DNA of 64,000 bases from Zhihengliuella flava (GTDB lineage Bacteria > Actinomycetota > Actinomycetes > Actinomycetales > Micrococcaceae): the NCBI RefSeq assembly GCF_015751895.1, contig NZ_JADOTZ010000001.1, positions 2,790,001 through 2,854,000 on the forward strand, read 5' to 3'. Below are positions 1 to 64,000 of the stretch, one piece after another (the stretch's first letter is position 1; each line of letters starts with the position of its first letter). A program made the position numbers and the translations under genes. The notes under the pieces were generated by a model. The model had not been told where the DNA came from. It did no database searches and was given only the letters and a program-made list of their open reading frames with translations.

Positions 1-190
1 CGGGACCGCCCTGCAGGTACAGCAGGTAGGGCAATTGCTCTGCGTCAGGAACCTCGGTCGAGACGAGCTCGCGGGCAAAGAGGGTGATCTGCTCGCCCTC
101 GGGATGGGCGTAGTCCACCGGCACGTCGAGATAATGCTCGGTCGCTCGGAGGCCGCGGTAGGTATGCGTGGCGGCAATGCGGTGGCCCAT
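1..190 (-). CDS. alpha/beta hydrolase, proline iminopeptidase-like (partial)
   Basis: N-terminal 63 codons of a gene that leaves the window on the left. The translation starts MGHRIAATHTYRG, continues with DVPVDYAHPEG and FARELVST, and reaches LPYLLYLQGGP at the edge. That last stretch is the oxyanion-hole motif of S33-family prolyl aminopeptidases, which remove N-terminal proline from peptides in the cytoplasm. The ATG (188-190) overlaps the stop of the acetyltransferase gene just upstream (190-192), so the two are probably translationally coupled. The catalytic serine, aspartate and histidine are beyond the window, so the exact enzyme is inferred from the N-terminus only. Confidence 0.75.
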   Translation of the reverse strand, partial: MGHRIAATHTYRGLRATEHYLDVPVDYAHPEGEQITLFARELVSTEVPDAEQLPYLLYLQGGP

Positions 191-738
191 CAGGATTCCT
201 CACTCGTGGTCGAGGCGGCGCGCGCGGCGGATGGCGCTGTGGCGGCTACCGCTGCCAAGGCGTCGCCGTCCAGCCGGCGTGTGGTCCAATCCGTCAGTGC
301 GCTAGCCCCCAGCGCGTCGTAAAAGCCAAGTGCAGGCTCGTTCCAGTTGAGGACTTGCCATTCCAAGCGGGCATAATCGCGATCGACCGCGATGGCGGCC
401 AGCGTCGACAGCAGATTTCGCCCGTGCCCGCCGCCGCGAGCCTCCTCACGCACATACAGATCCTCAAGATGGATCCCGTGGACGCCCTCCCACGTCGAGT
501 ACGTGAGGTACCAGATGGCCATGCCGACGATGTGTGGTTCGCCCGCGCCCGTATGGTCCTCCGCAACGTGCGCAAAGACTGTGGGGTGAGGGCCGAAGAG
601 GTGTTCGTGCAGCAGCGCGCCGGTATTCTTCACGGCATCCGGCTCCCGCTCATACTCGGCGAGGTCGGTGATCATCGCCAGCAGGACGGGGACGTCGCGC
701 GGCTCGGCGGCTCGAATGTGAGATGCAGTGTCAGGCAT
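190..738 (-). CDS. GNAT family N-acetyltransferase, SSAT-like
   Basis: 182 aa. The N-terminus (IRAAEPRDVPVLLAMI, then LAEYEREP) resembles diamine/spermidine acetyltransferase-type GNAT proteins. The acetyl-CoA binding loop is visible as ARGGGHGRNLL around residue 100, followed by the usual LEWQVLNWNEPALGFYDALGA segment of motif B. The ATG at 738 is chosen because AGGAAAGAG lies a few bases upstream; a longer reading frame to 852 lacks such a site. It overlaps the downstream hydrolase gene by the ATGA arrangement. Likely transfers acetyl from acetyl-CoA to a small amine; the substrate cannot be told from sequence. Confidence 0.85.
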   Translation of the reverse strand: MPDTASHIRAAEPRDVPVLLAMITDLAEYEREPDAVKNTGALLHEHLFGPHPTVFAHVAEDHTGAGEPHIVGMAIWYLTYSTWEGVHGIHLEDLYVREEARGGGHGRNLLSTLAAIAVDRDYARLEWQVLNWNEPALGFYDALGASALTDWTTRRLDGDALAAVAATAPSAARAASTTSEES

Positions 739-818
739 GCTCTCTTTCCTATGCGATTCGGTGGGCTGGAGCAAGCGGGCGCGGCGATGAGGAGAACCGG
801 CTGAGGCCACCCGCGCGC

Positions 819-1775
819 CTAGAGGGGAAACCGGCCCGTGGAACGGTCCCACACGTTAACGGCGGTCGAGACCAGCAGGGCAGAGCCCAACATGTGCAAC
901 AACACCAGCCCGATGGGCAGGCCAGTGAAGTGCTGCCAGTACCCCAATCCGGCTTGGGCCAGCAGGACGGCAAGGAGCAGGACGAGTCCGGTGCGCAGTC
1001 GCCGCGTCGCGGCGTCGGGTTGAGCGCGCGCGAAGATCAGCACGGTGAGAACCACGGTCGCTGCCAGCAACACGTACACCGGCGCCGTATGCAGCCGGGT
1101 AACGATCTCAGCGTCGAAGGGGTGACGAGGACTGGAGGCATCGCCAGCATGCGGTCCCGTACCGGTGACCACCGTGCCCAGAACGACGGCGGCCGCCGCG
1201 GAGACGAGCATGATCCACGCAGCGGGCCGGGACCCAAGGGGCACTCTGGGTGGGGCGACGGTGTCATCCTGCCGCAGGTACATCGCCGTCCGGTTAACGA
1301 GCAGCGTCGCAAAGCCGACGACGGTCGCGGACACGATGAAGTGGAGGCTTACGATCCATGGATTGAGGTCCGTCCACACGGTGATCCCACCGATGAGTGC
1401 CTGCGCGGGGATCACGCAGAACAGGCCGATGGCGAGCCGGAAAATCACCGGATGAGTTCGGCGCATGTTCCACACGGCAACAATCATCGCGACGGCGATC
1501 GCGCTGAGGACAAAGGTCAACGTCCTATTGCCGAACTCAATGACCCCGTGGATGCCCATTTCCGGGGTCGGCGTCATGGAGCCGGGCACGCAGTGGGGCC
1601 ACTCGGAACAGCCGAGGCCAGACTCGGTGAGCCGGACGGCGCCACCGGTGACGATGATGCCAATCTGTGAAATGAGGGAGGCAATCGCCAGCGCATGGAC
1701 GCCGCGGCCAACGCGGGTCGGGAGCCGGCGGGTCCACGAGGAGGTCTGGGTCATGATGTTTTCAGTGCCTTTCAT
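819..1775 (-). CDS. ctaA: heme A synthase (COX15/CtaA family)
   Basis: 318 aa membrane protein with eight hydrophobic segments, matching the family size. It oxidises the C8 methyl of heme O to formyl to make heme A for aa3-type cytochrome oxidase. Visible landmarks are the first heme-ligand region GRGVHALAIAS, the extracytoplasmic loop with paired cysteines (LGCSEWPHCVPG), the IHGVIEFGNR helix, and C-terminal histidines in RLHTAP and LLHMLGS. The first ATG at 1775 lies 4 bp after the ABC permease stop and lacks a good ribosome site; ATG 1754 (MTQTSS) is an alternative. A SURF1 oxidase-assembly gene lies 10 kb away. CtaA next to an ABC transporter and suf genes is also the order in Mycobacterium tuberculosis (Rv1456c-Rv1463). 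Confidence 0.9.
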   Translation of the reverse strand: MKGTENIMTQTSSWTRRLPTRVGRGVHALAIASLISQIGIIVTGGAVRLTESGLGCSEWPHCVPGSMTPTPEMGIHGVIEFGNRTLTFVLSAIAVAMIVAVWNMRRTHPVIFRLAIGLFCVIPAQALIGGITVWTDLNPWIVSLHFIVSATVVGFATLLVNRTAMYLRQDDTVAPPRVPLGSRPAAWIMLVSAAAAVVLGTVVTGTGPHAGDASSPRHPFDAEIVTRLHTAPVYVLLAATVVLTVLIFARAQPDAATRRLRTGLVLLLAVLLAQAGLGYWQHFTGLPIGLVLLHMLGSALLVSTAVNVWDRSTGRFPL

Positions 1776-1778
1776 GGA

Positions 1779-2546
1779 TTAAGTCCACTTGAACCAGCGG
1801 GAGGCCGCCACGGAGGCGAGCACGGCCCATAGGGCGAGGAGCGCGACGTCCCCGACGGCAAAGCCGCCGTCGAGTAGGGCCGTGCGCATGGCGTCACCGA
1901 GTGCGGCCGAGGGCAGGGCCGCGACAATGCTCGCCAGGGCGCCAGGCAGCTGACTGCCGGGGATGAGGATGCCGCCCCCGGCTGCGAGCAGGACCCACGC
2001 GAGATTAGTGATGGCCAGTGTGGCCTCCGGCCGCACGGTTCCCGCAATGAGCAGCCCGAGCGAGGTGAACGCTCCCGAGCCGAGCACGAGCAGCCCTAGC
2101 GCGATGAGGCAACCCACCGGGTCCGGTCGCCACCCGAGGGCCACGGCGGTACCGCCGACGACGACGAGCTGTACTCCAAGGACCGCCAGAACGGCCAGCG
2201 CCTTGCCGAAGATCAGCCCCGCGCGTCCCAAGGGCGTGGTGGAGAGAAAGGTCAGCACGCCGTAGCGGCGGTCAAACCCCGTGGCGATACCCTGACCCGT
2301 GAACGCCGTCGACATCACGCAGAGCGCCAGAACGCCCGGCGCCGCGGCGTCGATCCGCGAAGGGCCGATCCCATCGAGGAGGTCAACCAAGGTCAGGGCC
2401 ACGAGGGCCAGCAGCGGCAGGACGACGGCGAGGACGAGTTGTTCGCCGTTGCGGAGCATGAGGGCCGTTTCGTAGCGGCCCTGATGAATGACGCGGGCCA
2501 GCAGGGACGCGGCATTCGGGCCAGAGTGCGGCAAGTAGAGGCTCAC
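1779..2546 (-). CDS. ABC transporter permease (ABC-2 type)
   Basis: 255 aa with six predicted membrane segments and no ATP-binding motif. It forms the membrane half of the transporter whose ATPase is encoded directly upstream; the two genes overlap by ATGA (2543-2546). Segments such as GYxGxLTFLSTTPLGRA-like text after RRYGVLTF and the LPSAALGDAMRTAL loop are typical of ABC-2 exporters annotated as drug or daunorubicin-type permeases. In Mycobacterium the same pair sits between ctaA and sufR, so a role connected to heme or oxidase assembly is possible, but the substrate is unknown. Confidence 0.85.
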   Translation of the reverse strand: MSLYLPHSGPNAASLLARVIHQGRYETALMLRNGEQLVLAVVLPLLALVALTLVDLLDGIGPSRIDAAAPGVLALCVMSTAFTGQGIATGFDRRYGVLTFLSTTPLGRAGLIFGKALAVLAVLGVQLVVVGGTAVALGWRPDPVGCLIALGLLVLGSGAFTSLGLLIAGTVRPEATLAITNLAWVLLAAGGGILIPGSQLPGALASIVAALPSAALGDAMRTALLDGGFAVGDVALLALWAVLASVAASRWFKWT

Positions 2547-3499
2547 GCCCCCTCCTCCTTCGTGGTTGCAAGGTCAAGAAAGACGTCTTCGAGCGTGCGG
2601 GCCTGCAGAGTGAGCGAGGACGGGAGCACCTCCTGATGGGCCAGCCACGCGGTGGCCGCGGCGAGGTCCGCAGCGGTATGCAGGCCGGTGATGCGGTAGT
2701 GGTCTCCGTCGCGGCGCGTAAGGGTCAACCCGGTCGAGGAGTGCAGCGAATCGGCGTTAAGCGGGGCATTGGTGGTTAGATCCACGATGCGTGATTCGCT
2801 CGCGGCGCTGGCCGTGAGCTCCGCAACTGTTCCTTCGGCGACATTGCGGCCGGAATCGATGATGTACACGTAATCGGAGAGGCGCTGAGCGTCATCCATG
2901 AGGTGCGTCGTCAAGATGATGGCCAAGCCGGCTTCGCGGAGCTCGCCGATGAGCTCGAACACCGTGTGACGGGACTGGGGATCGAGGCCAGCGCTGGGTT
3001 CGTCGAGAAAAATGACCTCGGGGCGGCCCACCAGCGCTGCGGCGAGCGCTACTCGCTGCTTTTGCCCGCCGGAGAGTCGCCGAATTGAGGTGGCGGCGAA
3101 GTCCTCGATAGCCAGCCGTCGCACCAGCTCGCCGACGTTGGCCGGGTTGCGGTACATTCTGGCGAGATGTCTGAGGAGTGACACAGGTCGAACCGACGGT
3201 GGTAGGCCGCCGTCCTGCAGCATGACGCCGACGCGGGAGCGTAGTGCGGCGTTGGCGGACGATGGGTCCTCACCGAGGAGTGTGACGGAGCCGCCGTCAG
3301 GCTTCAACAGTCCTTGGGCACAAGCGAGCGTGGTGGACTTGCCGGCACCGTTGGTCCCGAGAAGCGTGGTCACTGAGCCGAAGTCGGCCCTGAGGCTCAC
3401 GCCATGCAGGACGCGGAGCATGCGGCCATCGAGCGCCGGGACGGGACCGAAGTCTTTCCGGAGCTCGTCAACAATCAAAGCAGTGGATGACGCAGGCAC
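2543..3499 (-). CDS. ABC transporter ATP-binding protein
   Basis: 318 aa nucleotide-binding subunit. Walker A GTNGAGKST is at residues 48-56, Q-loop MLQDG, signature LSGGQKQRV, Walker B VIFLDEPSAGLDP and the switch histidine in TTHLMDDA. A C-terminal extension of roughly 90 residues (after TVAELTA) matches exporters of the CcmA/drug-resistance class that pair with ABC-2 permeases. Its stop overlaps the permease start. It is transcribed away from sufR; the 3500-3696 gap holds the promoters of both directions. The transported substrate is not evident. Confidence 0.9.
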   Translation of the reverse strand: MPASSTALIVDELRKDFGPVPALDGRMLRVLHGVSLRADFGSVTTLLGTNGAGKSTTLACAQGLLKPDGGSVTLLGEDPSSANAALRSRVGVMLQDGGLPPSVRPVSLLRHLARMYRNPANVGELVRRLAIEDFAATSIRRLSGGQKQRVALAAALVGRPEVIFLDEPSAGLDPQSRHTVFELIGELREAGLAIILTTHLMDDAQRLSDYVYIIDSGRNVAEGTVAELTASAASESRIVDLTTNAPLNADSLHSSTGLTLTRRDGDHYRITGLHTAADLAAATAWLAHQEVLPSSLTLQARTLEDVFLDLATTKEEGA

Positions 3500-3606
3500 C
3501 CGAGCATTCTACGTGACGTAGAGAAGGTGGCCTGCAGTCCGCGAGGCGGAGACGGTGGAGGGCCGGCTGCCACCTGTGAGCAACGACATGCTCGGTGGTC
3601 TCTGAG

Positions 3607-3625
3607 CTAAGGTTCGCCTTGCTAG
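3607..3625. promoter_or_regulatory. DtxR/IdeR-like iron box upstream of sufR
   Basis: A 19-bp interrupted palindrome with core AAGG-TTCG-CCTT and outer CTA/TAG arms. The core AGGTTcGCCT differs by one base from AGGTTAGCCT within the DtxR/IdeR consensus. It overlaps a possible -35 element (TTGCTA, 3619-3624) with TAAGTC at 3641-3646, a position suited to metal-dependent repression. Identification rests on similarity only. Confidence 0.4.
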
Positions 3626-3696
3626 CCGAGAGCGCCTCAATAAGTCATGATTGTGTTGTGTATTCATCCCAGTCGACGACTCCGGACAACGGCTCC

Positions 3697-4443
3697 ATGA
3701 CGCCCACGTCCCGGGCACCAGAGACCGAGGAACGCACCCGAGATCGCGTGTTGCAGGCCGTCCTCAAGCAGGGGCCGGTGAGCGCCGCCGAGCTCGGGGA
3801 GTCCCTCGGCTTCACCCCTGCCGCGGTGCGCCGACACTTGGACACGCTGAGTAAGCAAGGGCTTGTCGAGGTCAAGCTGGTCGCCAATCAGGCGGGTGGC
3901 GCCGGTCGCCCTGCTCGTCGCTACGTCCTCAGCCAGCGCGGTCAAACAAAACTCGGCAACGACTACCTCGATATCGCCACCGAAGCCCTGACGGACCTAG
4001 CCCATGTGGCGGGCGAGGACGCGGTCCGGCAATTCGCCGCGCGCCGCTTCGCCGCCATGGAGAAGAAGTATCAGCCGATCGTCGACGCCGCCGGTGACGA
4101 CGTGGCGGCGCGGGCTGACGCTCTGGCTGGGGCGCTGGCTGACGACGGATTCGTCGGCTATACCCGCGATATCGGCGCGAACCTTCCCGAGGCGCTTCAG
4201 GGCATTCAGCTCTGCCAAGGGCATTGTCCCATTCAGGGATTAGCGGGCGAGTTTGATGCGTTCTGTGATGAGGAGACCAAAATTTTTGCGCGGCTGCTCG
4301 GCGTGGATGTGCGCCGATTGTCCACGCTCGCCAGTGGCGGCCACGTGTGCACCACTCACGTCCCCGTCGGGCGACATAAGACCCCGCAACGTGCGGAAAA
4401 GAGAACTCGAATCAAGATCAACAAGCAGGAGAGGCCGCGATGA
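3697..4443 (+). CDS. sufR: SufR-type iron-sulfur transcriptional repressor
   Basis: 248 aa. An N-terminal winged helix-turn-helix (about residues 10-75: [18 protein letters not shown] then [12 protein letters not shown]) is followed by a C-terminal region with the cysteine set CQGHC, FCDEE and HVCTT, the cluster ligands of SufR proteins. The family senses [4Fe-4S] status and represses the suf operon. The stop overlaps sufB start (ATGA, 4440-4443), so it is the first gene of the operon. Start choice is uncertain: ATG 3697 has no clear ribosome site, and GTG 3658 lies a few bases after a possible -10 and could be a leaderless start. Confidence 0.9.
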
Positions 4444-5900
4444 CGGATCAGATTGCACAGGAGACCGCCGATCCCGGCGTGATCACCGAGATCCTGGAGA
4501 AGAATCCGGAGCTCCACGGGATTGGTAACTACGAGTACGGTTGGGCCGACAAGAACGACGCCGGTGCCAACGCCAAGCGCGGCCTAGACGAAGCGGTCGT
4601 GCGGGATATCTCGGCCAAGAAGGGCGAGCCCGAGTGGATGCTCGAGATGCGCCTGAAGGGCCTCAAGTACTTCGAGCGCAAGCCGATGCCGACGTGGGGT
4701 GCCGACCTGTCCGGCATCGACTTCGACAACATCAAGTACTTCGTTCGTTCGACGGAGAAGCAGGCCACCACGTGGGACGACCTGCCCGAGGACATCAAGA
4801 ACACCTACGACAAGCTGGGCATCCCGGAGGCGGAAAAGCAGCGCTTGGTTGCCGGTGTGGCCGCGCAGTACGAGTCCGAGGTGGTCTACCACCAGCTGCG
4901 TGAGGACCTTGAGAAGCAGGGCGTGATCTTCCTCGACACGGATACGGGCCTGAAGGAGTACCCGGAGATTTTCCAGGAGTACTTTGGCTCCGTCATTCCG
5001 GTCGGAGACAACAAGTTCGGTTCGCTGAACACGGCCGTGTGGTCCGGTGGGTCCTTCGTTTACGTTCCCAAGGGCGTTCACGTGGAGATCCCGCTGCAGG
5101 CCTACTTCCGGATCAACACCGAAAACATGGGTCAGTTCGAGCGCACCCTCATCATCGCCGACGAGGACTCCTACGTGCACTACATCGAGGGCTGCACGGC
5201 GCCGATCTACCAGTCGGATTCCCTGCACTCGGCCGTGGTGGAGATCGTGGTGAAGAAGGGCGCTCGCGTTCGCTACACGACCATCCAGAACTGGTCCAAC
5301 AACGTGTATAACCTGGTCACCAAGCGCGCGATCTGCGAAGAGGGCGCCACCATGGAGTGGGTCGACGGCAACATCGGCTCGAAGGTCACCATGAAGTACC
5401 CGGCCGTCTACCTCGTCGGCGAGCATGCGAAGGGCGAGACCCTCTCGATCGCCTTCGCCGGTGAGGGCCAGCATCAGGACACCGGCTCCAAGATGGTGCA
5501 CATTGCCCCGAACACGTCCTCGTCGATTGTCGCCAAATCGGTGGCCCGCAACGGCGGACGCTCCGCTTACCGTGGCCTCGTCCAGGTGCGCGAGGGCGCG
5601 AAGGGCGTGAAGAACTCGGTGGTCTGTGACGCCCTGCTCGTCGACACGATCAGCCGCTCCGATACCTACCCGTACATCGATGTCCGTGAGGACGACGTGA
5701 CGATGGGGCACGAGGCGACGGTCTCCCGCGTCTCGGAGGAGCAGCTGTTCTACCTCATGTCGCGTGGCCTCGAGGAAGACGAGGCCATGGCCATGATCGT
5801 CCGCGGCTTCGTCGAGCCCATCGCCCGCGAGCTGCCGATGGAATACGCGCTCGAGCTCAACCGCCTCATTGAACTTCAGATGGAAGGATCCGTCGGTTAA
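4440..5900 (+). CDS. sufB: Fe-S cluster assembly scaffold protein SufB
   Basis: 486 aa, full length for SufB. Together with SufD and the ATPase SufC it forms the SufBC2D complex on which Fe-S clusters are built in the cytosol. Recognisable stretches are [12 protein letters not shown] near the start, the beta-helix core with [14 protein letters not shown] and [17 protein letters not shown], and the C-terminal [15 protein letters not shown] and [16 protein letters not shown]. Cys in EGCTAP and in VVCDALL corresponds to conserved SufB cysteines. It overlaps sufR by 4 bp and is followed 2 bp later by sufD. Confidence 0.97.
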
Positions 5901-5902
5901 TC

Positions 5903-7180
5903 ATGACTGATACCGCAACTACACTCTCCGGCGAGAAGGCGCGCATCGGCGCGCCGTCGATCGCAGGATTCACCGAGGAAGGCGAGAACCTCTCCCCGCT
6001 GAACGAGTCGAGCTCCCCGATTGGCGGCGACGCGTCGACGGCGCACAGCCACGGCCCGGCCGCTGAGGTGCCGGCGGCGTCGCGCGGTGAACGCCCGACG
6101 AGCTACAACCTCGAGGACTTCCCGAAGCTCAACGGCCGTGAAGAAGACTGGCGCTTCACCCCGCTGAAGCGCTTGGGCGGACTGCACAAAGGTGCGCCGA
6201 CCGGCGCGGCTCCGGCCGTGGCGCTCTCCGGCACGGCGAACGCCACCCTCGAGACCGTGAGCATGGACGACGCCCGCGTGGGCAGTGCCGGTATCCCGGA
6301 TGACCGCGTTTCCGCCAACGCGTGGAACGCCGCCGCCGAGGCCTCAGTGCTGACGATCGGCGCGGGCGCCGAAGACGTCGAGGCGACGCTGACCATCACG
6401 GGCGAGCACCGCGAGGCCGCCGCCCAGCACGTGGTGATCGTGGCCGAGGCCAACTCGAGCGCCGTCGTCGTCCTGGATCACGTTGGCTCCGCTGTGGTTG
6501 CTCAGAACGTCGAGATCGACGTGCGTGAGGGTGCCAAGCTGACACTCGTCTCGCTGCAGGCGTGGGAAGACGACTCGATCCACCTGTCCACCCAGCAGGC
6601 CGTGGTGGCCAAGGACGCCTACTACAAGCACGTGGCCGTCTCCTTTGGTGGCGATGTGGTGCGCCTGACCCCATCCGCCAAGTTCTCGGCGCCGGGCGCC
6701 GAGGCTGAGATGTACGGCCTCTACTACGCGGACGCCGGTCAGCACTTGGAGCACCGGCTCCTCGTGGACCACAACCAGCCCCGCTGCACCTCCAACGTGC
6801 TCTACAAGGGCGCGCTGCAGGGCGAGGGCGCGCACACGGTGTGGGTGGGCGACGTGCTGATCCGCAAGAACGCCGAGGGAACCGACTCCTACGAGGCCAA
6901 CCGCAACCTCGTCCTCACGGACGGCACGCGCGCGGACTCGGTGCCGAACCTCGAAATCGAGACCGGCCAGATCGAGGGTGCTGGCCACGCCAGCACCACG
7001 GGCCGCTTCGACGACGAGCACCTGTTCTACCTGATGGCTCGCGGCATCGACGAGAAGACCGCGCGCCGACTCGTGGTCCGCGGCTTCCTCAACGAGATCA
7101 TCCAAAAGATCGGCGTGACCGACCTCGAAGAGCGCCTCAACGAGACGGTCGAAGCCGAACTGGCTGCCACCGACAACTAG
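5903..7180 (+). CDS. sufD: Fe-S cluster assembly protein SufD
   Basis: 425 aa paralogue of SufB. The C-terminal portion (LEHRLLVDHNQPRCTSNVLYKG, shortened here to its key DHNQP, and DEEHLFYLMARGID-like text) contains the conserved histidine/DHNQP region that lines the SufB-SufD interface. The N-terminal 90 residues are acidic and low complexity, usual for actinobacterial SufD. It starts 2 bp after sufB stop and precedes sufC by 69 bp. Expected to help iron entry during cluster assembly on SufBC2D. Confidence 0.95.
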   Translation: MTDTATTLSGEKARIGAPSIAGFTEEGENLSPLNESSSPIGGDASTAHSHGPAAEVPAASRGERPTSYNLEDFPKLNGREEDWRFTPLKRLGGLHKGAPTGAAPAVALSGTANATLETVSMDDARVGSAGIPDDRVSANAWNAAAEASVLTIGAGAEDVEATLTITGEHREAAAQHVVIVAEANSSAVVVLDHVGSAVVAQNVEIDVREGAKLTLVSLQAWEDDSIHLSTQQAVVAKDAYYKHVAVSFGGDVVRLTPSAKFSAPGAEAEMYGLYYADAGQHLEHRLLVDHNQPRCTSNVLYKGALQGEGAHTVWVGDVLIRKNAEGTDSYEANRNLVLTDGTRADSVPNLEIETGQIEGAGHASTTGRFDDEHLFYLMARGIDEKTARRLVVRGFLNEIIQKIGVTDLEERLNETVEAELAATDN

Positions 7181-7249
7181 GCCCACGCAGGCCACCCGAA
7201 TCCAACGAACCCGCCGCGTGTGCGGCTTATCAGGAGAGATACGGACACA

Positions 7250-8005
7250 ATGTCTACTCTGGAAATCAAGGACCTGCACGTCTCGATCGACACCGAATCG
7301 GGGCCGAAGGAGATCCTCAAGGGCGTGACCCTGACCATCAAGACCGGCGAGACGCACGCCATTATGGGCCCGAACGGCTCCGGCAAGTCGACCCTGGCCT
7401 CCACGATCGCCGGCCACCCGCGCTACAACGTCACCTCCGGCGAGATCCTGCTGGACGGCGAGGACGTGCTGGAGATGGGCGTCGACGAGCGCGCCCGCGC
7501 CGGCCTGTTCCTGGCCATGCAGTACCCGGTTGAGGTCCCTGGCGTGACCATGACCAACTTCCTGCGCACGGCCAAGACGGCCATCGACGGCGAGGCGCCG
7601 AGCCTGCGGCACTGGACCAAGGACGTCAAGGCGGCCATGGAGAACCTGAAGATCGACGCCGACTTTGCGAACCGCAACGTGAACGAGGGCTTCTCCGGCG
7701 GCGAGAAGAAGCGCGTGGAGATTCTTCAGCTGGAGCTGTTCAAGCCGAAGTTCGCCGTGCTCGACGAGACCGATTCGGGCCTCGACGTCGACGCGTTGAA
7801 GGTCGTCTCGGAGGGCGTCAACCGAGCCAGCGAAGAGAATGAGATGGGCACCCTGCTCATCACGCACTACACGCGCATTCTTCGCTACATCAAGCCGGAC
7901 TACGTGCACGTGTTCGTCGACGGCCGCGTCGCCGAACAGGGCGGCCCGGAGCTGGCTGACCAGCTCGAGGAAGAGGGCTACGATCGCTTCCTGGTGAAGG
8001 CCTAA
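7250..8005 (+). CDS. sufC: Fe-S cluster assembly ATPase SufC
   Basis: 251 aa soluble ABC-type ATPase. Walker A GPNGSGKST (about residues 37-45), Q-loop FLAMQYPVEVPGV (SufC-specific), signature FSGGEKKR, Walker B FAVLDETDSGLDVD and switch TTHYTR-like ITHYTRIL. It drives conformational change in SufBC2D. ATG 7250 is preceded by AGGAGAG at 7230-7236, so the longer frame from 7220 is not used. sufT follows after 2 bp. Confidence 0.97.
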   Translation: MSTLEIKDLHVSIDTESGPKEILKGVTLTIKTGETHAIMGPNGSGKSTLASTIAGHPRYNVTSGEILLDGEDVLEMGVDERARAGLFLAMQYPVEVPGVTMTNFLRTAKTAIDGEAPSLRHWTKDVKAAMENLKIDADFANRNVNEGFSGGEKKRVEILQLELFKPKFAVLDETDSGLDVDALKVVSEGVNRASEENEMGTLLITHYTRILRYIKPDYVHVFVDGRVAEQGGPELADQLEEEGYDRFLVKA

Positions 8006-8007
8006 CC

Positions 8008-8343
8008 ATGAGCGAGGCAACCCAGGGCAGCACGCAGACGCCCCTCGAAGATGTCGAGGAGGCGCTGAAGGACGTGATTGACCCCGAGCTGGGGGTCAAC
8101 GTGGTGGACCTTGGCCTGTTGTATGGGCTGAAGTACGACGACGAGGGCACGCTCCTCATCGACATGACCCTGACGACGGCGGCCTGCCCGCTGACAGATG
8201 TCTTGGAGGAGCAGGTGGCCTCCGCGCTGGACAGCGTCGTGGACGAGCACCGTCTGAACTGGGTCTGGATGCCGCCGTGGGGTCCGGAGCGGATTACCGA
8301 CGACGGCCGAGACCAGATGCGAGCCCTCGGCTTCAACATCTGA
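8008..8343 (+). CDS. sufT: SufT-type Fe-S maturation protein (MIP18/DUF59)
   Basis: 111 aa single-domain MIP18 family protein with the hallmark DPELGVNVVDLGLLYGL (residues 26-42) and TTAACPLTDVL carrying the conserved cysteine. Members assist Fe-S cluster delivery. It ends the suf operon and is followed by a strong hairpin terminator. In mycobacteria sufS and sufU lie between sufC and this gene; here sufT follows sufC by 2 bp, so both are absent from the locus. Confidence 0.92.
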   Translation: MSEATQGSTQTPLEDVEEALKDVIDPELGVNVVDLGLLYGLKYDDEGTLLIDMTLTTAACPLTDVLEEQVASALDSVVDEHRLNWVWMPPWGPERITDDGRDQMRALGFNI

Positions 8344-8354
8344 GTCCTCACCCA

Positions 8355-8399
8355 CACAAACGGCGGGCCGGAGCATGGTGCTCCGGCCCGCCGTTTGTG
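8355..8399. terminator. bidirectional hairpin terminator between sufT and bioN
   Basis: Perfect inverted repeat with 21-bp arms (CACAAACGGCGGG... and complement) and a 3-base loop. It lies 12 bp after sufT stop and 15 bp after bioN stop on the other strand, between converging operons, so it can stop transcription from both sides. Confidence 0.9.
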
Positions 8400-8413
8400 C
8401 GTCGCGGCACTGC

Positions 8414-9082
8414 TTATCCTGGCTGGTCCTCGGAATCGTGATCTGTGAGGCCGCGGGCGGCGAGCGCGTCCCCAGTGCGGTGCGCGTAGTCGATCGCGGA
8501 GACGACGACGGGCCCGGCCAGCGCCAACGGATTGCGGCCCAACCCGCGTGCCTTCGCTGCGTCGGAAACGTCGGCGGCGGATTGGGCGATCGCCGGGACG
8601 CTGCGCAGCATAACGTTGACCGTCAGCGACGCTGTTTCCGGGCTGCCGCCGATGTAGCGTAGGGGACCGAAGGCCCACGTTAGCCCGTCAAGCAGGACGG
8701 ACGACGGCGTGGTGAGCAAGAGTAGCCGGGCCGCCTGAAGCGCCGCGAACATTCCCCCCAACACGGCGAAGGCTCGCAAGGCGCCGCCGAGCGGATCGGC
8801 GCCACCGCTGGAGGCCAGCCACCACTGGTGGGCGCCCAGAATGGCGAACATCCACCACAGCATGCGCAGTGGCGCCGCCCAGGCGCGGAGCACGAGTCGT
8901 CCGGCCAGGGCGAAGAGCAGCACGGTGACTCCAGTGAGGACTGCAGCCACCGCAGGCTCGCGCCAGACGAGGGCCAGAATGCCCACCATCAATACGACGA
9001 GGTACTTGGCCCACAGCGGTGCGCGATGAATCACGGACTGTCCGGGCAGGGCCAGACCCAGGGTGGAAAAGCGCGCGCTCAC
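8414..9082 (-). CDS. bioN: ECF transporter transmembrane protein EcfT/BioN
   Basis: 222 aa membrane protein with four to five hydrophobic helices and the EcfT coupling motif region with A-R-G (AKARGLGRNPLAL, and AARGLTDHD near the end). It transmits ATPase motion to the substrate-binding subunit. It is the last gene of a bioY-bioM-bioN set and overlaps bioM by ATGA (9079-9082). Assignment to biotin follows from bioY and the operator upstream, not from this protein alone. Confidence 0.85.
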   Translation of the reverse strand: MSARFSTLGLALPGQSVIHRAPLWAKYLVVLMVGILALVWREPAVAAVLTGVTVLLFALAGRLVLRAWAAPLRMLWWMFAILGAHQWWLASSGGADPLGGALRAFAVLGGMFAALQAARLLLLTTPSSVLLDGLTWAFGPLRYIGGSPETASLTVNVMLRSVPAIAQSAADVSDAAKARGLGRNPLALAGPVVVSAIDYAHRTGDALAARGLTDHDSEDQPG

Positions 9083-9801
9083 GACGCGGCTCCCAGCGCG
9101 AGCGCGCGGTAGGCCTCAAGGCCCGCACCCGCGTCGCCGTCGTAGACCACCGCCCCGGAATCGACCACCAGGACGCGGTCCGCCCGCGCCGCGAAGTCGA
9201 GGTCATGCGTTGCATAAATGACCTGCTGCTCCAGCGTGTCGAGCGTTCGCTCGAGCAGGGCCTGATTGCGCAAATCCAGCAAGGTGGTGGGCTCGTCGGC
9301 CACGAGCAGGCGCTGTCCCGCGGCGAGGACCGAGGCGAGGGCGACGAGCTGCCGTTCGCCACCGGAGAGGTCAAAGACGCTGCGCTCGGCGAGATGGGAG
9401 ATGCCGAGGGCGGACAAGGTGGCGAGGGCGCGGCTTCGCCGCTCCTGCCGGTCCTTGACGGTCGCCTTCAGGGATAGCTCGACGTCCTCGACCACCACCG
9501 GCATGACTAGTTGGGCCGCAGGATCGGTAAAGAGAAAACCGGTCAGGCGACGCACACGCTTTGGCTCCGCGGTCGTGCTGTATCCGCCGACTCGCACCTC
9601 ACCCGCGGTCGGGCGTACGAGCCCGTTGATGAGTTTGAGCAGGGTGGACTTACCGGAGCCGTTCGCGCCGACGACGGCAATGCGCGGTTCCGTCAGGGAC
9701 AAGGTGGTCGGTGCCAGCAGGGTGCGTCTGGCGGCCTCGCCCCCAGCGTGGTCTTCGACGCTGACAGTGGCGGCGTCGAACTCAACACCGATCTCGGTCA
9801 T
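9079..9801 (-). CDS. bioM: ECF transporter ATPase BioM (EcfA)
   Basis: About 240 aa ABC ATPase. Walker A GANGSGKST, Q-loop FLFTDPAAQL (the DPxxQ form is typical for ECF ATPases), signature LSGGERQLV, Walker B LLVADEPTTLLD and YATHDLDF. A single ATPase with one EcfT and one BioY is the dedicated BioMNY arrangement. Start is uncertain: ATG 9801 or GTG 9819, neither with a good ribosome site; 9819 lies only 7 bp after the bioY stop. Confidence 0.9.
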   Translation of the reverse strand: MTEIGVEFDAATVSVEDHAGGEAARRTLLAPTTLSLTEPRIAVVGANGSGKSTLLKLINGLVRPTAGEVRVGGYSTTAEPKRVRRLTGFLFTDPAAQLVMPVVVEDVELSLKATVKDRQERRSRALATLSALGISHLAERSVFDLSGGERQLVALASVLAAGQRLLVADEPTTLLDLRNQALLERTLDTLEQQVIYATHDLDFAARADRVLVVDSGAVVYDGDAGAGLEAYRALALGAAS

Positions 9802-9825
9802 ACCTCTAGTAACCCACACCCTGGA

Positions 9826-10464
9826 CTACGCGTGGAAATCGCGGCGAGCCAGGCGTGGAAAGGCCTTGAAGGCTGTCGCCGCAATGGCCGCAGCGAGGAA
9901 GCACTTGAGGAGGTCTCCCGGCCAGTACGGCAGGTCGTACAGTGCAGCCTGCGCCAACGGCAGATCCATGACCAGGCTCATGCCGAGGATGCCCAAGGGG
10001 TGGGTCGCGATGACCGAGCCGGCAAAGGCGGCGACGAAGAGCCACAGCAGGCGGAAACGGCGCGTTCGGCGCAGGACCAGCGTGGCGAGAGCACCCGTAA
10101 TCAGCGCGTTGAGCGGGAAAGCGATCAGGTATCCCGCGGTCGGGCCAGCGAGCACGGCGAGGCCGCCGGAGAACTTGGCGAAGATCGGCACCCCAGCGAG
10201 GCCCACCACCACGTACAGCAACGCCGCTGTGCTGCCCCGCAGCCCGCCGAGGATCAATCCGCAGAGGGCGACGCCCAAGGTTTGGAGGGTAATCGGTACG
10301 CCGAGTGGGCCCACGGGGATGGCGGGGATGAGCGCCAGCACGGCGATCACGGCAGCGAAGACGGCGATGAGCGCGACGTCGCGTGCCCCCCAGCGAGACT
10401 CACGCTGCGGCGCGCTGACAGCGGAACCGGAGACCGGCGTCGTCGGATCGGTGTGATGTGTCAC
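9826..10464 (-). CDS. bioY: biotin transporter substrate-binding subunit BioY
   Basis: 212 aa, six membrane segments. Characteristic BioY text: IPVGPLGVPITLQTLGV, then GLAGVPIFAKFSGG, GPTAGYLIAFP and WPGDLLKCFLAA near the end. It captures biotin for the ECF module encoded downstream. GTG 10464 is chosen because GAGGAG lies 7 bp upstream; the frame remains open far upstream across the divergent ABC-F gene but that part is a shadow. A BioQ-like operator sits 34-50 bp upstream. Confidence 0.93.
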   Translation of the reverse strand: MTHHTDPTTPVSGSAVSAPQRESRWGARDVALIAVFAAVIAVLALIPAIPVGPLGVPITLQTLGVALCGLILGGLRGSTAALLYVVVGLAGVPIFAKFSGGLAVLAGPTAGYLIAFPLNALITGALATLVLRRTRRFRLLWLFVAAFAGSVIATHPLGILGMSLVMDLPLAQAALYDLPYWPGDLLKCFLAAAIAATAFKAFPRLARRDFHA

Positions 10465-10496
10465 GAAAGCTCCTCTGCGGGGCCACAAGGACCCGA

Positions 10497-10513
10497 ATTG
10501 AACGGTGTTCAAT
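10497..10513. promoter_or_regulatory. BioQ-like operator upstream of bioYMN
   Basis: Perfect palindrome ATTGAAC-GGT-GTTCAAT. The TGAAC-N3-GTT core matches the reported binding pattern of BioQ, the TetR-type biotin regulator of Corynebacterium and Mycobacterium. It lies in the intergenic region between bioY (minus) and the ABC-F gene (plus), next to a possible bioY -10 (TACCAT on the minus strand). It indicates biotin-responsive control of bioYMN. Confidence 0.7.
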
Positions 10514-10587
10514 GATGGTACACGAGCGAGACTCGCTAGACTGGACCGTCTGTCATTTCCGCGTCCCCGTCGAAAGGAAACCCGCCG

Positions 10588-12189
10588 GTGATCTCCGTAG
10601 CCGACCTCGAATTGCGAGCCGGCGCCCGGCTCCTCATGGACGAGGTGTCCTTCCGCATTGATAATGGCGACAAGATTGGCCTCGTGGGCCGCAACGGCGC
10701 CGGCAAAACCACCATGACTCGGGTGCTCGCGGGGGAGGGGGAGCCGGCCGCTGGCACGGTGACCCGCAACGGCAAGATCGGGTACCTCCCGCAGGATCCG
10801 AGGACCCCGAACATGGACCAACTGGCGCGGGACCGCATTCTCTCGGCGCGCGGGCTCGACGCCGTCGTCGGCAAGCTGCGGAAGGCGCAGGAGGACATGG
10901 CCAGTGAGGACGATGCCGTCCGCGAGAAGGCCATGCGCCGCTACGATCGGCTCGAAGCCGAATTCGTGGCCGGAGGTGGCTACGCCGCCGAGTCCGAGGC
11001 CGCGGCGATCTCGAATAATCTGGCGCTGCCCGAGCGCATTCTCAATCAGCCGCTGAAGACGCTCTCCGGCGGACAGCGCCGCCGCGTTGAGCTGGCCCGC
11101 ATTCTGTACTCGGACGCGGACACCTTGCTGTTGGACGAGCCCACCAACCACCTCGACGCCGATTCCATCACCTGGCTGCGTGAGTTCCTGAAGAATCATC
11201 AGGGCGGGCTGCTGGTGATCTCTCACGACACGGACTTGTTGGAGGCCACCGTCAACAAGGTGCTCTACCTCGACGCGATGCGGGCCACGGTGGACGTCTA
11301 CAACATGGGCTGGAAGCGCTATCAGGACCAGCGCGTGGCTGATGAGGAGCGCCGCCGCAAGGAGCGCGCCACCGCGGAGAAAAAGGCCGCCCAGCTCAAG
11401 GATCGGGCCGCCAGGTTTGGGGCCAAGGCCTCCAAAGCCTCCGCCGCCCAGCAGATGGCGGCCCGCGCCGACAAGCTGTTGGCCGGACTCGAGGAGGTGC
11501 GTCAGACGGACCGGGTCGCCGCGCTGCGCTTCCCCACCCCTGCACCGTGCGGCAAAACCCCGCTCATGGCGCAGGGCCTGAGCAAGTCTTACGGCTCGCT
11601 AGAGATCTTCACCGATGTTTCCCTGGCCATCGATCGCGGTTCCAAGGTGGTCATCCTCGGGCTCAATGGTGCTGGCAAGACGACGCTGCTGCGGATGCTC
11701 GCGGGCGTCACCCAACCAGACACCGGGGAGCTGGAGCCAGGCCATGGGCTCAAGATCGGCTACTACGCGCAGGAACACGAGACGCTGGATCACGAGGCGT
11801 CCGTGCTGCAGAACATGCGCAACGCCGCGCCGAGCCACTTGGGCGATGCGGAGGTGCGCGGCATCCTCGGCTCGTTTTTGTTCACCGGTGACGACGTGGA
11901 CAAGCCGGCCGGCGTGCTCTCCGGTGGAGAAAAGACGCGCCTGGCGCTGGCGACGATCGTCGCCTCCAGCGCCAACGTGTTGCTACTCGACGAGCCAACG
12001 AACAACTTGGATCCCGCCTCCCGCGCAGAAATCCTCGGAGCGCTGGCTAGCTTTGAAGGCGCCGTGGTCATGGTGAGCCACGATGAGGGCGCCGTCGAGG
12101 CGCTCAATCCCGAGCGCGTGGTGTTGCTCCCAGATGGCGACGAAGATTTGTTCAGCGACGAGTACTTGGAGCTCGTGACCCTCGCGTAG
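10588..12189 (+). CDS. ABC-F family ATP-binding protein
   Basis: 533 aa with two ABC domains in one chain and no membrane segment. Domain 1 has GRNGAGKTT and LSGGQRRRVE with LLLDEPTNHLD; domain 2 has GLNGAGKTT, LSGGEKTRLA and LLLDEPTNNLD. The middle linker is charged and helical (DEERRRKERATAEKKA). ABC-F proteins act on ribosomes as translation factors. GTG 10588 has AAAGGA upstream. The same type of gene (Rv1473) lies in the suf-fabG region of Mycobacterium, in keeping with conserved gene order. The exact ABC-F subfamily is not resolved. Confidence 0.93.
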   Translation: MISVADLELRAGARLLMDEVSFRIDNGDKIGLVGRNGAGKTTMTRVLAGEGEPAAGTVTRNGKIGYLPQDPRTPNMDQLARDRILSARGLDAVVGKLRKAQEDMASEDDAVREKAMRRYDRLEAEFVAGGGYAAESEAAAISNNLALPERILNQPLKTLSGGQRRRVELARILYSDADTLLLDEPTNHLDADSITWLREFLKNHQGGLLVISHDTDLLEATVNKVLYLDAMRATVDVYNMGWKRYQDQRVADEERRRKERATAEKKAAQLKDRAARFGAKASKASAAQQMAARADKLLAGLEEVRQTDRVAALRFPTPAPCGKTPLMAQGLSKSYGSLEIFTDVSLAIDRGSKVVILGLNGAGKTTLLRMLAGVTQPDTGELEPGHGLKIGYYAQEHETLDHEASVLQNMRNAAPSHLGDAEVRGILGSFLFTGDDVDKPAGVLSGGEKTRLALATIVASSANVLLLDEPTNNLDPASRAEILGALASFEGAVVMVSHDEGAVEALNPERVVLLPDGDEDLFSDEYLELVTLA

Positions 12190-12216
12190 CGTCGCGGCCT
12201 AGCGTGACCGGGGCAG

Positions 12217-13113
12217 CTAGCCTCGGCTGCGCTGGTCCTCGAGGGCGTCCAGATAGGCGTCTTCCATCTCCTCGTCCGTGGGGGCGCCATCCCGGCGGGA
12301 GGGCGTCTTGCGGCGTGGCGCCCGGTAGGCGGAGTGCTTGACCTCCAGTCCGGCGGCTTCGGCCTCCGCGCGTTCCTCACGATCCTCGCGGTTGATCCGA
12401 GCCTGCTGGCGTGCGGCCCAGACGAGGGCGACGAACCCGAGGACGCCGAACGCGAACCACTGCAGGGAGTAGGAGAGGTGATTGCCCTCGTCGAGGACCG
12501 GGCGCTCCAGTGCCGCTGGCGTCTCGGCAGCGGCGGGGGACTCAGCGGCCAACGCGCCGTAGGCGCCCGTGGCGACGTCGTATCCCAAGAGTTCCTGAAT
12601 GTGCGGCAAGTCGATGGACGCGACTTGGCCTTCCGGGGCGCCGCGGTCCAGCGTTGGTTCGCCGGCGCGTAGCCGCGCGGTGACCTCCACGGTCCCCGCT
12701 GGCGGGGCTGGGACGGTGTCCGGCCGGCCGGCGTGCTCGTTGCCGATGGGCAACCAGCCTCGATCGATGAGCACGACGTCGCCGCTGTCCGTGCGGAACG
12801 GGACCAGGACCTCGTACCCCGGGCGGCCGTTCAGCGGCCGATTGCGGGCAATCAGAGTGTCCTCGGTCAAGTACTCGCCGCGCATCAGGACGGGCGTCCA
12901 TTCCTGCTGCTCCGGCAGCTGCTCGAAGAAGCCCTCCGCAGCGGAAAAAGCCAGCGGCTCGGCGTCGTAATTGTTCTCGACGATCTGATTGGCGGCCTTG
13001 GCCTCATCGAGTCGGTTCATTTGCCAATTGCCGAGTGCGGCGCAGGCCAGCGCGAACACACAGACCAGAGCGAGCCAGCCGAACCAGCGAGTGCTCATCA
13101 AAAAGCGGTACAC
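12217..13113 (-). CDS. SURF1 family cytochrome oxidase biogenesis protein
   Basis: 298 aa. One N-terminal membrane helix (WFGWLALVCVFALACAALGNWQ) and one C-terminal helix (SLQWFAFGVLGFVALVWAA) flank the periplasmic SURF1 domain, which includes RNRPLNGRPGYEVLVPF and VLIDRGWLPIG, both hallmark motifs. The cytosolic tail is charged. SURF1 proteins help heme a insertion into aa3 oxidase. GTG 13113 gives the usual start VYRFLMSTRW with GGAG 12-15 bp upstream; ATG 13098 is an alternative. Confidence 0.92.
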   Translation of the reverse strand: MYRFLMSTRWFGWLALVCVFALACAALGNWQMNRLDEAKAANQIVENNYDAEPLAFSAAEGFFEQLPEQQEWTPVLMRGEYLTEDTLIARNRPLNGRPGYEVLVPFRTDSGDVVLIDRGWLPIGNEHAGRPDTVPAPPAGTVEVTARLRAGEPTLDRGAPEGQVASIDLPHIQELLGYDVATGAYGALAAESPAAAETPAALERPVLDEGNHLSYSLQWFAFGVLGFVALVWAARQQARINREDREERAEAEAAGLEVKHSAYRAPRRKTPSRRDGAPTDEEMEDAYLDALEDQRSRG

Positions 13114-13117
13114 GGGC

Positions 13118-13390
13118 CTAGGACTCCTTGGGGCCAGATTCCGGGCGGGGGCCTGGGGTAGCGGCGGGGTCAAACGGGACGCTGTCCTTGAACAACCCAC
13201 GTTGGGTCAGGTAATCCTGCAACCACGCCACGTGGTCCGGGCAGGCGAGCCACTGTTTCCGCCGCTCGGGGGTATGAATGCGCGGGTTGTTCCACAGCAG
13301 GGTCCACGCGGCGGCTGCGCGGCATCCTTTGCGGGAACAGGTGGGCTGCTCCGGCCCGTCGGTACCCGCGAGCTGATCGAAAATACTCAT
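13118..13390 (-). CDS. conserved small cysteine-containing protein
   Basis: 90 aa. Contains two cysteines early (TCSRKGCRAAAAW) and a later CPDHVAWLQDYL, resembling a short zinc-binding actinobacterial protein family of unknown function. It sits between DUF3099 and SURF1 genes; its start overlaps the DUF3099 stop (13387-13390), so the three form an operon. No enzymatic motif recognised. Confidence 0.75.
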   Translation of the reverse strand: MSIFDQLAGTDGPEQPTCSRKGCRAAAAWTLLWNNPRIHTPERRKQWLACPDHVAWLQDYLTQRGLFKDSVPFDPAATPGPRPESGPKES

Positions 13391-13779
13391 GGCTGCTCTC
13401 TGCGCTCCTGGCGTGTCTTCGCGTCCGCCGCGGCCGGCGGGTCTTCGTAGAATTCACCCTCCAGCGTGACGGGTCCCTCTTCGGCCGGTTCTGGAGCTGT
13501 CAGGGCGTCCTGCGGTGCGTGATCAATGACGCTCGACGCGCCGGATTCGCGGAGGTGGTCACGGCCAGCTCCGTTAGCGACGACGACGGCTACCCAGGGC
13601 AGCAGGACCGCGCCGGCGAGGCACACCCAGACGAACCAAGAATCGAGGAAGAAGAAGGCCGCGATGAAGCACACCACACGGATGGCCATCGTCAGCGTGT
13701 ATTTGAACATGCGCGAGTGCACGTCGACGCTGTGGGACTCGTCGGCCTCCGTGATCTTGTGTGTCTCTGGTTCGCGCAT
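13387..13779 (-). CDS. DUF3099 family membrane protein
   Basis: 130 aa. The N-terminus HKITEADESHSVDVHSRM is followed by two adjacent membrane helices (TMAIRVVCFIAAFFF and WFVWVCLAGAVLLPWVAVVVA), the layout of DUF3099. The C-terminus is acidic. Function unknown. First gene of the small operon running to SURF1; divergent from fabG with a 147-bp spacer. Confidence 0.85.
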   Translation of the reverse strand: MREPETHKITEADESHSVDVHSRMFKYTLTMAIRVVCFIAAFFFLDSWFVWVCLAGAVLLPWVAVVVANGAGRDHLRESGASSVIDHAPQDALTAPEPAEEGPVTLEGEFYEDPPAAADAKTRQERREQP

Positions 13780-13806
13780 CAGCTCTTTCCTGCAGTTGCT
13801 CCGTGA

Positions 13807-14652
<846 letters not shown>

Positions 14653-14689
14653 CCACCGGACGAACTTGGAGGGTTCCTACAAGCGTCGC

Positions 14690-14725
14690 GGGCGCCCGGC
14701 ACTGGCAAAATAGGTCCGGGCGCCC
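14690..14725. terminator. inverted repeat between fabG and the second SDR
   Basis: GGGCGCCCGG and its complement CCGGGCGCCC separated by 16 bases, 38 bp after fabG stop. No T-run follows. It could attenuate or terminate transcription between the two reductase genes. Confidence 0.5.
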
Positions 14726-14780
14726 TGCGTGCGTAGGGCTATTTGACGCTTTCCCACAGAAAAAGGAATGAGGAGCCACC

Positions 14781-15548
14781 ATGAGCGAACCAGTTGTTGC
14801 GGATCTCAGCGGTCAGACGGCGATCGTCACGGGATCGTCCCGCGGAATCGGCGCGGAGACGGCCAAACTGCTGGCCGCCGCTGGCGCCAACGTCGTGGTC
14901 AACTACCGGCAAAAGGCCCCCCGCGCTAACAAAGTGGTCGCGGCGATCGAGGAAGCTGGCGGACGGGCCATTGCCGTGGGCGCGGACCTGACCGCGGATG
15001 GCGGGGCGCAGTCGCTGGTCGATGCCGCCGTCGAGCAGTTTGGGAGCGTGGATATTCTGGTCCTCAACGCCTCCGGAGGGATGGAGTCCGGCCTCGGCGA
15101 GGACTACGCGCTGCGCCTGAACCGTGACGCCCAGGTCAACATGCTGGAGGCGGCCACGGCCGCGATGCAGCCGGGCGGTCGTGTGGTCTTCGTGACCAGC
15201 CATCAGGCGCACTTCATCAAGACGGTGCCCACCATGGACGCCTACGTTCCGGTGGCTCAGTCCAAGCGCGCGGGCGAGGACGCCCTCCGTGAACGCCTCC
15301 CGCAGCTTGCTGAGCGGGGCCTGACCTTCGTCGTCGTCTCCGGGGACATGATCGAAGGCACCATCACCGCCACGCTGCTGGATCGATCCACGCCGGGGGC
15401 CATCGAGGCCCGCCGCGAGGCCGCTGGCAAGCTCTACTCCGTCGAGGAGTTTGCCGCCGAGGTCTCTGCCATGGTTACTGCCGACGTCGAACACGGCCAC
15501 ACCGAGTACGTCGGTGGCGCGGAGGACTTCCTGGCCGCCGGCCAGTAA
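14781..15548 (+). CDS. SDR family oxidoreductase, FabL-like candidate enoyl-ACP reductase
   Basis: 255 aa Rossmann-fold SDR. The cofactor loop is TGSSRGIGAETA (residues 15-26), followed by VVVNYRQKA suggesting NADPH use. Catalytic residues look like Tyr and Lys in DAYVPVAQSK, which is Tyr-x6-Lys rather than the Tyr-x3-Lys of FabG; Tyr-x6-Lys with a GxxxGIG loop is the arrangement of FabL enoyl reductases. The gene occupies the place of inhA downstream of fabG. Ser in VTSHQAHF. The usual VDGG C-terminal motif is absent (YVGGAEDF instead). Enoyl reductase activity is inference; a generic SDR is the alternative. AGGAG precedes the ATG. Confidence 0.85.
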   Translation: MSEPVVADLSGQTAIVTGSSRGIGAETAKLLAAAGANVVVNYRQKAPRANKVVAAIEEAGGRAIAVGADLTADGGAQSLVDAAVEQFGSVDILVLNASGGMESGLGEDYALRLNRDAQVNMLEAATAAMQPGGRVVFVTSHQAHFIKTVPTMDAYVPVAQSKRAGEDALRERLPQLAERGLTFVVVSGDMIEGTITATLLDRSTPGAIEARREAAGKLYSVEEFAAEVSAMVTADVEHGHTEYVGGAEDFLAAGQ

Positions 15549-15586
15549 TCCGTAACGCCCGTCCGGGCAGACCGGCTTCCAGTCAC

Positions 15587-15623
15587 GAGGGGCCGCCAGC
15601 GAGTCGATCGCTGGCGGCCCCTC
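15587..15623. terminator. hairpin terminator after the FabL-like SDR
   Basis: GAGGGGCCGCCAGCGA and its complement with a 5-base loop, 39 bp after the SDR stop and 36 bp from the VanW gene stop on the other strand. Well placed to end both converging units. Confidence 0.85.
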
Positions 15624-15658
15624 GCCGTTGCTGCACCGATGATGACGAGCGAGACCGG

Positions 15659-17389
15659 TTAGGAGTCGTCGTCGGCGTTGTCGTCCTCGTCCTCGCTCGG
15701 TGGCGGCCCGCAGACGACCTCGTGCCACGGGGCATAGGTCCACGTCAGGGTCTCGCGCGGCAGCGATTCATCAGCGGAAACGCGAGTCCGCGTGTTGGTG
15801 ACGGTGAAACCACGCTGTCCGCCGGACTCGGAGACGCATTCGTCGGCCTCGTTGTACTTGGTCTCCGGTTCGGTGAAGTTGTAGTGCTCGCTGGTCGAGG
15901 TGGTTACGTCCCAGTACTTGGTGCCCCACAGCCGCGTGTACACGCGGTCGTCGCCGACCCAGGCCTGAATCATCACGGCCGTGTCCGTGTTGTTCTTCCA
16001 CTTCATGTCGATCTGCCCCTCCCAGAGGGTGGACTCGCGTCCAGCGGGGTAGCGCTCGAACCAGCGGGAGTGCGGCCGGTGCTCGACGTCGTCGTAGCCG
16101 GCCAACCAGCCCACGTTGAACATCTGCGTCGAGATTTGGGACAGCCCCCCGCCGAGGGCGGTGGTGGAGAACCCCTCCTCGACGACGCCCGATTCGAAGT
16201 AGCCGTTCTCCTTCGTGATCGGGCCCAAGACCTCGATGAGGGAGAACGTCTCTCCGGGCTCGACGATCACGCCGTTGAGCTTGCGCTGGCCGGCCTCGAG
16301 ATTCTGCGTGCGCACCGAATCGTACTGTGGGTAGGGCGTGGAGAACGTCAGAATCTCCTCGTCAATGCCCCAGGCCTCGGCGTCCTCGGTGGTGAAGTCC
16401 GGCTCGGTGACCTCGGCCTCGACGACGGCGGAGCGCTCCTCCGTGGTCGACGCGGCGACGATCTTTTCACTGAGGCCCTCAGGATTCACGCGCAAGCCCG
16501 TGGTGGACTTGATGATGGTGGGCCGGCTGTCCTCGAGAACCACCTGCGCGTTCTTCGCTTCGAGGCCCAGTTCAGGGTTGTCCTGGCCGACTGATTCGAC
16601 GATTTTTTCCTCATCCAGTTCCAACCGCACCTGCCCGTTGTCGGCAACGAACGTGGCGCTGTTGGCCAACAGCTGTGGAGAGAGCTCCGCGGATTGTTCC
16701 TCGGCCCGGATGGTGATGGGATCCGCGACGAGCGGCTCGGCCAGGTCAGTCACGGCGCGTTCAAACTCGGCGGCGGAGACCTCGGGCGGCGTTTCGGTGG
16801 TGGGCAAGTCGATGGGTGCGGCCGCGTCGAACCAACGCTCAACGACGGTTCCGAACGCGGCGTCCTGAGCCACCTGGGCACCGGCCATCGGCTCTGTGAT
16901 CACCGGTTCAATCTCGTTGAAGCCCAACGCACCCTCCGTGGGGGCCACGTCGAGCGTTTCGGCGGCTGTGGTCAGCGCCGCTCGCAACGCGTCGTCGTCC
17001 ACGGCTTGTTCCGGCGCGATCTCCGATCCGCCGACCACGTGCTGCCAGAGCACCAGTGGATCCAGCGTGAATTCGGTGTAGGGGTGGATGGTCGCGGGTA
17101 AGTCCAGTTCCAGCCCCGCCTGCGCCGGGTCGATCGTCACGGTCTCCGCGTTGGCCGTCAGCTCAACGTCGCGTTCGGCTAAGGGCCCGAGCTCCGATTC
17201 CAAGCGGTCCACGGCGGCCTGAGACGCCAAACCGCCGACGTCGACCCCGTGCACGGTGGTCCCGTGCGGCACCTGCCCACTGAGCGCGACGGCGGCTAGG
17301 GCGTAGCCGCCCGCCAGCACGACGGCCGTGGAACCGCCGATGAGCCATCCTTTGGCGGCGCGGCTCAGAGTCTTGCGTTGTGACGTCAC
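15659..17389 (-). CDS. VanW family cell-envelope protein
   Basis: 576 aa. One N-terminal membrane anchor (WLIGGSTAVVLAGGYALAAVAL, positions 15-36) precedes a large extracytoplasmic part. Two repeated alpha/beta segments (about 45-330, each with GVDVGGL or VTDLAEPL-type text) fit peptidoglycan-binding domain PG_binding_4; the VanW domain follows (about 360-500: FSTPYPQYDSVRTQNL, IVEPGETFSLIEVLGP, GGGLSQISTQMFNVGW). The tail is acidic (EDEDDNADDD). Function in the wall is not established for this family despite its name from vancomycin clusters. Confidence 0.9.
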   Translation of the reverse strand: MTSQRKTLSRAAKGWLIGGSTAVVLAGGYALAAVALSGQVPHGTTVHGVDVGGLASQAAVDRLESELGPLAERDVELTANAETVTIDPAQAGLELDLPATIHPYTEFTLDPLVLWQHVVGGSEIAPEQAVDDDALRAALTTAAETLDVAPTEGALGFNEIEPVITEPMAGAQVAQDAAFGTVVERWFDAAAPIDLPTTETPPEVSAAEFERAVTDLAEPLVADPITIRAEEQSAELSPQLLANSATFVADNGQVRLELDEEKIVESVGQDNPELGLEAKNAQVVLEDSRPTIIKSTTGLRVNPEGLSEKIVAASTTEERSAVVEAEVTEPDFTTEDAEAWGIDEEILTFSTPYPQYDSVRTQNLEAGQRKLNGVIVEPGETFSLIEVLGPITKENGYFESGVVEEGFSTTALGGGLSQISTQMFNVGWLAGYDDVEHRPHSRWFERYPAGRESTLWEGQIDMKWKNNTDTAVMIQAWVGDDRVYTRLWGTKYWDVTTSTSEHYNFTEPETKYNEADECVSESGGQRGFTVTNTRTRVSADESLPRETLTWTYAPWHEVVCGPPPSEDEDDNADDDS

Positions 17390-17507
17390 GTGCGTTCAGT
17401 GCTTTCCGTTGCTGGTGTGTGACGCGCCGGAGAGGGCGCACCAAGCTCCAAGACTAACGGCAGCGGGTGTCATCTGAGCCCCGCGCCGGGGCGCAGGCCA
17501 CGGGTTG

Positions 17508-18494
17508 TTATCGGATTGTGCTAGAGGCGACGTCGACGCCGGCGTACACGCCCAGCAGGTCCAAGCGGGGCAGGTCGATGCGGGCGTCGGCGGCGACGGC
17601 GAGGGCCGGTTTGGCGCAGTAGGCCACACCCAGCCCTGCGGCGGACACCATGTCGAGGTCATTCGCTCCGTCGCCGGCCGCGATCGTCGCGGAGAGCTCC
17701 AGCCCGTGCTCGGCCGCCCAAGCACGCAGGTGCCGTTCCTTGGCTTCGCGGTCCACGACGTCACCGACGACCCGCCCGGTGAGGCGTCCTTCGATGACCT
17801 CCAATTCGTTGGCCAGCGCGTGGTCCAGGTGAAGCTCCTCCGCCCAGGGCGCCAGGATCTGTTGGAACCCGCCGGAGACGACGGCAACGATATGACCCGC
17901 TGCTTTGAAGGCCCGCACCAGCTCACGCGCGCCGGGGGAGAAAGCCACACGCTGGCGCACCTCGTCGATCACCGCCGCGTCGAGGCCCGCGAGGGCTTTC
18001 ACGCGTGCGTGCAGCGATTCGGCGAAGTCGAGCTCTCCGCGCATGGCGGCCTCGGTCACCTCGGCGACCTCCGCTTCGCGCCCCGCGTGTGCTGCCAAGA
18101 GCTCGATGACTTCCTGCTGAATCAGCGTCGAGTCCACGTCCATGATGAGGAGCTTGGTGTCGGCGCGAGTCAGGGCCGCGGGGACGACGGCGACCGTCTC
18201 ACCCGACCGTCCGGCCCCTCCATCGTCCTGCGGCGTCGGGACCCCCGAGTCGGCCAGCGCGGCGTCAACGGCGGCGCGTAGCGCCGGCACCTCGGCACCG
18301 GTGATGGCGAGGCGCTCCCCGGCGAATCGGGGCGCGGGAGCGTGCGTGGCGTCGTCGGACACGTCCGGGCACTGAACCGCGCTCACCTCGACGACGGTAC
18401 CCACCGCCGAGAGCGCCGCCTGAAGGGCTGCCGAAGTGAGAGCCGCGGGGGAATCGGCGGGGTGGACGTGGACGACGTGAGCGGTGATCTCCAT
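17508..18494 (-). CDS. serB: phosphoserine phosphatase SerB
   Basis: 328 aa. N-terminal ACT-like region (about 1-110) then a HAD phosphatase domain. Motif I IMDVDSTL places nucleophile Asp119 and Asp121; motif II VVSGGF; motif III GDGANDLDM. It removes phosphate from phosphoserine in the last step of serine synthesis. Start ATG 18494 (MEITAHVVHVHP) fits the ACT domain; the frame extends to 18530 without support. Divergent from the ABC ATPase gene at 18604. Confidence 0.94.
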   Translation of the reverse strand: MEITAHVVHVHPADSPAALTSAALQAALSAVGTVVEVSAVQCPDVSDDATHAPAPRFAGERLAITGAEVPALRAAVDAALADSGVPTPQDDGGAGRSGETVAVVPAALTRADTKLLIMDVDSTLIQQEVIELLAAHAGREAEVAEVTEAAMRGELDFAESLHARVKALAGLDAAVIDEVRQRVAFSPGARELVRAFKAAGHIVAVVSGGFQQILAPWAEELHLDHALANELEVIEGRLTGRVVGDVVDREAKERHLRAWAAEHGLELSATIAAGDGANDLDMVSAAGLGVAYCAKPALAVAADARIDLPRLDLLGVYAGVDVASSTIR

Positions 18495-18603
18495 GCCGCC
18501 ATTTTCCGTGGGGCAGGCAGCGTGGGGCAAAAGGCGAACCGATCATGACGGGCCCCGCACGTCGGGTGGGCGAAAAGCGCGCCGCTGGCCTAGTGTTTTC
18601 ACC

Positions 18604-19386
18604 ATGAGTGACGTGTTGGATTTTGCCGCTGTTTCCGTGCGCCGGGGCGGCAAGACGCTGTTGGACGGGATCGACTGGACGATTAAGGAAGGCGAGCGCT
18701 GGGTGGTGCTCGGCCCCAACGGCGCCGGCAAGACGACGCTGATGCAGATCGCGGGGACGCGTATGCACCCCAGCTCGGGAACGGCCACCATCTTGGGTGA
18801 GAAGCTGGGTCGGGTGGACGTCTTTGAGCTGCGCCCGCTGATCGGCCTGTCCTCGGCCGCACTCGCCGCGCAGATCCCGGAGCAGGAAACCGTCCTGAAC
18901 GTCGTGGTCACCGCCGCCTACGGCGCCACCGGCCGCTGGCGCGAGGAATACGAGAAGCTCGACGAGCGCCGCGCCTTCCACTTGCTGCACGAATGGGGCA
19001 TGTCCACGCTGATCAACCGCCCTTTTGGCTCCCTGAGCGAGGGGGAGCGCAAGCGGGTTCAGATTGCCCGGGCGCTCATGACGGACCCCGAACTGCTCAT
19101 CCTTGACGAGCCGGCCGCCGGGCTGGACCTCGGCGGGCGCGAAGACCTCGTCTCCCGACTCGCCACTCTGGCCGCCGACGAGGCCGCGCCGGCCATGGTG
19201 CTCGTGACCCACCACCTCGAGGAGATCCCGCCCGGCTTCACGCACGTGCTGATGCTGCGCGAGGGCGGCGTGGTGGCCGCAGGGGAGCTCGGCGCCACCC
19301 TGACCGAGGAAAACTTGGCCGCGACGTTCGACGCCGATCTGAAGCTGATCGACAACGGCGGCCGCTACACCGCCCTCGCCCGCTAA
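18604..19386 (+). CDS. ABC transporter ATP-binding protein, YlmA/MolF-like
   Basis: 260 aa soluble ATPase. Walker A GPNGAGKTT, signature LSEGERKRV (variant LSEGE rather than LSGGQ), Walker B LLILDEPAAGLD and THHLEEIPP. No permease gene is next to it; the following gene encodes a TSUP transporter. The ATG lies seven bases after TAGTGT (18591-18596), which suggests a leaderless transcript. Role unknown. Confidence 0.88.
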   Translation: MSDVLDFAAVSVRRGGKTLLDGIDWTIKEGERWVVLGPNGAGKTTLMQIAGTRMHPSSGTATILGEKLGRVDVFELRPLIGLSSAALAAQIPEQETVLNVVVTAAYGATGRWREEYEKLDERRAFHLLHEWGMSTLINRPFGSLSEGERKRVQIARALMTDPELLILDEPAAGLDLGGREDLVSRLATLAADEAAPAMVLVTHHLEEIPPGFTHVLMLREGGVVAAGELGATLTEENLAATFDADLKLIDNGGRYTALAR

Positions 19387-19392
19387 CAGGGC

Positions 19393-20205
19393 ATGGAGGC
19401 CCTGCTGAACTACTGGCAGGAGGCACTGATCCTCCTGTCTGGCCTGTGGGCTGGCACGATCAACACGATCGTCGGCTCCGGATCACTGGTCACCTTCCCC
19501 GTGCTGGTGGCCCTCGGCACCGCGCCGGTCAACGCGATCGTCTCCAACGCGATGGGCTTGGTGGCCGGCGGCTTCTCCGGTGCGTGGGGGTACCGCCGCG
19601 AAGCCCGCAGCGTCTCGAAGACCCTGCTGAAACTCCTGCCCGTCTCCCTCGTGGGCGGGCTCGTGGGCGCCTACCTGCTGCTGCACCTTCCCGAGTCGGT
19701 GTTCGACGTCGTTGCCCCCGTGCTGATCGTCGTTGCCATTGCGCTCGTGCTCTTTCAGCCCAAGCTCTCGGCGTGGGCCAAGCGGCGTTCCGGGACCGAG
19801 CACGTCCACCCTGAGCTGGCCGACCGCCAACGGCTCCCGATCGTTTTGTACGTGTTGGTTTTCCTGACCGGCGTCTACGGCGGCTATTTCACGGCCGCGC
19901 AGGGCGTGCTGCTTATGGGCATCCTCGGTGTGTTCTTCCACGGCACGCTGCAGCAGTCCAACGCCATCAAGGTGATCCTGTCCCTCGGCGTGAATCTCAT
20001 CGCTGCGATCTCCTACCTCTTGTTCGCCTTCGAGCGGATCGACTGGATCATCGTCGCCCTCATCGCGGTCGGTTCGCTCATCGGCGGGTTTGTCGGTGCC
20101 AAGATCGGCCGGCGGCTCTCGCCGGCGTGGTTGCGCGGCGTCATCGTCGTGCTGGGCGTGCTCGCGCTCGTGAACATGATCGGTCGCCTGGTGACCGGGG
20201 CATGA
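19393..20205 (+). CDS. TSUP family (TauE/SafE) sulfite/anion exporter
   Basis: 270 aa with about eight membrane helices. The duplicated family motif is visible: GTINTIVGSGSLVTFPVL near the N-terminus and GGYFTAAQGVLLMG in the middle. Members export sulfite or other sulfur anions. It begins 7 bp after the ABC ATPase gene and overlaps the methyltransferase start (20202-20205), so the three form an operon. Substrate unproven. Confidence 0.9.
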   Translation: MEALLNYWQEALILLSGLWAGTINTIVGSGSLVTFPVLVALGTAPVNAIVSNAMGLVAGGFSGAWGYRREARSVSKTLLKLLPVSLVGGLVGAYLLLHLPESVFDVVAPVLIVVAIALVLFQPKLSAWAKRRSGTEHVHPELADRQRLPIVLYVLVFLTGVYGGYFTAAQGVLLMGILGVFFHGTLQQSNAIKVILSLGVNLIAAISYLLFAFERIDWIIVALIAVGSLIGGFVGAKIGRRLSPAWLRGVIVVLGVLALVNMIGRLVTGA

Positions 20206-21029
20206 TCGTCGACCTCACTCCGGCCGAGGGTGAGGCGTACGATCCGGCGTCGGATCCGCGCGTCGCCGACTACCTGGCCATGTCCGACGCGGCGCTGCGG
20301 CAGGCCGCCGACCCGGCCGCTGGCCGCTACATCGCCGAATCCACCACCGTGGTGCGCCGCGCCGTTGCCGCTGGGCACGCTCCGCGCAGCTTCTTCTTCG
20401 CCCGCAAGCACCTCCCGGCGCTCGCCGACCTGTTGGAGCAGTTCCCGGACGTCCCGGCGTATGTGGGCGAGCCCGAGCTGCTCGAGCGAATCGCCGGTTT
20501 CCACCTGCATCGCGGCGCCCTCGCCGCGATGCAGCGCCCGGCCCCGCTCGACCTCGAGGCCGTCCTGCGGGACGCCCGCCGCGTGGCGATCCTTGAGGAC
20601 GTTGCTGACCACACCAACGTCGGCGCGATCTTCCGCTCGGCCTCGGCCCTCGGCGTCGATGCCGTGCTCATCACGCCGCGGTGCGCGGATCCGCTCTACC
20701 GCCGGGCGATCCGCGTCTCGATGGGGACGGTGTTCCAGATCCCGTGGGTGCGGTTGGGCCCGTGGCACGAGGCCGTGGCGCACCTGCGCGCGGCCGGGTT
20801 CACCCTGGCCGCGCTTGAGGTGACGGACGCGGCCCAGTCGGTCGACGTCGTCGCGGCGGAGAACCACGAGCGGCTGGCCCTCATCCTAGGCACGGAGGGC
20901 GCTGGCGTCTCCGAGCGGGCGCTGGCGGACTCCGATGTGCAGGTGGTCATTCCGATGGCGGCCGGTGTCGATTCGCTCAATGTGGCGGCGGCCTCGGCGG
21001 TTGCGTTCTGGGAGCTCCGCTCCCGCTAG
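20202..21029 (+). CDS. TrmH/SpoU family RNA 2-O-methyltransferase
   Basis: 275 aa. N-terminal substrate-binding segment, then a SPOUT domain with the three motifs: HTNVGAIFRSA (motif 1 Asn and Arg), LILGTEGAGVSE (motif 2) and IPMAAGVDSLNVAAA (motif 3). It methylates ribose in rRNA or tRNA using SAM. ATG 20202 overlaps the preceding stop. Its stop (21027-21029) overlaps the stop of the convergent VOC gene by two bases. Confidence 0.92.
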   Translation: MIVDLTPAEGEAYDPASDPRVADYLAMSDAALRQAADPAAGRYIAESTTVVRRAVAAGHAPRSFFFARKHLPALADLLEQFPDVPAYVGEPELLERIAGFHLHRGALAAMQRPAPLDLEAVLRDARRVAILEDVADHTNVGAIFRSASALGVDAVLITPRCADPLYRRAIRVSMGTVFQIPWVRLGPWHEAVAHLRAAGFTLAALEVTDAAQSVDVVAAENHERLALILGTEGAGVSERALADSDVQVVIPMAAGVDSLNVAAASAVAFWELRSR

Positions 21030-21463
21030 CTACCGTGCAGGACTTGGGCGAGCATGACGAGGATGCCGCTCGGCCCGCGCAGGTACGTCAGCTTGTAGAC
21101 CCCCTGATAGTTGGCCACCCCGCGCAGGGGATAGCAGCCGTGCCGCGCCGCGACCTCGAGCGCCGCGTCGAGGTCATCGACGGAGAACGCGACGCGGTGC
21201 ATGCCCATCTCGTTCGGACGCGTCGGTTCGGTCTCGATCGCCTCCGGGTGAAGAAATTCGATAGGCTCCACGCGGCCGGCGCCATCGGGTGTGCTGAGCA
21301 CGGCGATCTTTGCGTGGTTGCCGTCCAGACCCACGGCCGTCTCCGCCCACTCACCGCTCACCGTATCTCGGCCGGCGACCTCGAGTCCCAGATCGGTAAA
21401 GAAGGCGATGGCCTCTTCTAGATCCCGTACGGTGATCCCGACGTTTTCGAGTGTGATGCCCAT
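21026..21463 (-). CDS. VOC family protein (glyoxalase/bleomycin-resistance fold)
   Basis: 145 aa with two beta-alpha-beta-beta-beta halves. The first half begins LENVGITVRDLEEAIAFF, the second has GMHRVAFSVDDLDAAL; His in MHRVAF and Glu in VEPIEFLHP are candidate metal ligands. Several catalytic and binding roles exist in this superfamily and none can be assigned. ATG 21463 is chosen as the first start that begins at the domain; the upstream frame is unsupported. Tail-to-tail with the methyltransferase gene. Confidence 0.85.
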   Translation of the reverse strand: MGITLENVGITVRDLEEAIAFFTDLGLEVAGRDTVSGEWAETAVGLDGNHAKIAVLSTPDGAGRVEPIEFLHPEAIETEPTRPNEMGMHRVAFSVDDLDAALEVAARHGCYPLRGVANYQGVYKLTYLRGPSGILVMLAQVLHGS

Positions 21464-21543
21464 GGTCGGAAGGGTACTCCTGTCCGTGCAGGCTGGCGAG
21501 GGGTCGTGCGGCACCTGATCACCGTCGGCTCGGCGGCGATTGT

Positions 21544-21573
21544 TTGTCCTCGTGCAGCGGCGTGCGATAGGAT
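21544..21573 (+). promoter_or_regulatory. predicted promoter of rpmE2
   Basis: TTGTCC (21544-21549), an 18-base spacer and TAGGAT (21568-21573), pointing to rpmE2 starting at 21658. The match to sigma70-type -35/-10 hexamers is fair. Confidence 0.5.
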
Positions 21574-21657
21574 AGTGCGTCGGTCCACCTGTGTGGTCAC
21601 CACCGATACAGAACCAGCCACTGGCAAAATCCAGGGGCACAGAGCAAAGGTTTATTC

Positions 21658-21915
21658 ATGAAGGCAAACACGCACCCCGAGTACGCACCGGTCGTTTTCC
21701 GCGACCTGGCTTCCGGCGAGAAGTACCTGACCCGTTCCACCATCAGCTCGGCGAAGACCATCGAGTGGGAGGACGGCAACACCTACCCGGTCATCGACGT
21801 TGAGATCTCCGCCGCCTCGCACCCGTTCTACACGGGCAAGCAGCGCATCATGGACTCCGCGGGCCGCGTGGAGCGCTTCAACGCTCGCTTCAAGAACTTC
21901 GGCGGCAAGAAGTAA
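21658..21915 (+). CDS. rpmE2: 50S ribosomal protein L31 type B
   Basis: 85 aa. Sequence [16 protein letters not shown] and [17 protein letters not shown] is typical of L31 type B, which lacks the zinc-binding cysteines of the C+ form; no cysteine occurs at all. Such cysteine-free copies serve when zinc is limiting in many bacteria, but no Zur box was recognised upstream here. Confidence 0.96.
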
Positions 21916-21931
21916 GTCTTCCCTGCCTGAG

Positions 21932-21970
21932 CCGTGGGCCCACTCCGTCATGCACGGGGTGGGCCCACGG
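21932..21970. terminator. hairpin terminator after rpmE2
   Basis: CCGTGGGCCCA arm and complement TGGGCCCACGG around a 16-17 base loop, 17 bp after the rpmE2 stop. Confidence 0.75.
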
Positions 21971-22017
21971 TCGTTTAACGGACTCGGCGTCCCGGCCAGA
22001 CTTCTAGGATGGAGACC

Positions 22018-23085
22018 ATGAGCTCAACAGAACATCATCACGGCGAATACAAGGTGGCCGGCGGCAAGCTCGTGGTCGCCGATCTCGACGTGGCCGACGG
22101 GACCATCGCCCGGGCCAATCTCAACGGCGACTTCTTCCTCGAGCCCGATGAGGCCCTCGAGGACCTCAACGCCGCCCTCACGGGTCTGCCCGCCGACGCC
22201 TCCCACGCCACACTGCGCGACGCCGTCGTGCACGGTCTGCGCGAGGGGGCCGCCATGATCGGCTTCGACGCCGCCGCCGTGGCCACGGCGGCACGCCGTG
22301 CCTTGGGGCACGCCACCACGTGGGCCGATCACGAGTGGGAGATTCTCCCTCCCGTGGACCTGCCCATCGCCACCAATGTGGCGCTCGACGAAGTGATCAC
22401 GCGCGACGTCGCGGCCGGGCGCCGCAAGCCGACCCTGCGGCTGTGGGATTGGTCTGAACGGGCCGTCGTCATTGGCAGTTTTCAGTCATTGGCCAATGAA
22501 GTGGACCCCGCTGGCGCGGCCGCGCACGACGTGACCGTGATGCGACGCATTTCCGGCGGCGGGGCCATGTTCATGGAGGCCGGCAATTGCATCACCTACT
22601 CGCTGTCCGCGCCGGCCTCCCTCGTGGATGGGGTGAGCTTCGCCGATTCCTACCCCTTCCTCGACGCGTGGGTCATGGAGGCCTTGGCCGATGTGGGCAT
22701 CGAGGCCCATTACAAGCCGCTGAATGACATCGCGACCGCGCACGGCAAGATCGGGGGCGCCGCGCAGAAGCGGCTGGCTAACGGGGGGCTGCTGCACCAC
22801 GTGACGATGAGCTATGACATTGACGCGGACAAGATGATGCAGGTGCTGCGCATCGGCCGGGAGAAAATCTCCGACAAGGGGATTGCCAGCGCCACAAAGC
22901 GCGTCGATCCGCTCAAGCGCCAGGCAGGCCGCAGCCGCGCCGAGATCTTCGACGTCATGATGGGCGTGTTCGAGCGCCGCTACGGAGCCCAGCGGGCCGC
23001 GCTGGATCCGGAAACGCTCGCTCGGGCGGAGGAGCTCGCGCGCACCAAGTTCACCGCCGACGAGTGGGTCCAGCGCGTCCCCTAG
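22018..23085 (+). CDS. lipoate-protein ligase family protein with N-terminal accessory domain
   Basis: 355 aa. Residues about 90-355 are the LplA/BirA catalytic fold: RLWDWSERAVVIGSFQS, RRISGGGAMFME (lipoyl-AMP glycine loop), NCITYSL and the lysine loop GKIGGAAQKR. The first 80 residues (GEYKVAGGKLVVADLDV, RANLNGDFFLEPDEAL) look like the small domain that is normally C-terminal in LplA or a separate LplB. Attaches lipoate or octanoate to E2 and GcvH proteins. ATG 22018 has TAGGAT ending seven bases upstream, compatible with a leaderless message; ATG 22009 in the same frame overlaps that hexamer. Confidence 0.85.
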   Translation: MSSTEHHHGEYKVAGGKLVVADLDVADGTIARANLNGDFFLEPDEALEDLNAALTGLPADASHATLRDAVVHGLREGAAMIGFDAAAVATAARRALGHATTWADHEWEILPPVDLPIATNVALDEVITRDVAAGRRKPTLRLWDWSERAVVIGSFQSLANEVDPAGAAAHDVTVMRRISGGGAMFMEAGNCITYSLSAPASLVDGVSFADSYPFLDAWVMEALADVGIEAHYKPLNDIATAHGKIGGAAQKRLANGGLLHHVTMSYDIDADKMMQVLRIGREKISDKGIASATKRVDPLKRQAGRSRAEIFDVMMGVFERRYGAQRAALDPETLARAEELARTKFTADEWVQRVP

Positions 23086-23100
23086 GTGCGGGGGAGGTGC

Positions 23101-23157
23101 CTCGGCCCCGGCGCTGCGCCAGCGGCCCCGGCGCTGCGCCAGCGTTCCGGGGCCGAG
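23101..23157. repeat. 20-bp tandem duplication inside a terminator-like hairpin
   Basis: The unit CGGCCCCGGCGCTGCGCCAG occurs twice back to back (23103-23122, 23123-23142). The outer arms CTCGGCCCCGG (23101-23111) and CCGGGGCCGAG (23147-23157) can pair. It lies between the convergent lipoate ligase and pepN genes and probably acts as terminator, with the loop enlarged by duplication. Confidence 0.7.
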
Positions 23158-23178
23158 CCGCGTGTGCGGGGTGGTGCG

Positions 23179-25803
23179 CTAAAGTGCTGCGCTTTGTGCC
23201 CGCAGGGTCCGTTCCAGGGTGTCGGTCTGTTCCAAGACGACGCGCCGCAGTGCGGCGGGAGCCGTCTCGTGCCCGGCGAGCCAGGCCCGGGCTGCCTGCA
23301 GCGCCGGATTCGCGTCAACGCCCTCGGCGGTGATGTCCTGCGCCGCCGGGAAGAGGCCCTGTACGGTGCGCGTGGCGAGCCCGATGCTGAGCCGCGCCCA
23401 CAGGTCCTCGAGCGCACCCCAGTACTCGGCGGAGAAGCCGTCCAGCAGCTCGTGCGAGCCCAACTGGAAGCCCGCCGCCGTGGCGCTCAAGGCGTCATTC
23501 GAAAGAACGTTCGATTCATGATCGCGCCCCGCCATGACCGCGCGGAAGGCGCGCCCCTTGACCTCGGGTTCCGGGCGGGCGGCGGAAGCCAAAGCATGTC
23601 CCACGGTGGCCACGGCACTCGGGGCGGAGCCCAGCGCCGCATCAATTTCGGCTTGATCGGCCCGGCCGCGAGCCGCTCGGGCCTGGACTAGGGCCCAGCG
23701 CAACTGTTCGTCCACGTCGAGTCCAGCGAACGACGTCGTGCCCGCCAAGAGCCCGTCCACGGTGGAGTCCACGGCGGCTGAGACGTGTTCTGAACGACCC
23801 AGCCGCGCGACGGCCCGCGCGTAGGCGACCTGATGATCCGAGCCGGCCTCGGCGTCCCGAAGCTGTCCCAGCACGGTGTCGGAAAGGGCCTCCAGCGCCG
23901 CCGGACGGGCGCTGGGTGGGGCATACCGGTTCAGAGCGGTTTCTGCCTGCTCCAAGACCAGCTGCACGACACCGACTTCGGCGATCTGCCCCACCATGCC
24001 CGCCACCGCGCGGCTGAACCGCTCGGCCGGCAGTGCTGCGTCCCGCACCATGTTCCACAGGGCGGCCCACGCAGTGGCCTGAGCCAACGGTTCGGTCAGC
24101 TCGGTCAGCCTCTCGAGCAGCACGGCGAGCGACTCCTCGTCGAAGCGCACCTTGGCGTACGTCAGGTCCTCATCATTCGGCAGGACGACGGCGGGGCGCG
24201 GCTGACCCACCAGGGGCTCGAGCGGCGCGCGGGCCCCCGTGAGCTCGACCTCGTGGCTACCCGTGCGCTGCAGCCGGCCGTCGATCACCTCAAAGGTGCC
24301 GACGCGGACGACATGCGGGCGCAACACCGGCTCGCCCGTCACGGGATCGGTCGCCTCCTGCACGAGGTGCGCGGACCTCACCGTTCCGTCCTCGTCCGTG
24401 TCCAGATCGACTCCGAGGACGGGTACGCCGGCTGTCTTCAGCCAGGCCTCTGCCCACGCGCCCATGTCCCGCCCTGAGGCTTCGCTGAGGACCGCGAGAA
24501 AGTCCGCCAGGGTGGTGTTGCCGAACGCGTGGCGCTCAAAGTAGGCCCGTGCGGCGGTAAAGAAGGCATCCTCGCCCACAAACGCGGCGAGCTGTTTGAG
24601 GACCGAAGCGCCCTTGGCGTACGTGATGCCGTCGAAATTCTGCTTGGCCGCATCGACGTCAGGAATGTCCGCGACGATCGGATGGGTGGTGGGCAACTGG
24701 TCCTGTACGTAGGCCCACGCCTTACGCCGGTTCGCGAACGTGACCCACGGTTGGCCCAGGTCCGTGGCGCGCTCGACGGCGAGCGTGCCCATGTAGTCGG
24801 CGAAGGACTCCTTGAGCCACAGGTCGTCCCACCACGCCATGGTGACCAAGTCGCCGAACCACATGTGCGCCATCTCGTGGAGCAGCGTATTGGCGCGACC
24901 CTCGTGCTGGGCCGCGGTGGCGCGCGAGGTGAACACGTAGCTTTCCGTAAACGTCACGAGGCCCGGATTCTCCATGGCGCCCAAGTTGTACTCGGGGACG
25001 AACGCCTGATCGTACTTCCCCCACGGGTACGGGTAGGCGAACAGGCGGTGGAACAGGTCGAGCCCAGCCTTGGTGACGTCGAAGATCCGGTCCGCGTCGA
25101 AGTCATCGGCCAGCGACGCGCGGCAGGAAGCGCCGAGCTCGATCGTCAAGGTGCCGCCGTCGGCGGTGGTCCCCGTCCACTCGTCTGTCACGTAGTGGTA
25201 CGGGCCAGCCAGAAGGGCCGTGATGTAGGTCGACAGTCGTGGGGTGCGCGCAAAGTGCCACGTGGCGGTGCCATTGCCGTGGTGGTCCATGCGTTGCGAC
25301 GCGCCGTTGGAGGCAACGTGCCAGGTGGCTGGCGCCGTGACGGAGACGTCGTAGGTGGCCTTAAGATCCGGCTGCTCGAAATTGGCGAACACGCGGCGGG
25401 CGTCGGCCGGCTCGTACTGCGTGTAGAGATAGGTGTTCGAATCAGCCGGATCCACGAAGCGGTGCAGGCCCTCGCCACTGCGGGAGTAGAGCCCGTGGCC
25501 GGCGACCACGACCGTGTTCTCCTCCGCGAGATGTGGCAGCGTGATGCGGTGCTCGCCGACCACCTCATCGACGGGGAGCTCGGCTCCGTTGAGCGTGACG
25601 GAGTCAACGCCACCGTGGAGAAAGTCGAGGAAGGTGCTGGCGCCCGGGGTGGCGGAGAAGGTGATCGTCGTCGTCGATCCAAAGGTCGAGACGCTGGGGT
25701 CTGCCGCTGAGGAGACATCGATTTCCAGCCGGTACGCCACATCGGAGACGGTGGCAGTTCGCTGGGCAGTTTCGGTTCGGGTCAGGTTCTTCGTCGATTC
25801 CAC
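23179..25803 (-). CDS. pepN: aminopeptidase N (M1 family)
   Basis: 874 aa, usual length for actinobacterial PepN. The exopeptidase motif GAMEN is at residues 275-279 and the zinc site HEMAH at 309-313 with Glu332 in WLKESFADY; these bind zinc and the free amino terminus of peptide substrates. The C-terminal helical ERAP1-like domain is present. GTG 25803 is chosen because it gives the conserved start ESTKNLTRTET; the frame upstream to 25920 overlaps the next gene. Cytosolic, broad specificity peptide turnover. Confidence 0.94.
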   Translation of the reverse strand: MESTKNLTRTETAQRTATVSDVAYRLEIDVSSAADPSVSTFGSTTTITFSATPGASTFLDFLHGGVDSVTLNGAELPVDEVVGEHRITLPHLAEENTVVVAGHGLYSRSGEGLHRFVDPADSNTYLYTQYEPADARRVFANFEQPDLKATYDVSVTAPATWHVASNGASQRMDHHGNGTATWHFARTPRLSTYITALLAGPYHYVTDEWTGTTADGGTLTIELGASCRASLADDFDADRIFDVTKAGLDLFHRLFAYPYPWGKYDQAFVPEYNLGAMENPGLVTFTESYVFTSRATAAQHEGRANTLLHEMAHMWFGDLVTMAWWDDLWLKESFADYMGTLAVERATDLGQPWVTFANRRKAWAYVQDQLPTTHPIVADIPDVDAAKQNFDGITYAKGASVLKQLAAFVGEDAFFTAARAYFERHAFGNTTLADFLAVLSEASGRDMGAWAEAWLKTAGVPVLGVDLDTDEDGTVRSAHLVQEATDPVTGEPVLRPHVVRVGTFEVIDGRLQRTGSHEVELTGARAPLEPLVGQPRPAVVLPNDEDLTYAKVRFDEESLAVLLERLTELTEPLAQATAWAALWNMVRDAALPAERFSRAVAGMVGQIAEVGVVQLVLEQAETALNRYAPPSARPAALEALSDTVLGQLRDAEAGSDHQVAYARAVARLGRSEHVSAAVDSTVDGLLAGTTSFAGLDVDEQLRWALVQARAARGRADQAEIDAALGSAPSAVATVGHALASAARPEPEVKGRAFRAVMAGRDHESNVLSNDALSATAAGFQLGSHELLDGFSAEYWGALEDLWARLSIGLATRTVQGLFPAAQDITAEGVDANPALQAARAWLAGHETAPAALRRVVLEQTDTLERTLRAQSAAL

Positions 25804-25810
25804 ATGGCCA

Positions 25811-26890
25811 TTAGACCATGAAAGAACCGTTTGACAAGATCGCTGCCACGCCGAGGCCCAGCAACGCGATCCAGGCCCACGCCACGAGGGCCGCGCCCGT
25901 CGAACGGGACGCCGAAGCAAACAACGCGCGCAGGTCGATGGCGAAGCCGAGGCCGAACAGCGCCGCCCCGAGCAGGGCCTCCTGCGCCAGGTGGGCCAGC
26001 GCGAGGGCCTCTGGAGCCACCAGCCCCGTGGCGCGCGCCGCGACCATGAGGGCGAACCCGATGACGAACAGCGGGACCAAGGGCGCCCGGCGTCCCGGCT
26101 GACGTGCGCCGTCAGTCCCGTGGCGCGCGGCGCGGCGCCGCGCGGTCCAGGCCCCCACGGTGGTGACCGGAGCCAGCGTCAGGACCCTGACGAGCTTGAC
26201 GACGACGGCGGCCGCGAGCGCGGCGGCGCCGGCGGTCTGCGCCGTGGCGACCACTTGGCCGACGTCGTGCACCGCCGCGCCCGCCCAATACCCGAACGTC
26301 AGCGGCCCGAGCCCCAGCCATCCGGCCAGCAGCGGCAGGACGGCGATGGACAGGGTGCCGCACAACGTGACGAGAGCGATCGGCGTCGAGGCATCGCGCG
26401 TGGTACCGCGGGCTTGGCTCATCGCCCCGATCGCGCTGGCTCCGCAGATCGAGAAGCCAGCGGCCAAGAGAACGGGCTCGTCCCCCGGGAGCCGGAAAAG
26501 GCGAGCCGCCGCCCAAGTCCCCACAAACGCGGCTCCAACCGCCGCCGCAACCACCGCGACGCCGTCGAACCCGAGCGCCGCAAGGTCAGCTGGAACCAAC
26601 GCGAGGCCCAGTAGGACGATGCCCGCCCGCATGAGGGTGCGTCCGGCGAAAGAGAGCCCGGGCCGTAGGGCGGATTCGGCGCGCCGCAACGGGTGCCCCG
26701 CCCGCACTGGTGCGCGCAAGACGTTGCCCGCTAGCGCCCCCAGCGCGACGCAGAGGGTCATCACGGGGAGCGCAGGCAGGCCGAGGTGGGCGAGGACGGA
26801 GAGACCGACGGCGGCGCCCGCAGCCACTAGCCCCGGCACCACGGCCCGCACGCGGCGCCCCCACGAGGCGCGGCCCGGAGAATCGCTCAC
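25811..26890 (-). CDS. YeiH/UPF0324 family putative sulfate exporter
   Basis: 359 aa, about ten membrane helices. Motifs typical of the family: GLALVPADLAALG, LLAAGFSICGASAIGAM, GYWAGAAVHDVGQVVA and LGFAIDLRAL near the end. Annotated widely as putative sulfate exporter. GTG 26890 overlaps the stop of the upstream SDR gene (GTGA). With the TSUP gene it is the second sulfur-anion type transporter in this window; the true substrate is unknown. Confidence 0.87.
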   Translation of the reverse strand: MSDSPGRASWGRRVRAVVPGLVAAGAAVGLSVLAHLGLPALPVMTLCVALGALAGNVLRAPVRAGHPLRRAESALRPGLSFAGRTLMRAGIVLLGLALVPADLAALGFDGVAVVAAAVGAAFVGTWAAARLFRLPGDEPVLLAAGFSICGASAIGAMSQARGTTRDASTPIALVTLCGTLSIAVLPLLAGWLGLGPLTFGYWAGAAVHDVGQVVATAQTAGAAALAAAVVVKLVRVLTLAPVTTVGAWTARRRAARHGTDGARQPGRRAPLVPLFVIGFALMVAARATGLVAPEALALAHLAQEALLGAALFGLGFAIDLRALFASASRSTGAALVAWAWIALLGLGVAAILSNGSFMV

Positions 26891-28386
26891 CACGCGGACC
26901 GCTCGTAGTCCTTGAGGAAGCACCCGTAGAGGTCGGTGCCCGCCTCCCCGGCGACGATGGGGTGGTAGACGCGGGCCGCACCATCAATGAGGTCGAGCGG
27001 CGCATGCCACCCCGATTCCGCATGGCGCAGCTTGTCCTCATGCGGGCGCTCGTCCGTGATCCAACCGGTGTCCACGGCCGTCATGAGGATGCCGTCCGCC
27101 TCAAACATCTCTTCCGCGCTGGTGCGCGTCAGCATGTTGATCGCAGCCTTGGACATGTTGGTGTGCGGGTGGCCGGGTCCCTTGTAGCGGCGCGAGAACT
27201 GTCCCTCCATGGCGGAGACGTTCACGATGTACTTTCGTCGCGCGCTCGACGCCGCCAGGGCCGGGCGCAGTCGGCTCGCCAACAAGAAGGGCGCCGTCAT
27301 ATTGCACAGCTGCACTTCCAACATCTCCAGAGGGTCCACGTCACCGAGTAGCTGCGTCCAGCTGTTCTCTGGCACGTGGTCGGGGAGCAGGCCCCCGGCG
27401 TCGATGGCGGTGCCTGCTCGATACCGTTCCAAGGAGGCCGAGCCCGCGGTCATGGCCTGCCGAGCGAGGTCCGTCGGATCCATGGCCGCCGCGTGCTCTA
27501 GGCCGGACCCTCGGAGATCGAACGCCGCGGCGAGGGCCCGAGGGTGCGCCCCAGGAGTCTGCGTCGCCCCGCGCACCGTCGGTCCACCGGGGCCCATGAG
27601 CTCTCGTGGCAGGGGAGTGGATTCACCGTCGATGAGGTGGCGGTAAGCCCCCGGGGAGCGGCGCACTGTTTGCGCTGCATTATTGATCAGGATGTCCAAC
27701 GGTCCGTCCGCCGCCACCGAATCGGCCAGCGAAATCACCTGAGCGGGGTCGCGCAAATCGATCCCCACGACGGTCAGCCGGTCAAGCCAGTCGGCACTGT
27801 CCTCGACCGCCGCGAAACGGCGCGCAGCATCGTGGGGGAAGCGCGTGGTGATGGTCGTCTGTGCCCCATCACGCAGTAGGCGCAACGCAATATGCATGCC
27901 GATCTTCGCGCGCCCACCCGTCAGCAGCGCCCGCCGACCCGTCAGGTCGGTACGCGCCTCACGCCATCCCCGACCCTTCTCTGCACATTCCAGACACAGG
28001 GCGTGGTAGAACGCATCTGCCACCGTGTAGGACCGCTTGCACACATAGCAGTCACGGGCCCGGGTGTATGTGCCGGCACTGGGTCCCGAGGCACTCGACG
28101 CCAAATCCAAGCCCTCGGTTTCATCGTCGAGCCGAGACGCCGATCCCGTCGCCGTTCGCTCCGTTACCGCGCGGTCTGCCTCGGCGACAGCGCGCCGCGC
28201 CTGCGCTCGCCGGTATCGCTTGACATCCTTGAACATTCGACCCGTCGCCCGGCGCACGGCGGTAAAGCGTGCGTCATGCTCCTCTAAGGTGTGAACGGAC
28301 TCGAGGACCTTTAAGCACGCGGCGAGCTCCTCGTCAGAAAAAGGGGCGGAGGCTGAGGGCGCTTGGGCGGAGTCGGCAGAGCTCAT
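26887..28386 (-). CDS. SDR protein with N-terminal zinc-finger region
   Basis: 499 aa, twice the normal SDR length. The first 110 residues are charged and helical. A CYVC...CLEC pair of CxxC knuckles (about residues 113-134) probably binds zinc. A Rossmann SDR domain follows, with LLTGGRAKIGMHIAL as cofactor loop and NNAAQTVRR as the NNAG-type motif. At the catalytic site the text is HPHTNMSKAAINML: Lys is kept but Tyr of Tyr-x3-Lys is replaced by Thr. Similar long SDRs are known in actinobacteria and eukaryotes without a firm function. ATG 28386 is preferred over GTG 28389 by distance to GTGGGG. Confidence 0.85.
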   Translation of the reverse strand: MSSADSAQAPSASAPFSDEELAACLKVLESVHTLEEHDARFTAVRRATGRMFKDVKRYRRAQARRAVAEADRAVTERTATGSASRLDDETEGLDLASSASGPSAGTYTRARDCYVCKRSYTVADAFYHALCLECAEKGRGWREARTDLTGRRALLTGGRAKIGMHIALRLLRDGAQTTITTRFPHDAARRFAAVEDSADWLDRLTVVGIDLRDPAQVISLADSVAADGPLDILINNAAQTVRRSPGAYRHLIDGESTPLPRELMGPGGPTVRGATQTPGAHPRALAAAFDLRGSGLEHAAAMDPTDLARQAMTAGSASLERYRAGTAIDAGGLLPDHVPENSWTQLLGDVDPLEMLEVQLCNMTAPFLLASRLRPALAASSARRKYIVNVSAMEGQFSRRYKGPGHPHTNMSKAAINMLTRTSAEEMFEADGILMTAVDTGWITDERPHEDKLRHAESGWHAPLDLIDGAARVYHPIVAGEAGTDLYGCFLKDYERSAW

Positions 28387-28443
28387 CACGGCACCCCACT
28401 TTACCGTCCCGCCCGTGCGAACGAGGCGGGGGAGCCGTCGCTG

Positions 28444-29688
28444 CTAGTCGACGGGGACGGTCTGTCCTTTGCTGAGTACCGTGAGTCCGGACGGCGTGAT
28501 GAGGAATCCGCGCGAGGCATCCAATGCGGAGTCAACACCGATTTCCGCCCCCGGAGGAACGACTACGTTCTTATCGAGAATGGCACGCTTGACGACCGCC
28601 CCCTCGCCGACGGTGACGTTGTTGAGCAGCACGGAGTCTTCGACGTGGGCGTGGTTGTTCACCGAGACATCCCCCGAAAGGACGGAATGTTCGACGCGGC
28701 CACCGGAAATGACGACTCCCGCGGAAAGGAGTGAGTCGTGGGCTTGGCCCTGCGTACCGTCCGCGCCGCGGACCAGCTTGGCGGGCGGGGATGAATTTTG
28801 CCGCGTGAAGATGGGCCATTCGTGATTGTAGAGATTGAAATCTGGGACGGGCGCCAAGAGATCCATGTGGGCCTCGTAGTACGAGTCAAGGGTCCCCACG
28901 TCACGCCAGTAGCGTTCGACGTCAGGCTCTTGGCCCGGCACGGGATTTTTCGAGAAGTCGTACACCACGCAGTCGTTCGTCGAAACAAACTCGGGAATGA
29001 TGTCCGCTCCCATGTCATGGGCAGTGTCAGTGCGTTGGCTGTCCCGATTCAGCGCGTCAATGAGTGCGTCCTTGGTGAAAATGTAATTCCCCATGGAAGC
29101 CAAGAAGCGGTCGGGATCGTCGGCGAGCCCGGCCGTAGTCTCTGGCTTCTCCACGAAGCCCGCGATCTTGTGGGGATCTTGGTCGTTGAGCTCAATGACG
29201 CCGAATTGAGAGGCGAGAGAGAGGGGCTGGCGAACAGCGGCGACCGAGGCCGAGGCACCCGAGGCGATGTGAGCCTCGAGCATGGCCGAGAAGTCCATGC
29301 GGTAGACGTGGTCAGCGCCGACCACGAGCACGTAGTCCGGATCCGCGTCGTGAATCAGGTTCATCGACTGATAAATCGCATTGGCGGACCCTAGGAACCA
29401 TTGTTTTCCTAGCCGCTGCTGGGCCGGAACGGAGGCCACGTAATTGCCCAGATGTGTTGACATCCGCCAGGTTTCCGAAATATGACGGTCGAGCGAATGC
29501 GACTTGTATTGCGTCAGAACAACAATCTGCCGATATCCCGAATTAACCACGTTAGACAAGGCGAAATCGACTAACCGATAGCCCCCAGCAAATGGCACCG
29601 CAGGCTTGGCCCGATCCTCCGTCAGAGGCATCAGTCGCTTGCCTTCTCCGCCGGCCAGAACAACGGCCAGCACCTTACATTTGGGCAT
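28444..29688 (-). CDS. glgC: glucose-1-phosphate adenylyltransferase GlgC
   Basis: 414 aa. N-terminal nucleotidyltransferase domain with [11 protein letters not shown] (residues 9-19) and [19 protein letters not shown], then [14 protein letters not shown] and [10 protein letters not shown]-terminal left-handed beta-helix region ([13 protein letters not shown]). It makes ADP-glucose for glycogen or maltose-1-phosphate. ATG 29688 is preceded by GAGGGAG. Divergent from glgA, with a 104-bp shared promoter region. Confidence 0.96.
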
Positions 29689-29792
29689 CGGCACTCCCTC
29701 TCGTGGCGTCGAGGTCCGTCAGCCGTGACTCATCGACGTAGTACGTATAGAAAACACTATGTGATGTCCGTCCTACCGGCTACGTTTAAAGG

Positions 29793-31004
29793 GTGCGAGT
29801 AGAGATTGTTACCAAGGAATTCCCTCCAACAATTTATGGTGGCGCCGGCGTCCACGTGGCGGAGTTGACGCGTGTGTTGGCGTCCCGTGTCGACGTCCGG
29901 GTCCGCGCCTTCGGTGATCCGCGACCTGAGGACTTTCACGGGGCGCGCGTTAGCAGCTACGGCGTGCCACCGGAGCTGAGCGGCGCTAACGCCGCGGTGC
30001 AAACACTCGGCACCGACCTGACGATGCTCAGCGATCTCGCCGGGGCCGACGTCGTCCATTCCCACACGTGGTATGCCAACATGGCCGGCCACCTCGGGGG
30101 CCTGCTGCATGCCCTGCCGCACGTGGTGAGCGCCCACTCGCTTGAGCCGTTACGTCCGTGGAAGGCCGAGCAATTGGGTGGTGGGTACGCCCTGAGTTCG
30201 TGGGCCGAGGCCACAGCGTACGACGGCGCAGCCGCCATTATTGCCGTATCCGCCGGCATGCGGGATGACATTCTTCGCTCCTACCCGGACGTTGACCCGG
30301 GCAAAGTGCACGTGGTGCATAACGGCGTCGACGTCGAGGTGTGGCAGCCGCAGGAAGGCACGGGCGCGTTGCTCCAACACGGCATCGACCCCGACGCGCG
30401 CACGGTGACCTTCGTGGGGCGCGTGACGCGGCAGAAAGGTCTGCCCTATCTGCTGCGCGCTGCCGCCTTCCTCCCCGAGGACGTGCAATTGGTGCTCTGT
30501 GCGGGGGCGGCAGACACGGCAGAGCTGGCCGCGGAGGTCGACGCGCTCATCGCGGGGCTCCGGAAGAGCCGCGGCAATGTGGTGGTCATTGATCAGATGT
30601 TGCCCCGGCAGCAGGTCATGGAAATCCTCTCTCACTCCACCGTTTTTGCGTGCCCCTCGATCTACGAACCCCTCGGCATCGTCAACCTCGAGGCGATGGC
30701 CTGCTCCACCGCCGTGGTGGCCACGGCCACGGGAGGCATCCCGGAAGTGGTGAGCGACGGTGAGACGGGATATCTGGTGCCCATTGACCAAGCCACCGAC
30801 GGGCGGGGGATCCCGCTCGACCAGGACCAGTTCGTGGGCGATTTTGCCGATGCCCTGCTGCGGGTCCTCGACGACCCGGCCCACGCGCAAGAGTTGGGCG
30901 CAGCCGGGCGGCGGCGCGCGGCCGAGCACTTCTCGTGGGAAGCGATCGCTGATCGCACCCTCGAGGTGTACCGGGCCGCGCAGGCCGCCTACAGCGCCCG
31001 CTAG
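29793..31004 (+). CDS. glgA: glycogen synthase, actinobacterial GT4 type
   Basis: 403 aa. N-terminal KEFPPTIYGGAGVHVAEL is typical of the actinobacterial GlgA/GlgM group; the C-terminal half has GRVTRQKGLPYLLRA and the EX7E motif in PSIYEPLGIVNLEAMA. In mycobacteria the orthologue can transfer glucose from ADP-glucose to glucose-1-phosphate to make maltose-1-phosphate, so glgM is an alternative name. GTG 29793 lies six bases after TACGTT and has no spaced ribosome site, consistent with a leaderless start. The stop overlaps the convergent acyl-CoA oxidase stop by a few bases. Confidence 0.93.
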   Translation: MRVEIVTKEFPPTIYGGAGVHVAELTRVLASRVDVRVRAFGDPRPEDFHGARVSSYGVPPELSGANAAVQTLGTDLTMLSDLAGADVVHSHTWYANMAGHLGGLLHALPHVVSAHSLEPLRPWKAEQLGGGYALSSWAEATAYDGAAAIIAVSAGMRDDILRSYPDVDPGKVHVVHNGVDVEVWQPQEGTGALLQHGIDPDARTVTFVGRVTRQKGLPYLLRAAAFLPEDVQLVLCAGAADTAELAAEVDALIAGLRKSRGNVVVIDQMLPRQQVMEILSHSTVFACPSIYEPLGIVNLEAMACSTAVVATATGGIPEVVSDGETGYLVPIDQATDGRGIPLDQDQFVGDFADALLRVLDDPAHAQELGAAGRRRAAEHFSWEAIADRTLEVYRAAQAAYSAR

Positions 31005-33061
31005 CGAGACGCGCCGGCCGCCGCCTTCATCCGTGCGCGCAGGACTTTCTCATCGATGGGCGCATGGGCGGAGGCGCGAAGCAAGCGGTAGTACTCCATG
31101 GCTTCCTGCTGACGCTCGGCCTCGATGCCCGTGGCGATCTCGGCGCGCAGGTGATCTTTCGTATAGCCGAACGCATTGACCAGGTCCTGGGCGTGCTCAC
31201 GCAGACGGTCCAACAGCCGGTTGATGTAGGGACCCAGGGTGCGCGCGCGCTGGCCCGACAGCAAGCCGTTCATGAGGTACCAGCCCAGGTTTTCCTCGAT
31301 GAGCGTCAAACCGAAGACGTCCCGGAGCCAGGCGAGAACCGATCGGGTCCCCGGGTCATCGAGAGCTTCAACCTGGCGGTTAAAGGCCTCCCATTGGAGG
31401 AGTTCCGCGTGGGCGCGCGCGGCCGCAATCACCTCATCTTGGTGGGCGTTGAAGACGGCCGCGGCCTGATCCTGAGGCAGTCGGGCGGCTCCGCGCAGTT
31501 CACCGGCGACGTCGGCGACCATAGTGCGCACGCGCTCCACCAGCAGGTTTCGCTGAGTTTGCGGGTCCTTGAGGAAGTTGGCGCTGCGCTTCTCGCTGCC
31601 GGCATCGGTCCACGTCTGGGCGAGCTGGCGCAAGCCGGACTGGTTCAGGGCGACGCCCTCGGCCCGACGCACGACGTACCGTGTCAGTGCACCGGCGTCG
31701 AGCTTGCGGAACTCGTCCGCGTAGTCGGCGAGGAGGCGCTTGGCCACTAACTGCAGCAGAACATTGTTGTCCCCCTCGAAGGTGACGTAAACGTCCAAGT
31801 CAGCACGCAGCGACGTGAAGCGATTCTTGGTGATGAACCCGGCGCCGCCACACGCTTCGCGGCATTCCTGCAGGATGTCCAGCGCGTTCCACGTCGAGAG
31901 CGGTTTCAGCGCGGCCGCGAGCGTCTCGAGATCCTGCCGAGCGTCGTCGTTCGACTCGCCGGAGAAGACCTCGTCAAACTTCTCCAACAGCTCCTCGTGC
32001 GCAAAACTCATGGCATAGGTCTTGGCGATCCGCGGAATGAGCCGGCGCTGGTGGCGTTGGTAGTCCAGCAGAACCTCTTCGGTCGTGTCGGAGGAGGCAT
32101 TAAATTGGCGGCGCTCGTTGGCGTACGTCACCGCGATCTGCAGGGCGACCTTGGAGGCGGCGGTGGCCGCTCCATCGAGGGAGACCCGGCCCTGAACCAG
32201 CGTGCCAAGCATCGTGAAGAATCGGCGGCCGGGGCTTTCGATGGGGGAGCTGTATGTGCCGTCGGCGGCCACATCGCCGTAGCGATTGAGGAGGTTGCTG
32301 CGCGGGATCCGCACGTGATCAAAGTGCAGTCGACCGTTGTCGATGCCGTTAAGCCCGCCCTTGAGCCCATCATCTTCGCCGCCCACGCCGGGCAGGAAGC
32401 CCTTCTCATCGCGGATCGGAACGTAAAACGCGTGCACGCCGTGATTGACGCCACCCGTCATGAGCTGCGCGAAGACGACGGCCGCAATCCCGTGCACGCC
32501 GGCGTTGCCGAGGTAGTCCTTCCATGCGGCGCGGAACGGCGTATGAATGACGAATTCCTCGGTCTGAGGATCGTAGGACGCCGTCGTGGCGATCGATGCG
32601 ACGTCCGACCCGTGACCGATTTCGGTCATGGCAAAAGCTCCGGGAGTCTTCAGGCTCATGATGTCGGGCAGCCAGGCATCGTGGTGTTGCTGCGTGCCGA
32701 GGTGGAGTACAGCGGCGCCGAACAGCCCCCACTGGACCCCGGCCTTAATTTGCAACGATGGATCGGCCACCACGAGCTCTTCGAAGCCGGCGATGTTGCC
32801 GCCGTGTTGGTCCTCGCCGCCGAGGTGCCGCGGGAAGGCCCGGTGCACGGCCTTTTGCTCGACGAGGAAGCCGAGCTGGTCCAGCACCCGCTCCCGATGC
32901 TGGTCCATGGATTGGCCCTCGCGTTTCCACACGCGTTCGTCGGCCGCGAGCTCGCGGGCTGTTCGCCGGACGTCAGCCCAGCGCCCGAGGAGGTGTTCTC
33001 CGAGAGCCGCGACGTCGACGCGCGGTGAGGCGGTCGCAGAGGTGGGGAGTTCTTCACTCAT
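31001..33061 (-). CDS. acyl-CoA oxidase/dehydrogenase family protein
   Basis: 686 aa, the length of acyl-CoA oxidases rather than simple dehydrogenases. N-terminal helical domain, flavin-binding middle domain (FAMTEIGHGSDV, WKDYLGNAG), C-terminal domains with CREACGGAGFITKNRF and YVTFEGDNNVLLQLVAKRLL. It would carry out the first oxidation of fatty acyl-CoA. It lies where fadE5 stands in the related Mycobacterium cluster. ATG 33061 is eight bases inside the end of the upstream tetR gene, so the two are co-transcribed. Confidence 0.9.
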   Translation of the reverse strand: MSEELPTSATASPRVDVAALGEHLLGRWADVRRTARELAADERVWKREGQSMDQHRERVLDQLGFLVEQKAVHRAFPRHLGGEDQHGGNIAGFEELVVADPSLQIKAGVQWGLFGAAVLHLGTQQHHDAWLPDIMSLKTPGAFAMTEIGHGSDVASIATTASYDPQTEEFVIHTPFRAAWKDYLGNAGVHGIAAVVFAQLMTGGVNHGVHAFYVPIRDEKGFLPGVGGEDDGLKGGLNGIDNGRLHFDHVRIPRSNLLNRYGDVAADGTYSSPIESPGRRFFTMLGTLVQGRVSLDGAATAASKVALQIAVTYANERRQFNASSDTTEEVLLDYQRHQRRLIPRIAKTYAMSFAHEELLEKFDEVFSGESNDDARQDLETLAAALKPLSTWNALDILQECREACGGAGFITKNRFTSLRADLDVYVTFEGDNNVLLQLVAKRLLADYADEFRKLDAGALTRYVVRRAEGVALNQSGLRQLAQTWTDAGSEKRSANFLKDPQTQRNLLVERVRTMVADVAGELRGAARLPQDQAAAVFNAHQDEVIAAARAHAELLQWEAFNRQVEALDDPGTRSVLAWLRDVFGLTLIEENLGWYLMNGLLSGQRARTLGPYINRLLDRLREHAQDLVNAFGYTKDHLRAEIATGIEAERQQEAMEYYRLLRASAHAPIDEKVLRARMKAAAGASR

Positions 33062-33749
33062 GGGTCGAGCCTTTCGTCTCAGTGTGGCGTATGCCGTGCA
33101 CAAGCCAGCCAGTAATGGTGTTGGTGAGGTCTTCGCGCGCCACTTTGGTGGGGCCGTCAGGTAGTCGCAGCCAGGCCTCACCGGCGGCACGAACCATGCC
33201 GATGGACGCTTGGGGCCACAGCATGTCGGCTCGTCGGCTCTCAGCCCGGTCCGGATGTGCCCGCGCCTGGTAGTCCGTCAGGGAGTCGGCCATCATGACG
33301 GTGATGTCCCGGAAGAACGCGTCGAGTGGTTCGTCGTCGTCTTCCTGAACAGCCTGCAAGGGGTCGTGGTCGATCGCCGTGACAAAGAAGTAGACGTTGG
33401 GGGACCGCTCGGCCATCGTCAGATAGGCCGCCACCATGCCCCGCAAGCCTTCTTCTTCGTTCCGAGCCAATCGGGCGGGTTCGAGGACGTGCTCACGCAT
33501 GTGTTCGACGACGATCCGTCCCATGGCACGGCGCAATCCAGACTTATCGCCGAAGTAGCGGTAAAACACCGACTTGCTGGTTCCCGCGGCGGCCGCGACA
33601 TCGTCCATGGACGCGCTGGGACCCAGCCGGTGGATGGCTTTACGGGCGTGCCGAAGCAGCTCGAGCCTCCGAGCCTCGCGGTGCGCGTCCCAGCGTGCCG
33701 AGCGGCCATCGGTCTCCGGGGAGCCTGAAGTGCTAGTGTCCAAGTTCAC
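33054..33749 (-). CDS. TetR family transcriptional regulator
   Basis: 231 aa. N-terminal helix-turn-helix MDDVAAAAGTSKSVFYRYFGDK; C-terminal ligand domain with no recognisable specificity. GTG 33749. It overlaps the acyl-CoA oxidase gene and is divergent from the thiolase gene; an inverted repeat in the 85-bp spacer is the likely operator. Expected to repress both directions and respond to an acyl-CoA or lipid ligand (inference). Confidence 0.9.
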   Translation of the reverse strand: MNLDTSTSGSPETDGRSARWDAHREARRLELLRHARKAIHRLGPSASMDDVAAAAGTSKSVFYRYFGDKSGLRRAMGRIVVEHMREHVLEPARLARNEEEGLRGMVAAYLTMAERSPNVYFFVTAIDHDPLQAVQEDDDEPLDAFFRDITVMMADSLTDYQARAHPDRAESRRADMLWPQASIGMVRAAGEAWLRLPDGPTKVAREDLTNTITGWLVHGIRHTETKGSTHE

Positions 33750-33752
33750 GAT

Positions 33753-33777
33753 ACCGAGCGTATCAGGTAAGCTCGGT
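33753..33777. promoter_or_regulatory. probable TetR operator between tetR and thiolase
   Basis: Inverted repeat ACCGAGC-N11-GCTCGGT located 4-28 bp upstream of the tetR start and about 58 bp upstream of the thiolase start. Position in a divergent promoter next to a tetR gene makes an autoregulatory operator likely. It does not resemble KstR or KstR2 sites. Confidence 0.55.
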
Positions 33778-33834
33778 CACAGTGATGCGGGGCACATGAG
33801 AAAACCGCTTCAAGGAACACTTTCAGGAGGAACC

Positions 33835-35154
33835 ATGGCTGAATCCACGACGTCCGGCTCCGCCGCGTCCGGCGGCGTCCGTCCCGCCGTCGTCATCGGC
33901 GGTAACCGGATCCCGTTCGCTCGTTCCCACGGGGCCTATGCTGCTGCCTCAAATCAGGACATGCTCACGGCCGCCCTCGACGGGCTGGTGGCACGATTTG
34001 GCCTGCAGGGAGAGCGCATCGGGGCCGTCTCCGCAGGTGCGGTGCTCAAGCACAGTCGCGACTTCAATCTGGTCCGGGAGTCTGTGCTCGGCACAGCACT
34101 CGATCCGGCGACGCCCGCCTACGACGTCCAGATGGCCTGTGCCACCGGGATGGAATCGATTGGATCGCTGGCGAACAAGATCAAGTTGGGGCAAATCGAT
34201 TCGGCGATCGGTGGCGGCGTCGATACGACGTCGGACGCACCCATTGCGGTCAGTGAGGGCTTGCGCCGCACTTTGCTGAAGCTCAGCCGCGCTCGGACGA
34301 CGAAGCAGCGCCTGGCGGCGCTGTCCGGCTTCCGCCCCAAAGATCTCGCCCCAGAGGCGCCCGGGACCGGTGAGCCGCGCACGGGGCTGTCCATGGGTGA
34401 GCATCAGGCTCTGACGACCGCGGCATGGGGGATTTCGCGGCAAGAGCAGGACGAGTTGGCGCTCCGGAGCCACCAGAATCTTGCTGCCGCGTACGAGCGC
34501 AATTTCTTTGACGATCTCATCACGGGCTACCGCGGATTGAGCCGGGACAACAACATGCGGCCGGACACCACGGCCGAGAAACTCGCGGGCCTCAAACCGG
34601 CTTTCGGCCGAGATTTGGGGGACCGGGCCACGATGACGGCGGGCAACTCCACCCCGTTGACTGATGGGGCGTCCTCCGTTTTGCTCGGCTCGGAAGAATT
34701 CGCCGAAACTCACGGTCTGCCCATGTTGGCCAACTTCGTGGACTTCGAATCCGCGTCGGTGGACTTCGTCCGGGGTGCGGAGGGTCTGCTCATGGCGCCC
34801 GCGTATGCGGCCCCGCGCCTGCTGGCCCGCCACGGGCTGTCTCTTCAGGACTTCGACTTCTATGAGATTCACGAGGCCTTTGCCGGCACGGTGCTCTCGA
34901 CCCTCGCTGCGTGGGAGGACGAGGACTTCTGCCGCAACAAGTTGGGCCTCGACGCTCCGCTGGGAGCTATTGATCGCACGAAGCTCAACGTGGCCGGATC
35001 CTCTCTGGCGGCCGGCCACCCGTTCGCGGCAACCGGTGGCCGCATCGTGGCTACGCTGGCCAAGCTTCTCGCCGAGAAGGGTTCGGGGCGCGGCCTCATT
35101 TCGGTGTGCGCCGCCGGTGGCCAAGGCGTTGTCGCCATTCTGGAGGCACGATGA
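33835..35154 (+). CDS. acetyl-CoA C-acetyltransferase (thiolase, FadA2/FadI-like)
   Basis: 439 aa thiolase. Nucleophilic Cys in VQMACATGMES, His in YEIHEAFAG, second Cys in SVCAAGGQGV and the GHPFAATGGR loop are all present. It cleaves 3-ketoacyl-CoA or condenses acetyl-CoA. CAGGAGG sits 5-11 bp before the ATG. It overlaps the next gene by ATGA. Gene order thiolase, FabG4-type reductase, MaoC hydratase matches fadA2-fabG4-htdX of Mycobacterium tuberculosis, although strand arrangement differs. Confidence 0.94.
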   Translation: MAESTTSGSAASGGVRPAVVIGGNRIPFARSHGAYAAASNQDMLTAALDGLVARFGLQGERIGAVSAGAVLKHSRDFNLVRESVLGTALDPATPAYDVQMACATGMESIGSLANKIKLGQIDSAIGGGVDTTSDAPIAVSEGLRRTLLKLSRARTTKQRLAALSGFRPKDLAPEAPGTGEPRTGLSMGEHQALTTAAWGISRQEQDELALRSHQNLAAAYERNFFDDLITGYRGLSRDNNMRPDTTAEKLAGLKPAFGRDLGDRATMTAGNSTPLTDGASSVLLGSEEFAETHGLPMLANFVDFESASVDFVRGAEGLLMAPAYAAPRLLARHGLSLQDFDFYEIHEAFAGTVLSTLAAWEDEDFCRNKLGLDAPLGAIDRTKLNVAGSSLAAGHPFAATGGRIVATLAKLLAEKGSGRGLISVCAAGGQGVVAILEAR

Positions 35155-36488
35155 CCAATCAGTACCAGACACTTGTCAACCAAGGGTTAGGCCGTCGTTT
35201 GGCCCGGCAGCTGGGCCTACCTCGACCGCCTCACCTGCGCCGGTATCGTCAGGGCCAACCCCTCGTCCCAGGGCCCGTGGTGGTGCTCGGCTCGGGCACG
35301 TCAGCGCAGCCATTGGCGGATGTATTGCTCGCGTGGGGGCTCGACGTCGTCCGTCATCTGTCGCCAGGACGCACGGCAGGTGCCGCCGTCGTGGCCTTGG
35401 ATGACGTCGCCCACCCCAGCGACCTGTCCGAGGTCGCGCTGGAGCTCGGCGCCGTCGTGAAGTCGCTTGCCCCGGGCGGTCGCGTCGTCTCGTTCTCCCG
35501 CCCCGTCGTGGATGGGCTCGAGCCGGAGGTGGCCGCCGCTCGCCACGCGGTCGACGGGATGATGCGGTCTTTGGGCCGCGAGTTGCGCGGTGGGGCAACA
35601 TCCAACGGGGTGCTCCTGCGGGATGGGCTCGATGTCGAGGCGCCCTCGGCGCAGGCAGCACTGCGCTTCCTGCTCTCCGGACGGAGCGCGTATGTCGATG
35701 GCCAATTTATCGAGATCAGTGATCAGCGCGGAGAATTGCCGGACGACTGGGACCAGCCCCTCGCCGGGAAGGTCGCCGTCGTCACCGGAGCAGCGCGGGG
35801 GATCGGCGCCGCCATCGCCCGCACTCTATCGCGGGATGGTGCGCAGGTCGTTTGCGTCGACGTCCCCGCGGCTGGCAGCGCCTTGGCCACCGTGGCGAAT
35901 GACGTGCAGGGGACCGCGCTGCAGCTCGATGTGACGCGTCCTGATGCCGGACACCTGATCATCCAACACGCCCGTCAGCGCCACGGTGGGCTAGACATCG
36001 TCGTGCACAACGCGGGCATCACCCGGGACAAACTGCTCGCCAACATGGATGCCGCGCGCTGGAACTCCGTTCTGGCGGTGAACCTAGAATCCCAGCTCCG
36101 CATGAACGACGCCTTCCTCACGGCTGGCCTGCAGAACCTTCGGGTCGTCTCCCTCGCCTCGACGAGCGGCATTGCCGGCAACCGTGGCCAGACGAACTAC
36201 GCCGCCTCCAAGGGCGGTGTCATGGGTATGGTCGCCGCGTCACGCCGGGACTTCGCCGAGCTCGGTGGCGGCATCAATGCGGTCGCACCCGGTTTCATCG
36301 AGACCGAGATGACCGCAAAAGTGCCGTTAGCGACGCGCGCTGTGGCCCGAATGATCATGCCGTCGCTGATGCAAGGCGGACTGCCCGAGGACGTCGCGGA
36401 AGCGATCGGGTTCCTTGCTTCGGGATCCGCCGGCGGGATCAACGGCGGCACGCTCCGCGTGTGCGGCCAGAGCCTGATTGGGCGGTGA
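35151..36488 (+). CDS. fabG4: high-molecular-weight 3-oxoacyl reductase (FabG4 type)
   Basis: 445 aa, two domains. The first 200 residues are a degenerate Rossmann (flavodoxin-like) domain with VVVLGSGTSAQPLAD; the second is a classical SDR with VTGAARGIGAAIA, HNAGITRDKLL, catalytic Ser in SLASTSGIAGN and NYAASKGG. This size and layout define HMwFabG/FabG4, which reduces 3-oxoacyl-CoA. Overlaps thiolase and MaoC genes at both ends (ATGA, GTGA), so the three are translationally linked. Confidence 0.93.
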   Translation: MTNQYQTLVNQGLGRRLARQLGLPRPPHLRRYRQGQPLVPGPVVVLGSGTSAQPLADVLLAWGLDVVRHLSPGRTAGAAVVALDDVAHPSDLSEVALELGAVVKSLAPGGRVVSFSRPVVDGLEPEVAAARHAVDGMMRSLGRELRGGATSNGVLLRDGLDVEAPSAQAALRFLLSGRSAYVDGQFIEISDQRGELPDDWDQPLAGKVAVVTGAARGIGAAIARTLSRDGAQVVCVDVPAAGSALATVANDVQGTALQLDVTRPDAGHLIIQHARQRHGGLDIVVHNAGITRDKLLANMDAARWNSVLAVNLESQLRMNDAFLTAGLQNLRVVSLASTSGIAGNRGQTNYAASKGGVMGMVAASRRDFAELGGGINAVAPGFIETEMTAKVPLATRAVARMIMPSLMQGGLPEDVAEAIGFLASGSAGGINGGTLRVCGQSLIGR

Positions 36489-37411
36489 GCGGCGTGTCAT
36501 TAACGAACCGTCACGTCGTCAACCTGACGCAGGAGCCAACCCTCGGGCGGGTGTACGCTGCGGCGGGTAGAAAGGCCCTCCGCGCACCCCGCGGGGCGAC
36601 GAATCGAGTGGGGCGCCTACCTGAGACGGCACATCGCGTGGCACACGTGGACGTCGATCGTGACCAACTCACGCGGTATCAACGGCTGATGGGAGACACG
36701 GTCCGGGACGAATTGCCGTCGGTGTTCGTGCACGGACTGGCCTTTCCGGTCGCGATGAGCGTGATGGTCCGCGCCGATTTTCCCTTGCCGCTCCTCGGCA
36801 TGGTCCACTTGCGCAATCACGTGGAACATCGGCGCGTGATCGATCCGGCGGAATCGCTGTCCATCACTGCGTGGGCCGAAGGCCTCGACGCCCACTACGC
36901 GGGGCTGACCGTTGACGTCGTGGCCGAGGTGAGCGCCGGTGACGAGGTCGTGTGGCGGGGAGTGTCGACCTACCTGGCCAAGGGACATCAGCTTGACGGG
37001 GTGGTTCGGCCCGATCGCCCGGAGCGCCCCGACTGGCAGCCGCCAGCGAAGACGGGTCTGTGGCGCCTCGGGACGGATACCGGGCGCCAATACGCTCGCG
37101 TCCTCGGTGACTGGAACCCAATTCACCTCACCGCGGCCTCGGCCAAAATGCTGGGACTCAAGCGGCACATCGTGCACGGTATGTATGCGGCCGGCCGGGC
37201 GCTCACCGTGGCGGTGCCGCGAGTCGTCTCGGATGGAGGCGGGTATGACTGGGACATTGACTTCGTGGCGCCCGTCTTCCTGCCGGGGACCGTGCAGTTC
37301 TCGGCAGCCACCGCCTCACCAGAAGCGAGCACGGGCGACACTGTCGAGTTCGCGGGCTGGAAGCGTGGCGCTGACCGCCCACACTTTGTCGGCTCCGTCA
37401 CCCCGCGCTGA
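36485..37411 (+). CDS. MaoC-like double hot-dog (3R)-hydroxyacyl dehydratase (HtdX-like)
   Basis: 308 aa. Two hot-dog folds: a degenerate N-terminal one and a C-terminal hydratase with LGDWNPIHLTAASAKMLGL, which holds the catalytic Asp and His, followed by IVHGMYAAGR. It hydrates or dehydrates enoyl/hydroxyacyl thioesters, completing an oxidation or elongation set with the thiolase and FabG4-type reductase. GTG 36485 overlaps the previous stop; GTG 36494 is an alternative start. Confidence 0.9.
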   Translation: MSGVSLTNRHVVNLTQEPTLGRVYAAAGRKALRAPRGATNRVGRLPETAHRVAHVDVDRDQLTRYQRLMGDTVRDELPSVFVHGLAFPVAMSVMVRADFPLPLLGMVHLRNHVEHRRVIDPAESLSITAWAEGLDAHYAGLTVDVVAEVSAGDEVVWRGVSTYLAKGHQLDGVVRPDRPERPDWQPPAKTGLWRLGTDTGRQYARVLGDWNPIHLTAASAKMLGLKRHIVHGMYAAGRALTVAVPRVVSDGGGYDWDIDFVAPVFLPGTVQFSAATASPEASTGDTVEFAGWKRGADRPHFVGSVTPR

Positions 37412-37479
37412 GGCGTGGCGCGAGCGCTCACCTGTGCCGGTCACGGCGAGGCTCAGGTGAGCGGGCGGCGTCGGACGAG

Positions 37480-38784
37480 TTACGCGGTGCACGGCTCCAG
37501 TTTTGGCACCCGATAGAGCCGCGCGAGTTCGCGCGCCGAGGCCGCCCAGTCGAACCGATGGGCGTGCAGCGCGGCCTGCTTGCCCCAGAGCTGAAGACGG
37601 GACCGATCCCGGGCCACCTCGACAAGCCAGCGTGCCCACTGCACGGCCGATTGCCCGGTCAGCAGCTGGCCGGTGGCGCCGTCGTCGACCACGTGTTTGA
37701 GGCCACCGACCCGATTCGCGAGCACGGGCGTCCCGCAGGCCTGGGCTTCCGCGGCGACCAGACCGAAGGACTCGCTGAAGGAGGGCACGGCCACCAGATC
37801 GGCTCCGCGAAACCAAGCCGCAAGTTCCGTCGCAGGAACAGGGGGGATCAGTTCGGCCCGCACGGGCCCGGTGGGGCCCGGAAGCAAGCGGTCCATCCGC
37901 AGTGTGTGAGCACCGGATGGGTGTCCGATCAAGGCCACTTCAAAGCGCTCCTGCGGCGCCATCCGCGCGGCCACAGAGAGGGCCTCCAGGAGTAATTGCG
38001 GCCCCTTGAGCGGCTGCAGACGCCCGGCGAAAACGATCCGTAGTGGGGGCTGCGGTGCGGAGTGCCGGCCCGCATGCACCTTCCATCTCTCGTGGCTTGG
38101 TAGCCAGCGGGAGGGGCCGTGGGGGGTGAACACGGTGCGGTCAACTCCCGGGGGCACCACCGCTACCCGCCCGGAGGGCGCGTGGTACAGCTCGTGGAGC
38201 TCAGCACATTCCGTGGAGGTATTCGCGGTGAGAACGTCAGCTTCGGCAGCGAGTCGATCCTCGGCGCGGACCCGGACGGCCGGCTCACGCGCGCTGGGAT
38301 CATCGCGCATCTTCACGCGAGCCAACGTATGCATGGTGTGAATCAGCGGGGCGCCTAAATCGCGCCGCACCTCGAGGCCCGCGAGGCCGGAAATCCAGTA
38401 GTGGCTATGGATCGCGTCTGGGGTGGGACGTCCACGGTAAAAATCGCGGATCTGTTGCGATATTTCCGGAACGAAGCGGTACAGGTCATCCTTCGTTGCT
38501 GAGTCCGGTCCAGCGGGCAGGTGGTGCACGATGACGTGCGGCTGGGCTACTCCGGGTGTCGCCGTCACGCTGCGGGCCGGTTGTGACGCCGGGACGCGGG
38601 TAAAGACGTCGACGGCCATCCCGAGCTCGCGCAACTGCCGGCATAGGTGAGCGACGTAGACGTTCATTCCACCCGCGTCGCCGGCGCCGGGCTGCTCCAG
38701 CGGAGAGGTGTGCAGGCTGAGGACAGCAACGCGGTGTATCCCGTGCGGGCTCCGCGTCGCCGCAGACTCAGTGAGCGGCATCAT
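37480..38784 (-). CDS. mshA: D-inositol-3-phosphate glycosyltransferase MshA
   Basis: 434 aa GT4 enzyme. N-terminal VAVLSLHTSPLEQPG followed by GDAGGMNVYV is the MshA signature; the C-terminal half has GRLQPLKGPQLLLEAL and the EX7E segment PSFSESFGLVAAEA. It joins GlcNAc to inositol-3-phosphate, the first step of mycothiol synthesis, a thiol restricted to Actinobacteria. ATG 38784 or 38781; GGGAGAAG lies upstream. A sucrose-synthase-like GT4 role is less likely given the GDAGGMN motif. Confidence 0.9.
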   Translation of the reverse strand: MMPLTESAATRSPHGIHRVAVLSLHTSPLEQPGAGDAGGMNVYVAHLCRQLRELGMAVDVFTRVPASQPARSVTATPGVAQPHVIVHHLPAGPDSATKDDLYRFVPEISQQIRDFYRGRPTPDAIHSHYWISGLAGLEVRRDLGAPLIHTMHTLARVKMRDDPSAREPAVRVRAEDRLAAEADVLTANTSTECAELHELYHAPSGRVAVVPPGVDRTVFTPHGPSRWLPSHERWKVHAGRHSAPQPPLRIVFAGRLQPLKGPQLLLEALSVAARMAPQERFEVALIGHPSGAHTLRMDRLLPGPTGPVRAELIPPVPATELAAWFRGADLVAVPSFSESFGLVAAEAQACGTPVLANRVGGLKHVVDDGATGQLLTGQSAVQWARWLVEVARDRSRLQLWGKQAALHAHRFDWAASARELARLYRVPKLEPCTA

Positions 38785-38877
38785 CTCAGTTCTTCTCCCA
38801 TGACTTGGGCAGGCAGAGCAGGTTTCCGGCTCCACGCCCCACAATATTTTCTCACGCCCAGCGAGCCTCGCATGAGA

Positions 38878-38925
38878 AACAAGCCCTACGCCTTGTCCTC
38901 ACATCGACAAGGCGCAGGGCTTGTT
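38878..38925. terminator. hairpin terminator after wecB
   Basis: AACAAGCCCTACGCCTTGTC pairs with GACAAGGCGCAGGGCTTGTT (one mismatch) over an 8-base loop, 6 bp downstream of the wecB stop (minus strand) and 94 bp upstream of mshA. Confidence 0.85.
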
Positions 38926-38930
38926 GCGTG

Positions 38931-40076
38931 CTATTGGGTGAATTCGTCGATGCGCTGACCGATGCCCAGCAACTCCGCGATGGCCGCCACCGTCCGCTCG
39001 GCAGCTCGTCCGTCGCCGTAGGGATTGACGGCGTTGGCCATCGCCGCGTAGTGCTCTGCGTGATGCAGGAGTTCTTCTACCTCGGTGTAGATGCGCTCTT
39101 CATCGGTGCCGATGAGGCGAACAGTTCCGGCGGTCACGGCCTCGGGGCGTTCCGTGTTCTCACGCATGACCAAAACCGGCTTGCCGAGGCTCGGGGCTTC
39201 CTCCTGAACGCCGCCGGAATCGGTCAGGACAACATGTGCGACCGACAGCATGCGCGTGAACTCGCCGTAGGCCAACGGCTCGGTGACGACGACGTTCTCG
39301 AGGCCCTCCAGCGCGGGGAGGACGGCCTCACGCACCACCGGGTTCTTGTGGGCCGGCAACACGATGGTCAGGTCTGGCTCCGCGCGCGCGATGCGCGCCA
39401 ACGCGCGGCCGACGCCCTCCATGGCGCCGCCCTGGTTCTCGCGGCGGTGAGTCGTCACGAGAAGAACCTTCCGCCCCGAGGTGGCCAGCTCCTCCAGTGC
39501 CGGATCGGAGAATGGGACCTGCTTGTCCACGGTCGTCAGCAGTGCATCAATCACCGTATTGCCCGTGACCACGATGTCCTCCGCAGGAGTGTTCTCCGTC
39601 AGGAGGTTGCTCTTGCTTACCGAGGTCGGCGCGAGATGAAGGCTGGTGATCTGCGAGGTCATCTTGCGGTTCGCCTCTTCCGGGAAGGGAGAGAAGAGGT
39701 TGAAGCTGCGAAGACCTGCTTCCGCATGTACCACGGGGATGCCGTGGTAGAACGCTGCGATGGCCCCGGCGGTCGACGTCGTCGTATCTCCTTGGACGAT
39801 GACGGCCGCTGGTTTGTTCTGGCGGAACAAGGCGTCCAAGCCGTCGATGGTGCGCGTCATGACCGAATTGAGTGTCTGGTTCGGTTGCATGATGTTGAGG
39901 TCTTCATCCGGCGTGATGCCGAACAACTCATTGACCTGGTCCAGCATCTCGCGGTGCTGTCCCGTCACCACCACGGTGGAGTCAAACAGTTCGGAGGCCT
40001 CGAGCGCCTTGACGATGGGAGCCATCTTGATGGCCTCGGGGCGAGTGCCGTAAATCGGCATAATGACTGGTCGCAC
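38931..40076 (-). CDS. wecB: UDP-N-acetylglucosamine 2-epimerase
   Basis: 381 aa. IYGTRPEAIKMAPI at the N-terminus and LTDSGGVQEEAPSLGKP near residue 290 are diagnostic. It converts UDP-GlcNAc to UDP-ManNAc. GTG 40076 has GGGGGACG upstream. It is divergent from wecC, whose product oxidises UDP-ManNAc, so the pair supplies UDP-ManNAcA for a cell-wall polymer such as teichuronic acid or a capsule (inference). Confidence 0.95.
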   Translation of the reverse strand: MRPVIMPIYGTRPEAIKMAPIVKALEASELFDSTVVVTGQHREMLDQVNELFGITPDEDLNIMQPNQTLNSVMTRTIDGLDALFRQNKPAAVIVQGDTTTSTAGAIAAFYHGIPVVHAEAGLRSFNLFSPFPEEANRKMTSQITSLHLAPTSVSKSNLLTENTPAEDIVVTGNTVIDALLTTVDKQVPFSDPALEELATSGRKVLLVTTHRRENQGGAMEGVGRALARIARAEPDLTIVLPAHKNPVVREAVLPALEGLENVVVTEPLAYGEFTRMLSVAHVVLTDSGGVQEEAPSLGKPVLVMRENTERPEAVTAGTVRLIGTDEERIYTEVEELLHHAEHYAAMANAVNPYGDGRAAERTVAAIAELLGIGQRIDEFTQ

Positions 40077-40308
40077 TTCTGCGTCCCCCTTATGGGTGAA
40101 TCGGGGATTTAACGTCGTGAATCGACGACAACTCTACCAATGGGCGCGGCAGCTATGCTCCGGCGATCGCTGCTGCTCCGGTGTTAGGATCTTGAACGCG
40201 ATGCGTGCGCGGACGCCTCGCGCGCGCCAGCCGCCGGCTAACGGACGTCGTCAGCTGGCGTCGTTACGCATCATCCACCGCAACACAGGAACTAGTGAGG
40301 AAGCCTCC

Positions 40309-41541
40309 ATGGCTGATATCAAGACCGTCGCGGTCATCGGATTGGGCTACATCGGCCTGCCGACCGCCGCGATCCTGGCCACCAACGGCGTGAACGTCGT
40401 CGGCGTCGATGTCAATCCCCGAACGGTCGACGCTGTCAACCGCGGTGAGGTGCCGTTCGTCGAGCCGGATCTGGGCGGTCACGTCTCCCAGGCCGTGACG
40501 GCCGGGACCCTGAAGGCTTCCGCGGAAACGCCCGCCGCTGACGCGTACATTGTCGCCGTGCCGACGCCCTTTAATGAGGACAAGACGGCGGACCTGTCCT
40601 ACATCGAGGCAGCCGGCGAGAAGATCGCCCCGCAGCTCACCGGGGATGAGCTCATCATTCTCGAGTCGACGTCCCCTCCCGGCGCCACGCAGCACTTGGC
40701 CGACCACATCTTGGCCGCGCGCCCAGACCTGACGCTCGATAACCTGCGCGTCGCGCACTGCCCGGAGCGGGTGCTTCCGGGACGGGTCATGGTCGAGCTC
40801 GTGACCAATGACCGCATTGTGGGCGGCATCACGCCAGAGGCCGCCGAAGCGGCGCGGGATCTTTATGAAAAGTTCTGTGAGGGCGAAATCCTGCTCACGG
40901 ACGCGAAGACGGCGGAGATGGCTAAGCTCGTGGAGAATTCGTTCCGCGACGTCAACATTGCGTTCGCCAACGAGTTGTCGGTGATCTGCGACAAGCTCGG
41001 TATCAACGTGTGGGAGCTCATCGAACTGGCGAACCACCACCCGCGCGTGAACATTCTGCAGCCGGGCCCCGGCGTGGGCGGTCACTGCATCGCGGTGGAC
41101 CCGTGGTTTATCGTCTCGTCGGCGCCGGAAGAGTCAAAGCTGATTCATCAGGCGCGCCTGACGAACGACAACAAGCCGAGTTGGGTCATCGAGCAGGTTG
41201 AGAAGGCCGTGGCGACCGTCGACGGCACCGCCAAAGTGGCCGTCCTCGGTCTTGCCTTCAAGGCCAACATCGATGATCTGCGCGAGTCTCCCTCGATCGG
41301 CATCGCACAGCGCTTGGGCGCTGAGTTCGGTGAGGCCCAGTTCCTCATCGCCGAGCCGCACATCGAGGAGATGCCGAAGCAGCTCTCCGGCCTCGCGAAC
41401 GCCCAGCTGGTCGCCACCGATGCGGCGATCGCGGAGGCAGATATTGTGTTGCTGCTCGTCGACCACACGCAGTTCAAGTCCATCGATCGCGGAGCCCTTG
41501 AGGGCAAGACCGTGATTGATACTCGCGGCATGTGGCGCTAA
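40309..41541 (+). CDS. wecC: UDP-N-acetyl-D-mannosamine dehydrogenase
   Basis: 410 aa NAD-dependent nucleotide-sugar dehydrogenase. VIGLGYIGLPTAAIL is the NAD loop (residues 8-22); EVPFVEPDLGG, the central ENSFRDVNIAFANE, and catalytic Cys in GVGGHCIAVDPWF are seen. WecC-like because of the ManNAc-type FVEPDL region and the wecB neighbour. ATG 40309 has GAGGAAG upstream. The 230-bp gap to wecB carries both promoters. Followed by a good terminator. Confidence 0.94.
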   Translation: MADIKTVAVIGLGYIGLPTAAILATNGVNVVGVDVNPRTVDAVNRGEVPFVEPDLGGHVSQAVTAGTLKASAETPAADAYIVAVPTPFNEDKTADLSYIEAAGEKIAPQLTGDELIILESTSPPGATQHLADHILAARPDLTLDNLRVAHCPERVLPGRVMVELVTNDRIVGGITPEAAEAARDLYEKFCEGEILLTDAKTAEMAKLVENSFRDVNIAFANELSVICDKLGINVWELIELANHHPRVNILQPGPGVGGHCIAVDPWFIVSSAPEESKLIHQARLTNDNKPSWVIEQVEKAVATVDGTAKVAVLGLAFKANIDDLRESPSIGIAQRLGAEFGEAQFLIAEPHIEEMPKQLSGLANAQLVATDAAIAEADIVLLLVDHTQFKSIDRGALEGKTVIDTRGMWR

Positions 41542-41568
41542 ACGCGCACTGCTCGTTGCTCCCTTGAT

Positions 41569-41609
41569 GAGGGGCCGGTCCGGCACTAGCCGGGCCGGCC
41601 CCTCGTTTT
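41569..41609 (+). terminator. rho-independent terminator after wecC
   Basis: GAGGGGCCGG / CCGGCCCCTC arms with inner pairs TCCGG/CCGG, followed by GTTTTT at 41605-41610. Located 27 bp after the wecC stop. Confidence 0.9.
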
Positions 41610-41646
41610 TGATGTTCGGGGTCTCGCGGTGACGAGCGCAATCTTG

Positions 41647-42480
41647 TCAGGAAGGGAGCGCTTCCAAGACGGCCGTTGAGAGCGGGGGCCATGCGTCGAT
41701 GGCCCATTGACCAAAGTCCCGATCCGCTAGGGCAATGCATGCCACCTGGGCGGCAGGGTCGACCCAGAGGAACGTCCCGGACTGGCCGAAGTGACCGAAC
41801 GTGTCCGGCGAATTCCGGGGCGAGGTCCAGTGCGGTTCCTTGTCGACCTTAATCTCAAAGCCCAGGCCCCACGCGTTGTTGTGTTGGCGGCCGTATCCGG
41901 GGAGTACGCCGGGGAGGTTCGCGAAGTGGACGCTCGTGGCCTCGGCGAGGCTCGAAGCGGCGGCCAGACGGGGGGATAGGAGTTCAGCGGCAAACTTTTC
42001 CAGGTCATCGACGGTGGAGATGGCTCCAGCGGCCGGTGATCCCTCCAACGTGGTTGACGACATGCCGAGGGGCTGTAATACAGCCTGGTCTAGGTAGTCG
42101 CTAAAGGTGATGCCGGTGGCGGACTCGAGGGTTTCGCCCAACACTTCGAACCCGGCGTTGGAGTAGATACGCCGCGTCCGCGGGGCGGCCTTGACGTCCC
42201 GGCTCGCGAAGTCGTAACCCGCCGTATGGGCCAGTAGATCGTGCACGGTCGCGCCGTCTGGGCCTGCCGGCTGCTCCAACTCGAGGGCACCTTCTTCGAG
42301 CGCTAGTAGGGCGGCGTAAGCGCACAGCGGCTTGGTAACGGACGCCAGGCGATACCGGCGTGTCGTCGCCCCTGCGGATCCGAGCCGTACGCCGTCGTGC
42401 CCCACTACTGCGGCGGCGGCGTGCTCAACGGGCCAGTGGGCGATGCCTTCGAGGGCGGCGGAGACGGACTGGTCGCTCAT
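41647..42480 (-). CDS. serine hydrolase, beta-lactamase/PBP class C fold
   Basis: 277 aa. SVTK (near residue 47) is the SxxK active-site tetrad, YSN in IYSNAGFEVLG is the second motif, and HFGQSG the third. No signal peptide, so probably cytoplasmic; likely an esterase or peptidase rather than a beta-lactamase. Overlaps yaaA by 4 bp (ATGA at 42477-42480). Confidence 0.9.
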   Translation of the reverse strand: MSDQSVSAALEGIAHWPVEHAAAAVVGHDGVRLGSAGATTRRYRLASVTKPLCAYAALLALEEGALELEQPAGPDGATVHDLLAHTAGYDFASRDVKAAPRTRRIYSNAGFEVLGETLESATGITFSDYLDQAVLQPLGMSSTTLEGSPAAGAISTVDDLEKFAAELLSPRLAAASSLAEATSVHFANLPGVLPGYGRQHNNAWGLGFEIKVDKEPHWTSPRNSPDTFGHFGQSGTFLWVDPAAQVACIALADRDFGQWAIDAWPPLSTAVLEALPS

Positions 42481-43292
42481 AGGGTTCCTTCCGTGCTACG
42501 GGCGAATGAATGGTCAGCGGGAAGCACGATGGTCAGTTGGTGCGGTTTCCGCGCGGTACCCGGGGTCAGTTCAGCCTCCCAAGTCTCTTGCGCGGCCGCA
42601 AGGAGTTCGCCGGGTGTGCTGGGTGCGGCGCCCCTTCGGCTGAGCAGACGACGAATCAACTCTCCGCGGGTGTGCTTGGCGAAGTGTGAGACGACCTTGC
42701 GTTGGCCCTTGCGGATTTGCACGACGCCGACCGTGACAGCGTTGGCGGCGGGTGGAGCCCAGGCGGCGGCGTAGGTGCTCGAACGGCAGTCGATGACGAG
42801 TTCGTCGCCAGCATGTGCGTCCAGCAGCGGCTTCAGTCGAGGCTTCCACCACGTGGCGAGCCGTCCCACCGGGTCAGCGGCAGGGGTAGGAAGTTTTACC
42901 GACATCGAGAGGCGGTAGGCAGGGATCGAATCGGCAAACCCGACCGCCCCCCAGAGCGCGCTGATGATCACGATCGATTCATCCGCACGACGCTGAGCGC
43001 CGGGGGAGAGCGAGTCATAGCCGAGGGCCTCGTAGAGCACGCCCGTATATATCGTGTGCGCGGGCGCCGCGGGCTCATTTTCCAGCCGACGGTTGCGTTC
43101 CAGTTCGTGAGCGAGCGATTCGCCGACGCCGAGGACGCTGTGTGCATCTGCGGCGCTCGAGGCTTCGGCCAGCGCACGCATCATGGTGCCGCGCGCGTCG
43201 GCGAGCTCCGGAAAGGAGAGCTCGGTCGCGTGGAAAGGGTTTGGCGTTGTCGCGGATTGCTTGCCTTCGGAAGGTGGAAGAAGAATGAGCAC
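42477..43292 (-). CDS. yaaA: peroxide stress protein YaaA (DUF328/UPF0246)
   Basis: 271 aa. N-terminal MLILLPPSEGKQS, central YTGVLYEALGYDSLS and SALWGAVGFADSIPAYRLSM, and C-terminal KHTRGELIRRLL are family landmarks. In E. coli YaaA limits intracellular iron during peroxide stress. GTG 43292 start. First gene of a two-gene operon with the serine hydrolase; divergent from rnpB. Confidence 0.92.
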   Translation of the reverse strand: MLILLPPSEGKQSATTPNPFHATELSFPELADARGTMMRALAEASSAADAHSVLGVGESLAHELERNRRLENEPAAPAHTIYTGVLYEALGYDSLSPGAQRRADESIVIISALWGAVGFADSIPAYRLSMSVKLPTPAADPVGRLATWWKPRLKPLLDAHAGDELVIDCRSSTYAAAWAPPAANAVTVGVVQIRKGQRKVVSHFAKHTRGELIRRLLSRRGAAPSTPGELLAAAQETWEAELTPGTARKPHQLTIVLPADHSFARSTEGTL

Positions 43293-43368
43293 GCCCAGTA
43301 TCGTATCGGGGCGTGCGTGCCGATGCGGCCGCGGCGCCCAGTAGTCCTCAGGGACGTCGGCGCAGAGT

Positions 43369-43374
43369 TACACT
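43369..43374 (+). promoter_or_regulatory. possible -10 of rnpB
   Basis: TACACT ends nine bases before the predicted first base of RNase P RNA (43383), the right distance for a -10 hexamer. A matching -35 is not obvious. Confidence 0.4.
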
Positions 43375-43382
43375 GGAGGCTT

Positions 43383-43756
43383 GGACGGGATAACTGGACG
43401 ATCGCGCGCCGTGCATACGGCTCGAGGAACGTCCGGGCTCCAGAGGACAGGGTGGTGGGTAACGCCCACTCGGGGAAACCCGCAGGCTAGTGCCACAGAA
43501 AAGAGACCGCTCGCCGCGTGCGGTGAGTCAGGGTGAAACGGTGGTGTAAGAGACCACCAGCGGCCTAGGCGACTGGGTCGGCTCGGTAAACCCCACCCGG
43601 AGCAAGGCCAGACAGGCTGTGTATGAGGCGGTCCGCTCAGCAGCCGGGTAGGCCGCTCGAGCGCACCGGCAACGGTGCGCCTAGATGGATGATCGTCACC
43701 TGCCAGTTCGGGTAACCGCGGCAGGCACAGAACCCGGCGTACAGGTTATCCCGTCC
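43383..43756 (+). ncRNA. rnpB: RNase P RNA, bacterial class A
   Basis: About 374 nt. The ends GGACGGGATAAC (43383-43394) and GTTATCCCGTCC (43745-43756) form a perfect 12-bp P1 helix. Conserved core segments are present: GAGGAACGTCCGGGCTCC after P1, GGGTAACGCCC, GGCTAGTGCCACAGAAA, GGGTGAAACGGTG, GTAAACCCCACCCGGAGCAA and CGGCAACGGTGCGC, ending with CAGGCACAGAACCCGGCGTACA just before P1-prime (written here as GGCACAGAACCCGGCGTA). The RNA is the catalytic part of the enzyme that trims tRNA 5-prime ends. The prophage starts immediately downstream. Confidence 0.97.
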
Positions 43757-43773
43757 AAATAATCTTGCGAGAT

Positions 43774-43815
43774 GCCCGCCGTTCCCTTGATTTCAGGGGG
43801 ATCGGCGGGCTTTTT
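43774..43815 (+). terminator. terminator downstream of rnpB
   Basis: GCCCGCCG (43774-43781) pairs with CGGCGGGC (43803-43810), with inner TCCC/GGGA pairing, followed by TTTTT (43811-43815). Placed 18 bp after rnpB. It could be chromosomal or lie inside the prophage left end. Confidence 0.85.
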
Positions 43816-43858
43816 GCTGTTAGGCGAGTGCTGCCGTTTGTGGTCGAGTATGGGGGTC

Positions 43859-43879
43859 TGTGGCGGTTCGACCGCCACA
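43859..43879. promoter_or_regulatory. perfect palindrome at the prophage left end
   Basis: TGTGGCGGT-TCG-ACCGCCACA, 9-bp arms and a 3-base centre, lying between the rnpB terminator and the lipoprotein gene. It may be an operator, a recombinase-site element or a small hairpin. No family match is recognised. Confidence 0.5.
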
Positions 43880-43964
43880 AAACCGCCATGCTCTGGGGTG
43901 CACTCCCGCGGAGCAAGCGCCGCGAACCGGGCTTTCGGATAGGGTCACAACCATGGAGGGAAAC

Positions 43965-44282
43965 ATGAAGAAACTACTCGCACCAGCGGCCGCATTGATC
44001 CTGCTGACGGGATGCGCATCACCCACCAGTGAAGACGCAACCATGGACGCGTGTGACACATTTGCTTACTACCTCGAGGACGCCGAGAGCCCCGAGCAGA
44101 TGGACCGGGCGACGACCGTGGAGCAGATCGGGGTAGAGCTCGAGGGCAAGCCGGCCCCGGATGCGCGGATCACGGACGCGGTGGATGTGATGGAGCGGAC
44201 CGTGGATGGTTCCGAGAGTGCGTGGGTGATGGGCGCGGACATGATGGCGGCCGCGTGCATGGACCTCGGCTGGGAGAGCTAA
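43965..44282 (+). CDS. small secreted lipoprotein, prophage left arm
   Basis: 105 aa. MKKLLAPAAALILLTGCAS is a lipoprotein signal peptide with lipobox LTGC (Cys17). The mature part is acidic (EDATMDACDTFAYYLED) and unrelated to any family I recognise. GGAGGG lies 5-10 bp upstream of ATG 43965; an in-frame ATG at 43953 follows TAGGGT by seven bases and could be a leaderless start. Being at the element edge and exported, it is a candidate lysogenic conversion or superinfection-exclusion factor, but that is speculation. Confidence 0.75.
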   Translation: MKKLLAPAAALILLTGCASPTSEDATMDACDTFAYYLEDAESPEQMDRATTVEQIGVELEGKPAPDARITDAVDVMERTVDGSESAWVMGADMMAAACMDLGWES

Positions 44283-44581
44283 CCGCGCCTCGGCCAGTCA
44301 CACCGGTCGGGTTCCCACAGCACGTCTTGTGAGTCGTACCCGCTGCGGAGCGTCGCGCATTCGGGAAGCATGCCGGGGACTCGCTCGAGCAGGTCACGGT
44401 CCACCCAAGAGCTGTGGTTGTCGTAGGGGTCAGCTTTCGTGCCGGGGAAGTCCACGAGGACGTCCGGGCCTTTCCATCGGGCGGCGCGCCCGTACCGGAT
44501 GCCGTCAGGTGTTAGTGCGCGGACGAATGGCTGGGCCTCGGGTGGCCAGGACCGGATACCGGCGTCGTCAGGTTCGAACAT
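44279..44581 (-). CDS. hypothetical protein
   Basis: 100 aa starting MFEPDDAGIRSWPPEAQPFV and containing GKADPYD-like text (FPGTKADPYDNHSSW). It is convergent with and overlaps the lipoprotein gene by 4 bp. No domain recognised. ATG 44581 is taken as start since the longer frame to 44629 runs toward the plus-strand gene promoter. Typical size of actinophage small early genes. Confidence 0.55.
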   Translation of the reverse strand: MFEPDDAGIRSWPPEAQPFVRALTPDGIRYGRAARWKGPDVLVDFPGTKADPYDNHSSWVDRDLLERVPGMLPECATLRSGYDSQDVLWEPDRCDWPRRG

Positions 44582-44671
44582 GGGTTCGATTCTAGGGTGC
44601 CATGTGGATGCCCGCATAGCTTGCGGCATGCAATCTGTGCAGGTCTACTTGAGGTTAGAAAGGAGGCGAAC

Positions 44672-44878
44672 ATGACCATCCGCTACCTGAGCCTCAACGG
44701 GCTCGCCCAACGCATCGGGGTATCGCCGCACACCGCGAAGAAGTACGCTGACGAGGGACGACTCCCAGAGCCGGACGCACTCATCGGCGACGGTGACCGC
44801 CCTACCAAAGGGTGGCTGCCCGAAACCGTGGACACATGGCAGGGCGCACGCCCCGGGCGCGGACGCAAGCGAACGTGA
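44672..44878 (+). CDS. excisionase/MerR-like helix-turn-helix protein
   Basis: 68 aa. LNGLAQRIGVSPHTAKKYADEGRLPEPD is a winged helix-turn-helix of the excisionase/AlpA type (key residues LAQRIGVS and GRLPEPD), followed by a short basic tail. AAGGAGGCG sits before ATG 44672. Small proteins of this kind direct phage excision or regulate early genes; without the integrase nearby the exact role is open. Confidence 0.75.
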   Translation: MTIRYLSLNGLAQRIGVSPHTAKKYADEGRLPEPDALIGDGDRPTKGWLPETVDTWQGARPGRGRKRT

Positions 44879-44893
44879 GGACACGGCATAGGA

Positions 44894-45070
44894 ATGAACG
44901 AGAAGCAGAAGAGCATCTTCGCCGGCCTGCCAGTGCTTGTGCTTCTCGCGGCCTATGCCGTGTTCTTCGCAGATCCAGGCGCCGCCCTGACCATCGCACT
45001 ATGGTGGGTCTTAACAGCCGCCGTCGCTGCGACCGTCGCCGCGTACGTGCTCGCAGGCCGCAACTGGTGA
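44894..45070 (+). CDS. small membrane protein, 58 aa
   Basis: Begins MNEKQKSIFAGLPVLVLLAAY and has two hydrophobic helices (about 8-25 and 33-53) separated by FADPGAAL. It starts 15 bp after the HTH gene stop and is in the same direction, so likely co-transcribed. No homology recognised. The frame is complete with ATG and TGA. Confidence 0.6.
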   Translation: MNEKQKSIFAGLPVLVLLAAYAVFFADPGAALTIALWWVLTAAVAATVAAYVLAGRNW

Positions 45071-45085
45071 CCTACCCGGAAGCGG

Positions 45086-45430
45086 CTAAGCTGGCCCACC
45101 GGGCGTGCTGCGGCGAACCGCATCAATTATCTGGCGGATCCTTGACGGCGTGACGCCGTAGTAGGCGCCGAGGTGGCGCACCGGGACGCCAGCTAAGGCC
45201 AGCACGGCGATTCGTTCGTCCCTGCTGACCTGATCGGGCACATGGACGGCTCGGAGTTCGGCGCCGAGTTCGCGCCAGCAATCCTCGGAGCACACCGGCT
45301 CTTTCGGCACGCAGTCTTCGTCAAGGATCGTCGCCGAGCACATCACGCACCGAACCTGCACGGTCTGCCGGAGCGCCCTGGCGCGTTCAAATGGGGCCGC
45401 CGGCCGCTGATTGAGGATCCCAAAATCCAT
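45086..45430 (-). CDS. zinc-knuckle plus sigma-region-4-like HTH protein
   Basis: 114 aa. A CxxC pair (RCVMCSA) and a second pair of cysteines (PVCSEDCW) about 18 residues later suggest a zinc ribbon at residues 28-52. The C-terminus, ERIAVLALAGVPVRHLGAYYG then VTPSRIRQIID, looks like a sigma70 region 4 or similar DNA-reading helix-turn-helix. ATG 45430 (MDFGILNQRP) is chosen. A phage transcription regulator is the natural guess; the partner is unknown. Confidence 0.65.
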   Translation of the reverse strand: MDFGILNQRPAAPFERARALRQTVQVRCVMCSATILDEDCVPKEPVCSEDCWRELGAELRAVHVPDQVSRDERIAVLALAGVPVRHLGAYYGVTPSRIRQIIDAVRRSTPGGPA

Positions 45431-45512
45431 GACCCGAGCATACCTAGGGCTGGCTGGGAAGCCGATGGGTGGCCCCGGGCGCCGCGGCGCATGAGCGCTT
45501 AACGAAGAAATG

Positions 45513-45539
45513 CGCCCCACCTCGTGTTGAGGTGGGGCG
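45513..45539. terminator. hairpin between the zinc/HTH gene and the DUF3800 gene
   Basis: CGCCCCACCT and AGGTGGGGCG arms around a 7-base loop, then TTCTCTTGT. Lies 83 bp upstream of the zinc/HTH gene start and 86 bp before the DUF3800 start. Confidence 0.75.
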
Positions 45540-45624
45540 TTCTCTTGTCTGTGTTCATGCGCGGTCCTAAGGGATTGCCATATGGTTAAAGCTCCGCATG
45601 AACGTTTCTTAGGAGTTGGGGATT

Positions 45625-46527
45625 TTGGGGAATGCCGATGATTCGGTTCTCGATGACTGGTTCAAGGCAAACAGGATCGATCTATCGGACGTCCCGTCTT
45701 TCCTGCCGAACCCAGAGATGGGGAAGCTAGACCGCGTTGAAGTCTTCGTTGACGAGACGGGCGACCGAAACTTCAAGAAGAACCGCCAGTCGGACTGGTT
45801 CGCCATGACTGCCGTTATGGTTCCGGCTGAACACATGAACCATGTAAAGACCATCATTCGGGGTCTACGTGACTACCTGGGGAACGGTGGCAAGCCGGTT
45901 GGACATATTCATTGGGTCCAGCATTGCAAGCGTAAGAAGTATGACCGACGCGTCGTCGTTCGCGACCTAGCGACGGGATTCAGGCGTGTACGCGTCATCC
46001 ACGTGATCATCCACAAGCCCTCCATCGCTGCGTCCGCCCATATGCGCAATGACACACGCGGCGTTTACTACACCGCGACGAAGTACCTGCTGGAACGAAT
46101 CGGTAGGGCCGCTCTTCATTGGGATGGAGGCGCCCGTAGCGCGCGAGTCACTTTCGCGACGATCAAGGGAGTTGACCCCGAGGAGACGAAAGCCTATCTG
46201 AACCACTGTGCCAACGAGTCGCGGCTCTTGGCGTCAGATGACATCCAGCACGATAGGAACGCGCAATACTTCGATCACCTCAAGTGGCCGGCAGCGTGGC
46301 GACCGATGGGCACATATGAAGGACTGGAACTCGCTGACATCTACTCAGGCTTCCTCAGCGCCGCCCTCAGGGATGGGGACTCTACCTTCATGTGCCGGTA
46401 TTCGGATCGTGTCGCATGCGATGAAAAGGGGCGTCGATCCGGCTTTGGTGTCAAGGTCTTTCCTGAGCAGGGCTGGCAAGCCGTACACCATACGGATTGG
46501 TGGCACGAGTTCTCTTCAATGCGCTAA
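45625..46527 (+). CDS. DUF3800 family protein
   Basis: 300 aa. VEVFVDETGDRNF (about residue 38) is the DUF3800 N-terminal acidic motif, and GLELADIYSGFLSAAL near residue 235 is the C-terminal ELAD motif; the fold is believed to be RNase H-like. The family is common in prophages and near defence genes, but activity is unproven. AGGAG (45611-45615) supports TTG 45625 at 9-bp spacing; TTG 45616 is too close. The gene and its flanks have visibly lower GC than neighbours and a hairpin on either side, a moron-like layout. Confidence 0.85.
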   Translation: MGNADDSVLDDWFKANRIDLSDVPSFLPNPEMGKLDRVEVFVDETGDRNFKKNRQSDWFAMTAVMVPAEHMNHVKTIIRGLRDYLGNGGKPVGHIHWVQHCKRKKYDRRVVVRDLATGFRRVRVIHVIIHKPSIAASAHMRNDTRGVYYTATKYLLERIGRAALHWDGGARSARVTFATIKGVDPEETKAYLNHCANESRLLASDDIQHDRNAQYFDHLKWPAAWRPMGTYEGLELADIYSGFLSAALRDGDSTFMCRYSDRVACDEKGRRSGFGVKVFPEQGWQAVHHTDWWHEFSSMR

Positions 46528-46842
46528 GGCCCCTAGGAGAGGCATGTGGGGCGTTGCTCGTCGTTGAAGACGAGTGACACGTTTCCGCGTCCGGCAACCC
46601 ATCTATGCCCCTTCTACGGGCCTTAGTGGTTCAATTATCACACCAGTACAGTCGATACGCAAGTATTAAACCTAACTATCACTACTCAAATGTAACTGCA
46701 TAACGCACAAGAGCGCCCCCACCATTTTCGTTCCTTGACGAAAATGGTGGGGGCGCTTCTACGTGGGCCAGACCCCCGGGGTGACCGGTACTCCGTGGGT
46801 CCGGCGGTGCCGCAGTCGTGACCCAGCCACCGCGCTGGGGAA
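46528..46842. other. intergenic region between DUF3800 and holin genes
   Basis: 315 bp with no credible gene. It holds a small hairpin (CTCGTC/GACGAG, 46557-46574), an AT-rich stretch at about 46625-46705 unlike the rest of the window, and the strong terminator at 46712-46757. The two flanking genes converge here. Confidence 0.7.
46712..46757. terminator. strong bidirectional terminator
   Basis: Arms of 19 bp (AGCGCCCCCACCATTTTCG and its complement) with an 8-base loop. It separates the plus-strand DUF3800 gene from the end of the minus-strand late operon and can stop both. Confidence 0.92.
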
Positions 46843-47142
46843 TTAGTGTCGGTCGCTCGACGCGTACTCATCATCGGTCGGCGGCAGCACGTTAGTCTCC
46901 TTGCCGGCGGCGAGGAACGGCAGGTAGCGGCGCAGGAAGGTCTCGACGCCGGGGAGTGCGAGGACGCGGGTTATCGCACCGGCTACGGCGAGGACGCCCG
47001 CGGCGGCGCCGGTAGCGACCTCCGGGGACTGCATCGTGATGGCCGTGAAGATGGCTGGCGCGAGGGCTGCGAGTGCGACGACGGCGGCGAAGATGGTGCG
47101 TACTACTGCACGCCACGGGTGCTGCTGCTGGGTTGTCTCCAT
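46843..47142 (-). CDS. putative holin
   Basis: 99 aa. Hydrophobic helices at about 12-32 (VVRTIFAAVVALAALAPAIF) and 45-62 (GAAAGVLAVAGAITRVLAL), with a polar C-terminus (DDEYASSDRH). Position 2 bp after the amidase gene at the end of the late operon fits a class II holin that permeabilises the membrane for the endolysin. No family signature beyond this. Confidence 0.75.
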   Translation of the reverse strand: METTQQQHPWRAVVRTIFAAVVALAALAPAIFTAITMQSPEVATGAAAGVLAVAGAITRVLALPGVETFLRRYLPFLAAGKETNVLPPTDDEYASSDRH

Positions 47143-47144
47143 GA

Positions 47145-47909
47145 TCAGGACTCCTTTTCAAGTTCAAGCTTCTCGATCCGCGTAAGGATCTGACGCTGCA
47201 GAGTGAGAATCTGCTCTAGCGCGCCAATGAAATTGGTCTGTCCGGCCCGGCCAGCAGTCGATACGAAATCGACCTGCTGGGACTGGATCGAATTCTGTAG
47301 TGAGTCGATGCCCTGCTTGAGCTCGGTGTACTGGGACACGGTCAGGTCCTCCTCTGGGTCTAGGTTTCCTACGGGTCGTAGCCCGTCGATGACAGACTGC
47401 GTCTGCGCGCGGAGTTGGTTGGGTGTGTATCCGTTGATATCGATCTTGCGAGGGCCGGCGTACTCGGAGTGCCCGCAGACCATGCCGGCGTCCGTGGAGC
47501 CGATGGCATCCAACAGTGCGGCGCAGAGGATCGGGTACGCCTCGCGCTGGGCGTCGGTCCAGTCCGCATTGTCGGCGGCTTCTGCCTCGATGCCGAGGAA
47601 TCTTGAGTTGCCGGAGTATCCGCGCCAGGCCCCCTTGCCGGCGTGGTTGGCGCGGCCTGCTGCGACGATGACGCATACGCCGCGTCGGTCCAAGTAGACG
47701 TTGCAGAGCGGTCCGGGGAGGCTTGGCCGGCCCTCGGTGACGATGCGCAGTGAGGGGCGCTTGTCGGTGCCGCGTGGGCCTGCCGTCCAGTGCCCGACGA
47801 CGCCCACGGGGTCGAAGGACGTACTGCCGCGGGTAGACCAGCCGGGAACGTATTCGACCGTGAGTCCCCACGATTTCAGGACGCGAAAGAGAGTGGTGAC
47901 GCGTGGCAT
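47145..47909 (-). CDS. endolysin: N-acetylmuramoyl-L-alanine amidase (Amidase_2)
   Basis: 254 aa. The catalytic domain (about 15-165) has zinc-binding VVGHWTAG, an ANHAGKG loop and CGHSEYAGPRKIDI, the amidase_2 pattern with His ligands and an Asp in the third place. After a linker (LDPEEDLTVSQY) the C-terminal 75 residues form a helical, probably oligomerising tail (TELKQGIDSL, ILTRIEKLELEKES). No known wall-binding repeat is seen. The ATG overlaps the stop of the preceding 38-aa gene (ATGA). Confidence 0.92.
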   Translation of the reverse strand: MPRVTTLFRVLKSWGLTVEYVPGWSTRGSTSFDPVGVVGHWTAGPRGTDKRPSLRIVTEGRPSLPGPLCNVYLDRRGVCVIVAAGRANHAGKGAWRGYSGNSRFLGIEAEAADNADWTDAQREAYPILCAALLDAIGSTDAGMVCGHSEYAGPRKIDINGYTPNQLRAQTQSVIDGLRPVGNLDPEEDLTVSQYTELKQGIDSLQNSIQSQQVDFVSTAGRAGQTNFIGALEQILTLQRQILTRIEKLELEKES

Positions 47910-48025
47910 CAGTCGCCCTCCTCGTCCCCGCTGCCCACGGTCAGCGGTTCATCGTCGGTTGCGTAATCGGACATATGCCCGTCCCGCAATCGGTCCCAGT
48001 CGAGATCATCAGGTTCTGTGCTCAT
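47909..48025 (-). CDS. 38-aa acidic protein in the lysis module
   Basis: Begins [16 protein letters not shown] and ends VGSGDEEGD; net charge strongly negative, no cysteine or membrane segment. It overlaps the collagen-like gene (48022-48025) and the amidase gene (47909-47911) by ATGA at both ends, so it is translated by coupling if real. Its position and overlaps are the main evidence; function unknown. Confidence 0.6.
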
Positions 48026-48735
48026 GGTTGCTGCCCTTGTCCTTGGTTCGGGTTGGTGGCGAGGCGGCAGGGGCCGTCGCTCGTCTGCTCGGTCCCGTCT
48101 GTGTAGGTGACTGCCCAGTAGGACTCGTTGCCGGTGCCGACGCATTGGACGGACTCGATGCCGATTCCGGCAGGGCCGGGTGCCCCGTCGGCGCCATCAG
48201 TGCCGGGTGCGCCCGGCGGGCCGGATGGTCCCGCGGGTCCCGGGGCACCGGTTGGCCCGGCAGGGCCTTGTGGGCCTGTCGCCCCGTCGGCCCCGTCTTC
48301 ACCATCCGCTCCCGCGGGGCCAGGACTCCCATCGGCACCGGCCGGGCCAGTGGCACCGTCTTCACCGTCGGCGCCGTCTTGCCCGTCCTCACCGGGAGGG
48401 CCACGCACGCCATTGATCCCGGCCTCACCCTGCGGGCCAGGTATCCCTTGCGGGCCTTGCGGCCCGGGCGGACCCGCCACCGGTTCGGTCGGATTCTGCT
48501 GCACCTCGCTGGCCCGCTTACACAGGTCGCGGTCATCCACGAGCAGGCTGCTGCCATCCGCGCACGCGACCTGCACCTGCTGGGCGAGACTCTGCGCGTT
48601 CGACTCGGCCACGGTCGCCCGCTTCTGCGCGAGCAACCCGAGGGCAAAGGAAGCCCCCAGCAACAGGACGATTGCGGCGACGAGGGCCACACCGAGGGTG
48701 TTTCGCTTATGCCGAAGCTTGTCTTCGCGAGTCAC
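48022..48735 (-). CDS. membrane-anchored collagen-like protein
   Basis: 237 aa. N-terminal charged stretch, one membrane helix (about 14-36: [20 protein letters not shown]), a short coiled segment with Cys58 and Cys72, then 34 uninterrupted Gly-X-Y triplets (residues 88-189), and a small C-terminal domain with GIESVQCVG and DGPCRLATN carrying two cysteines. The membrane helix without a cleavage site suggests type II anchoring with the collagen stalk outside. GTG start overlaps the upstream gene stop (GTGA). Phage collagen repeats usually occur in tail fibres; here the gene is in the lysis module. Confidence 0.85.
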
Positions 48736-49016
48736 TCGCCCACCCCCTCAAAAGGATCAGCGTGTGATCCCGGATATTTGAGAGCCAAATACGCTTCCCG
48801 GTACTTGTCGCGCTCGGCTTCGACTTCCGCGAGCTTGGCTTTGAGCCGGTCCTTGTCGCTGCCTAGACGCACGATGACCCCTTCTTTCTCGTCGCGTAGG
48901 TCGCGCGAGGCTTTGAGCCACCAGAAGCCGAGAGCCGCAATGGCACCAAGCCCGAGGCCCGCGAAGCCAAGTTGTCCGAGCAGCGTGGATATAGCGGTCT
49001 CTGCTGCTTGCTCCAC
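48732..49016 (-). CDS. small membrane protein with coiled coil, lysis module
   Basis: 94 aa. One membrane helix ([18 protein letters not shown], about 16-33) followed by a long charged coiled coil ([20 protein letters not shown]). GTG 49016 is chosen because AGGAG lies 6-10 bp upstream; the frame continues to 49130 but that overlaps the previous gene. Could be a second holin, spanin-like or signal-arrest partner; no direct evidence. Confidence 0.7.
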
Positions 49017-49026
49017 ACGCTGACTC

Positions 49027-49371
49027 CTAGATGCTGGTGGCTGGTGTGCCGTAGAGGCGTTCTGCGACGGCGGTCCACCGGTCCGCGACGACGTATTCGA
49101 TGTCGGAGTCGGTGACGGCGGTGGAGTCAATGGCGCTAGTGGCTTCGTCCCAGACGATGGCTGTTTGGATGGAGGGGTTCAGGACCATTTCCGTGACGAA
49201 GTTGGTGATCGTCTGGGACGGGTTGTCGCGCACGGCGTTGGCAAGCTGCTCTGCGGCGCTGCCTTCGGTAGGGCTGTTGGTCGTGATGTAGGCCAGTTGA
49301 GCGCCGGCGACTCGCTGCTGCAGCAGGGTGTCGTCGAGTGCTGCCCGGATTTTTAAGAGCTTGGTGTCCAC
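49027..49371 (-). CDS. hypothetical phage protein
   Basis: 114 aa, MDTKLLKIRAALDDTLLQQR then ITTNSPTEGSAAEQLANAV and DIEYVVADRWTAVAERL. Mostly helical, no membrane segment, no known domain. First gene after the fibre gene and the 49399-49432 hairpin; ATG 49371 has GGAGG close upstream. Possibly a tail-associated or lysis accessory protein. Confidence 0.7.
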   Translation of the reverse strand: MDTKLLKIRAALDDTLLQQRVAGAQLAYITTNSPTEGSAAEQLANAVRDNPSQTITNFVTEMVLNPSIQTAIVWDEATSAIDSTAVTDSDIEYVVADRWTAVAERLYGTPATSI

Positions 49372-49398
49372 TGGGTCCTCCTTGTGGCGGGTATGGCG

Positions 49399-49432
49399 AA
49401 GGGGCGGCAGCCTTGCGAGTCTGCCGCCCCTT
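49399..49432. terminator. inverted repeat between tail fibre and lysis genes
   Basis: AAGGGGCGGCAG and CTGCCGCCCCTT around a 10-base loop, 18 bp after the fibre gene stop. No T-run follows on the minus strand, so it may only partly terminate or protect mRNA ends. Confidence 0.6.
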
Positions 49433-49449
49433 CGGGTGGTGGTGCCTGG

Positions 49450-52400
49450 TTAGGCGTCGGTCATGTAGGTGACCCGGATTTTGGGCCGCAATGACCCAGT
49501 GCCGCGTGCGTACCCGTAATAGGTGGACGACGTGGACCCGGTGTACAGGGCGAGGCCTCTGAAGTTCCCCGACAGCATGGCGCTGATGTCAGAGCTGTTG
49601 GTGATGGTGACCCACTTGCCCTCGCCGCGTTTCCACGAGACTTCCTTCAGCAGGGACGACGCCGGGAAGCTAGACAGCGAGGTGGACCCGTGCCGGTACA
49701 GCCGTGCCGTACCACCGGCGCCGGAGTACCAGTGGTCGAAGTAGAGGTAGACCTCTAGCTTCACGATGGACGAGGCGTCTGCCATTGCGGTTGCGATGGT
49801 CTCGCCCTTGTCACCGGCACCGAAGATCGCATGGCTCTTCTTGGTCCCGCCGCCCGGGTCGTAGGAGGTGTACCCCTGATAGAGGTAGTTCCCGCCGGCT
49901 GTGTACTGACTATCGTTGCCTTGCCATGACCGGAATCCAGTGGCCGCCCAGGTCTGGGTGACTTGGCGGTCAGCCGATGTCGGTGGCGGCTCGGAAGAGC
50001 CCGCGGAGGTGGTGCCTACGAAGTCGGCGCGCCCGGAGACGCCAGTGAGTGGGTGTTCAGCCACCGTGAGAGTGAACGGGGCCGCGTTGGTCGGATTGAT
50101 CAACACGTTGTCCGCGCCACCGAACGCCGAGTAGTACACGATGACTGAGACGGTGCGCTCACTGTCGTTGCGGAACACCCACCGCAGGTCCGTGGAAGGC
50201 AGTTGGCTCGACGCGCTTGGGCGGGCCCCGGTGATGGCTTCGGCTCTAATGGGTGCCGAGGTGTCAGCGAGGGTGCCGGTTGTGGTGGCAGCGAGCCGGA
50301 ACCTTGCCCGGGAGTTCGTTCCTGCACTGGTCGCCCGGAGCCCGTTTGCTTGGATTTCGTAGACGTACCCGGGCCGGGCCGTGTATTCCAACCGCATTAC
50401 TGACTGGTTGTGGTTCGACGAGGTCGATGGGTTCGCCCCGGTGTTGTTCGTCCTGTCTAGCCGGGCGATGATTCCGCGGGCACGGGAGTCGATCAGTTCG
50501 TAGATGTCCTCGCCGTTGACTGTCACCTCGCCTGCTGCGACGGAGGCCGCCGCTATGCCGCCGGCGTCATCGATCACCACGTCGCCGCCGTCATTCTGGG
50601 TATTGCGGATCCCGAGGCGCTGCGTGCCGCTTCCTAGCAAAGCGATCAGCGACTCGTAGGAGCCGTCAGCGAGCTGGTCAATGATCGCGATCCCATCACC
50701 GTTGACGATGGTCTCGCGTGTCCCATCCTGCTTATAGAAACGGGCCGACGACCCCTCGAGCGCGGTCAACCACGCGGCGTCAGCCCAAATGCTGAGTGCG
50801 TCTACCGCTCGGGCCTTCACCGCGCCGGGCGTCACGATAGCCCCGTCAGTCATGCGGACCATCGACCCGCCAGCATGGACTACTGCTTCGTTGGCGTCGC
50901 CGGAGAACTCGATCACGGGGGCGACGTGCGTCACCGGGTTGGTGTCCGAGTCGGGGATGACGTGTTCGTAGTAGAGCCAGATGTTCGAGCCGCCGCCTCG
51001 CCACGCGGGGGCGTCTTCTCCGGTCGCGTCGACCGAGCGGGCGTCGCTGTTGCTGCTGTGGAGCATGCCTTCGCTGCCGTCGGCGTAGCGGCAGGCGAGG
51101 TTGATCTTCGCAGTGCCGTTGCCCGTGTTCACGCGGACTGCGGTGCGCCACGGCTCGCCCGGGTTAGTCGGTGCCATGAACCTGCGGGTTCGCAGCCCTT
51201 CGCCGTCCGGCCCGTCATCGAGTGAGTACCAGAACCGCTTGAGGCTGGTGGTGTCCTGGTTCGCGGAGCCGAACCTGTTCTGCCCTGCATTATTCGTGCC
51301 CCAAGAGCCTTGCACGTGCGCTACGCCCGAGCGCCCGTTGTGGCCGTCGCCGAGGCGGTCTCGCGTGGTCTGGTCCGAGAAGGTGGGGTCAATGATCTGG
51401 TTCGGCCCCGCTGCCACCAGAAGCTGCTCGGCGTAGAGCTTCATGAAGCGGCCCGTGCGGGCGGCGATCTCCTCGGCTACGACGTCGGCAAGCGTGGACT
51501 GGCCGACGACCGTCAGGGACCCGAGGTCTACGCTCGAAATCATCTGGTGCTCGAGCGTCCCCTTCACCCAGCTCGACCCGTCCCACGTCCACTGCCCGAC
51601 AATCTTCGTCCAGCTAGTGCTGTCGAATTGCCACCAAATGTCCCCGGGGGTGCTGCCGCTGCCGCTCGGCGCGCTCGTGTCACGGTGAATCTTGTTCTTA
51701 CCGTTGGCGCTGGACAGCGCGAGGTCAGCCGTGTCCTGTGCGCTGCCTGCTGCCGTCTGCGCGTCCTGTGCGGCCTGCTGGGCTGCTGCTGCCGCGTCGA
51801 GGGCCTCCTTCGCCTCGGTAATGTCGTAGACCTCGAAGCGGTCGATCTGAAAGCGCCCTGCTCCCGCGATTACGCGAACGCCGAAGCGGCCCCACGTTAC
51901 GTCCGGGCCGACGGTAATGTCCGCGGAAAGAGGCCGAACCGTGTCCGCGGTAAAAGTGTTTCCTGCCCAGCCGTCGTGGACGCTTCCGTTCGTCGAGCCT
52001 TGGCTGCCTTGCGCGGAGATGAAGTTGACTGCTGCTGTGGCGTCGTTATCTCCCGCGATGGTGCGGCGTGCTGCGACGCGGACCCGGTACGTGTGGCCAG
52101 GTTCAAGCGTCTGAAAGGTGTTCCACGCGTGCGGATTCGCGCCCGCTGCGGCTTCTCCGGGCATGACCGCCAAAAAGCTGCCGTCGATGAAGGTGGCCGC
52201 TTGACGGTAGCTCCCGTTGGTTAGAGCCCAGCCCGGCGCTAACGCGGGGTCGCTCGGGTCGCCCTGCTCGAATCCGGGGTTCACGGCGAGGTTGCGGCCG
52301 CGCTCAATGAGAGCGGTCACCTGACCCTCGGCGTAGGACTGCGCGGCGTCTGCTGCCGTCTGCGCGTCCGAAGCCGCCGTGGCTGCCGCGTTGGCGGTCG

Positions 52401-52779
52401 AGTTCGCGGTGTTGGCGAGTCCGAACGCTTCAGTGATGTCGGACTGGGCTTGCGTTAGCTCGGTGTTGATCTGTTCGTCCGCCTGTGTGAGCCGGTTGTC
52501 GACTTCGGTGATCCGGTCCGACTGGTCGCCCAACTGCCCGGCCTGCGCTGCCAGCTCGTTGGCGTGGTCGTCGAGGACTGCGCCCTGGGCGGCGTCTTTC
52601 TCCACGAGCTCTGGGACGGTCACGTGGATCTCTGTGCCCGGGTTTTCCGGGTCGTCCATCGACACGGACCCGTGCTGCAGGTTCGAGGCGTGGGAGATGT
52701 CGCGGCGGAGCTTGGCCTGATCGGAGAGGATTTCTACGAGCGGGTCACGCTTGCGGCGCAGATAAGGGCGGTTGCTCAC
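49450..52779 (-). CDS. tail fibre / minor tail protein, likely receptor binding
   Basis: 1109 aa. N-terminal 160 residues are helical with Ala/Gln heptads (NTANSTANAAATAASDAQTA), a trimeric stalk pattern. About 165-325 is a jelly-roll carbohydrate-binding-like domain (NLAVNPGFEQGDPSDPALAPG and RFQIDRFEVYDI). The centre has prophage-tail/endosialidase-like repeats; the C-terminal 150 residues (AATGFRSWQGNDSQYTAGG, YLYFDHWYSG) are Ser/Gly/Tyr rich and probably bind the host surface. GTG start overlaps the hub gene stop (GTGA). Confidence 0.85.
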   Translation of the reverse strand: MSNRPYLRRKRDPLVEILSDQAKLRRDISHASNLQHGSVSMDDPENPGTEIHVTVPELVEKDAAQGAVLDDHANELAAQAGQLGDQSDRITEVDNRLTQADEQINTELTQAQSDITEAFGLANTANSTANAAATAASDAQTAADAAQSYAEGQVTALIERGRNLAVNPGFEQGDPSDPALAPGWALTNGSYRQAATFIDGSFLAVMPGEAAAGANPHAWNTFQTLEPGHTYRVRVAARRTIAGDNDATAAVNFISAQGSQGSTNGSVHDGWAGNTFTADTVRPLSADITVGPDVTWGRFGVRVIAGAGRFQIDRFEVYDITEAKEALDAAAAAQQAAQDAQTAAGSAQDTADLALSSANGKNKIHRDTSAPSGSGSTPGDIWWQFDSTSWTKIVGQWTWDGSSWVKGTLEHQMISSVDLGSLTVVGQSTLADVVAEEIAARTGRFMKLYAEQLLVAAGPNQIIDPTFSDQTTRDRLGDGHNGRSGVAHVQGSWGTNNAGQNRFGSANQDTTSLKRFWYSLDDGPDGEGLRTRRFMAPTNPGEPWRTAVRVNTGNGTAKINLACRYADGSEGMLHSSNSDARSVDATGEDAPAWRGGGSNIWLYYEHVIPDSDTNPVTHVAPVIEFSGDANEAVVHAGGSMVRMTDGAIVTPGAVKARAVDALSIWADAAWLTALEGSSARFYKQDGTRETIVNGDGIAIIDQLADGSYESLIALLGSGTQRLGIRNTQNDGGDVVIDDAGGIAAASVAAGEVTVNGEDIYELIDSRARGIIARLDRTNNTGANPSTSSNHNQSVMRLEYTARPGYVYEIQANGLRATSAGTNSRARFRLAATTTGTLADTSAPIRAEAITGARPSASSQLPSTDLRWVFRNDSERTVSVIVYYSAFGGADNVLINPTNAAPFTLTVAEHPLTGVSGRADFVGTTSAGSSEPPPTSADRQVTQTWAATGFRSWQGNDSQYTAGGNYLYQGYTSYDPGGGTKKSHAIFGAGDKGETIATAMADASSIVKLEVYLYFDHWYSGAGGTARLYRHGSTSLSSFPASSLLKEVSWKRGEGKWVTITNSSDISAMLSGNFRGLALYTGSTSSTYYGYARGTGSLRPKIRVTYMTDA

Positions 52780-53870
52780 TCGGCCTCCTCAAGTAGTCTC
52801 ACGTCGAGCTGCACCGAGCTCGACGCTTGCGAAAAGCTGTAGCCGGCCAGGCGCATCATCAGCTCCCGGCCGGCTAGCCACGGGTCCTCCGGGGCCACGA
52901 CACGGATTGTCATGCCGGGCACGAGATCGGCTAGGCCGGGTGTGCCGTCGATACGGATGGACATGTCTGCGGTCTCCACCGGGCGCGAGTTCTCGCGGAC
53001 CGTGCGGGCGCCCCACCCCTGTAGGTGCCAGAGCTGGTTCGTCCGCTTGCCTGTGTAGATCCGCTCAACCGTCAGGTACTCCTGCGACCCGCCGGCCGCG
53101 GCGGAGGCTGACAGGGTGGCGCGGCCTTCACCCTCACCAAAGACGTGAGCGCGGGTGACGATGTCGGTGGCGTCCTCGGTCAGCTCGAAATCCACGCCCG
53201 CGGCCCCGCCGTCGAGGTTGATATCGACCTGTTTCGAGGCGTTGAGGTCGCGGGCGGACCCCATGACCCACGTGAACGCGTTCCCCGCCCAGGCGGGTGT
53301 GAAGTCGCAGTCGGGTCCACCGTCGAGGGTGATGATCTGCTCGAGGCCTTCCGCGACAGTCATCGCGTTGTACCCGTAGAACCGGGCTTCGCGCGTGCCC
53401 GACACAGATGCCGGGTACTCCATCGGCAAGTTATCCAACGCCTCGCCGTTGTTCTGGGTCAACCGGACAATCCGGTCAGCCAGCGTCGGCAATCCGGCGG
53501 GCCCGAACCGGTAGTAGGAGTGGGACGGGTACGTGGAGTTCGGGCCGATCAGGGTCCGACCCTCAAACACGCTCCACACGTCCCGCAGGGTCAGCTGCAG
53601 CACACCGGATCCCCACTTGTACTTCCGTGTCCAGATGATGCCGGAGAACACGGGCACGTTGTTCCAGCACGCCACGACCGTGCGGACCGTCGGCTTGAGC
53701 AGGTAGTCCCACTCGGCCTTCGTGAGCTGCCAGTCATCGTCCGTGAGCGGGATCGTCACCTGGCCGCCCTCACCACCATTCAACGACCGGGCACCAGTGA
53801 ACCCGGTACCCGGCAAGCGACCCAGACGCTGCCCCGTGTGCGTGACCACAGCCTCAAAACTCCATGCCAC
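52776..53870 (-). CDS. tail hub / minor tail protein (Gp37-like)
   Basis: 364 aa. It starts MAWSFEAVVTHTGQRLGRLPG and includes FSGIIWTRKYKWGSGVLQL, the pattern of siphovirus ReqiPepy6 Gp37-like tail hub proteins found after the distal tail gene in actinophages. Forms the baseplate hub under the distal tail ring. Lies 17 bp after the distal tail gene and overlaps the fibre gene. Confidence 0.82.
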   Translation of the reverse strand: MAWSFEAVVTHTGQRLGRLPGTGFTGARSLNGGEGGQVTIPLTDDDWQLTKAEWDYLLKPTVRTVVACWNNVPVFSGIIWTRKYKWGSGVLQLTLRDVWSVFEGRTLIGPNSTYPSHSYYRFGPAGLPTLADRIVRLTQNNGEALDNLPMEYPASVSGTREARFYGYNAMTVAEGLEQIITLDGGPDCDFTPAWAGNAFTWVMGSARDLNASKQVDINLDGGAAGVDFELTEDATDIVTRAHVFGEGEGRATLSASAAAGGSQEYLTVERIYTGKRTNQLWHLQGWGARTVRENSRPVETADMSIRIDGTPGLADLVPGMTIRVVAPEDPWLAGRELMMRLAGYSFSQASSSVQLDVRLLEEAE

Positions 53871-53886
53871 GGCGGCCTCCTAAAAT

Positions 53887-54660
53887 TCAGATGTAGGTGT
53901 CGCGGACCAGCACCCGGTACTGGCCCACCCCGCCGTCAGTCGCCGGGATCACATTCGCAGCACGCGAGACACCCGGCATGACCTTCGCCAGATTCGTGTA
54001 CCCGGTCTGCCCGAAGACCACGGCCCCGTCCTTCCGGAGCAGGCCCGACCCGAAGTCCACCTCGAAAAGCTCACCAGCATTCACCGTCTCAAGAGACCGG
54101 AACGAGTCGGCGCCCGTGCCCCATGCGGTGAAGCCGGACGTCATGCTGCCCTTGACCTCGATCACCGGTGCCGCCGGATAATTCCCCTCATGCGAGACCT
54201 GGACCGACACCGGGCTAGTCCGCGACGCCGTCGTCCACGCTGTAGTGCGCAGCACCCCATACTTGCGCGGGTCAGGGGCCTTGAGGCTCAGCTCCCACTT
54301 CGCGTACGTATCGGTGTGGTCCTCCCAATCGAGGCCGCCATCACGGTCCGCCATCGCGGACTGAGTCGGCCCATGACCCGCCACCGTCAGCTCTGCCGGC
54401 CCCGAATGCAGCAGCCCAGACAGGAGCATGTTCGCCTCGTGCAGCCCCGCATGGGTTACCGCGTACACGCTCCCGATCAGGGTCACGTAGCGCGGTCCGT
54501 ACGTGACCAGCGCCGGGAAATCGCCGTCGCCACCGACACGGACTGTCGAGTCCGACCGTGGCGCGGGAGACTTGAACCAGCCGTCAGCATCCCGCACCAC
54601 GACCCGCGTCCCATCAGAGAGCGTCACCGGGAACTGAGTGGTGCCCAGAGTTATATCCAT
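53887..54660 (-). CDS. distal tail protein (Dit-like)
   Basis: 257 aa from ATG 54660 (MDITLGTTQFPVTLSDGTR). Located directly after the tape measure gene, with LHEANMLLSGLLHSGPAELTV and a C-terminal beta domain (GELFEVDFGSGLLRKDG), consistent with a distal tail protein joining tube and hub. The start overlaps the tape measure stop by one base. An upstream extension to 54912 is inside the tape measure gene and is rejected. Confidence 0.8.
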   Translation of the reverse strand: MDITLGTTQFPVTLSDGTRVVVRDADGWFKSPAPRSDSTVRVGGDGDFPALVTYGPRYVTLIGSVYAVTHAGLHEANMLLSGLLHSGPAELTVAGHGPTQSAMADRDGGLDWEDHTDTYAKWELSLKAPDPRKYGVLRTTAWTTASRTSPVSVQVSHEGNYPAAPVIEVKGSMTSGFTAWGTGADSFRSLETVNAGELFEVDFGSGLLRKDGAVVFGQTGYTNLAKVMPGVSRAANVIPATDGGVGQYRVLVRDTYI

Positions 54661-57600
54661 CAGCGCAGGCCTTCCAGCTTTTTCTCGAGTGTCGTCTCTA
54701 GGACACGGTTGACGTTCTCGTCCCGTACACCCTGAATCACGATTGCGCCCTGCTGGAAAGTCACCGAACGACCGGCCATCACTGGGGCAGCAGTGGTCGA
54801 ATCCATCAGTCGACCACCGTCTGCGAATCCGGGTAGCTTCGGGAAAGTCCCGTTGTTGATCATTGCTAGCTCGCGGTTGTACTTGTCCGACGAGGCCCGG
54901 TTGATCACCCATTCGCGGTCGTCCACCCAGGCTGTGGGGTGCCCGTCGTGGCCAATCCCGAGGATCTGGTCAGTACCCAGCCCGGTCTCGGGGAGCCTTC
55001 CGCCGTCTGAGTATCGGCGAAGAGTGCGGCCTCCCGTGGAGTGCCGAGCTTGGCCGTAGTTCAAGCGTTCGGCGGAACGAGTCCCAGTGCTGGTGTAGTT
55101 GGTGTGGATAGTCTGGGTGACCCTCGAGGTGCGGTCTCGAGCTACTGCGTTTAGCGCAGCCTCAGCCGCAGATGTGATCGCCTGCGCGTCGATCTTCGCG
55201 GTCCGCTTCTTGCCCGCGGTCGCGTCAATCTTTGCGCCGGTCTCATCCGTTCCGGTCTCCGATACCTGAATTCGGCCATCGGGCAGCTCGGTCACGATGT
55301 AGCCAAGATCCCGTAAGGCCTTGACGGTCACCGGCGAGTTGTCGGTGATGGTGATCTTCTTGTCAGGCGTCGATTGAATCCACGTATGCAGGTCACTGAT
55401 TTTCGAGATCTCACCATCAGCGTTTGACTCGTACTCCGTGAACACGTCCGCGGGAATGAGGCCCATCTGATCAGCCAAAGCGCCGGCGGCGTCCTCTTCC
55501 ATGCCTGCCGCGATAGCGGCATTGATGAAAGCGTCGCGACCCTTCTGTACCTCTGCGGCCATCTCGCCCGATGTCGCTCCCGCTTCGTACATCGCGGTCC
55601 GCACACTGTCAGTCGCCGACGCAATACCATCCAGCGCGGCCTGGTTAGCTGAGCCCTTTTCGGTATTGATGTCGAGAGTGGCGCCATTCTCCTTGATGGA
55701 CTCCGTAGCTGAGCGGATCGAGTCCGCGAGCTCACGGTGAGCCGCACGCTCTGTCAGAACAATCGCGCCGGTCTTGGTTAGTCCCTCAAAGTAGGCGTCG
55801 AGCTCATCGGCGGCATCACCCGCAGCATCACCGACCTCACCGATAGCGCCCTCGAGATCCTCGGACCCCTCAGCCGCAGTGGCCGAGTCGGCCTCGATGT
55901 GCCTCAATGCGTCCGCGTATTGAGGAAAGAGCTTGGAAGCGTCTTCGGCGCTTACACCCGACTCTTCCAGGCGTCCGGCCAGAGTCTCCATGGCCGATTT
56001 GGCTGCATCGATATTCCCCGAGCTGACCATCGTTGCCAGCTCAGCGTCAACTGCCTTGAACGCTTCTTCAGCTAGAGCAACGCTGCCTTTCACCCCGGTG
56101 ATGGCTGTAATGCCACCCTGCGCCCATCGCTCCATCTTGTCGATGGTGCCGTCGCCAAAGAGAGCCCGCACTGATGCATCGAACCCCGACACCGACTCTT
56201 CGGCATGCCCGATACCTTCGTAGCCTTGGAAAGCTGCTTCCAACGCCCCTTCGGCATTTGCGCCCTCCGTAGCGATGCGCGCCAACGCGTCAGCGATGTG
56301 CCCTGTGCCCTCGGGGATGTCTTTGGTGTACTGGGACTCAGCTAATTTGGCCAAGCCCGTCGCCACGCCTCCGATTACGGTGACCGCCCCTCCCGCAGCA
56401 GCAATGCGGCGAAGCGCGCGGCCAGATCGTGACGCAGCTGGCGCAAACGTGTCCAGTGCGTCCTTGGCGTTCTTTACCTTCGGGGCAAGATTCAAAAAGA
56501 GCCCCAGTGCGCCAGCGCTCACGCCGGCGATTCCACCAAGCGCGGTGACACCGATTTGGACAGGCTCGGGCAGCTCACTAAACCAGCGGACTAGATCCGC
56601 CGCGCCATCGGCCAGCTCTGCAACGACCGGGAGGATGGCTCCGCCTGCGGTAATCGCTGCGTCTTTGATGTTGTTCCACGCGATGCGGATCCGGGACTCT
56701 GTGGTCTCGTAACGCTTCTGCGCTTCCTCCACGAGAGCAGTGTTCTTTTCCCACGCGTCCGCGCCCATTTCGAGGGAGCGGGTAAGCAGGTCGCCCGAGT
56801 TAGCGAGGGCCAGCATGACCTGCGTTTCTTCGGTCCCGCGGATGCCCATGTCCTTGAGCGTCGCCGTGACATTCCCGCCGGCCTCGTTGACGTTGTTGAT
56901 ACCGCCCGCGACGAGCTGCAGAGCCTCCATCGGGGAGGTGCGGAACTTCTCTGCGAACTCGTCCGCAGAGAGTCCTGCCGTCTGGGCGAACGTCGAAAGG
57001 GATTCGCCACCCTCGTCCACGGCCGTGCGCATTTTCAGCAGGACGCGAGTCGCGACACCGCCACCTAGCTCGGCGCGGACACCCATCGACGCCAGCGTGT
57101 TTGAGAGAGCCAGGACGTCGGACTCGGTGGCCCCAATTGTCGCGCCAGCACCGGCAATCCTCTGAGCCATATTGAGAATGTCTGCCTCAGTGGATGCACC
57201 GTTGTTGCCAAGCTCAACAAGCGTGGCACCGAACCGCTCAACACCCTTTGAGCCCTCACGCTCCATCGTGCCCATCACGTTGCTGATCTGCGCGATGGAC
57301 GTGGCCGCCTCCTCGGCGGTGAGGTTGGTCGACTCGCCAAGGTTGATCATCGTTTCGGTGAACCCGACAACATTCTCGCGGGCCACTCCGAGCTGGCCGG
57401 CAGCCTCAGCGACGGCGGCAATCTCTGTGTGCGTGGATGGCAGCGTTCTGGCGAGTTCGCGCAACCCATCTTCGATTTCCGCCATCTGCCCGGGCGTGCC
57501 ATCCACAGTTTTCATGACGCCAGCCCAGGCGGACTCCCAGTCCATGGCTGCTTTGGTAGACAGGCCCAGCCCTGCGACTGACGCGGTGCCGATGGCCAGC

Positions 57601-57767
57601 AGTGGGGTCTCGAGGTCGCGAAGGGCCTGGACTCGCTTGGCGGTGGTGTCGCCGGAGTTCTTAGCCGCTTTCTCGAGTTCCTCGGTGGACTTGGCTGCCG
57701 CCGACATTGCGGACTTGTACCGGTCCACCTGCGCTTCGAGGATGACTTTTACGCGACGCTCAGCCAA
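54660..57767 (-). CDS. tail tape measure protein (TP901 family)
   Basis: 1035 aa, the longest helical protein in the block. The conserved TP901 core is at about 75-260 (GLSTKAAMDWESAWAGVMK, LTAEEAATSIAQISNVM, GATIGATESDVLALSN). Hydrophobic stretches at about 370-470 may insert in the host membrane. By the usual ratio a tail of roughly 150 nm is expected (inference). TTG 57767 with TTGGAGG eight bases upstream is the start. The usual position right after the chaperone genes is interrupted by two plus-strand genes. Confidence 0.93.
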   Translation of the reverse strand: MAERRVKVILEAQVDRYKSAMSAAAKSTEELEKAAKNSGDTTAKRVQALRDLETPLLAIGTASVAGLGLSTKAAMDWESAWAGVMKTVDGTPGQMAEIEDGLRELARTLPSTHTEIAAVAEAAGQLGVARENVVGFTETMINLGESTNLTAEEAATSIAQISNVMGTMEREGSKGVERFGATLVELGNNGASTEADILNMAQRIAGAGATIGATESDVLALSNTLASMGVRAELGGGVATRVLLKMRTAVDEGGESLSTFAQTAGLSADEFAEKFRTSPMEALQLVAGGINNVNEAGGNVTATLKDMGIRGTEETQVMLALANSGDLLTRSLEMGADAWEKNTALVEEAQKRYETTESRIRIAWNNIKDAAITAGGAILPVVAELADGAADLVRWFSELPEPVQIGVTALGGIAGVSAGALGLFLNLAPKVKNAKDALDTFAPAASRSGRALRRIAAAGGAVTVIGGVATGLAKLAESQYTKDIPEGTGHIADALARIATEGANAEGALEAAFQGYEGIGHAEESVSGFDASVRALFGDGTIDKMERWAQGGITAITGVKGSVALAEEAFKAVDAELATMVSSGNIDAAKSAMETLAGRLEESGVSAEDASKLFPQYADALRHIEADSATAAEGSEDLEGAIGEVGDAAGDAADELDAYFEGLTKTGAIVLTERAAHRELADSIRSATESIKENGATLDINTEKGSANQAALDGIASATDSVRTAMYEAGATSGEMAAEVQKGRDAFINAAIAAGMEEDAAGALADQMGLIPADVFTEYESNADGEISKISDLHTWIQSTPDKKITITDNSPVTVKALRDLGYIVTELPDGRIQVSETGTDETGAKIDATAGKKRTAKIDAQAITSAAEAALNAVARDRTSRVTQTIHTNYTSTGTRSAERLNYGQARHSTGGRTLRRYSDGGRLPETGLGTDQILGIGHDGHPTAWVDDREWVINRASSDKYNRELAMINNGTFPKLPGFADGGRLMDSTTAAPVMAGRSVTFQQGAIVIQGVRDENVNRVLETTLEKKLEGLR

Positions 57768-57787
57768 GGTCAGGCCTCCAATATGCT

Positions 57788-57834
57788 GTGAACTTGTGGA
57801 AGAATCCGGGCATGACTACCGGGGAAACTCAGAA
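57788..57834 (+). repeat. 47-bp direct repeat, copy 1
   Basis: Exact copy of 58064-58110. It contains GGAAGA, an 8-base gap and ATG (57812) plus the first seven codons (MTTGETQ) of the small membrane-protein gene. Also lies 21 bp upstream of the tape measure start on the other strand. Confidence 0.95.
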
Positions 57835-58018
57835 GAAAAGGCCAGGCAGCGCACTCATTGGTGCGGGCATCGTTTTTGGCTTTGTGGGGCTGTTGATCGC
57901 GATTTACGCCACCGTTCAAAACGGTGCGTTTCCCGTGCCGTGGATACTCATAGTTGGGCTTCTTCTGGCTGGCATTGGCTTTGCGGTGCGCTTGTTAGCT
58001 GCGGTCGAACGGCGATAG
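57812..58018 (+). CDS. small two-helix membrane protein A (antisense within late operon)
   Basis: 68 aa from ATG 57812 (GTG 57788 would give 76 aa). MTTGETQKKRPG is followed by two hydrophobic helices (LIGAGIVFGFVGLLIAIYATV and PWILIVGLLLAGIGFAV) and ends LLAAVERR. It is transcribed opposite to all surrounding structural genes. The paralogue 58088-58318 follows in tandem. TATGCT at 57782-57787 might be a -10 of its own promoter. Candidate superinfection-exclusion or immunity protein by size, topology and position; not proven. Confidence 0.75.
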   Translation: MTTGETQKKRPGSALIGAGIVFGFVGLLIAIYATVQNGAFPVPWILIVGLLLAGIGFAVRLLAAVERR

Positions 58019-58063
58019 CAACCTCGATGCATGTCATGGCGGCAAAGTGGCATCCACATCGCC

Positions 58064-58110
58064 GTGAACTTGTGGAAGAATCCGGGCATGACTACCGGGG
58101 AAACTCAGAA
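58064..58110 (+). repeat. 47-bp direct repeat, copy 2
   Basis: Identical to 57788-57834, 276 bp apart. Covers ribosome site, ATG 58088 and first seven codons of the second membrane-protein gene. Sequence identity stops sharply after this segment while the rest of the genes is only distantly similar. Confidence 0.95.
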
Positions 58111-58318
58111 CGAAATGGCCGTGCGCCCAGGGCGCAAAATGATGATCTGGGGCTTCACGGCGATGCTCGTCGGAATTATCGGATGGATCACGGTCCTGTC
58201 CGGAATGGGCCGCGCAGGATGGTTCATGCTCCTCGTCCTGCTGCTCACGGCAGGCGGATTGATCGTGGGCGTTATCGGGCTCTTCCGCCGTCTATTCGCT
58301 GCTCTTGAGCGTCGGTAG
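58088..58318 (+). CDS. small two-helix membrane protein B (tandem paralogue)
   Basis: 76 aa from ATG 58088. MTTGETQNEMAVRPG then helices GFTAMLVGIIGWITVL and MLLVLLLTAGGLIVGVIGLF and end LFAALERR, matching protein A in layout, first seven residues and C-terminal (L-F/L-A-A-V/L-E-R-R). The 3-prime end (58292-58318) overlaps the end of the tail-chaperone frameshift extension on the opposite strand. Upstream frame to 58031 is possible but lacks a better start. Confidence 0.75.
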   Translation: MTTGETQNEMAVRPGRKMMIWGFTAMLVGIIGWITVLSGMGRAGWFMLLVLLLTAGGLIVGVIGLFRRLFAALERR

Positions 58319-59229
58319 CGGCTTTGATGCTGGCCTGTCGTAGGTCGTGTAGACCTTTTGGCCAGGCACTGGCTCTGACCCCGGCGATGGCTTAGCGGCA
58401 CGCTGACTAGCAGCACACGCATGGCACTGCGTTGTTTGTCCCGTGTACCAGCCGTCGTTGTCCTCGTGATGCGCCAGAATGACCGGGTTCCCGCACGCAC
58501 AGAGCCCCGCCTTATAGCGGGTGTGCGCCAGCGTCAGTAGTAGATCCTTCGACCCCCAGAAACCATCGAGGCCCCCAAGCCATTCGCTCGGGGGCCTCTT
58601 GAAGGCTTCTGCGGTTTCGAGGACGTTGATTAGGCCTCGGTACCGTGACTGTTGGTGCCAGAGGCAGTGAGCAAAAAATCCGCGTCCACCTCAGGGATCG
58701 CGTTTTGTGCGATGCGCTGCGCCTTGGTGAGTTCGAGCAGTTGAACCTCACCTACTTTTTCCTTGAGCTTCTTCACTTGGGCAACCGTCCAGCGGACCGG
58801 TCGGCGGTCACCATCACCCTTCTTCACGCCCACGATTGACTCGGACAGGATCAGCCACCCGAACTCGAGGCCATCCTGCTCCTTGGGGATCTCGCCAGAT
58901 TCGACTCGCGCGTTGTGCGCGTCGAGGAGGCTCTTACGGTGTTCGCCGGGGATCGCGGACACGTACACCGTGAGCCGGGAGTTCCCGAACGTGTTGAGGA
59001 GGTCGGTGTACCGGGCCTCGAGTTTGCTGCGCTCCGACTTCTCGCCGGCGGTCTGCTCGCCAGTGTTGCCCGCGTCCTGCAGCTCTTCGATGCGGCGCTT
59101 GAGCTCGGATAGCTCGGAGATCACGTCGGCGCGCTTGTAGACGTCCACGGATTCCTCGGGGAGAGCGGCGTCGATGAGCCAGTCGTCGAGGTCGAAAGTT
59201 TCGGGGTCGAGGTTCTGATTCTCAGTCAT
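58292..59229 (-). CDS. tail assembly chaperone, long form by programmed -1 frameshift (GT type)
   Basis: The -1 frame is open from the slippery site to a stop at 58292-58294, giving about 312 aa: 186 codons of the short form, then 126 codons beginning AHCLWHQQSRYRGLINVLE. The extension contains EWLGGLDGFWGSKD and a zinc-like CACGNPVILAHHEDNDGW with later CHAC, as in the T part of actinophage G-T proteins. It helps load tail tube protein onto the tape measure. No start codon or ribosome site marks the extension as an independent gene. Confidence 0.85.
58630..59229 (-). CDS. tail assembly chaperone, short form (G type)
   Basis: 199 aa from ATG 59229 (MTENQNLDPETFDLDDW). Acidic and helical, with ELKRRIEELQDAG and RWTVAQVKKLKEKV; ends DADFLLTASGTNSHGTEA. 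It lies between major tail protein and tape measure genes, the canonical chaperone site. Most ribosomes should produce this form, a minority shifting at 58672-58678. Confidence 0.88.
   Translation of the reverse strand: MTENQNLDPETFDLDDWLIDAALPEESVDVYKRADVISELSELKRRIEELQDAGNTGEQTAGEKSERSKLEARYTDLLNTFGNSRLTVYVSAIPGEHRKSLLDAHNARVESGEIPKEQDGLEFGWLILSESIVGVKKGDGDRRPVRWTVAQVKKLKEKVGEVQLLELTKAQRIAQNAIPEVDADFLLTASGTNSHGTEA
58672..58678 (-). other. -1 ribosomal frameshift slippery heptamer TTTTTTG
   Basis: On the minus strand the bases read GAT TTT TTG in frame, that is T-TTT-TTG in X-XXY-YYZ form. Slippage by one base leads into the open -1 frame that runs 126 codons. It lies 39 bp before the stop of the short form, as in many siphovirus chaperone pairs. 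Confidence 0.88.
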
Positions 59230-59332
59230 GATGTCAGGCTCCAAATCTGTGCGTGTCAGGCTCAAGGGGTGGGGTGGTGCCGTGCGGGCGCGGAGCCTGA
59301 CCAACGCGCCCGCACGGGGTACTGGGGGAGGT

Positions 59333-59842
59333 TTAGACGCCGGAGGCGACGGCGACGCCCTCGATCATCGTCTGCGGCAGGAACGTGACACGCCGCTTGA
59401 TGTTGCCGGTCTGATCCACACGGGCCGGCGCATCCGAGACGACCTCGCCACCGAGATAGATCTCGTCCGTGGCTTCCCACGCCTCGGTGGAGTCCTTGTC
59501 GGACTCGCGCAGGTAGACCCACGTGGTGGTGCCCTTGACCTTGACGGCCTGATAGCCAGCGTCCAGCTCAGCGTCCGGCCCACCAGCAGTGTCGAACTCG
59601 CGCAGGAACGTCAACGCGAGATCGTAATTCGAGGCGCCAAGAGCCTGCGAGTTGCCCTTCTGACAGGCAGCCTTCTCGTTGAACGTGTCACTGGCTGCGT
59701 TGGTCCAGTTCGCGTCAGAGTCGAGGACCTGGCACGACGCGTCGATACCAGCCTCAAGCTCCGTCACGGTCGGGTTCTTCGGGTCCGCCGGGGCGGTGGT
59801 GAGGATGGTGAACTTCTTCTTACCGTCTGCTGCGACCTTCAC
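59333..59842 (-). CDS. major tail protein
   Basis: 169 aa, beta-rich, starting GTG-KVAADGKKKFTILTT. Position immediately before the chaperone pair and size agree with the tail tube subunit. Features: TELEAGIDASCQVLDSD, ASNYDLALTFLREFD and VKVKGTTTWVYLRE. The GTG overlaps the stop of the 71-aa gene upstream. A 103-bp spacer separates it from the chaperone gene. Confidence 0.82.
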   Translation of the reverse strand: MKVAADGKKKFTILTTAPADPKNPTVTELEAGIDASCQVLDSDANWTNAASDTFNEKAACQKGNSQALGASNYDLALTFLREFDTAGGPDAELDAGYQAVKVKGTTTWVYLRESDKDSTEAWEATDEIYLGGEVVSDAPARVDQTGNIKRRVTFLPQTMIEGVAVASGV

Positions 59843-60054
59843 TTAGCCGCCTCCTTTGCATTCTGGGTGGTGCGCTTGGCCGGTTCCTCGGCCTTCACGG
59901 TGGTGTCCTCGGCAGGCTCGGAGAGAGCCTTGCCCCGTCCGGTGAGCCTCCAGTCACCGAGGGCCTTGTTGCCGATGTAGTGGGCTGGGACAATCCGCTT
60001 TTCGCCCTTGGCGTTGGCGGCTTCCACGAACCCTTCGGGGATGTTGTGAGACAT
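59839..60054 (-). CDS. hypothetical small protein in head-tail region
   Basis: 71 aa, MSHNIPEGFVEAANAKGEK then YIGNKALGDWRLTGRG and a basic/acidic tail. Not recognised. It sits between the tail terminator and the major tail protein genes, overlapping the latter (GTGA), with GGAGCAC upstream. Small proteins here are common in actinophages. Confidence 0.7.
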   Translation of the reverse strand: MSHNIPEGFVEAANAKGEKRIVPAHYIGNKALGDWRLTGRGKALSEPAEDTTVKAEEPAKRTTQNAKEAAK

Positions 60055-60066
60055 GGTGTGTGCTCC

Positions 60067-60480
60067 TTAGTTGGTGGTTATCCGCCACGGGACGGGCAGC
60101 ATGAAACGGGCGGGAGTTGCGGTCGGATCGAGGACAGGCACGTTCTGTTGGAAGCCATCCGGGTTCGGTTTGATCCGTCCTGTACCCGCCGGCAGGTTGG
60201 TCAGAGCCGCGCGAACGTCCCTCGCGACTGCACGGCAGGCTTCCGGGGATGAGGCGACACACGTGGTCTGGAAGTCCCAGAGCAGTGAACTGGTGCCCTG
60301 TAACCCGCATGCCGCCTGCTGGTCTGCGGGTTCCCCGTCGCCAGCCCAGAGGACGACGTAGGGGAGGATGTACCCGCCAGCCTCCGGGACCTTAGCGGGC
60401 ACATACCCGTCGTAGAACTTGAAATCATCGGAGGTAAGCGCGGCCTTTACGGTCGCAGCGAGGGCGGTGGCGTCAGCCAT
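60067..60480 (-). CDS. tail terminator-like protein
   Basis: 137 aa with a compact alpha/beta pattern; order after the gp10-like gene and before the tail tube fits tail terminator proteins. LPYVVLWAGDGEPADQQ and WDFQTTCVASSPEACRAVA are visible. ATG 60480 overlaps the gp10-like gene by 8 bp. Confidence 0.75.
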   Translation of the reverse strand: MADATALAATVKAALTSDDFKFYDGYVPAKVPEAGGYILPYVVLWAGDGEPADQQAACGLQGTSSLLWDFQTTCVASSPEACRAVARDVRAALTNLPAGTGRIKPNPDGFQQNVPVLDPTATPARFMLPVPWRITTN

Positions 60481-60835
60481 TCATGACCTCCGCCCCGAGC
60501 GCTTCCATGGCGGCTTCGAACGCTGGCGTGTGCTGGTCGGCGGCGGGGCCGAGATATGGTTGCGCGGCCATCCGGGACGTACCCAACTCGACGTAGATCC
60601 CGTACTCCACGGTCGGGCCAACCTCGGCCGCCAGAGTCCCCGCCTGACCCACGGTGCGCAGGTCACTGGTCGTGATGCTGCCCTTGAGCCTGCCGGTGTC
60701 CACTGGCGCCTTGGTGCGCGCGGACCGCTGAATGTCCTTCGCGGTCTTCCGCACCACGAGTTGTGCCCGTGGCCCAACGCGGGCCTGTGCGCCGCGCAGG
60801 TCAGCCGTGAGCCGTGCTAGCTCGCTGGTATCCAT
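60473..60835 (-). CDS. HK97 gp10-like head-tail protein
   Basis: 120 aa from ATG 60835. KTAKDIQRSARTKAPVDTGRLKGSI is the defining gp10 (HK97-type neck/tail completion) motif, followed by VEYGIYVELGTSRMAAQPYLGPA. It acts in joining head and tail. Starts 3 bp after the upstream gene and overlaps the tail terminator. Confidence 0.9.
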   Translation of the reverse strand: MDTSELARLTADLRGAQARVGPRAQLVVRKTAKDIQRSARTKAPVDTGRLKGSITTSDLRTVGQAGTLAAEVGPTVEYGIYVELGTSRMAAQPYLGPAADQHTPAFEAAMEALGAEVMNG

Positions 60836-60837
60836 GC

Positions 60838-61254
60838 TCACGACGCCTCCCGGTTCTGGGTGAGGTTGTCCACGCAGATCAGATCCCACTCCCACACCTC
60901 GGAGCCGTACATCTGCTGGGCGACCGTGTACCGGCGACCCGCCACGATCACGGTGTCTCCTGTCTCACCCGTGTGGATGTCCAGCCCGGGGGTGTAGGGA
61001 ATCGTGACCAAGTACTGGCGCGTATTCACTGGCTGCTCAGCGGCGACCGGGGCAGCCTCACGCTTGAGCTCCTGCAGCCGACACTTGCCAGCCCACACTT
61101 GGGTTTCTCCCGTCCACCCATCCGGGAGCGGATACGGGGGAGGGCCAGCAGCCCGGACAATCACACAGTCAGCGGTCATCGTGGACTCAGCCACCGGCCG
61201 GTGATGCTCCGACCACCCGTCCGGGATGACCTTGTAACCAGCAATCGGGGTCAT
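60838..61254 (-). CDS. head-tail connector/stopper protein (DUF6093-like)
   Basis: 138 aa from ATG 61254 (MTPIAGYKVIPDGWSEHHR), which overlaps the previous stop by ATGA. VESTMTADCVIVRAAG and GLDIHTGETGDTVIVAGRRY give the small beta-barrel seen in phage stopper proteins. Family name is from resemblance only. Confidence 0.72.
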   Translation of the reverse strand: MTPIAGYKVIPDGWSEHHRPVAESTMTADCVIVRAAGPPPYPLPDGWTGETQVWAGKCRLQELKREAAPVAAEQPVNTRQYLVTIPYTPGLDIHTGETGDTVIVAGRRYTVAQQMYGSEVWEWDLICVDNLTQNREAS

Positions 61255-61604
61255 AGCCGCCACTCCTCGGCTTCGTGCCGGCCGGCATCGTTGAGCTGGA
61301 CCACACCAAAGAACGAGCCCACGATGGCGGCCTCGTCTTCGCGGAGCTGCTGTGCCTGCTTCCGCAACGCTTCGGCCACTGCTGGCCCGTCGGTGCTGAG
61401 ATCCTGGGTGCGGATCTTCTTCGCTAGCAACACCTCAGTAGTGGCAATCGCCATCAACGCGTCAGCGGCCGCGAGCCGGGTCGACCCATCGTTCAGGTCC
61501 AAGTACCCGTTGATCATGTCGTCCGTCAGGACCGGGTTAGCGTCGTCCAGATCAGCGATCAGCAGGCGGACCTGCCCCACCGGGGTCGAGTAGTTAGCAG
61601 CCAC
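61251..61604 (-). CDS. head-tail adaptor (gp6-like)
   Basis: 117 aa helical protein. VGQVRLLIADLDDANPVLTDDMI with DGSTRLAAADALMAIATTEVL is typical of gp6/gp15-type adaptor proteins that bind the portal after DNA packaging. It is the first connector gene after the capsid gene. GGAGGC precedes the ATG. Confidence 0.8.
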   Translation of the reverse strand: MAANYSTPVGQVRLLIADLDDANPVLTDDMINGYLDLNDGSTRLAAADALMAIATTEVLLAKKIRTQDLSTDGPAVAEALRKQAQQLREDEAAIVGSFFGVVQLNDAGRHEAEEWRL

Positions 61605-61649
61605 GATGGCCTCCTATCCGACCCCAGCGGGGCCATGGTGGGGTACGCG

Positions 61650-62732
61650 TCAGACGGTTCCGTTGGAGGCGTACACGCCCTCAGTGAAGCCCGGGTCGAT
61701 GCCGTACACGTCGCGGCCGCGGTACCAGATCGTGTCGTCCTTGAACGAGCCCTGATCCGGGGAGATGTCGCCACCGCCGACCCGGCGCCCGGCATCGTCC
61801 TTGAGACGGATGTCCACGTTCTCCTCACCGGAGAGCAGGGTGCGGATCACGGACGGCAGGTCCGAACCGTTACCCTGAACCAGCGCCCAGCCCGTGCCAG
61901 CGTTCGCTCCGAGGCGGTCGGCGACGCTCTTGGACTCGAGCGGGACGAAAGCGCCACGGAACGGGTTCGGGGTGCGAGTCTTCGTCACCTTGTTCCCGTT
62001 GGTCTGCTCGACCTCGATCTCCTGCGCGTTGAGCAGGTAGTTCACCTGGTAGCGCAGGCCCGGGCCGTGAATGAGCACAAGATCCGTGGTCGAGACGAGT
62101 TCGCCGCGGTGGTTTGTCCGCTGGCCGATGGTACGGATCGCGGCCTGCAGCGACTCAGAAGTCAGGGCGGGGGTGTCGATGGTGCCGAAGTAGGTCGTGG
62201 ACCAGCCGTCACCGGCCTCCGTGGTGAGCAGCTTCGCGGTCTTGATGTTCTGGCCCTTCACGGAACCGTTGCCGAGCCAGATCGGGAAGTTTGCCAGCGC
62301 CGAGAAGTTGCGGTTGCGGCGTAGTTCCCACGTCAGACCAAAGTTGCGTCCGTTCTTGCGGGCCTTGTGGGTGAGGGACGTTTCGGAGAGCGTGCCGCCC
62401 TTGTACTCCTCGCCCTCGGCGACTTCCTCGAATGCGTCGTTGTTCCACAGGTCAACAAGCTTGTGCTCGTTGAAGTCGTCAACGGTCACGTCGCTGAGGA
62501 TCGGCTCGAACTCCTTGACCGCGGCCTTCTGTGCGGCGACGGCCTGCTTAGAGAACGCGGCGCCGAGCAGCTCGGGGAAGTCGCTCGTGGTGAATGCTTC
62601 GAGGAGCCGGTACTGGGCGGCATGGTCCGCGCCGGACTTACCGGCAGCAAAGAGCTTCGCGGCCTCGGCGATGCGCTCCTCACGGGTGGAGGCGCGACGG
62701 AAACCCTCTTGGGCCATCTCATGGATAGTCAT
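61650..62732 (-). CDS. major capsid protein
   Basis: 360 aa. The region DDFNEHKLVDLWNNDAF, RNFGLTWELRRNRNFSALANFP and the C-terminal GGGDISPDQGSFKDDTIWYRG resemble the Mu gpT-like group of HK97-fold capsid proteins. Location after the decoration gene and before connectors agrees. GGAGG upstream of ATG 62732. Confidence 0.88.
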   Translation of the reverse strand: MTIHEMAQEGFRRASTREERIAEAAKLFAAGKSGADHAAQYRLLEAFTTSDFPELLGAAFSKQAVAAQKAAVKEFEPILSDVTVDDFNEHKLVDLWNNDAFEEVAEGEEYKGGTLSETSLTHKARKNGRNFGLTWELRRNRNFSALANFPIWLGNGSVKGQNIKTAKLLTTEAGDGWSTTYFGTIDTPALTSESLQAAIRTIGQRTNHRGELVSTTDLVLIHGPGLRYQVNYLLNAQEIEVEQTNGNKVTKTRTPNPFRGAFVPLESKSVADRLGANAGTGWALVQGNGSDLPSVIRTLLSGEENVDIRLKDDAGRRVGGGDISPDQGSFKDDTIWYRGRDVYGIDPGFTEGVYASNGTV

Positions 62733-62746
62733 GTTGTGGTGCCTCC

Positions 62747-63094
62747 TTAGGCGAGTGCGGCCGTAGCCGTGATCATGCCGAACGGGGCGACTTCGGCAAT
62801 GCCGGAGCCGGTACCCTTGGCCGTGTTTGCGACGCCGAACGGGAAGTTTCCGGACGCGGTGGCGGTCAGGCCGTTCGAGCCGTTGATGTAGACGATCTGG
62901 CCCTCAGCCAGGGCCCCGGAAACGGTGAGCTCGTAGGAGCCGTTGAGCCAGATGGTGACCTTGTCTCCGGTGTCGGCGGTGGTCTGGGCGACGCCGACGT
63001 ACTGGCCGATCTTTACGGGGGATCCGGACTCAGTGTTGGCGAGAGCGGTGAGGGCGATGTGGTCGTTGTGCGTGTAGCGCTGGTTGAGAGCCAT
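62747..63094 (-). CDS. capsid decoration protein (DUF2190-like)
   Basis: 115 aa beta protein, MALNQRYTHNDHIALTALA, GSPVKIGQYVGVAQTTAD, then YELTVSGALAEGQIVYI. This is the DUF2190 pattern of capsid-stabilising proteins. Follows the assembly gene by 3 bp and precedes the capsid gene by 14 bp. Confidence 0.83.
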   Translation of the reverse strand: MALNQRYTHNDHIALTALANTESGSPVKIGQYVGVAQTTADTGDKVTIWLNGSYELTVSGALAEGQIVYINGSNGLTATASGNFPFGVANTAKGTGSGIAEVAPFGMITATAALA

Positions 63095-63097
63095 GGT

Positions 63098-64000
63098 TTA
63101 GCGGCCTCCTTCGAGAATTGCGACGATGTCGTCGTCGCTGACGTTCTTGGACTCGGTGGCGGTGTTGGGCTGGTCGTTGACCTGTCCGGCACCTTGGGCG
63201 GCTGCGATCTCCGCTGCGGCCTCGCGGGCTGCCTCGGTGACCTGCTCGTCCGTGTACTCGTTCGTGATCGACTCGGCGACCAGAGCAGACACGGTGCGGG
63301 TAGCAGTGATGCCGTCGAACTCTGCTTCGACGAGCTTGGCTACACGGGCACGGTTGGCTTCCGCCGCGTGCTTCGCGCTCTCTTCCTTGAGCGTCTTGTT
63401 CTCTGCCTCCAGCGCGGACGCCCGGCTGGATGCCTCGCGGAGCTCGTTCAGCTCCGATTCCTCAATCTGGGTGGTAGCCACGGTGGCTTCCTCCTTTGGG
63501 TTGTCCCCAGCCGGATTGCTAGGGAGGTTTTCGGTTGCCTCGGACCCGGTGACGGGGAGGTAAGTAACTTGGCGGCGGACCTCGACGGGTTCACCGGTGA
63601 GGGTGATGTTCACGCCGTCGAGGGTGTACGACTGCCGGTAGAAGCGCGCAATTTCGGCGGTGCGCGGCTCAACCTCGTAGTAGACGTACTCTTCGTCGTG
63701 GTCGAGGACGTACGCCCACGCGTCGGGGTGCTTCGCGACGATGGTTGCCTGCAGGTAGGAGCGCACGTCGCGGGCGGTGACCTCAGTGAGGATCGACCGG
63801 GACTCGATCACCCGTGCGGCCTCGAGTACTTCGGTGATCTCGCCGCCACGCCCGGCCACGGTCACGAGGTCGACCCGGTTGAAGGGGGACGCTAAAAGTT
63901 GGGTCACAGTCCGTTCCGAGTCGATTTCGGCGGCCGAGCTGATCGATGCGCCGATGAACTCGTGGAACTCTTCTACGAAATCCCGCCACGCTGACCCGAT
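63098..64000 (-). CDS. capsid assembly (scaffold/protease-like) protein, partial
   Basis: The frame is open through the right edge, so 300 residues are seen and the start is outside; GTG 63907 (VTQLLASPFN) has no good ribosome site and upstream codons (RDFVEEFHEFIGASIS) look protein-like. The visible N-part has EVTARDVRSYLQATIV and YYEVEPRTAEIARFYRQSY; the C-terminal 100 residues are a coiled coil (LREASSRASALEAENKTL) with an acidic end, as in scaffold domains. It precedes decoration and capsid genes. Confidence 0.72.
   Translation of the reverse strand: MGSAWRDFVEEFHEFIGASISSAAEIDSERTVTQLLASPFNRVDLVTVAGRGGEITEVLEAARVIESRSILTEVTARDVRSYLQATIVAKHPDAWAYVLDHDEEYVYYEVEPRTAEIARFYRQSYTLDGVNITLTGEPVEVRRQVTYLPVTGSEATENLPSNPAGDNPKEEATVATTQIEESELNELREASSRASALEAENKTLKEESAKHAAEANRARVAKLVEAEFDGITATRTVSALVAESITNEYTDEQVTEAAREAAAEIAAAQGAGQVNDQPNTATESKNVSDDDIVAILEGGR

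Follow-up and report, generated by a model that had tools for sequence, protein, structure and literature searches.

Antisense genes for small membrane proteins recur between the tail-chaperone and tape measure genes of actinobacterial phages and suggest protection of the host cell against rival viruses

A prophage of Zhihengliuella flava carries two tandem genes, here called A and B, in antisense orientation between its tape measure and tail-chaperone genes. Computation shows that they are coding genes, that the antisense slot they occupy recurs in other phages, that slot genes share a conserved promoter-like element, and that they are exchanged between phages. Many related phages keep such a gene at this position, usually with an apparent switch of its own, which suggests a role in shielding the bacterium from competing viruses. 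A and B may be a pair of antisense morons that a temperate siphophage carries with promoters of their own; by analogy with described systems, superinfection exclusion at DNA entry is their most likely function, a reading in which our confidence and our doubt are about equal. The window, meaning the whole stretch of 64,000 nucleotides analysed, covers positions 2790001-2854000 of a 2.9-Mb single-contig genome.

Open reading frames and PHROG matches place A and B on the plus strand of an integrase-bearing prophage. The tape measure gene (54660..57767, minus strand; PHROG 13339, E 8e-177) diverges from A, and a TTGGAGG site at 57775-57781 precedes its start. Gene A (57812..58018, plus strand; ATG 57812, stop 58016-58018) encodes a two-helix membrane protein of 68 aa, and gene B (58088..58318, plus strand; ATG 58088, stop 58316-58318) a diverged two-helix paralogue of 76 aa, two hydrophobic stretches being scored in each. 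Beyond B lie the chaperone frameshift extension (58295..58633, minus strand), whose 3' end and that of B overlap in antisense, and the unshifted tail assembly chaperone (58630..59304, minus strand; PHROG 15960, E 1e-9 for 58630-59250). Frames and PHROG matches thus confirm what a sequence-only reading had described, two tandem plus-strand genes for two-helix proteins of 68 and 76 aa between chaperone and tape measure. Its view of the pair as diverged paralogues with a common ending holds as well: both proteins end in ERR and are 44% identical over 63 aligned codons. Longer starts are also open, GTG 57788 giving an A of 76 aa and ATG 58031 a B of 95 aa; ATG 57812 and ATG 58088 are preferred because their spacing to a -10-like element is conserved. 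A and B are real antisense genes, more than chance frames, because homologues occupy the same antisense slot of other phages. Within the chaperone frameshift extension, a 13-bp stem-loop (58568-58598, minus strand) lies about 75 nt past a run of six T.

Direct searches with A or B were nearly empty, and a route through family profiles and chaperone homology was needed. With A, tblastn gave one weak phage match (E 0.2), which belongs to Arthrobacter phage Kukla and occupies the equivalent antisense position; B as direct query gave no phage match, and viral contigs searched with A or B yielded no confirmed relative. Arthrobacter phage EvePickles also has an antisense gene in the slot. Within the same bacterial family, 35 of 395 genomes had a profile match at E <= 0.001, and among the loci returned a slot gene was verified beside a tape measure gene in 11 of the 395 (G000, G002, G004, G055, G075, G077, G115, G249, G340, G401 and G461). 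The profile matched 25 of 396 genomes of the same order, where the loci returned held no tape measure, own genome aside, and 14 of 394 of the same class. Two class-level loci were opened (L144 and L145), and their matches proved on inspection to be host genes beside what is presumably a cold-shock gene; the match in G001 (L018/L057) was likewise set aside as a host gene. Slot counts also leave out G102, G199, G468, G362 and G454, whose homologues have no tape measure in the 3-kb locus. The homologues outside the slot at L156 8250-8543 (minus strand, G454) and L155 7876-8118 (plus strand, G199) lie in regions that each hold a tail-appendage-like gene, the two being similar by eye.

The slot was also surveyed without using the small gene itself, by fetching loci through homology to the chaperone extension (n=50: 23 + 3 + 14 + 3, plus 7 distinct phages from 10 records). 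An antisense slot gene was present in 30 of the 50 loci, 25 of them two-helix and 5 lipoprotein-like, an occupancy biased by chaperone profiles that were built from loci already with the gene. The profile reached 22 of the 25 two-helix loci, the others being L117, L131 and L132. One locus (L108) has a homologue on the sense strand, three (L123, L124 and L140) are unassignable, and in 16 the junction is closed, with a gap of at most 91 nt or an overlap, the tape measure being named by length only in L122, L127 and L133; L109, L131 and L108 were assigned by visual inspection of the translations. Removal of duplicates (L098 is TripleJ; L110 and L112 share one protein) leaves 28 antisense, 1 sense and 16 closed of 45. 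The sequence-only reading had asked whether the antisense position recurs, which it does, and had named as contrary evidence related phages that keep the segment as non-coding DNA. None was seen: 16 of the 47 assigned junctions are without a slot gene, all of them closed, and no assigned junction combines a long gap with the lack of a slot gene.

Four of the five slot lipoproteins carry DUF732 (L134-L137), and the fifth (L119) is without a Pfam match. The cargo of the slot is, by predicted type, an alternation of two-helix proteins and lipoproteins, both putative envelope proteins. Slot genes are present in some and absent from other phages that are otherwise syntenic, which is the mark of a moron. 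The moron character proposed earlier is supported at the level of sequence, by a promoter-like element, by presence and absence between related phages and by temperate carriers. In the closed slot of L130, at about 4265-4360, we observed a palindrome, ACCCCCGATAAGATCGGGGGT (18 of 21 positions).

The slot genes evolve as proteins under purifying selection, as computation shows: dN/dS ranged from 0.03 to 0.68 across 15 slot-gene pairs, the highest value belonging to the pair L113/L114. The lowest, 0.03, is a rough figure (dS is saturated) for A against its homologue in the same antisense slot of another Zhihengliuella prophage; the two proteins are 82% identical, and the genes differ at 10, 9 and 40 sites in codon positions 1, 2 and 3. 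All 33 two-helix-type slot proteins that were tested scored two helices. In these 33 the net charge is -1 to +4 at the amino end, -1 to +1 in the loop, and +1 to +3 at the carboxy end, except in L131 (-1) and L132 (-2). The orientation of membrane proteins follows the positive-inside rule, and because of this charge pattern both ends of the protein are likely cytoplasmic. Known families offered little. Matches of A and B in Pfam and PHROG were only at E >= 0.01, under the Pfam cut-offs; Phage_holin_3_6 (actinobacterial Holin-X) gave A 14.1 bits against a gathering cut-off of 28.4 (E 0.05), with no listed hit for B. No defence model of PADLOC-DB 2.0.0 was matched (best E 0.58 for A and 0.033 for B). 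B matches the family profile A2 at E 6e-24, but is itself part of the A2 build.

Of 35 slot genes, 33 carry a -10-like element that ends 6-7 nt upstream of the ATG, under a motif that was defined after seeing the set, whose phages are related. The motif is TANNNT, or TGn then NNNN[AC]T, with a spacer of 6-7 nt, and the 35 genes are those of 38 distinct slot genes that remain once B, with its copied leader, and the downstream genes b and c of G401 are left out. In 2000 mononucleotide shuffles the mean count was 1.3 and the largest 6, and ten other spacer pairs gave 0 to 3 genes. The motif precedes none of 37 late gene starts in four named phages; across the loci examined it precedes 93 of 4428 ATGs. 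L110 and L117 lack it. Of three genes checked later, L108 and the fourth antisense gene of G401 have the element; Hestia gp18 has a GGGGG run ahead of its ATG in its place. With such a spacing, transcription would start at the ATG itself, and such leaderless transcripts are common in actinobacteria.

Ahead of A and B the predicted extended -10 (TGG AAGAAT) lies 6 nt before each ATG, at 57797..57805 and 58073..58081 on the plus strand, in identical copies. Their hexamer, AAGAAT, is without the first T, and the prediction rests on the TGn extension; a general sigma-70 scan gave no site before A or B. Downstream of B on the plus strand there is one weak terminator candidate of 5 pairs (58417-58432) and no clear terminator. 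At L160 3407-3835 (minus strand) the element GTTGTGGTTTGATGTGGGGATG precedes a different gene, one-helix or lipoprotein-like, so the element would serve more than one type of gene. In L131 and L132 a weaker palindrome (16 of 21) coincides in part with the -10 of the slot gene, and for that reason a repressor may control these two genes.

The leaders of A and B share an identical stretch that the sequence-only reading had overlooked. This block of 47 identical nucleotides on the plus strand (57788..57834 in A, 58064..58110 in B) takes in the -10 region together with the start and the first few codons, and no third copy was found in the window with up to 3 mismatches allowed in a 23-nt core. As this block is identical while the proteins have strongly diverged, the leader of one copy was probably copied or exchanged recently. 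Tandem arrangement is not confined to A and B: the slot of the G401 prophage (L158 9008-10093, minus strand) holds three back-to-back antisense two-helix genes and a possible fourth. The fourth has its own TATGCT -10 and a weak match to profile A7 (E 0.0018, single sequence). As a two-helix protein it did not qualify, with only one stretch passing and a best amino-terminal window of 1.23 against a threshold of 1.6, and it is counted as possible only.

Besides terminase, capsid and amidase genes, the host prophage encodes a repressor-like protein (PHROG 12831, E 3e-8) and a tyrosine integrase (PF00589, E 1e-16), whose gene is found some 27 kb rightward of the slot. All five named carriers (Kukla, TripleJ, Faja, Hestia and EvePickles) have an integrase or a tyrosine recombinase in their annotation. 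Among the three named closed-slot phages, BIM BV-113 has an integrase, and LuckyBarnes and Montesquieu have none annotated beyond the first ~8.7 kb. Across the 25 two-helix loci, small-protein identity and tape-measure identity are weakly correlated (r 0.19, Mantel p 0.062); hence the sequences give no indication that the tape measure is the target. The homologue from the other Zhihengliuella prophage illustrates this, with tape measures only 29% identical over the first 400 aa. The slot gene appears to have been exchanged between phages as a cassette, and this independence of the tape measure argues against a role in the virion.

The sequence-only reading knew of no described system with such a layout, a statement that does not stand. 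In phage HK97, gp15, annotated as a moron product, is a small membrane protein whose gene, like A and B, lies between a frameshifted tail gene and the tape measure gene. It is reported as a superinfection-exclusion protein that blocks DNA injection (PMC10883804), and its family is characterized by superinfection exclusion with escape through tail tube or tape measure genes. The differences are several: gp15 is encoded on the late-gene strand and followed by a putative terminator, whereas A and B are antisense with no strong terminator after B, and gp15 has 62 aa and one hydrophobic helix where A and B have two. No homology was detected between gp15 and the family profiles A2 and A7 (E 0.52 and 1), and gp15 matches PHROG 5031, which A and B do not at E <= 1. 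A and B may nevertheless work like gp15, though by sequence they stand outside its family. The same antisense slot is occupied in the Arthrobacter phages TripleJ (gp17), Faja (gp18), Hestia (gp18), Kukla (gp16) and EvePickles (gp18), where the genes are single-copy, in contrast to the two copies of A/B, and have no function assigned. TripleJ gp17 is deposited as 'membrane protein' and the others as hypothetical; in Kukla and EvePickles the start as annotated gives a shorter frame than the conserved ATG would.

Other systems resemble A and B in part. Ltp of Streptococcus phage TP-J34 is reported to exclude phages through the tape measure (PMC11480721, PMC10883804). Ltp and the Ltp-like gp41 of Cutibacterium phage Aquarius are, as A and B would be, phage-encoded envelope proteins; Ltp is a lipoprotein, unlike A and B, and the slot lipoproteins with DUF732 are likened to it by type only. 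In cluster O mycobacteriophages, the leftward gene 53 of Corndog lies inside the structural operon with a predicted leaderless SigA promoter, according to PMC4351075; it is given there as a putative DNA-binding protein and the insert as a nuclease gene, as opposed to the membrane proteins A and B. SNIPE, a membrane nuclease reported to be found with the tape measure during injection (PMC13190303), indicates that the step of DNA injection is a target for defence. Among the literature matches listed, with few subscription journals, no title or abstract opening mentions an antisense membrane gene in this slot, which is weak evidence of novelty.

A course of events can be proposed from these comparisons. 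A leaderless promoter just behind the ribosome site of the tape measure gene would drive A, and its copy would drive B, as the conserved sequence implies. Lying outside the late operon, these promoters would be on in the lysogen. The products, judged by charge and hydrophobicity, would be small hairpins in the membrane, their two termini cytoplasmic and a short loop outside. If gp15 and Ltp are a guide, they would most likely stop the DNA of superinfecting siphophages from entering at the cytoplasmic membrane, the site of action of the incoming tape measure. On induction, late transcription running antisense over A and B would shut them off, and the two diverged copies could widen the range of excluded phages. 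We favour exclusion because place, size and envelope location match HK97 gp15, because two-helix genes alternate with lipoproteins, the Ltp type, and because tandem copies have diversified. Counted against it are the lack of a match to any family or defence model and of a sigma-70 site before A or B; the post hoc nature of the -10 motif in related phages and its absence from L110, L117 and Hestia gp18; the lack of a clear terminator after B; the weak tape-measure correlation; the closed slot of BIM BV-113 despite its integrase; and the dN/dS of L113/L114.

The genetics fit equally a rather doubtful alternative, that A and B are membrane morons expressed in the lysogen that serve host or prophage otherwise, in envelope stress, ion or nutrient balance, or adhesion. 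Such genes would also show a promoter-like element, antisense placement and temperate carriers, and neither the failure of the small protein to track the tape measure nor the homologues outside the slot in G199, G454 and G468 would be surprising. What this account explains less well is that two unrelated types of envelope protein share a slot beside the tape measure gene, that HK97 keeps an exclusion gene in the same slot, and that tandem copies have diverged (A/B, and three, perhaps four, in G401), which fits specificity better than housekeeping. The antisense placement itself, by which the gene reads into that of the chaperone in 30 of 50 loci, could, with no strong plus-strand terminator after B, mean that antisense RNA or transcription interference silences the chaperone and tape measure genes in the lysogen, the peptide being secondary. 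This is improbable given the dN/dS values of 0.03-0.68 in all 15 pairs, the concentration of differences in A at third codon positions, the two helices of all 33 two-helix-type proteins, and L108, which keeps the gene in sense orientation.

Two further accounts place the proteins in the lytic cycle or the virion. Size, two helices and the weak Phage_holin_3_6 match of A (E 0.05) are compatible with holin-like or lysis-regulating small membrane proteins, a very unlikely role for genes that score under the Pfam cut-off (14.1 of 28.4 bits for A), run antisense to the late operon about 10 kb from the amidase gene (47148-47909), and are absent from 16 of 47 assigned junctions. Their constant position could instead mean that the phage itself needs them to assemble its tail or eject its DNA, and retains them next to the tape measure gene. 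Against this highly improbable role stand the same 16 junctions without the gene, the contrast between the 82% identity of A to its homologue and the 29% identity of the tape measures of the two phages (first 400 aa), and a strand opposite to that of the flanking tail genes.

Should superinfection exclusion be correct, the principle seen in HK97 gp15, an exclusion gene beside the tape measure, would extend to a set of actinobacterial phages, to unrelated proteins and to the opposite orientation. A positional rule would follow for exclusion genes missed by sequence searches, namely to look between tail chaperone and tape measure on the strand opposite to theirs. We tentatively extend this to the view that the chaperone/tape-measure junction of temperate actinobacterial siphophages could be a dedicated exclusion slot: interchangeable envelope proteins of the two-helix or lipoprotein type, single or in small arrays, would have their own, mostly leaderless promoters and lie antisense so that the late transcript ends exclusion on induction. 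Their antisense position suggests that lysogenic protection could be exchanged for lytic growth by a simple switch, an idea testable in the named Arthrobacter phages.

A second candidate envelope moron was observed, without a Pfam match at E <= 0.01 and with weak PHROG matches at its amino end to spanin and Cor exclusion families (E about 0.0015). Near the left end of the prophage, a DUF3800 protein is encoded on the plus strand (45616-46527; PF12686, E 1e-9).
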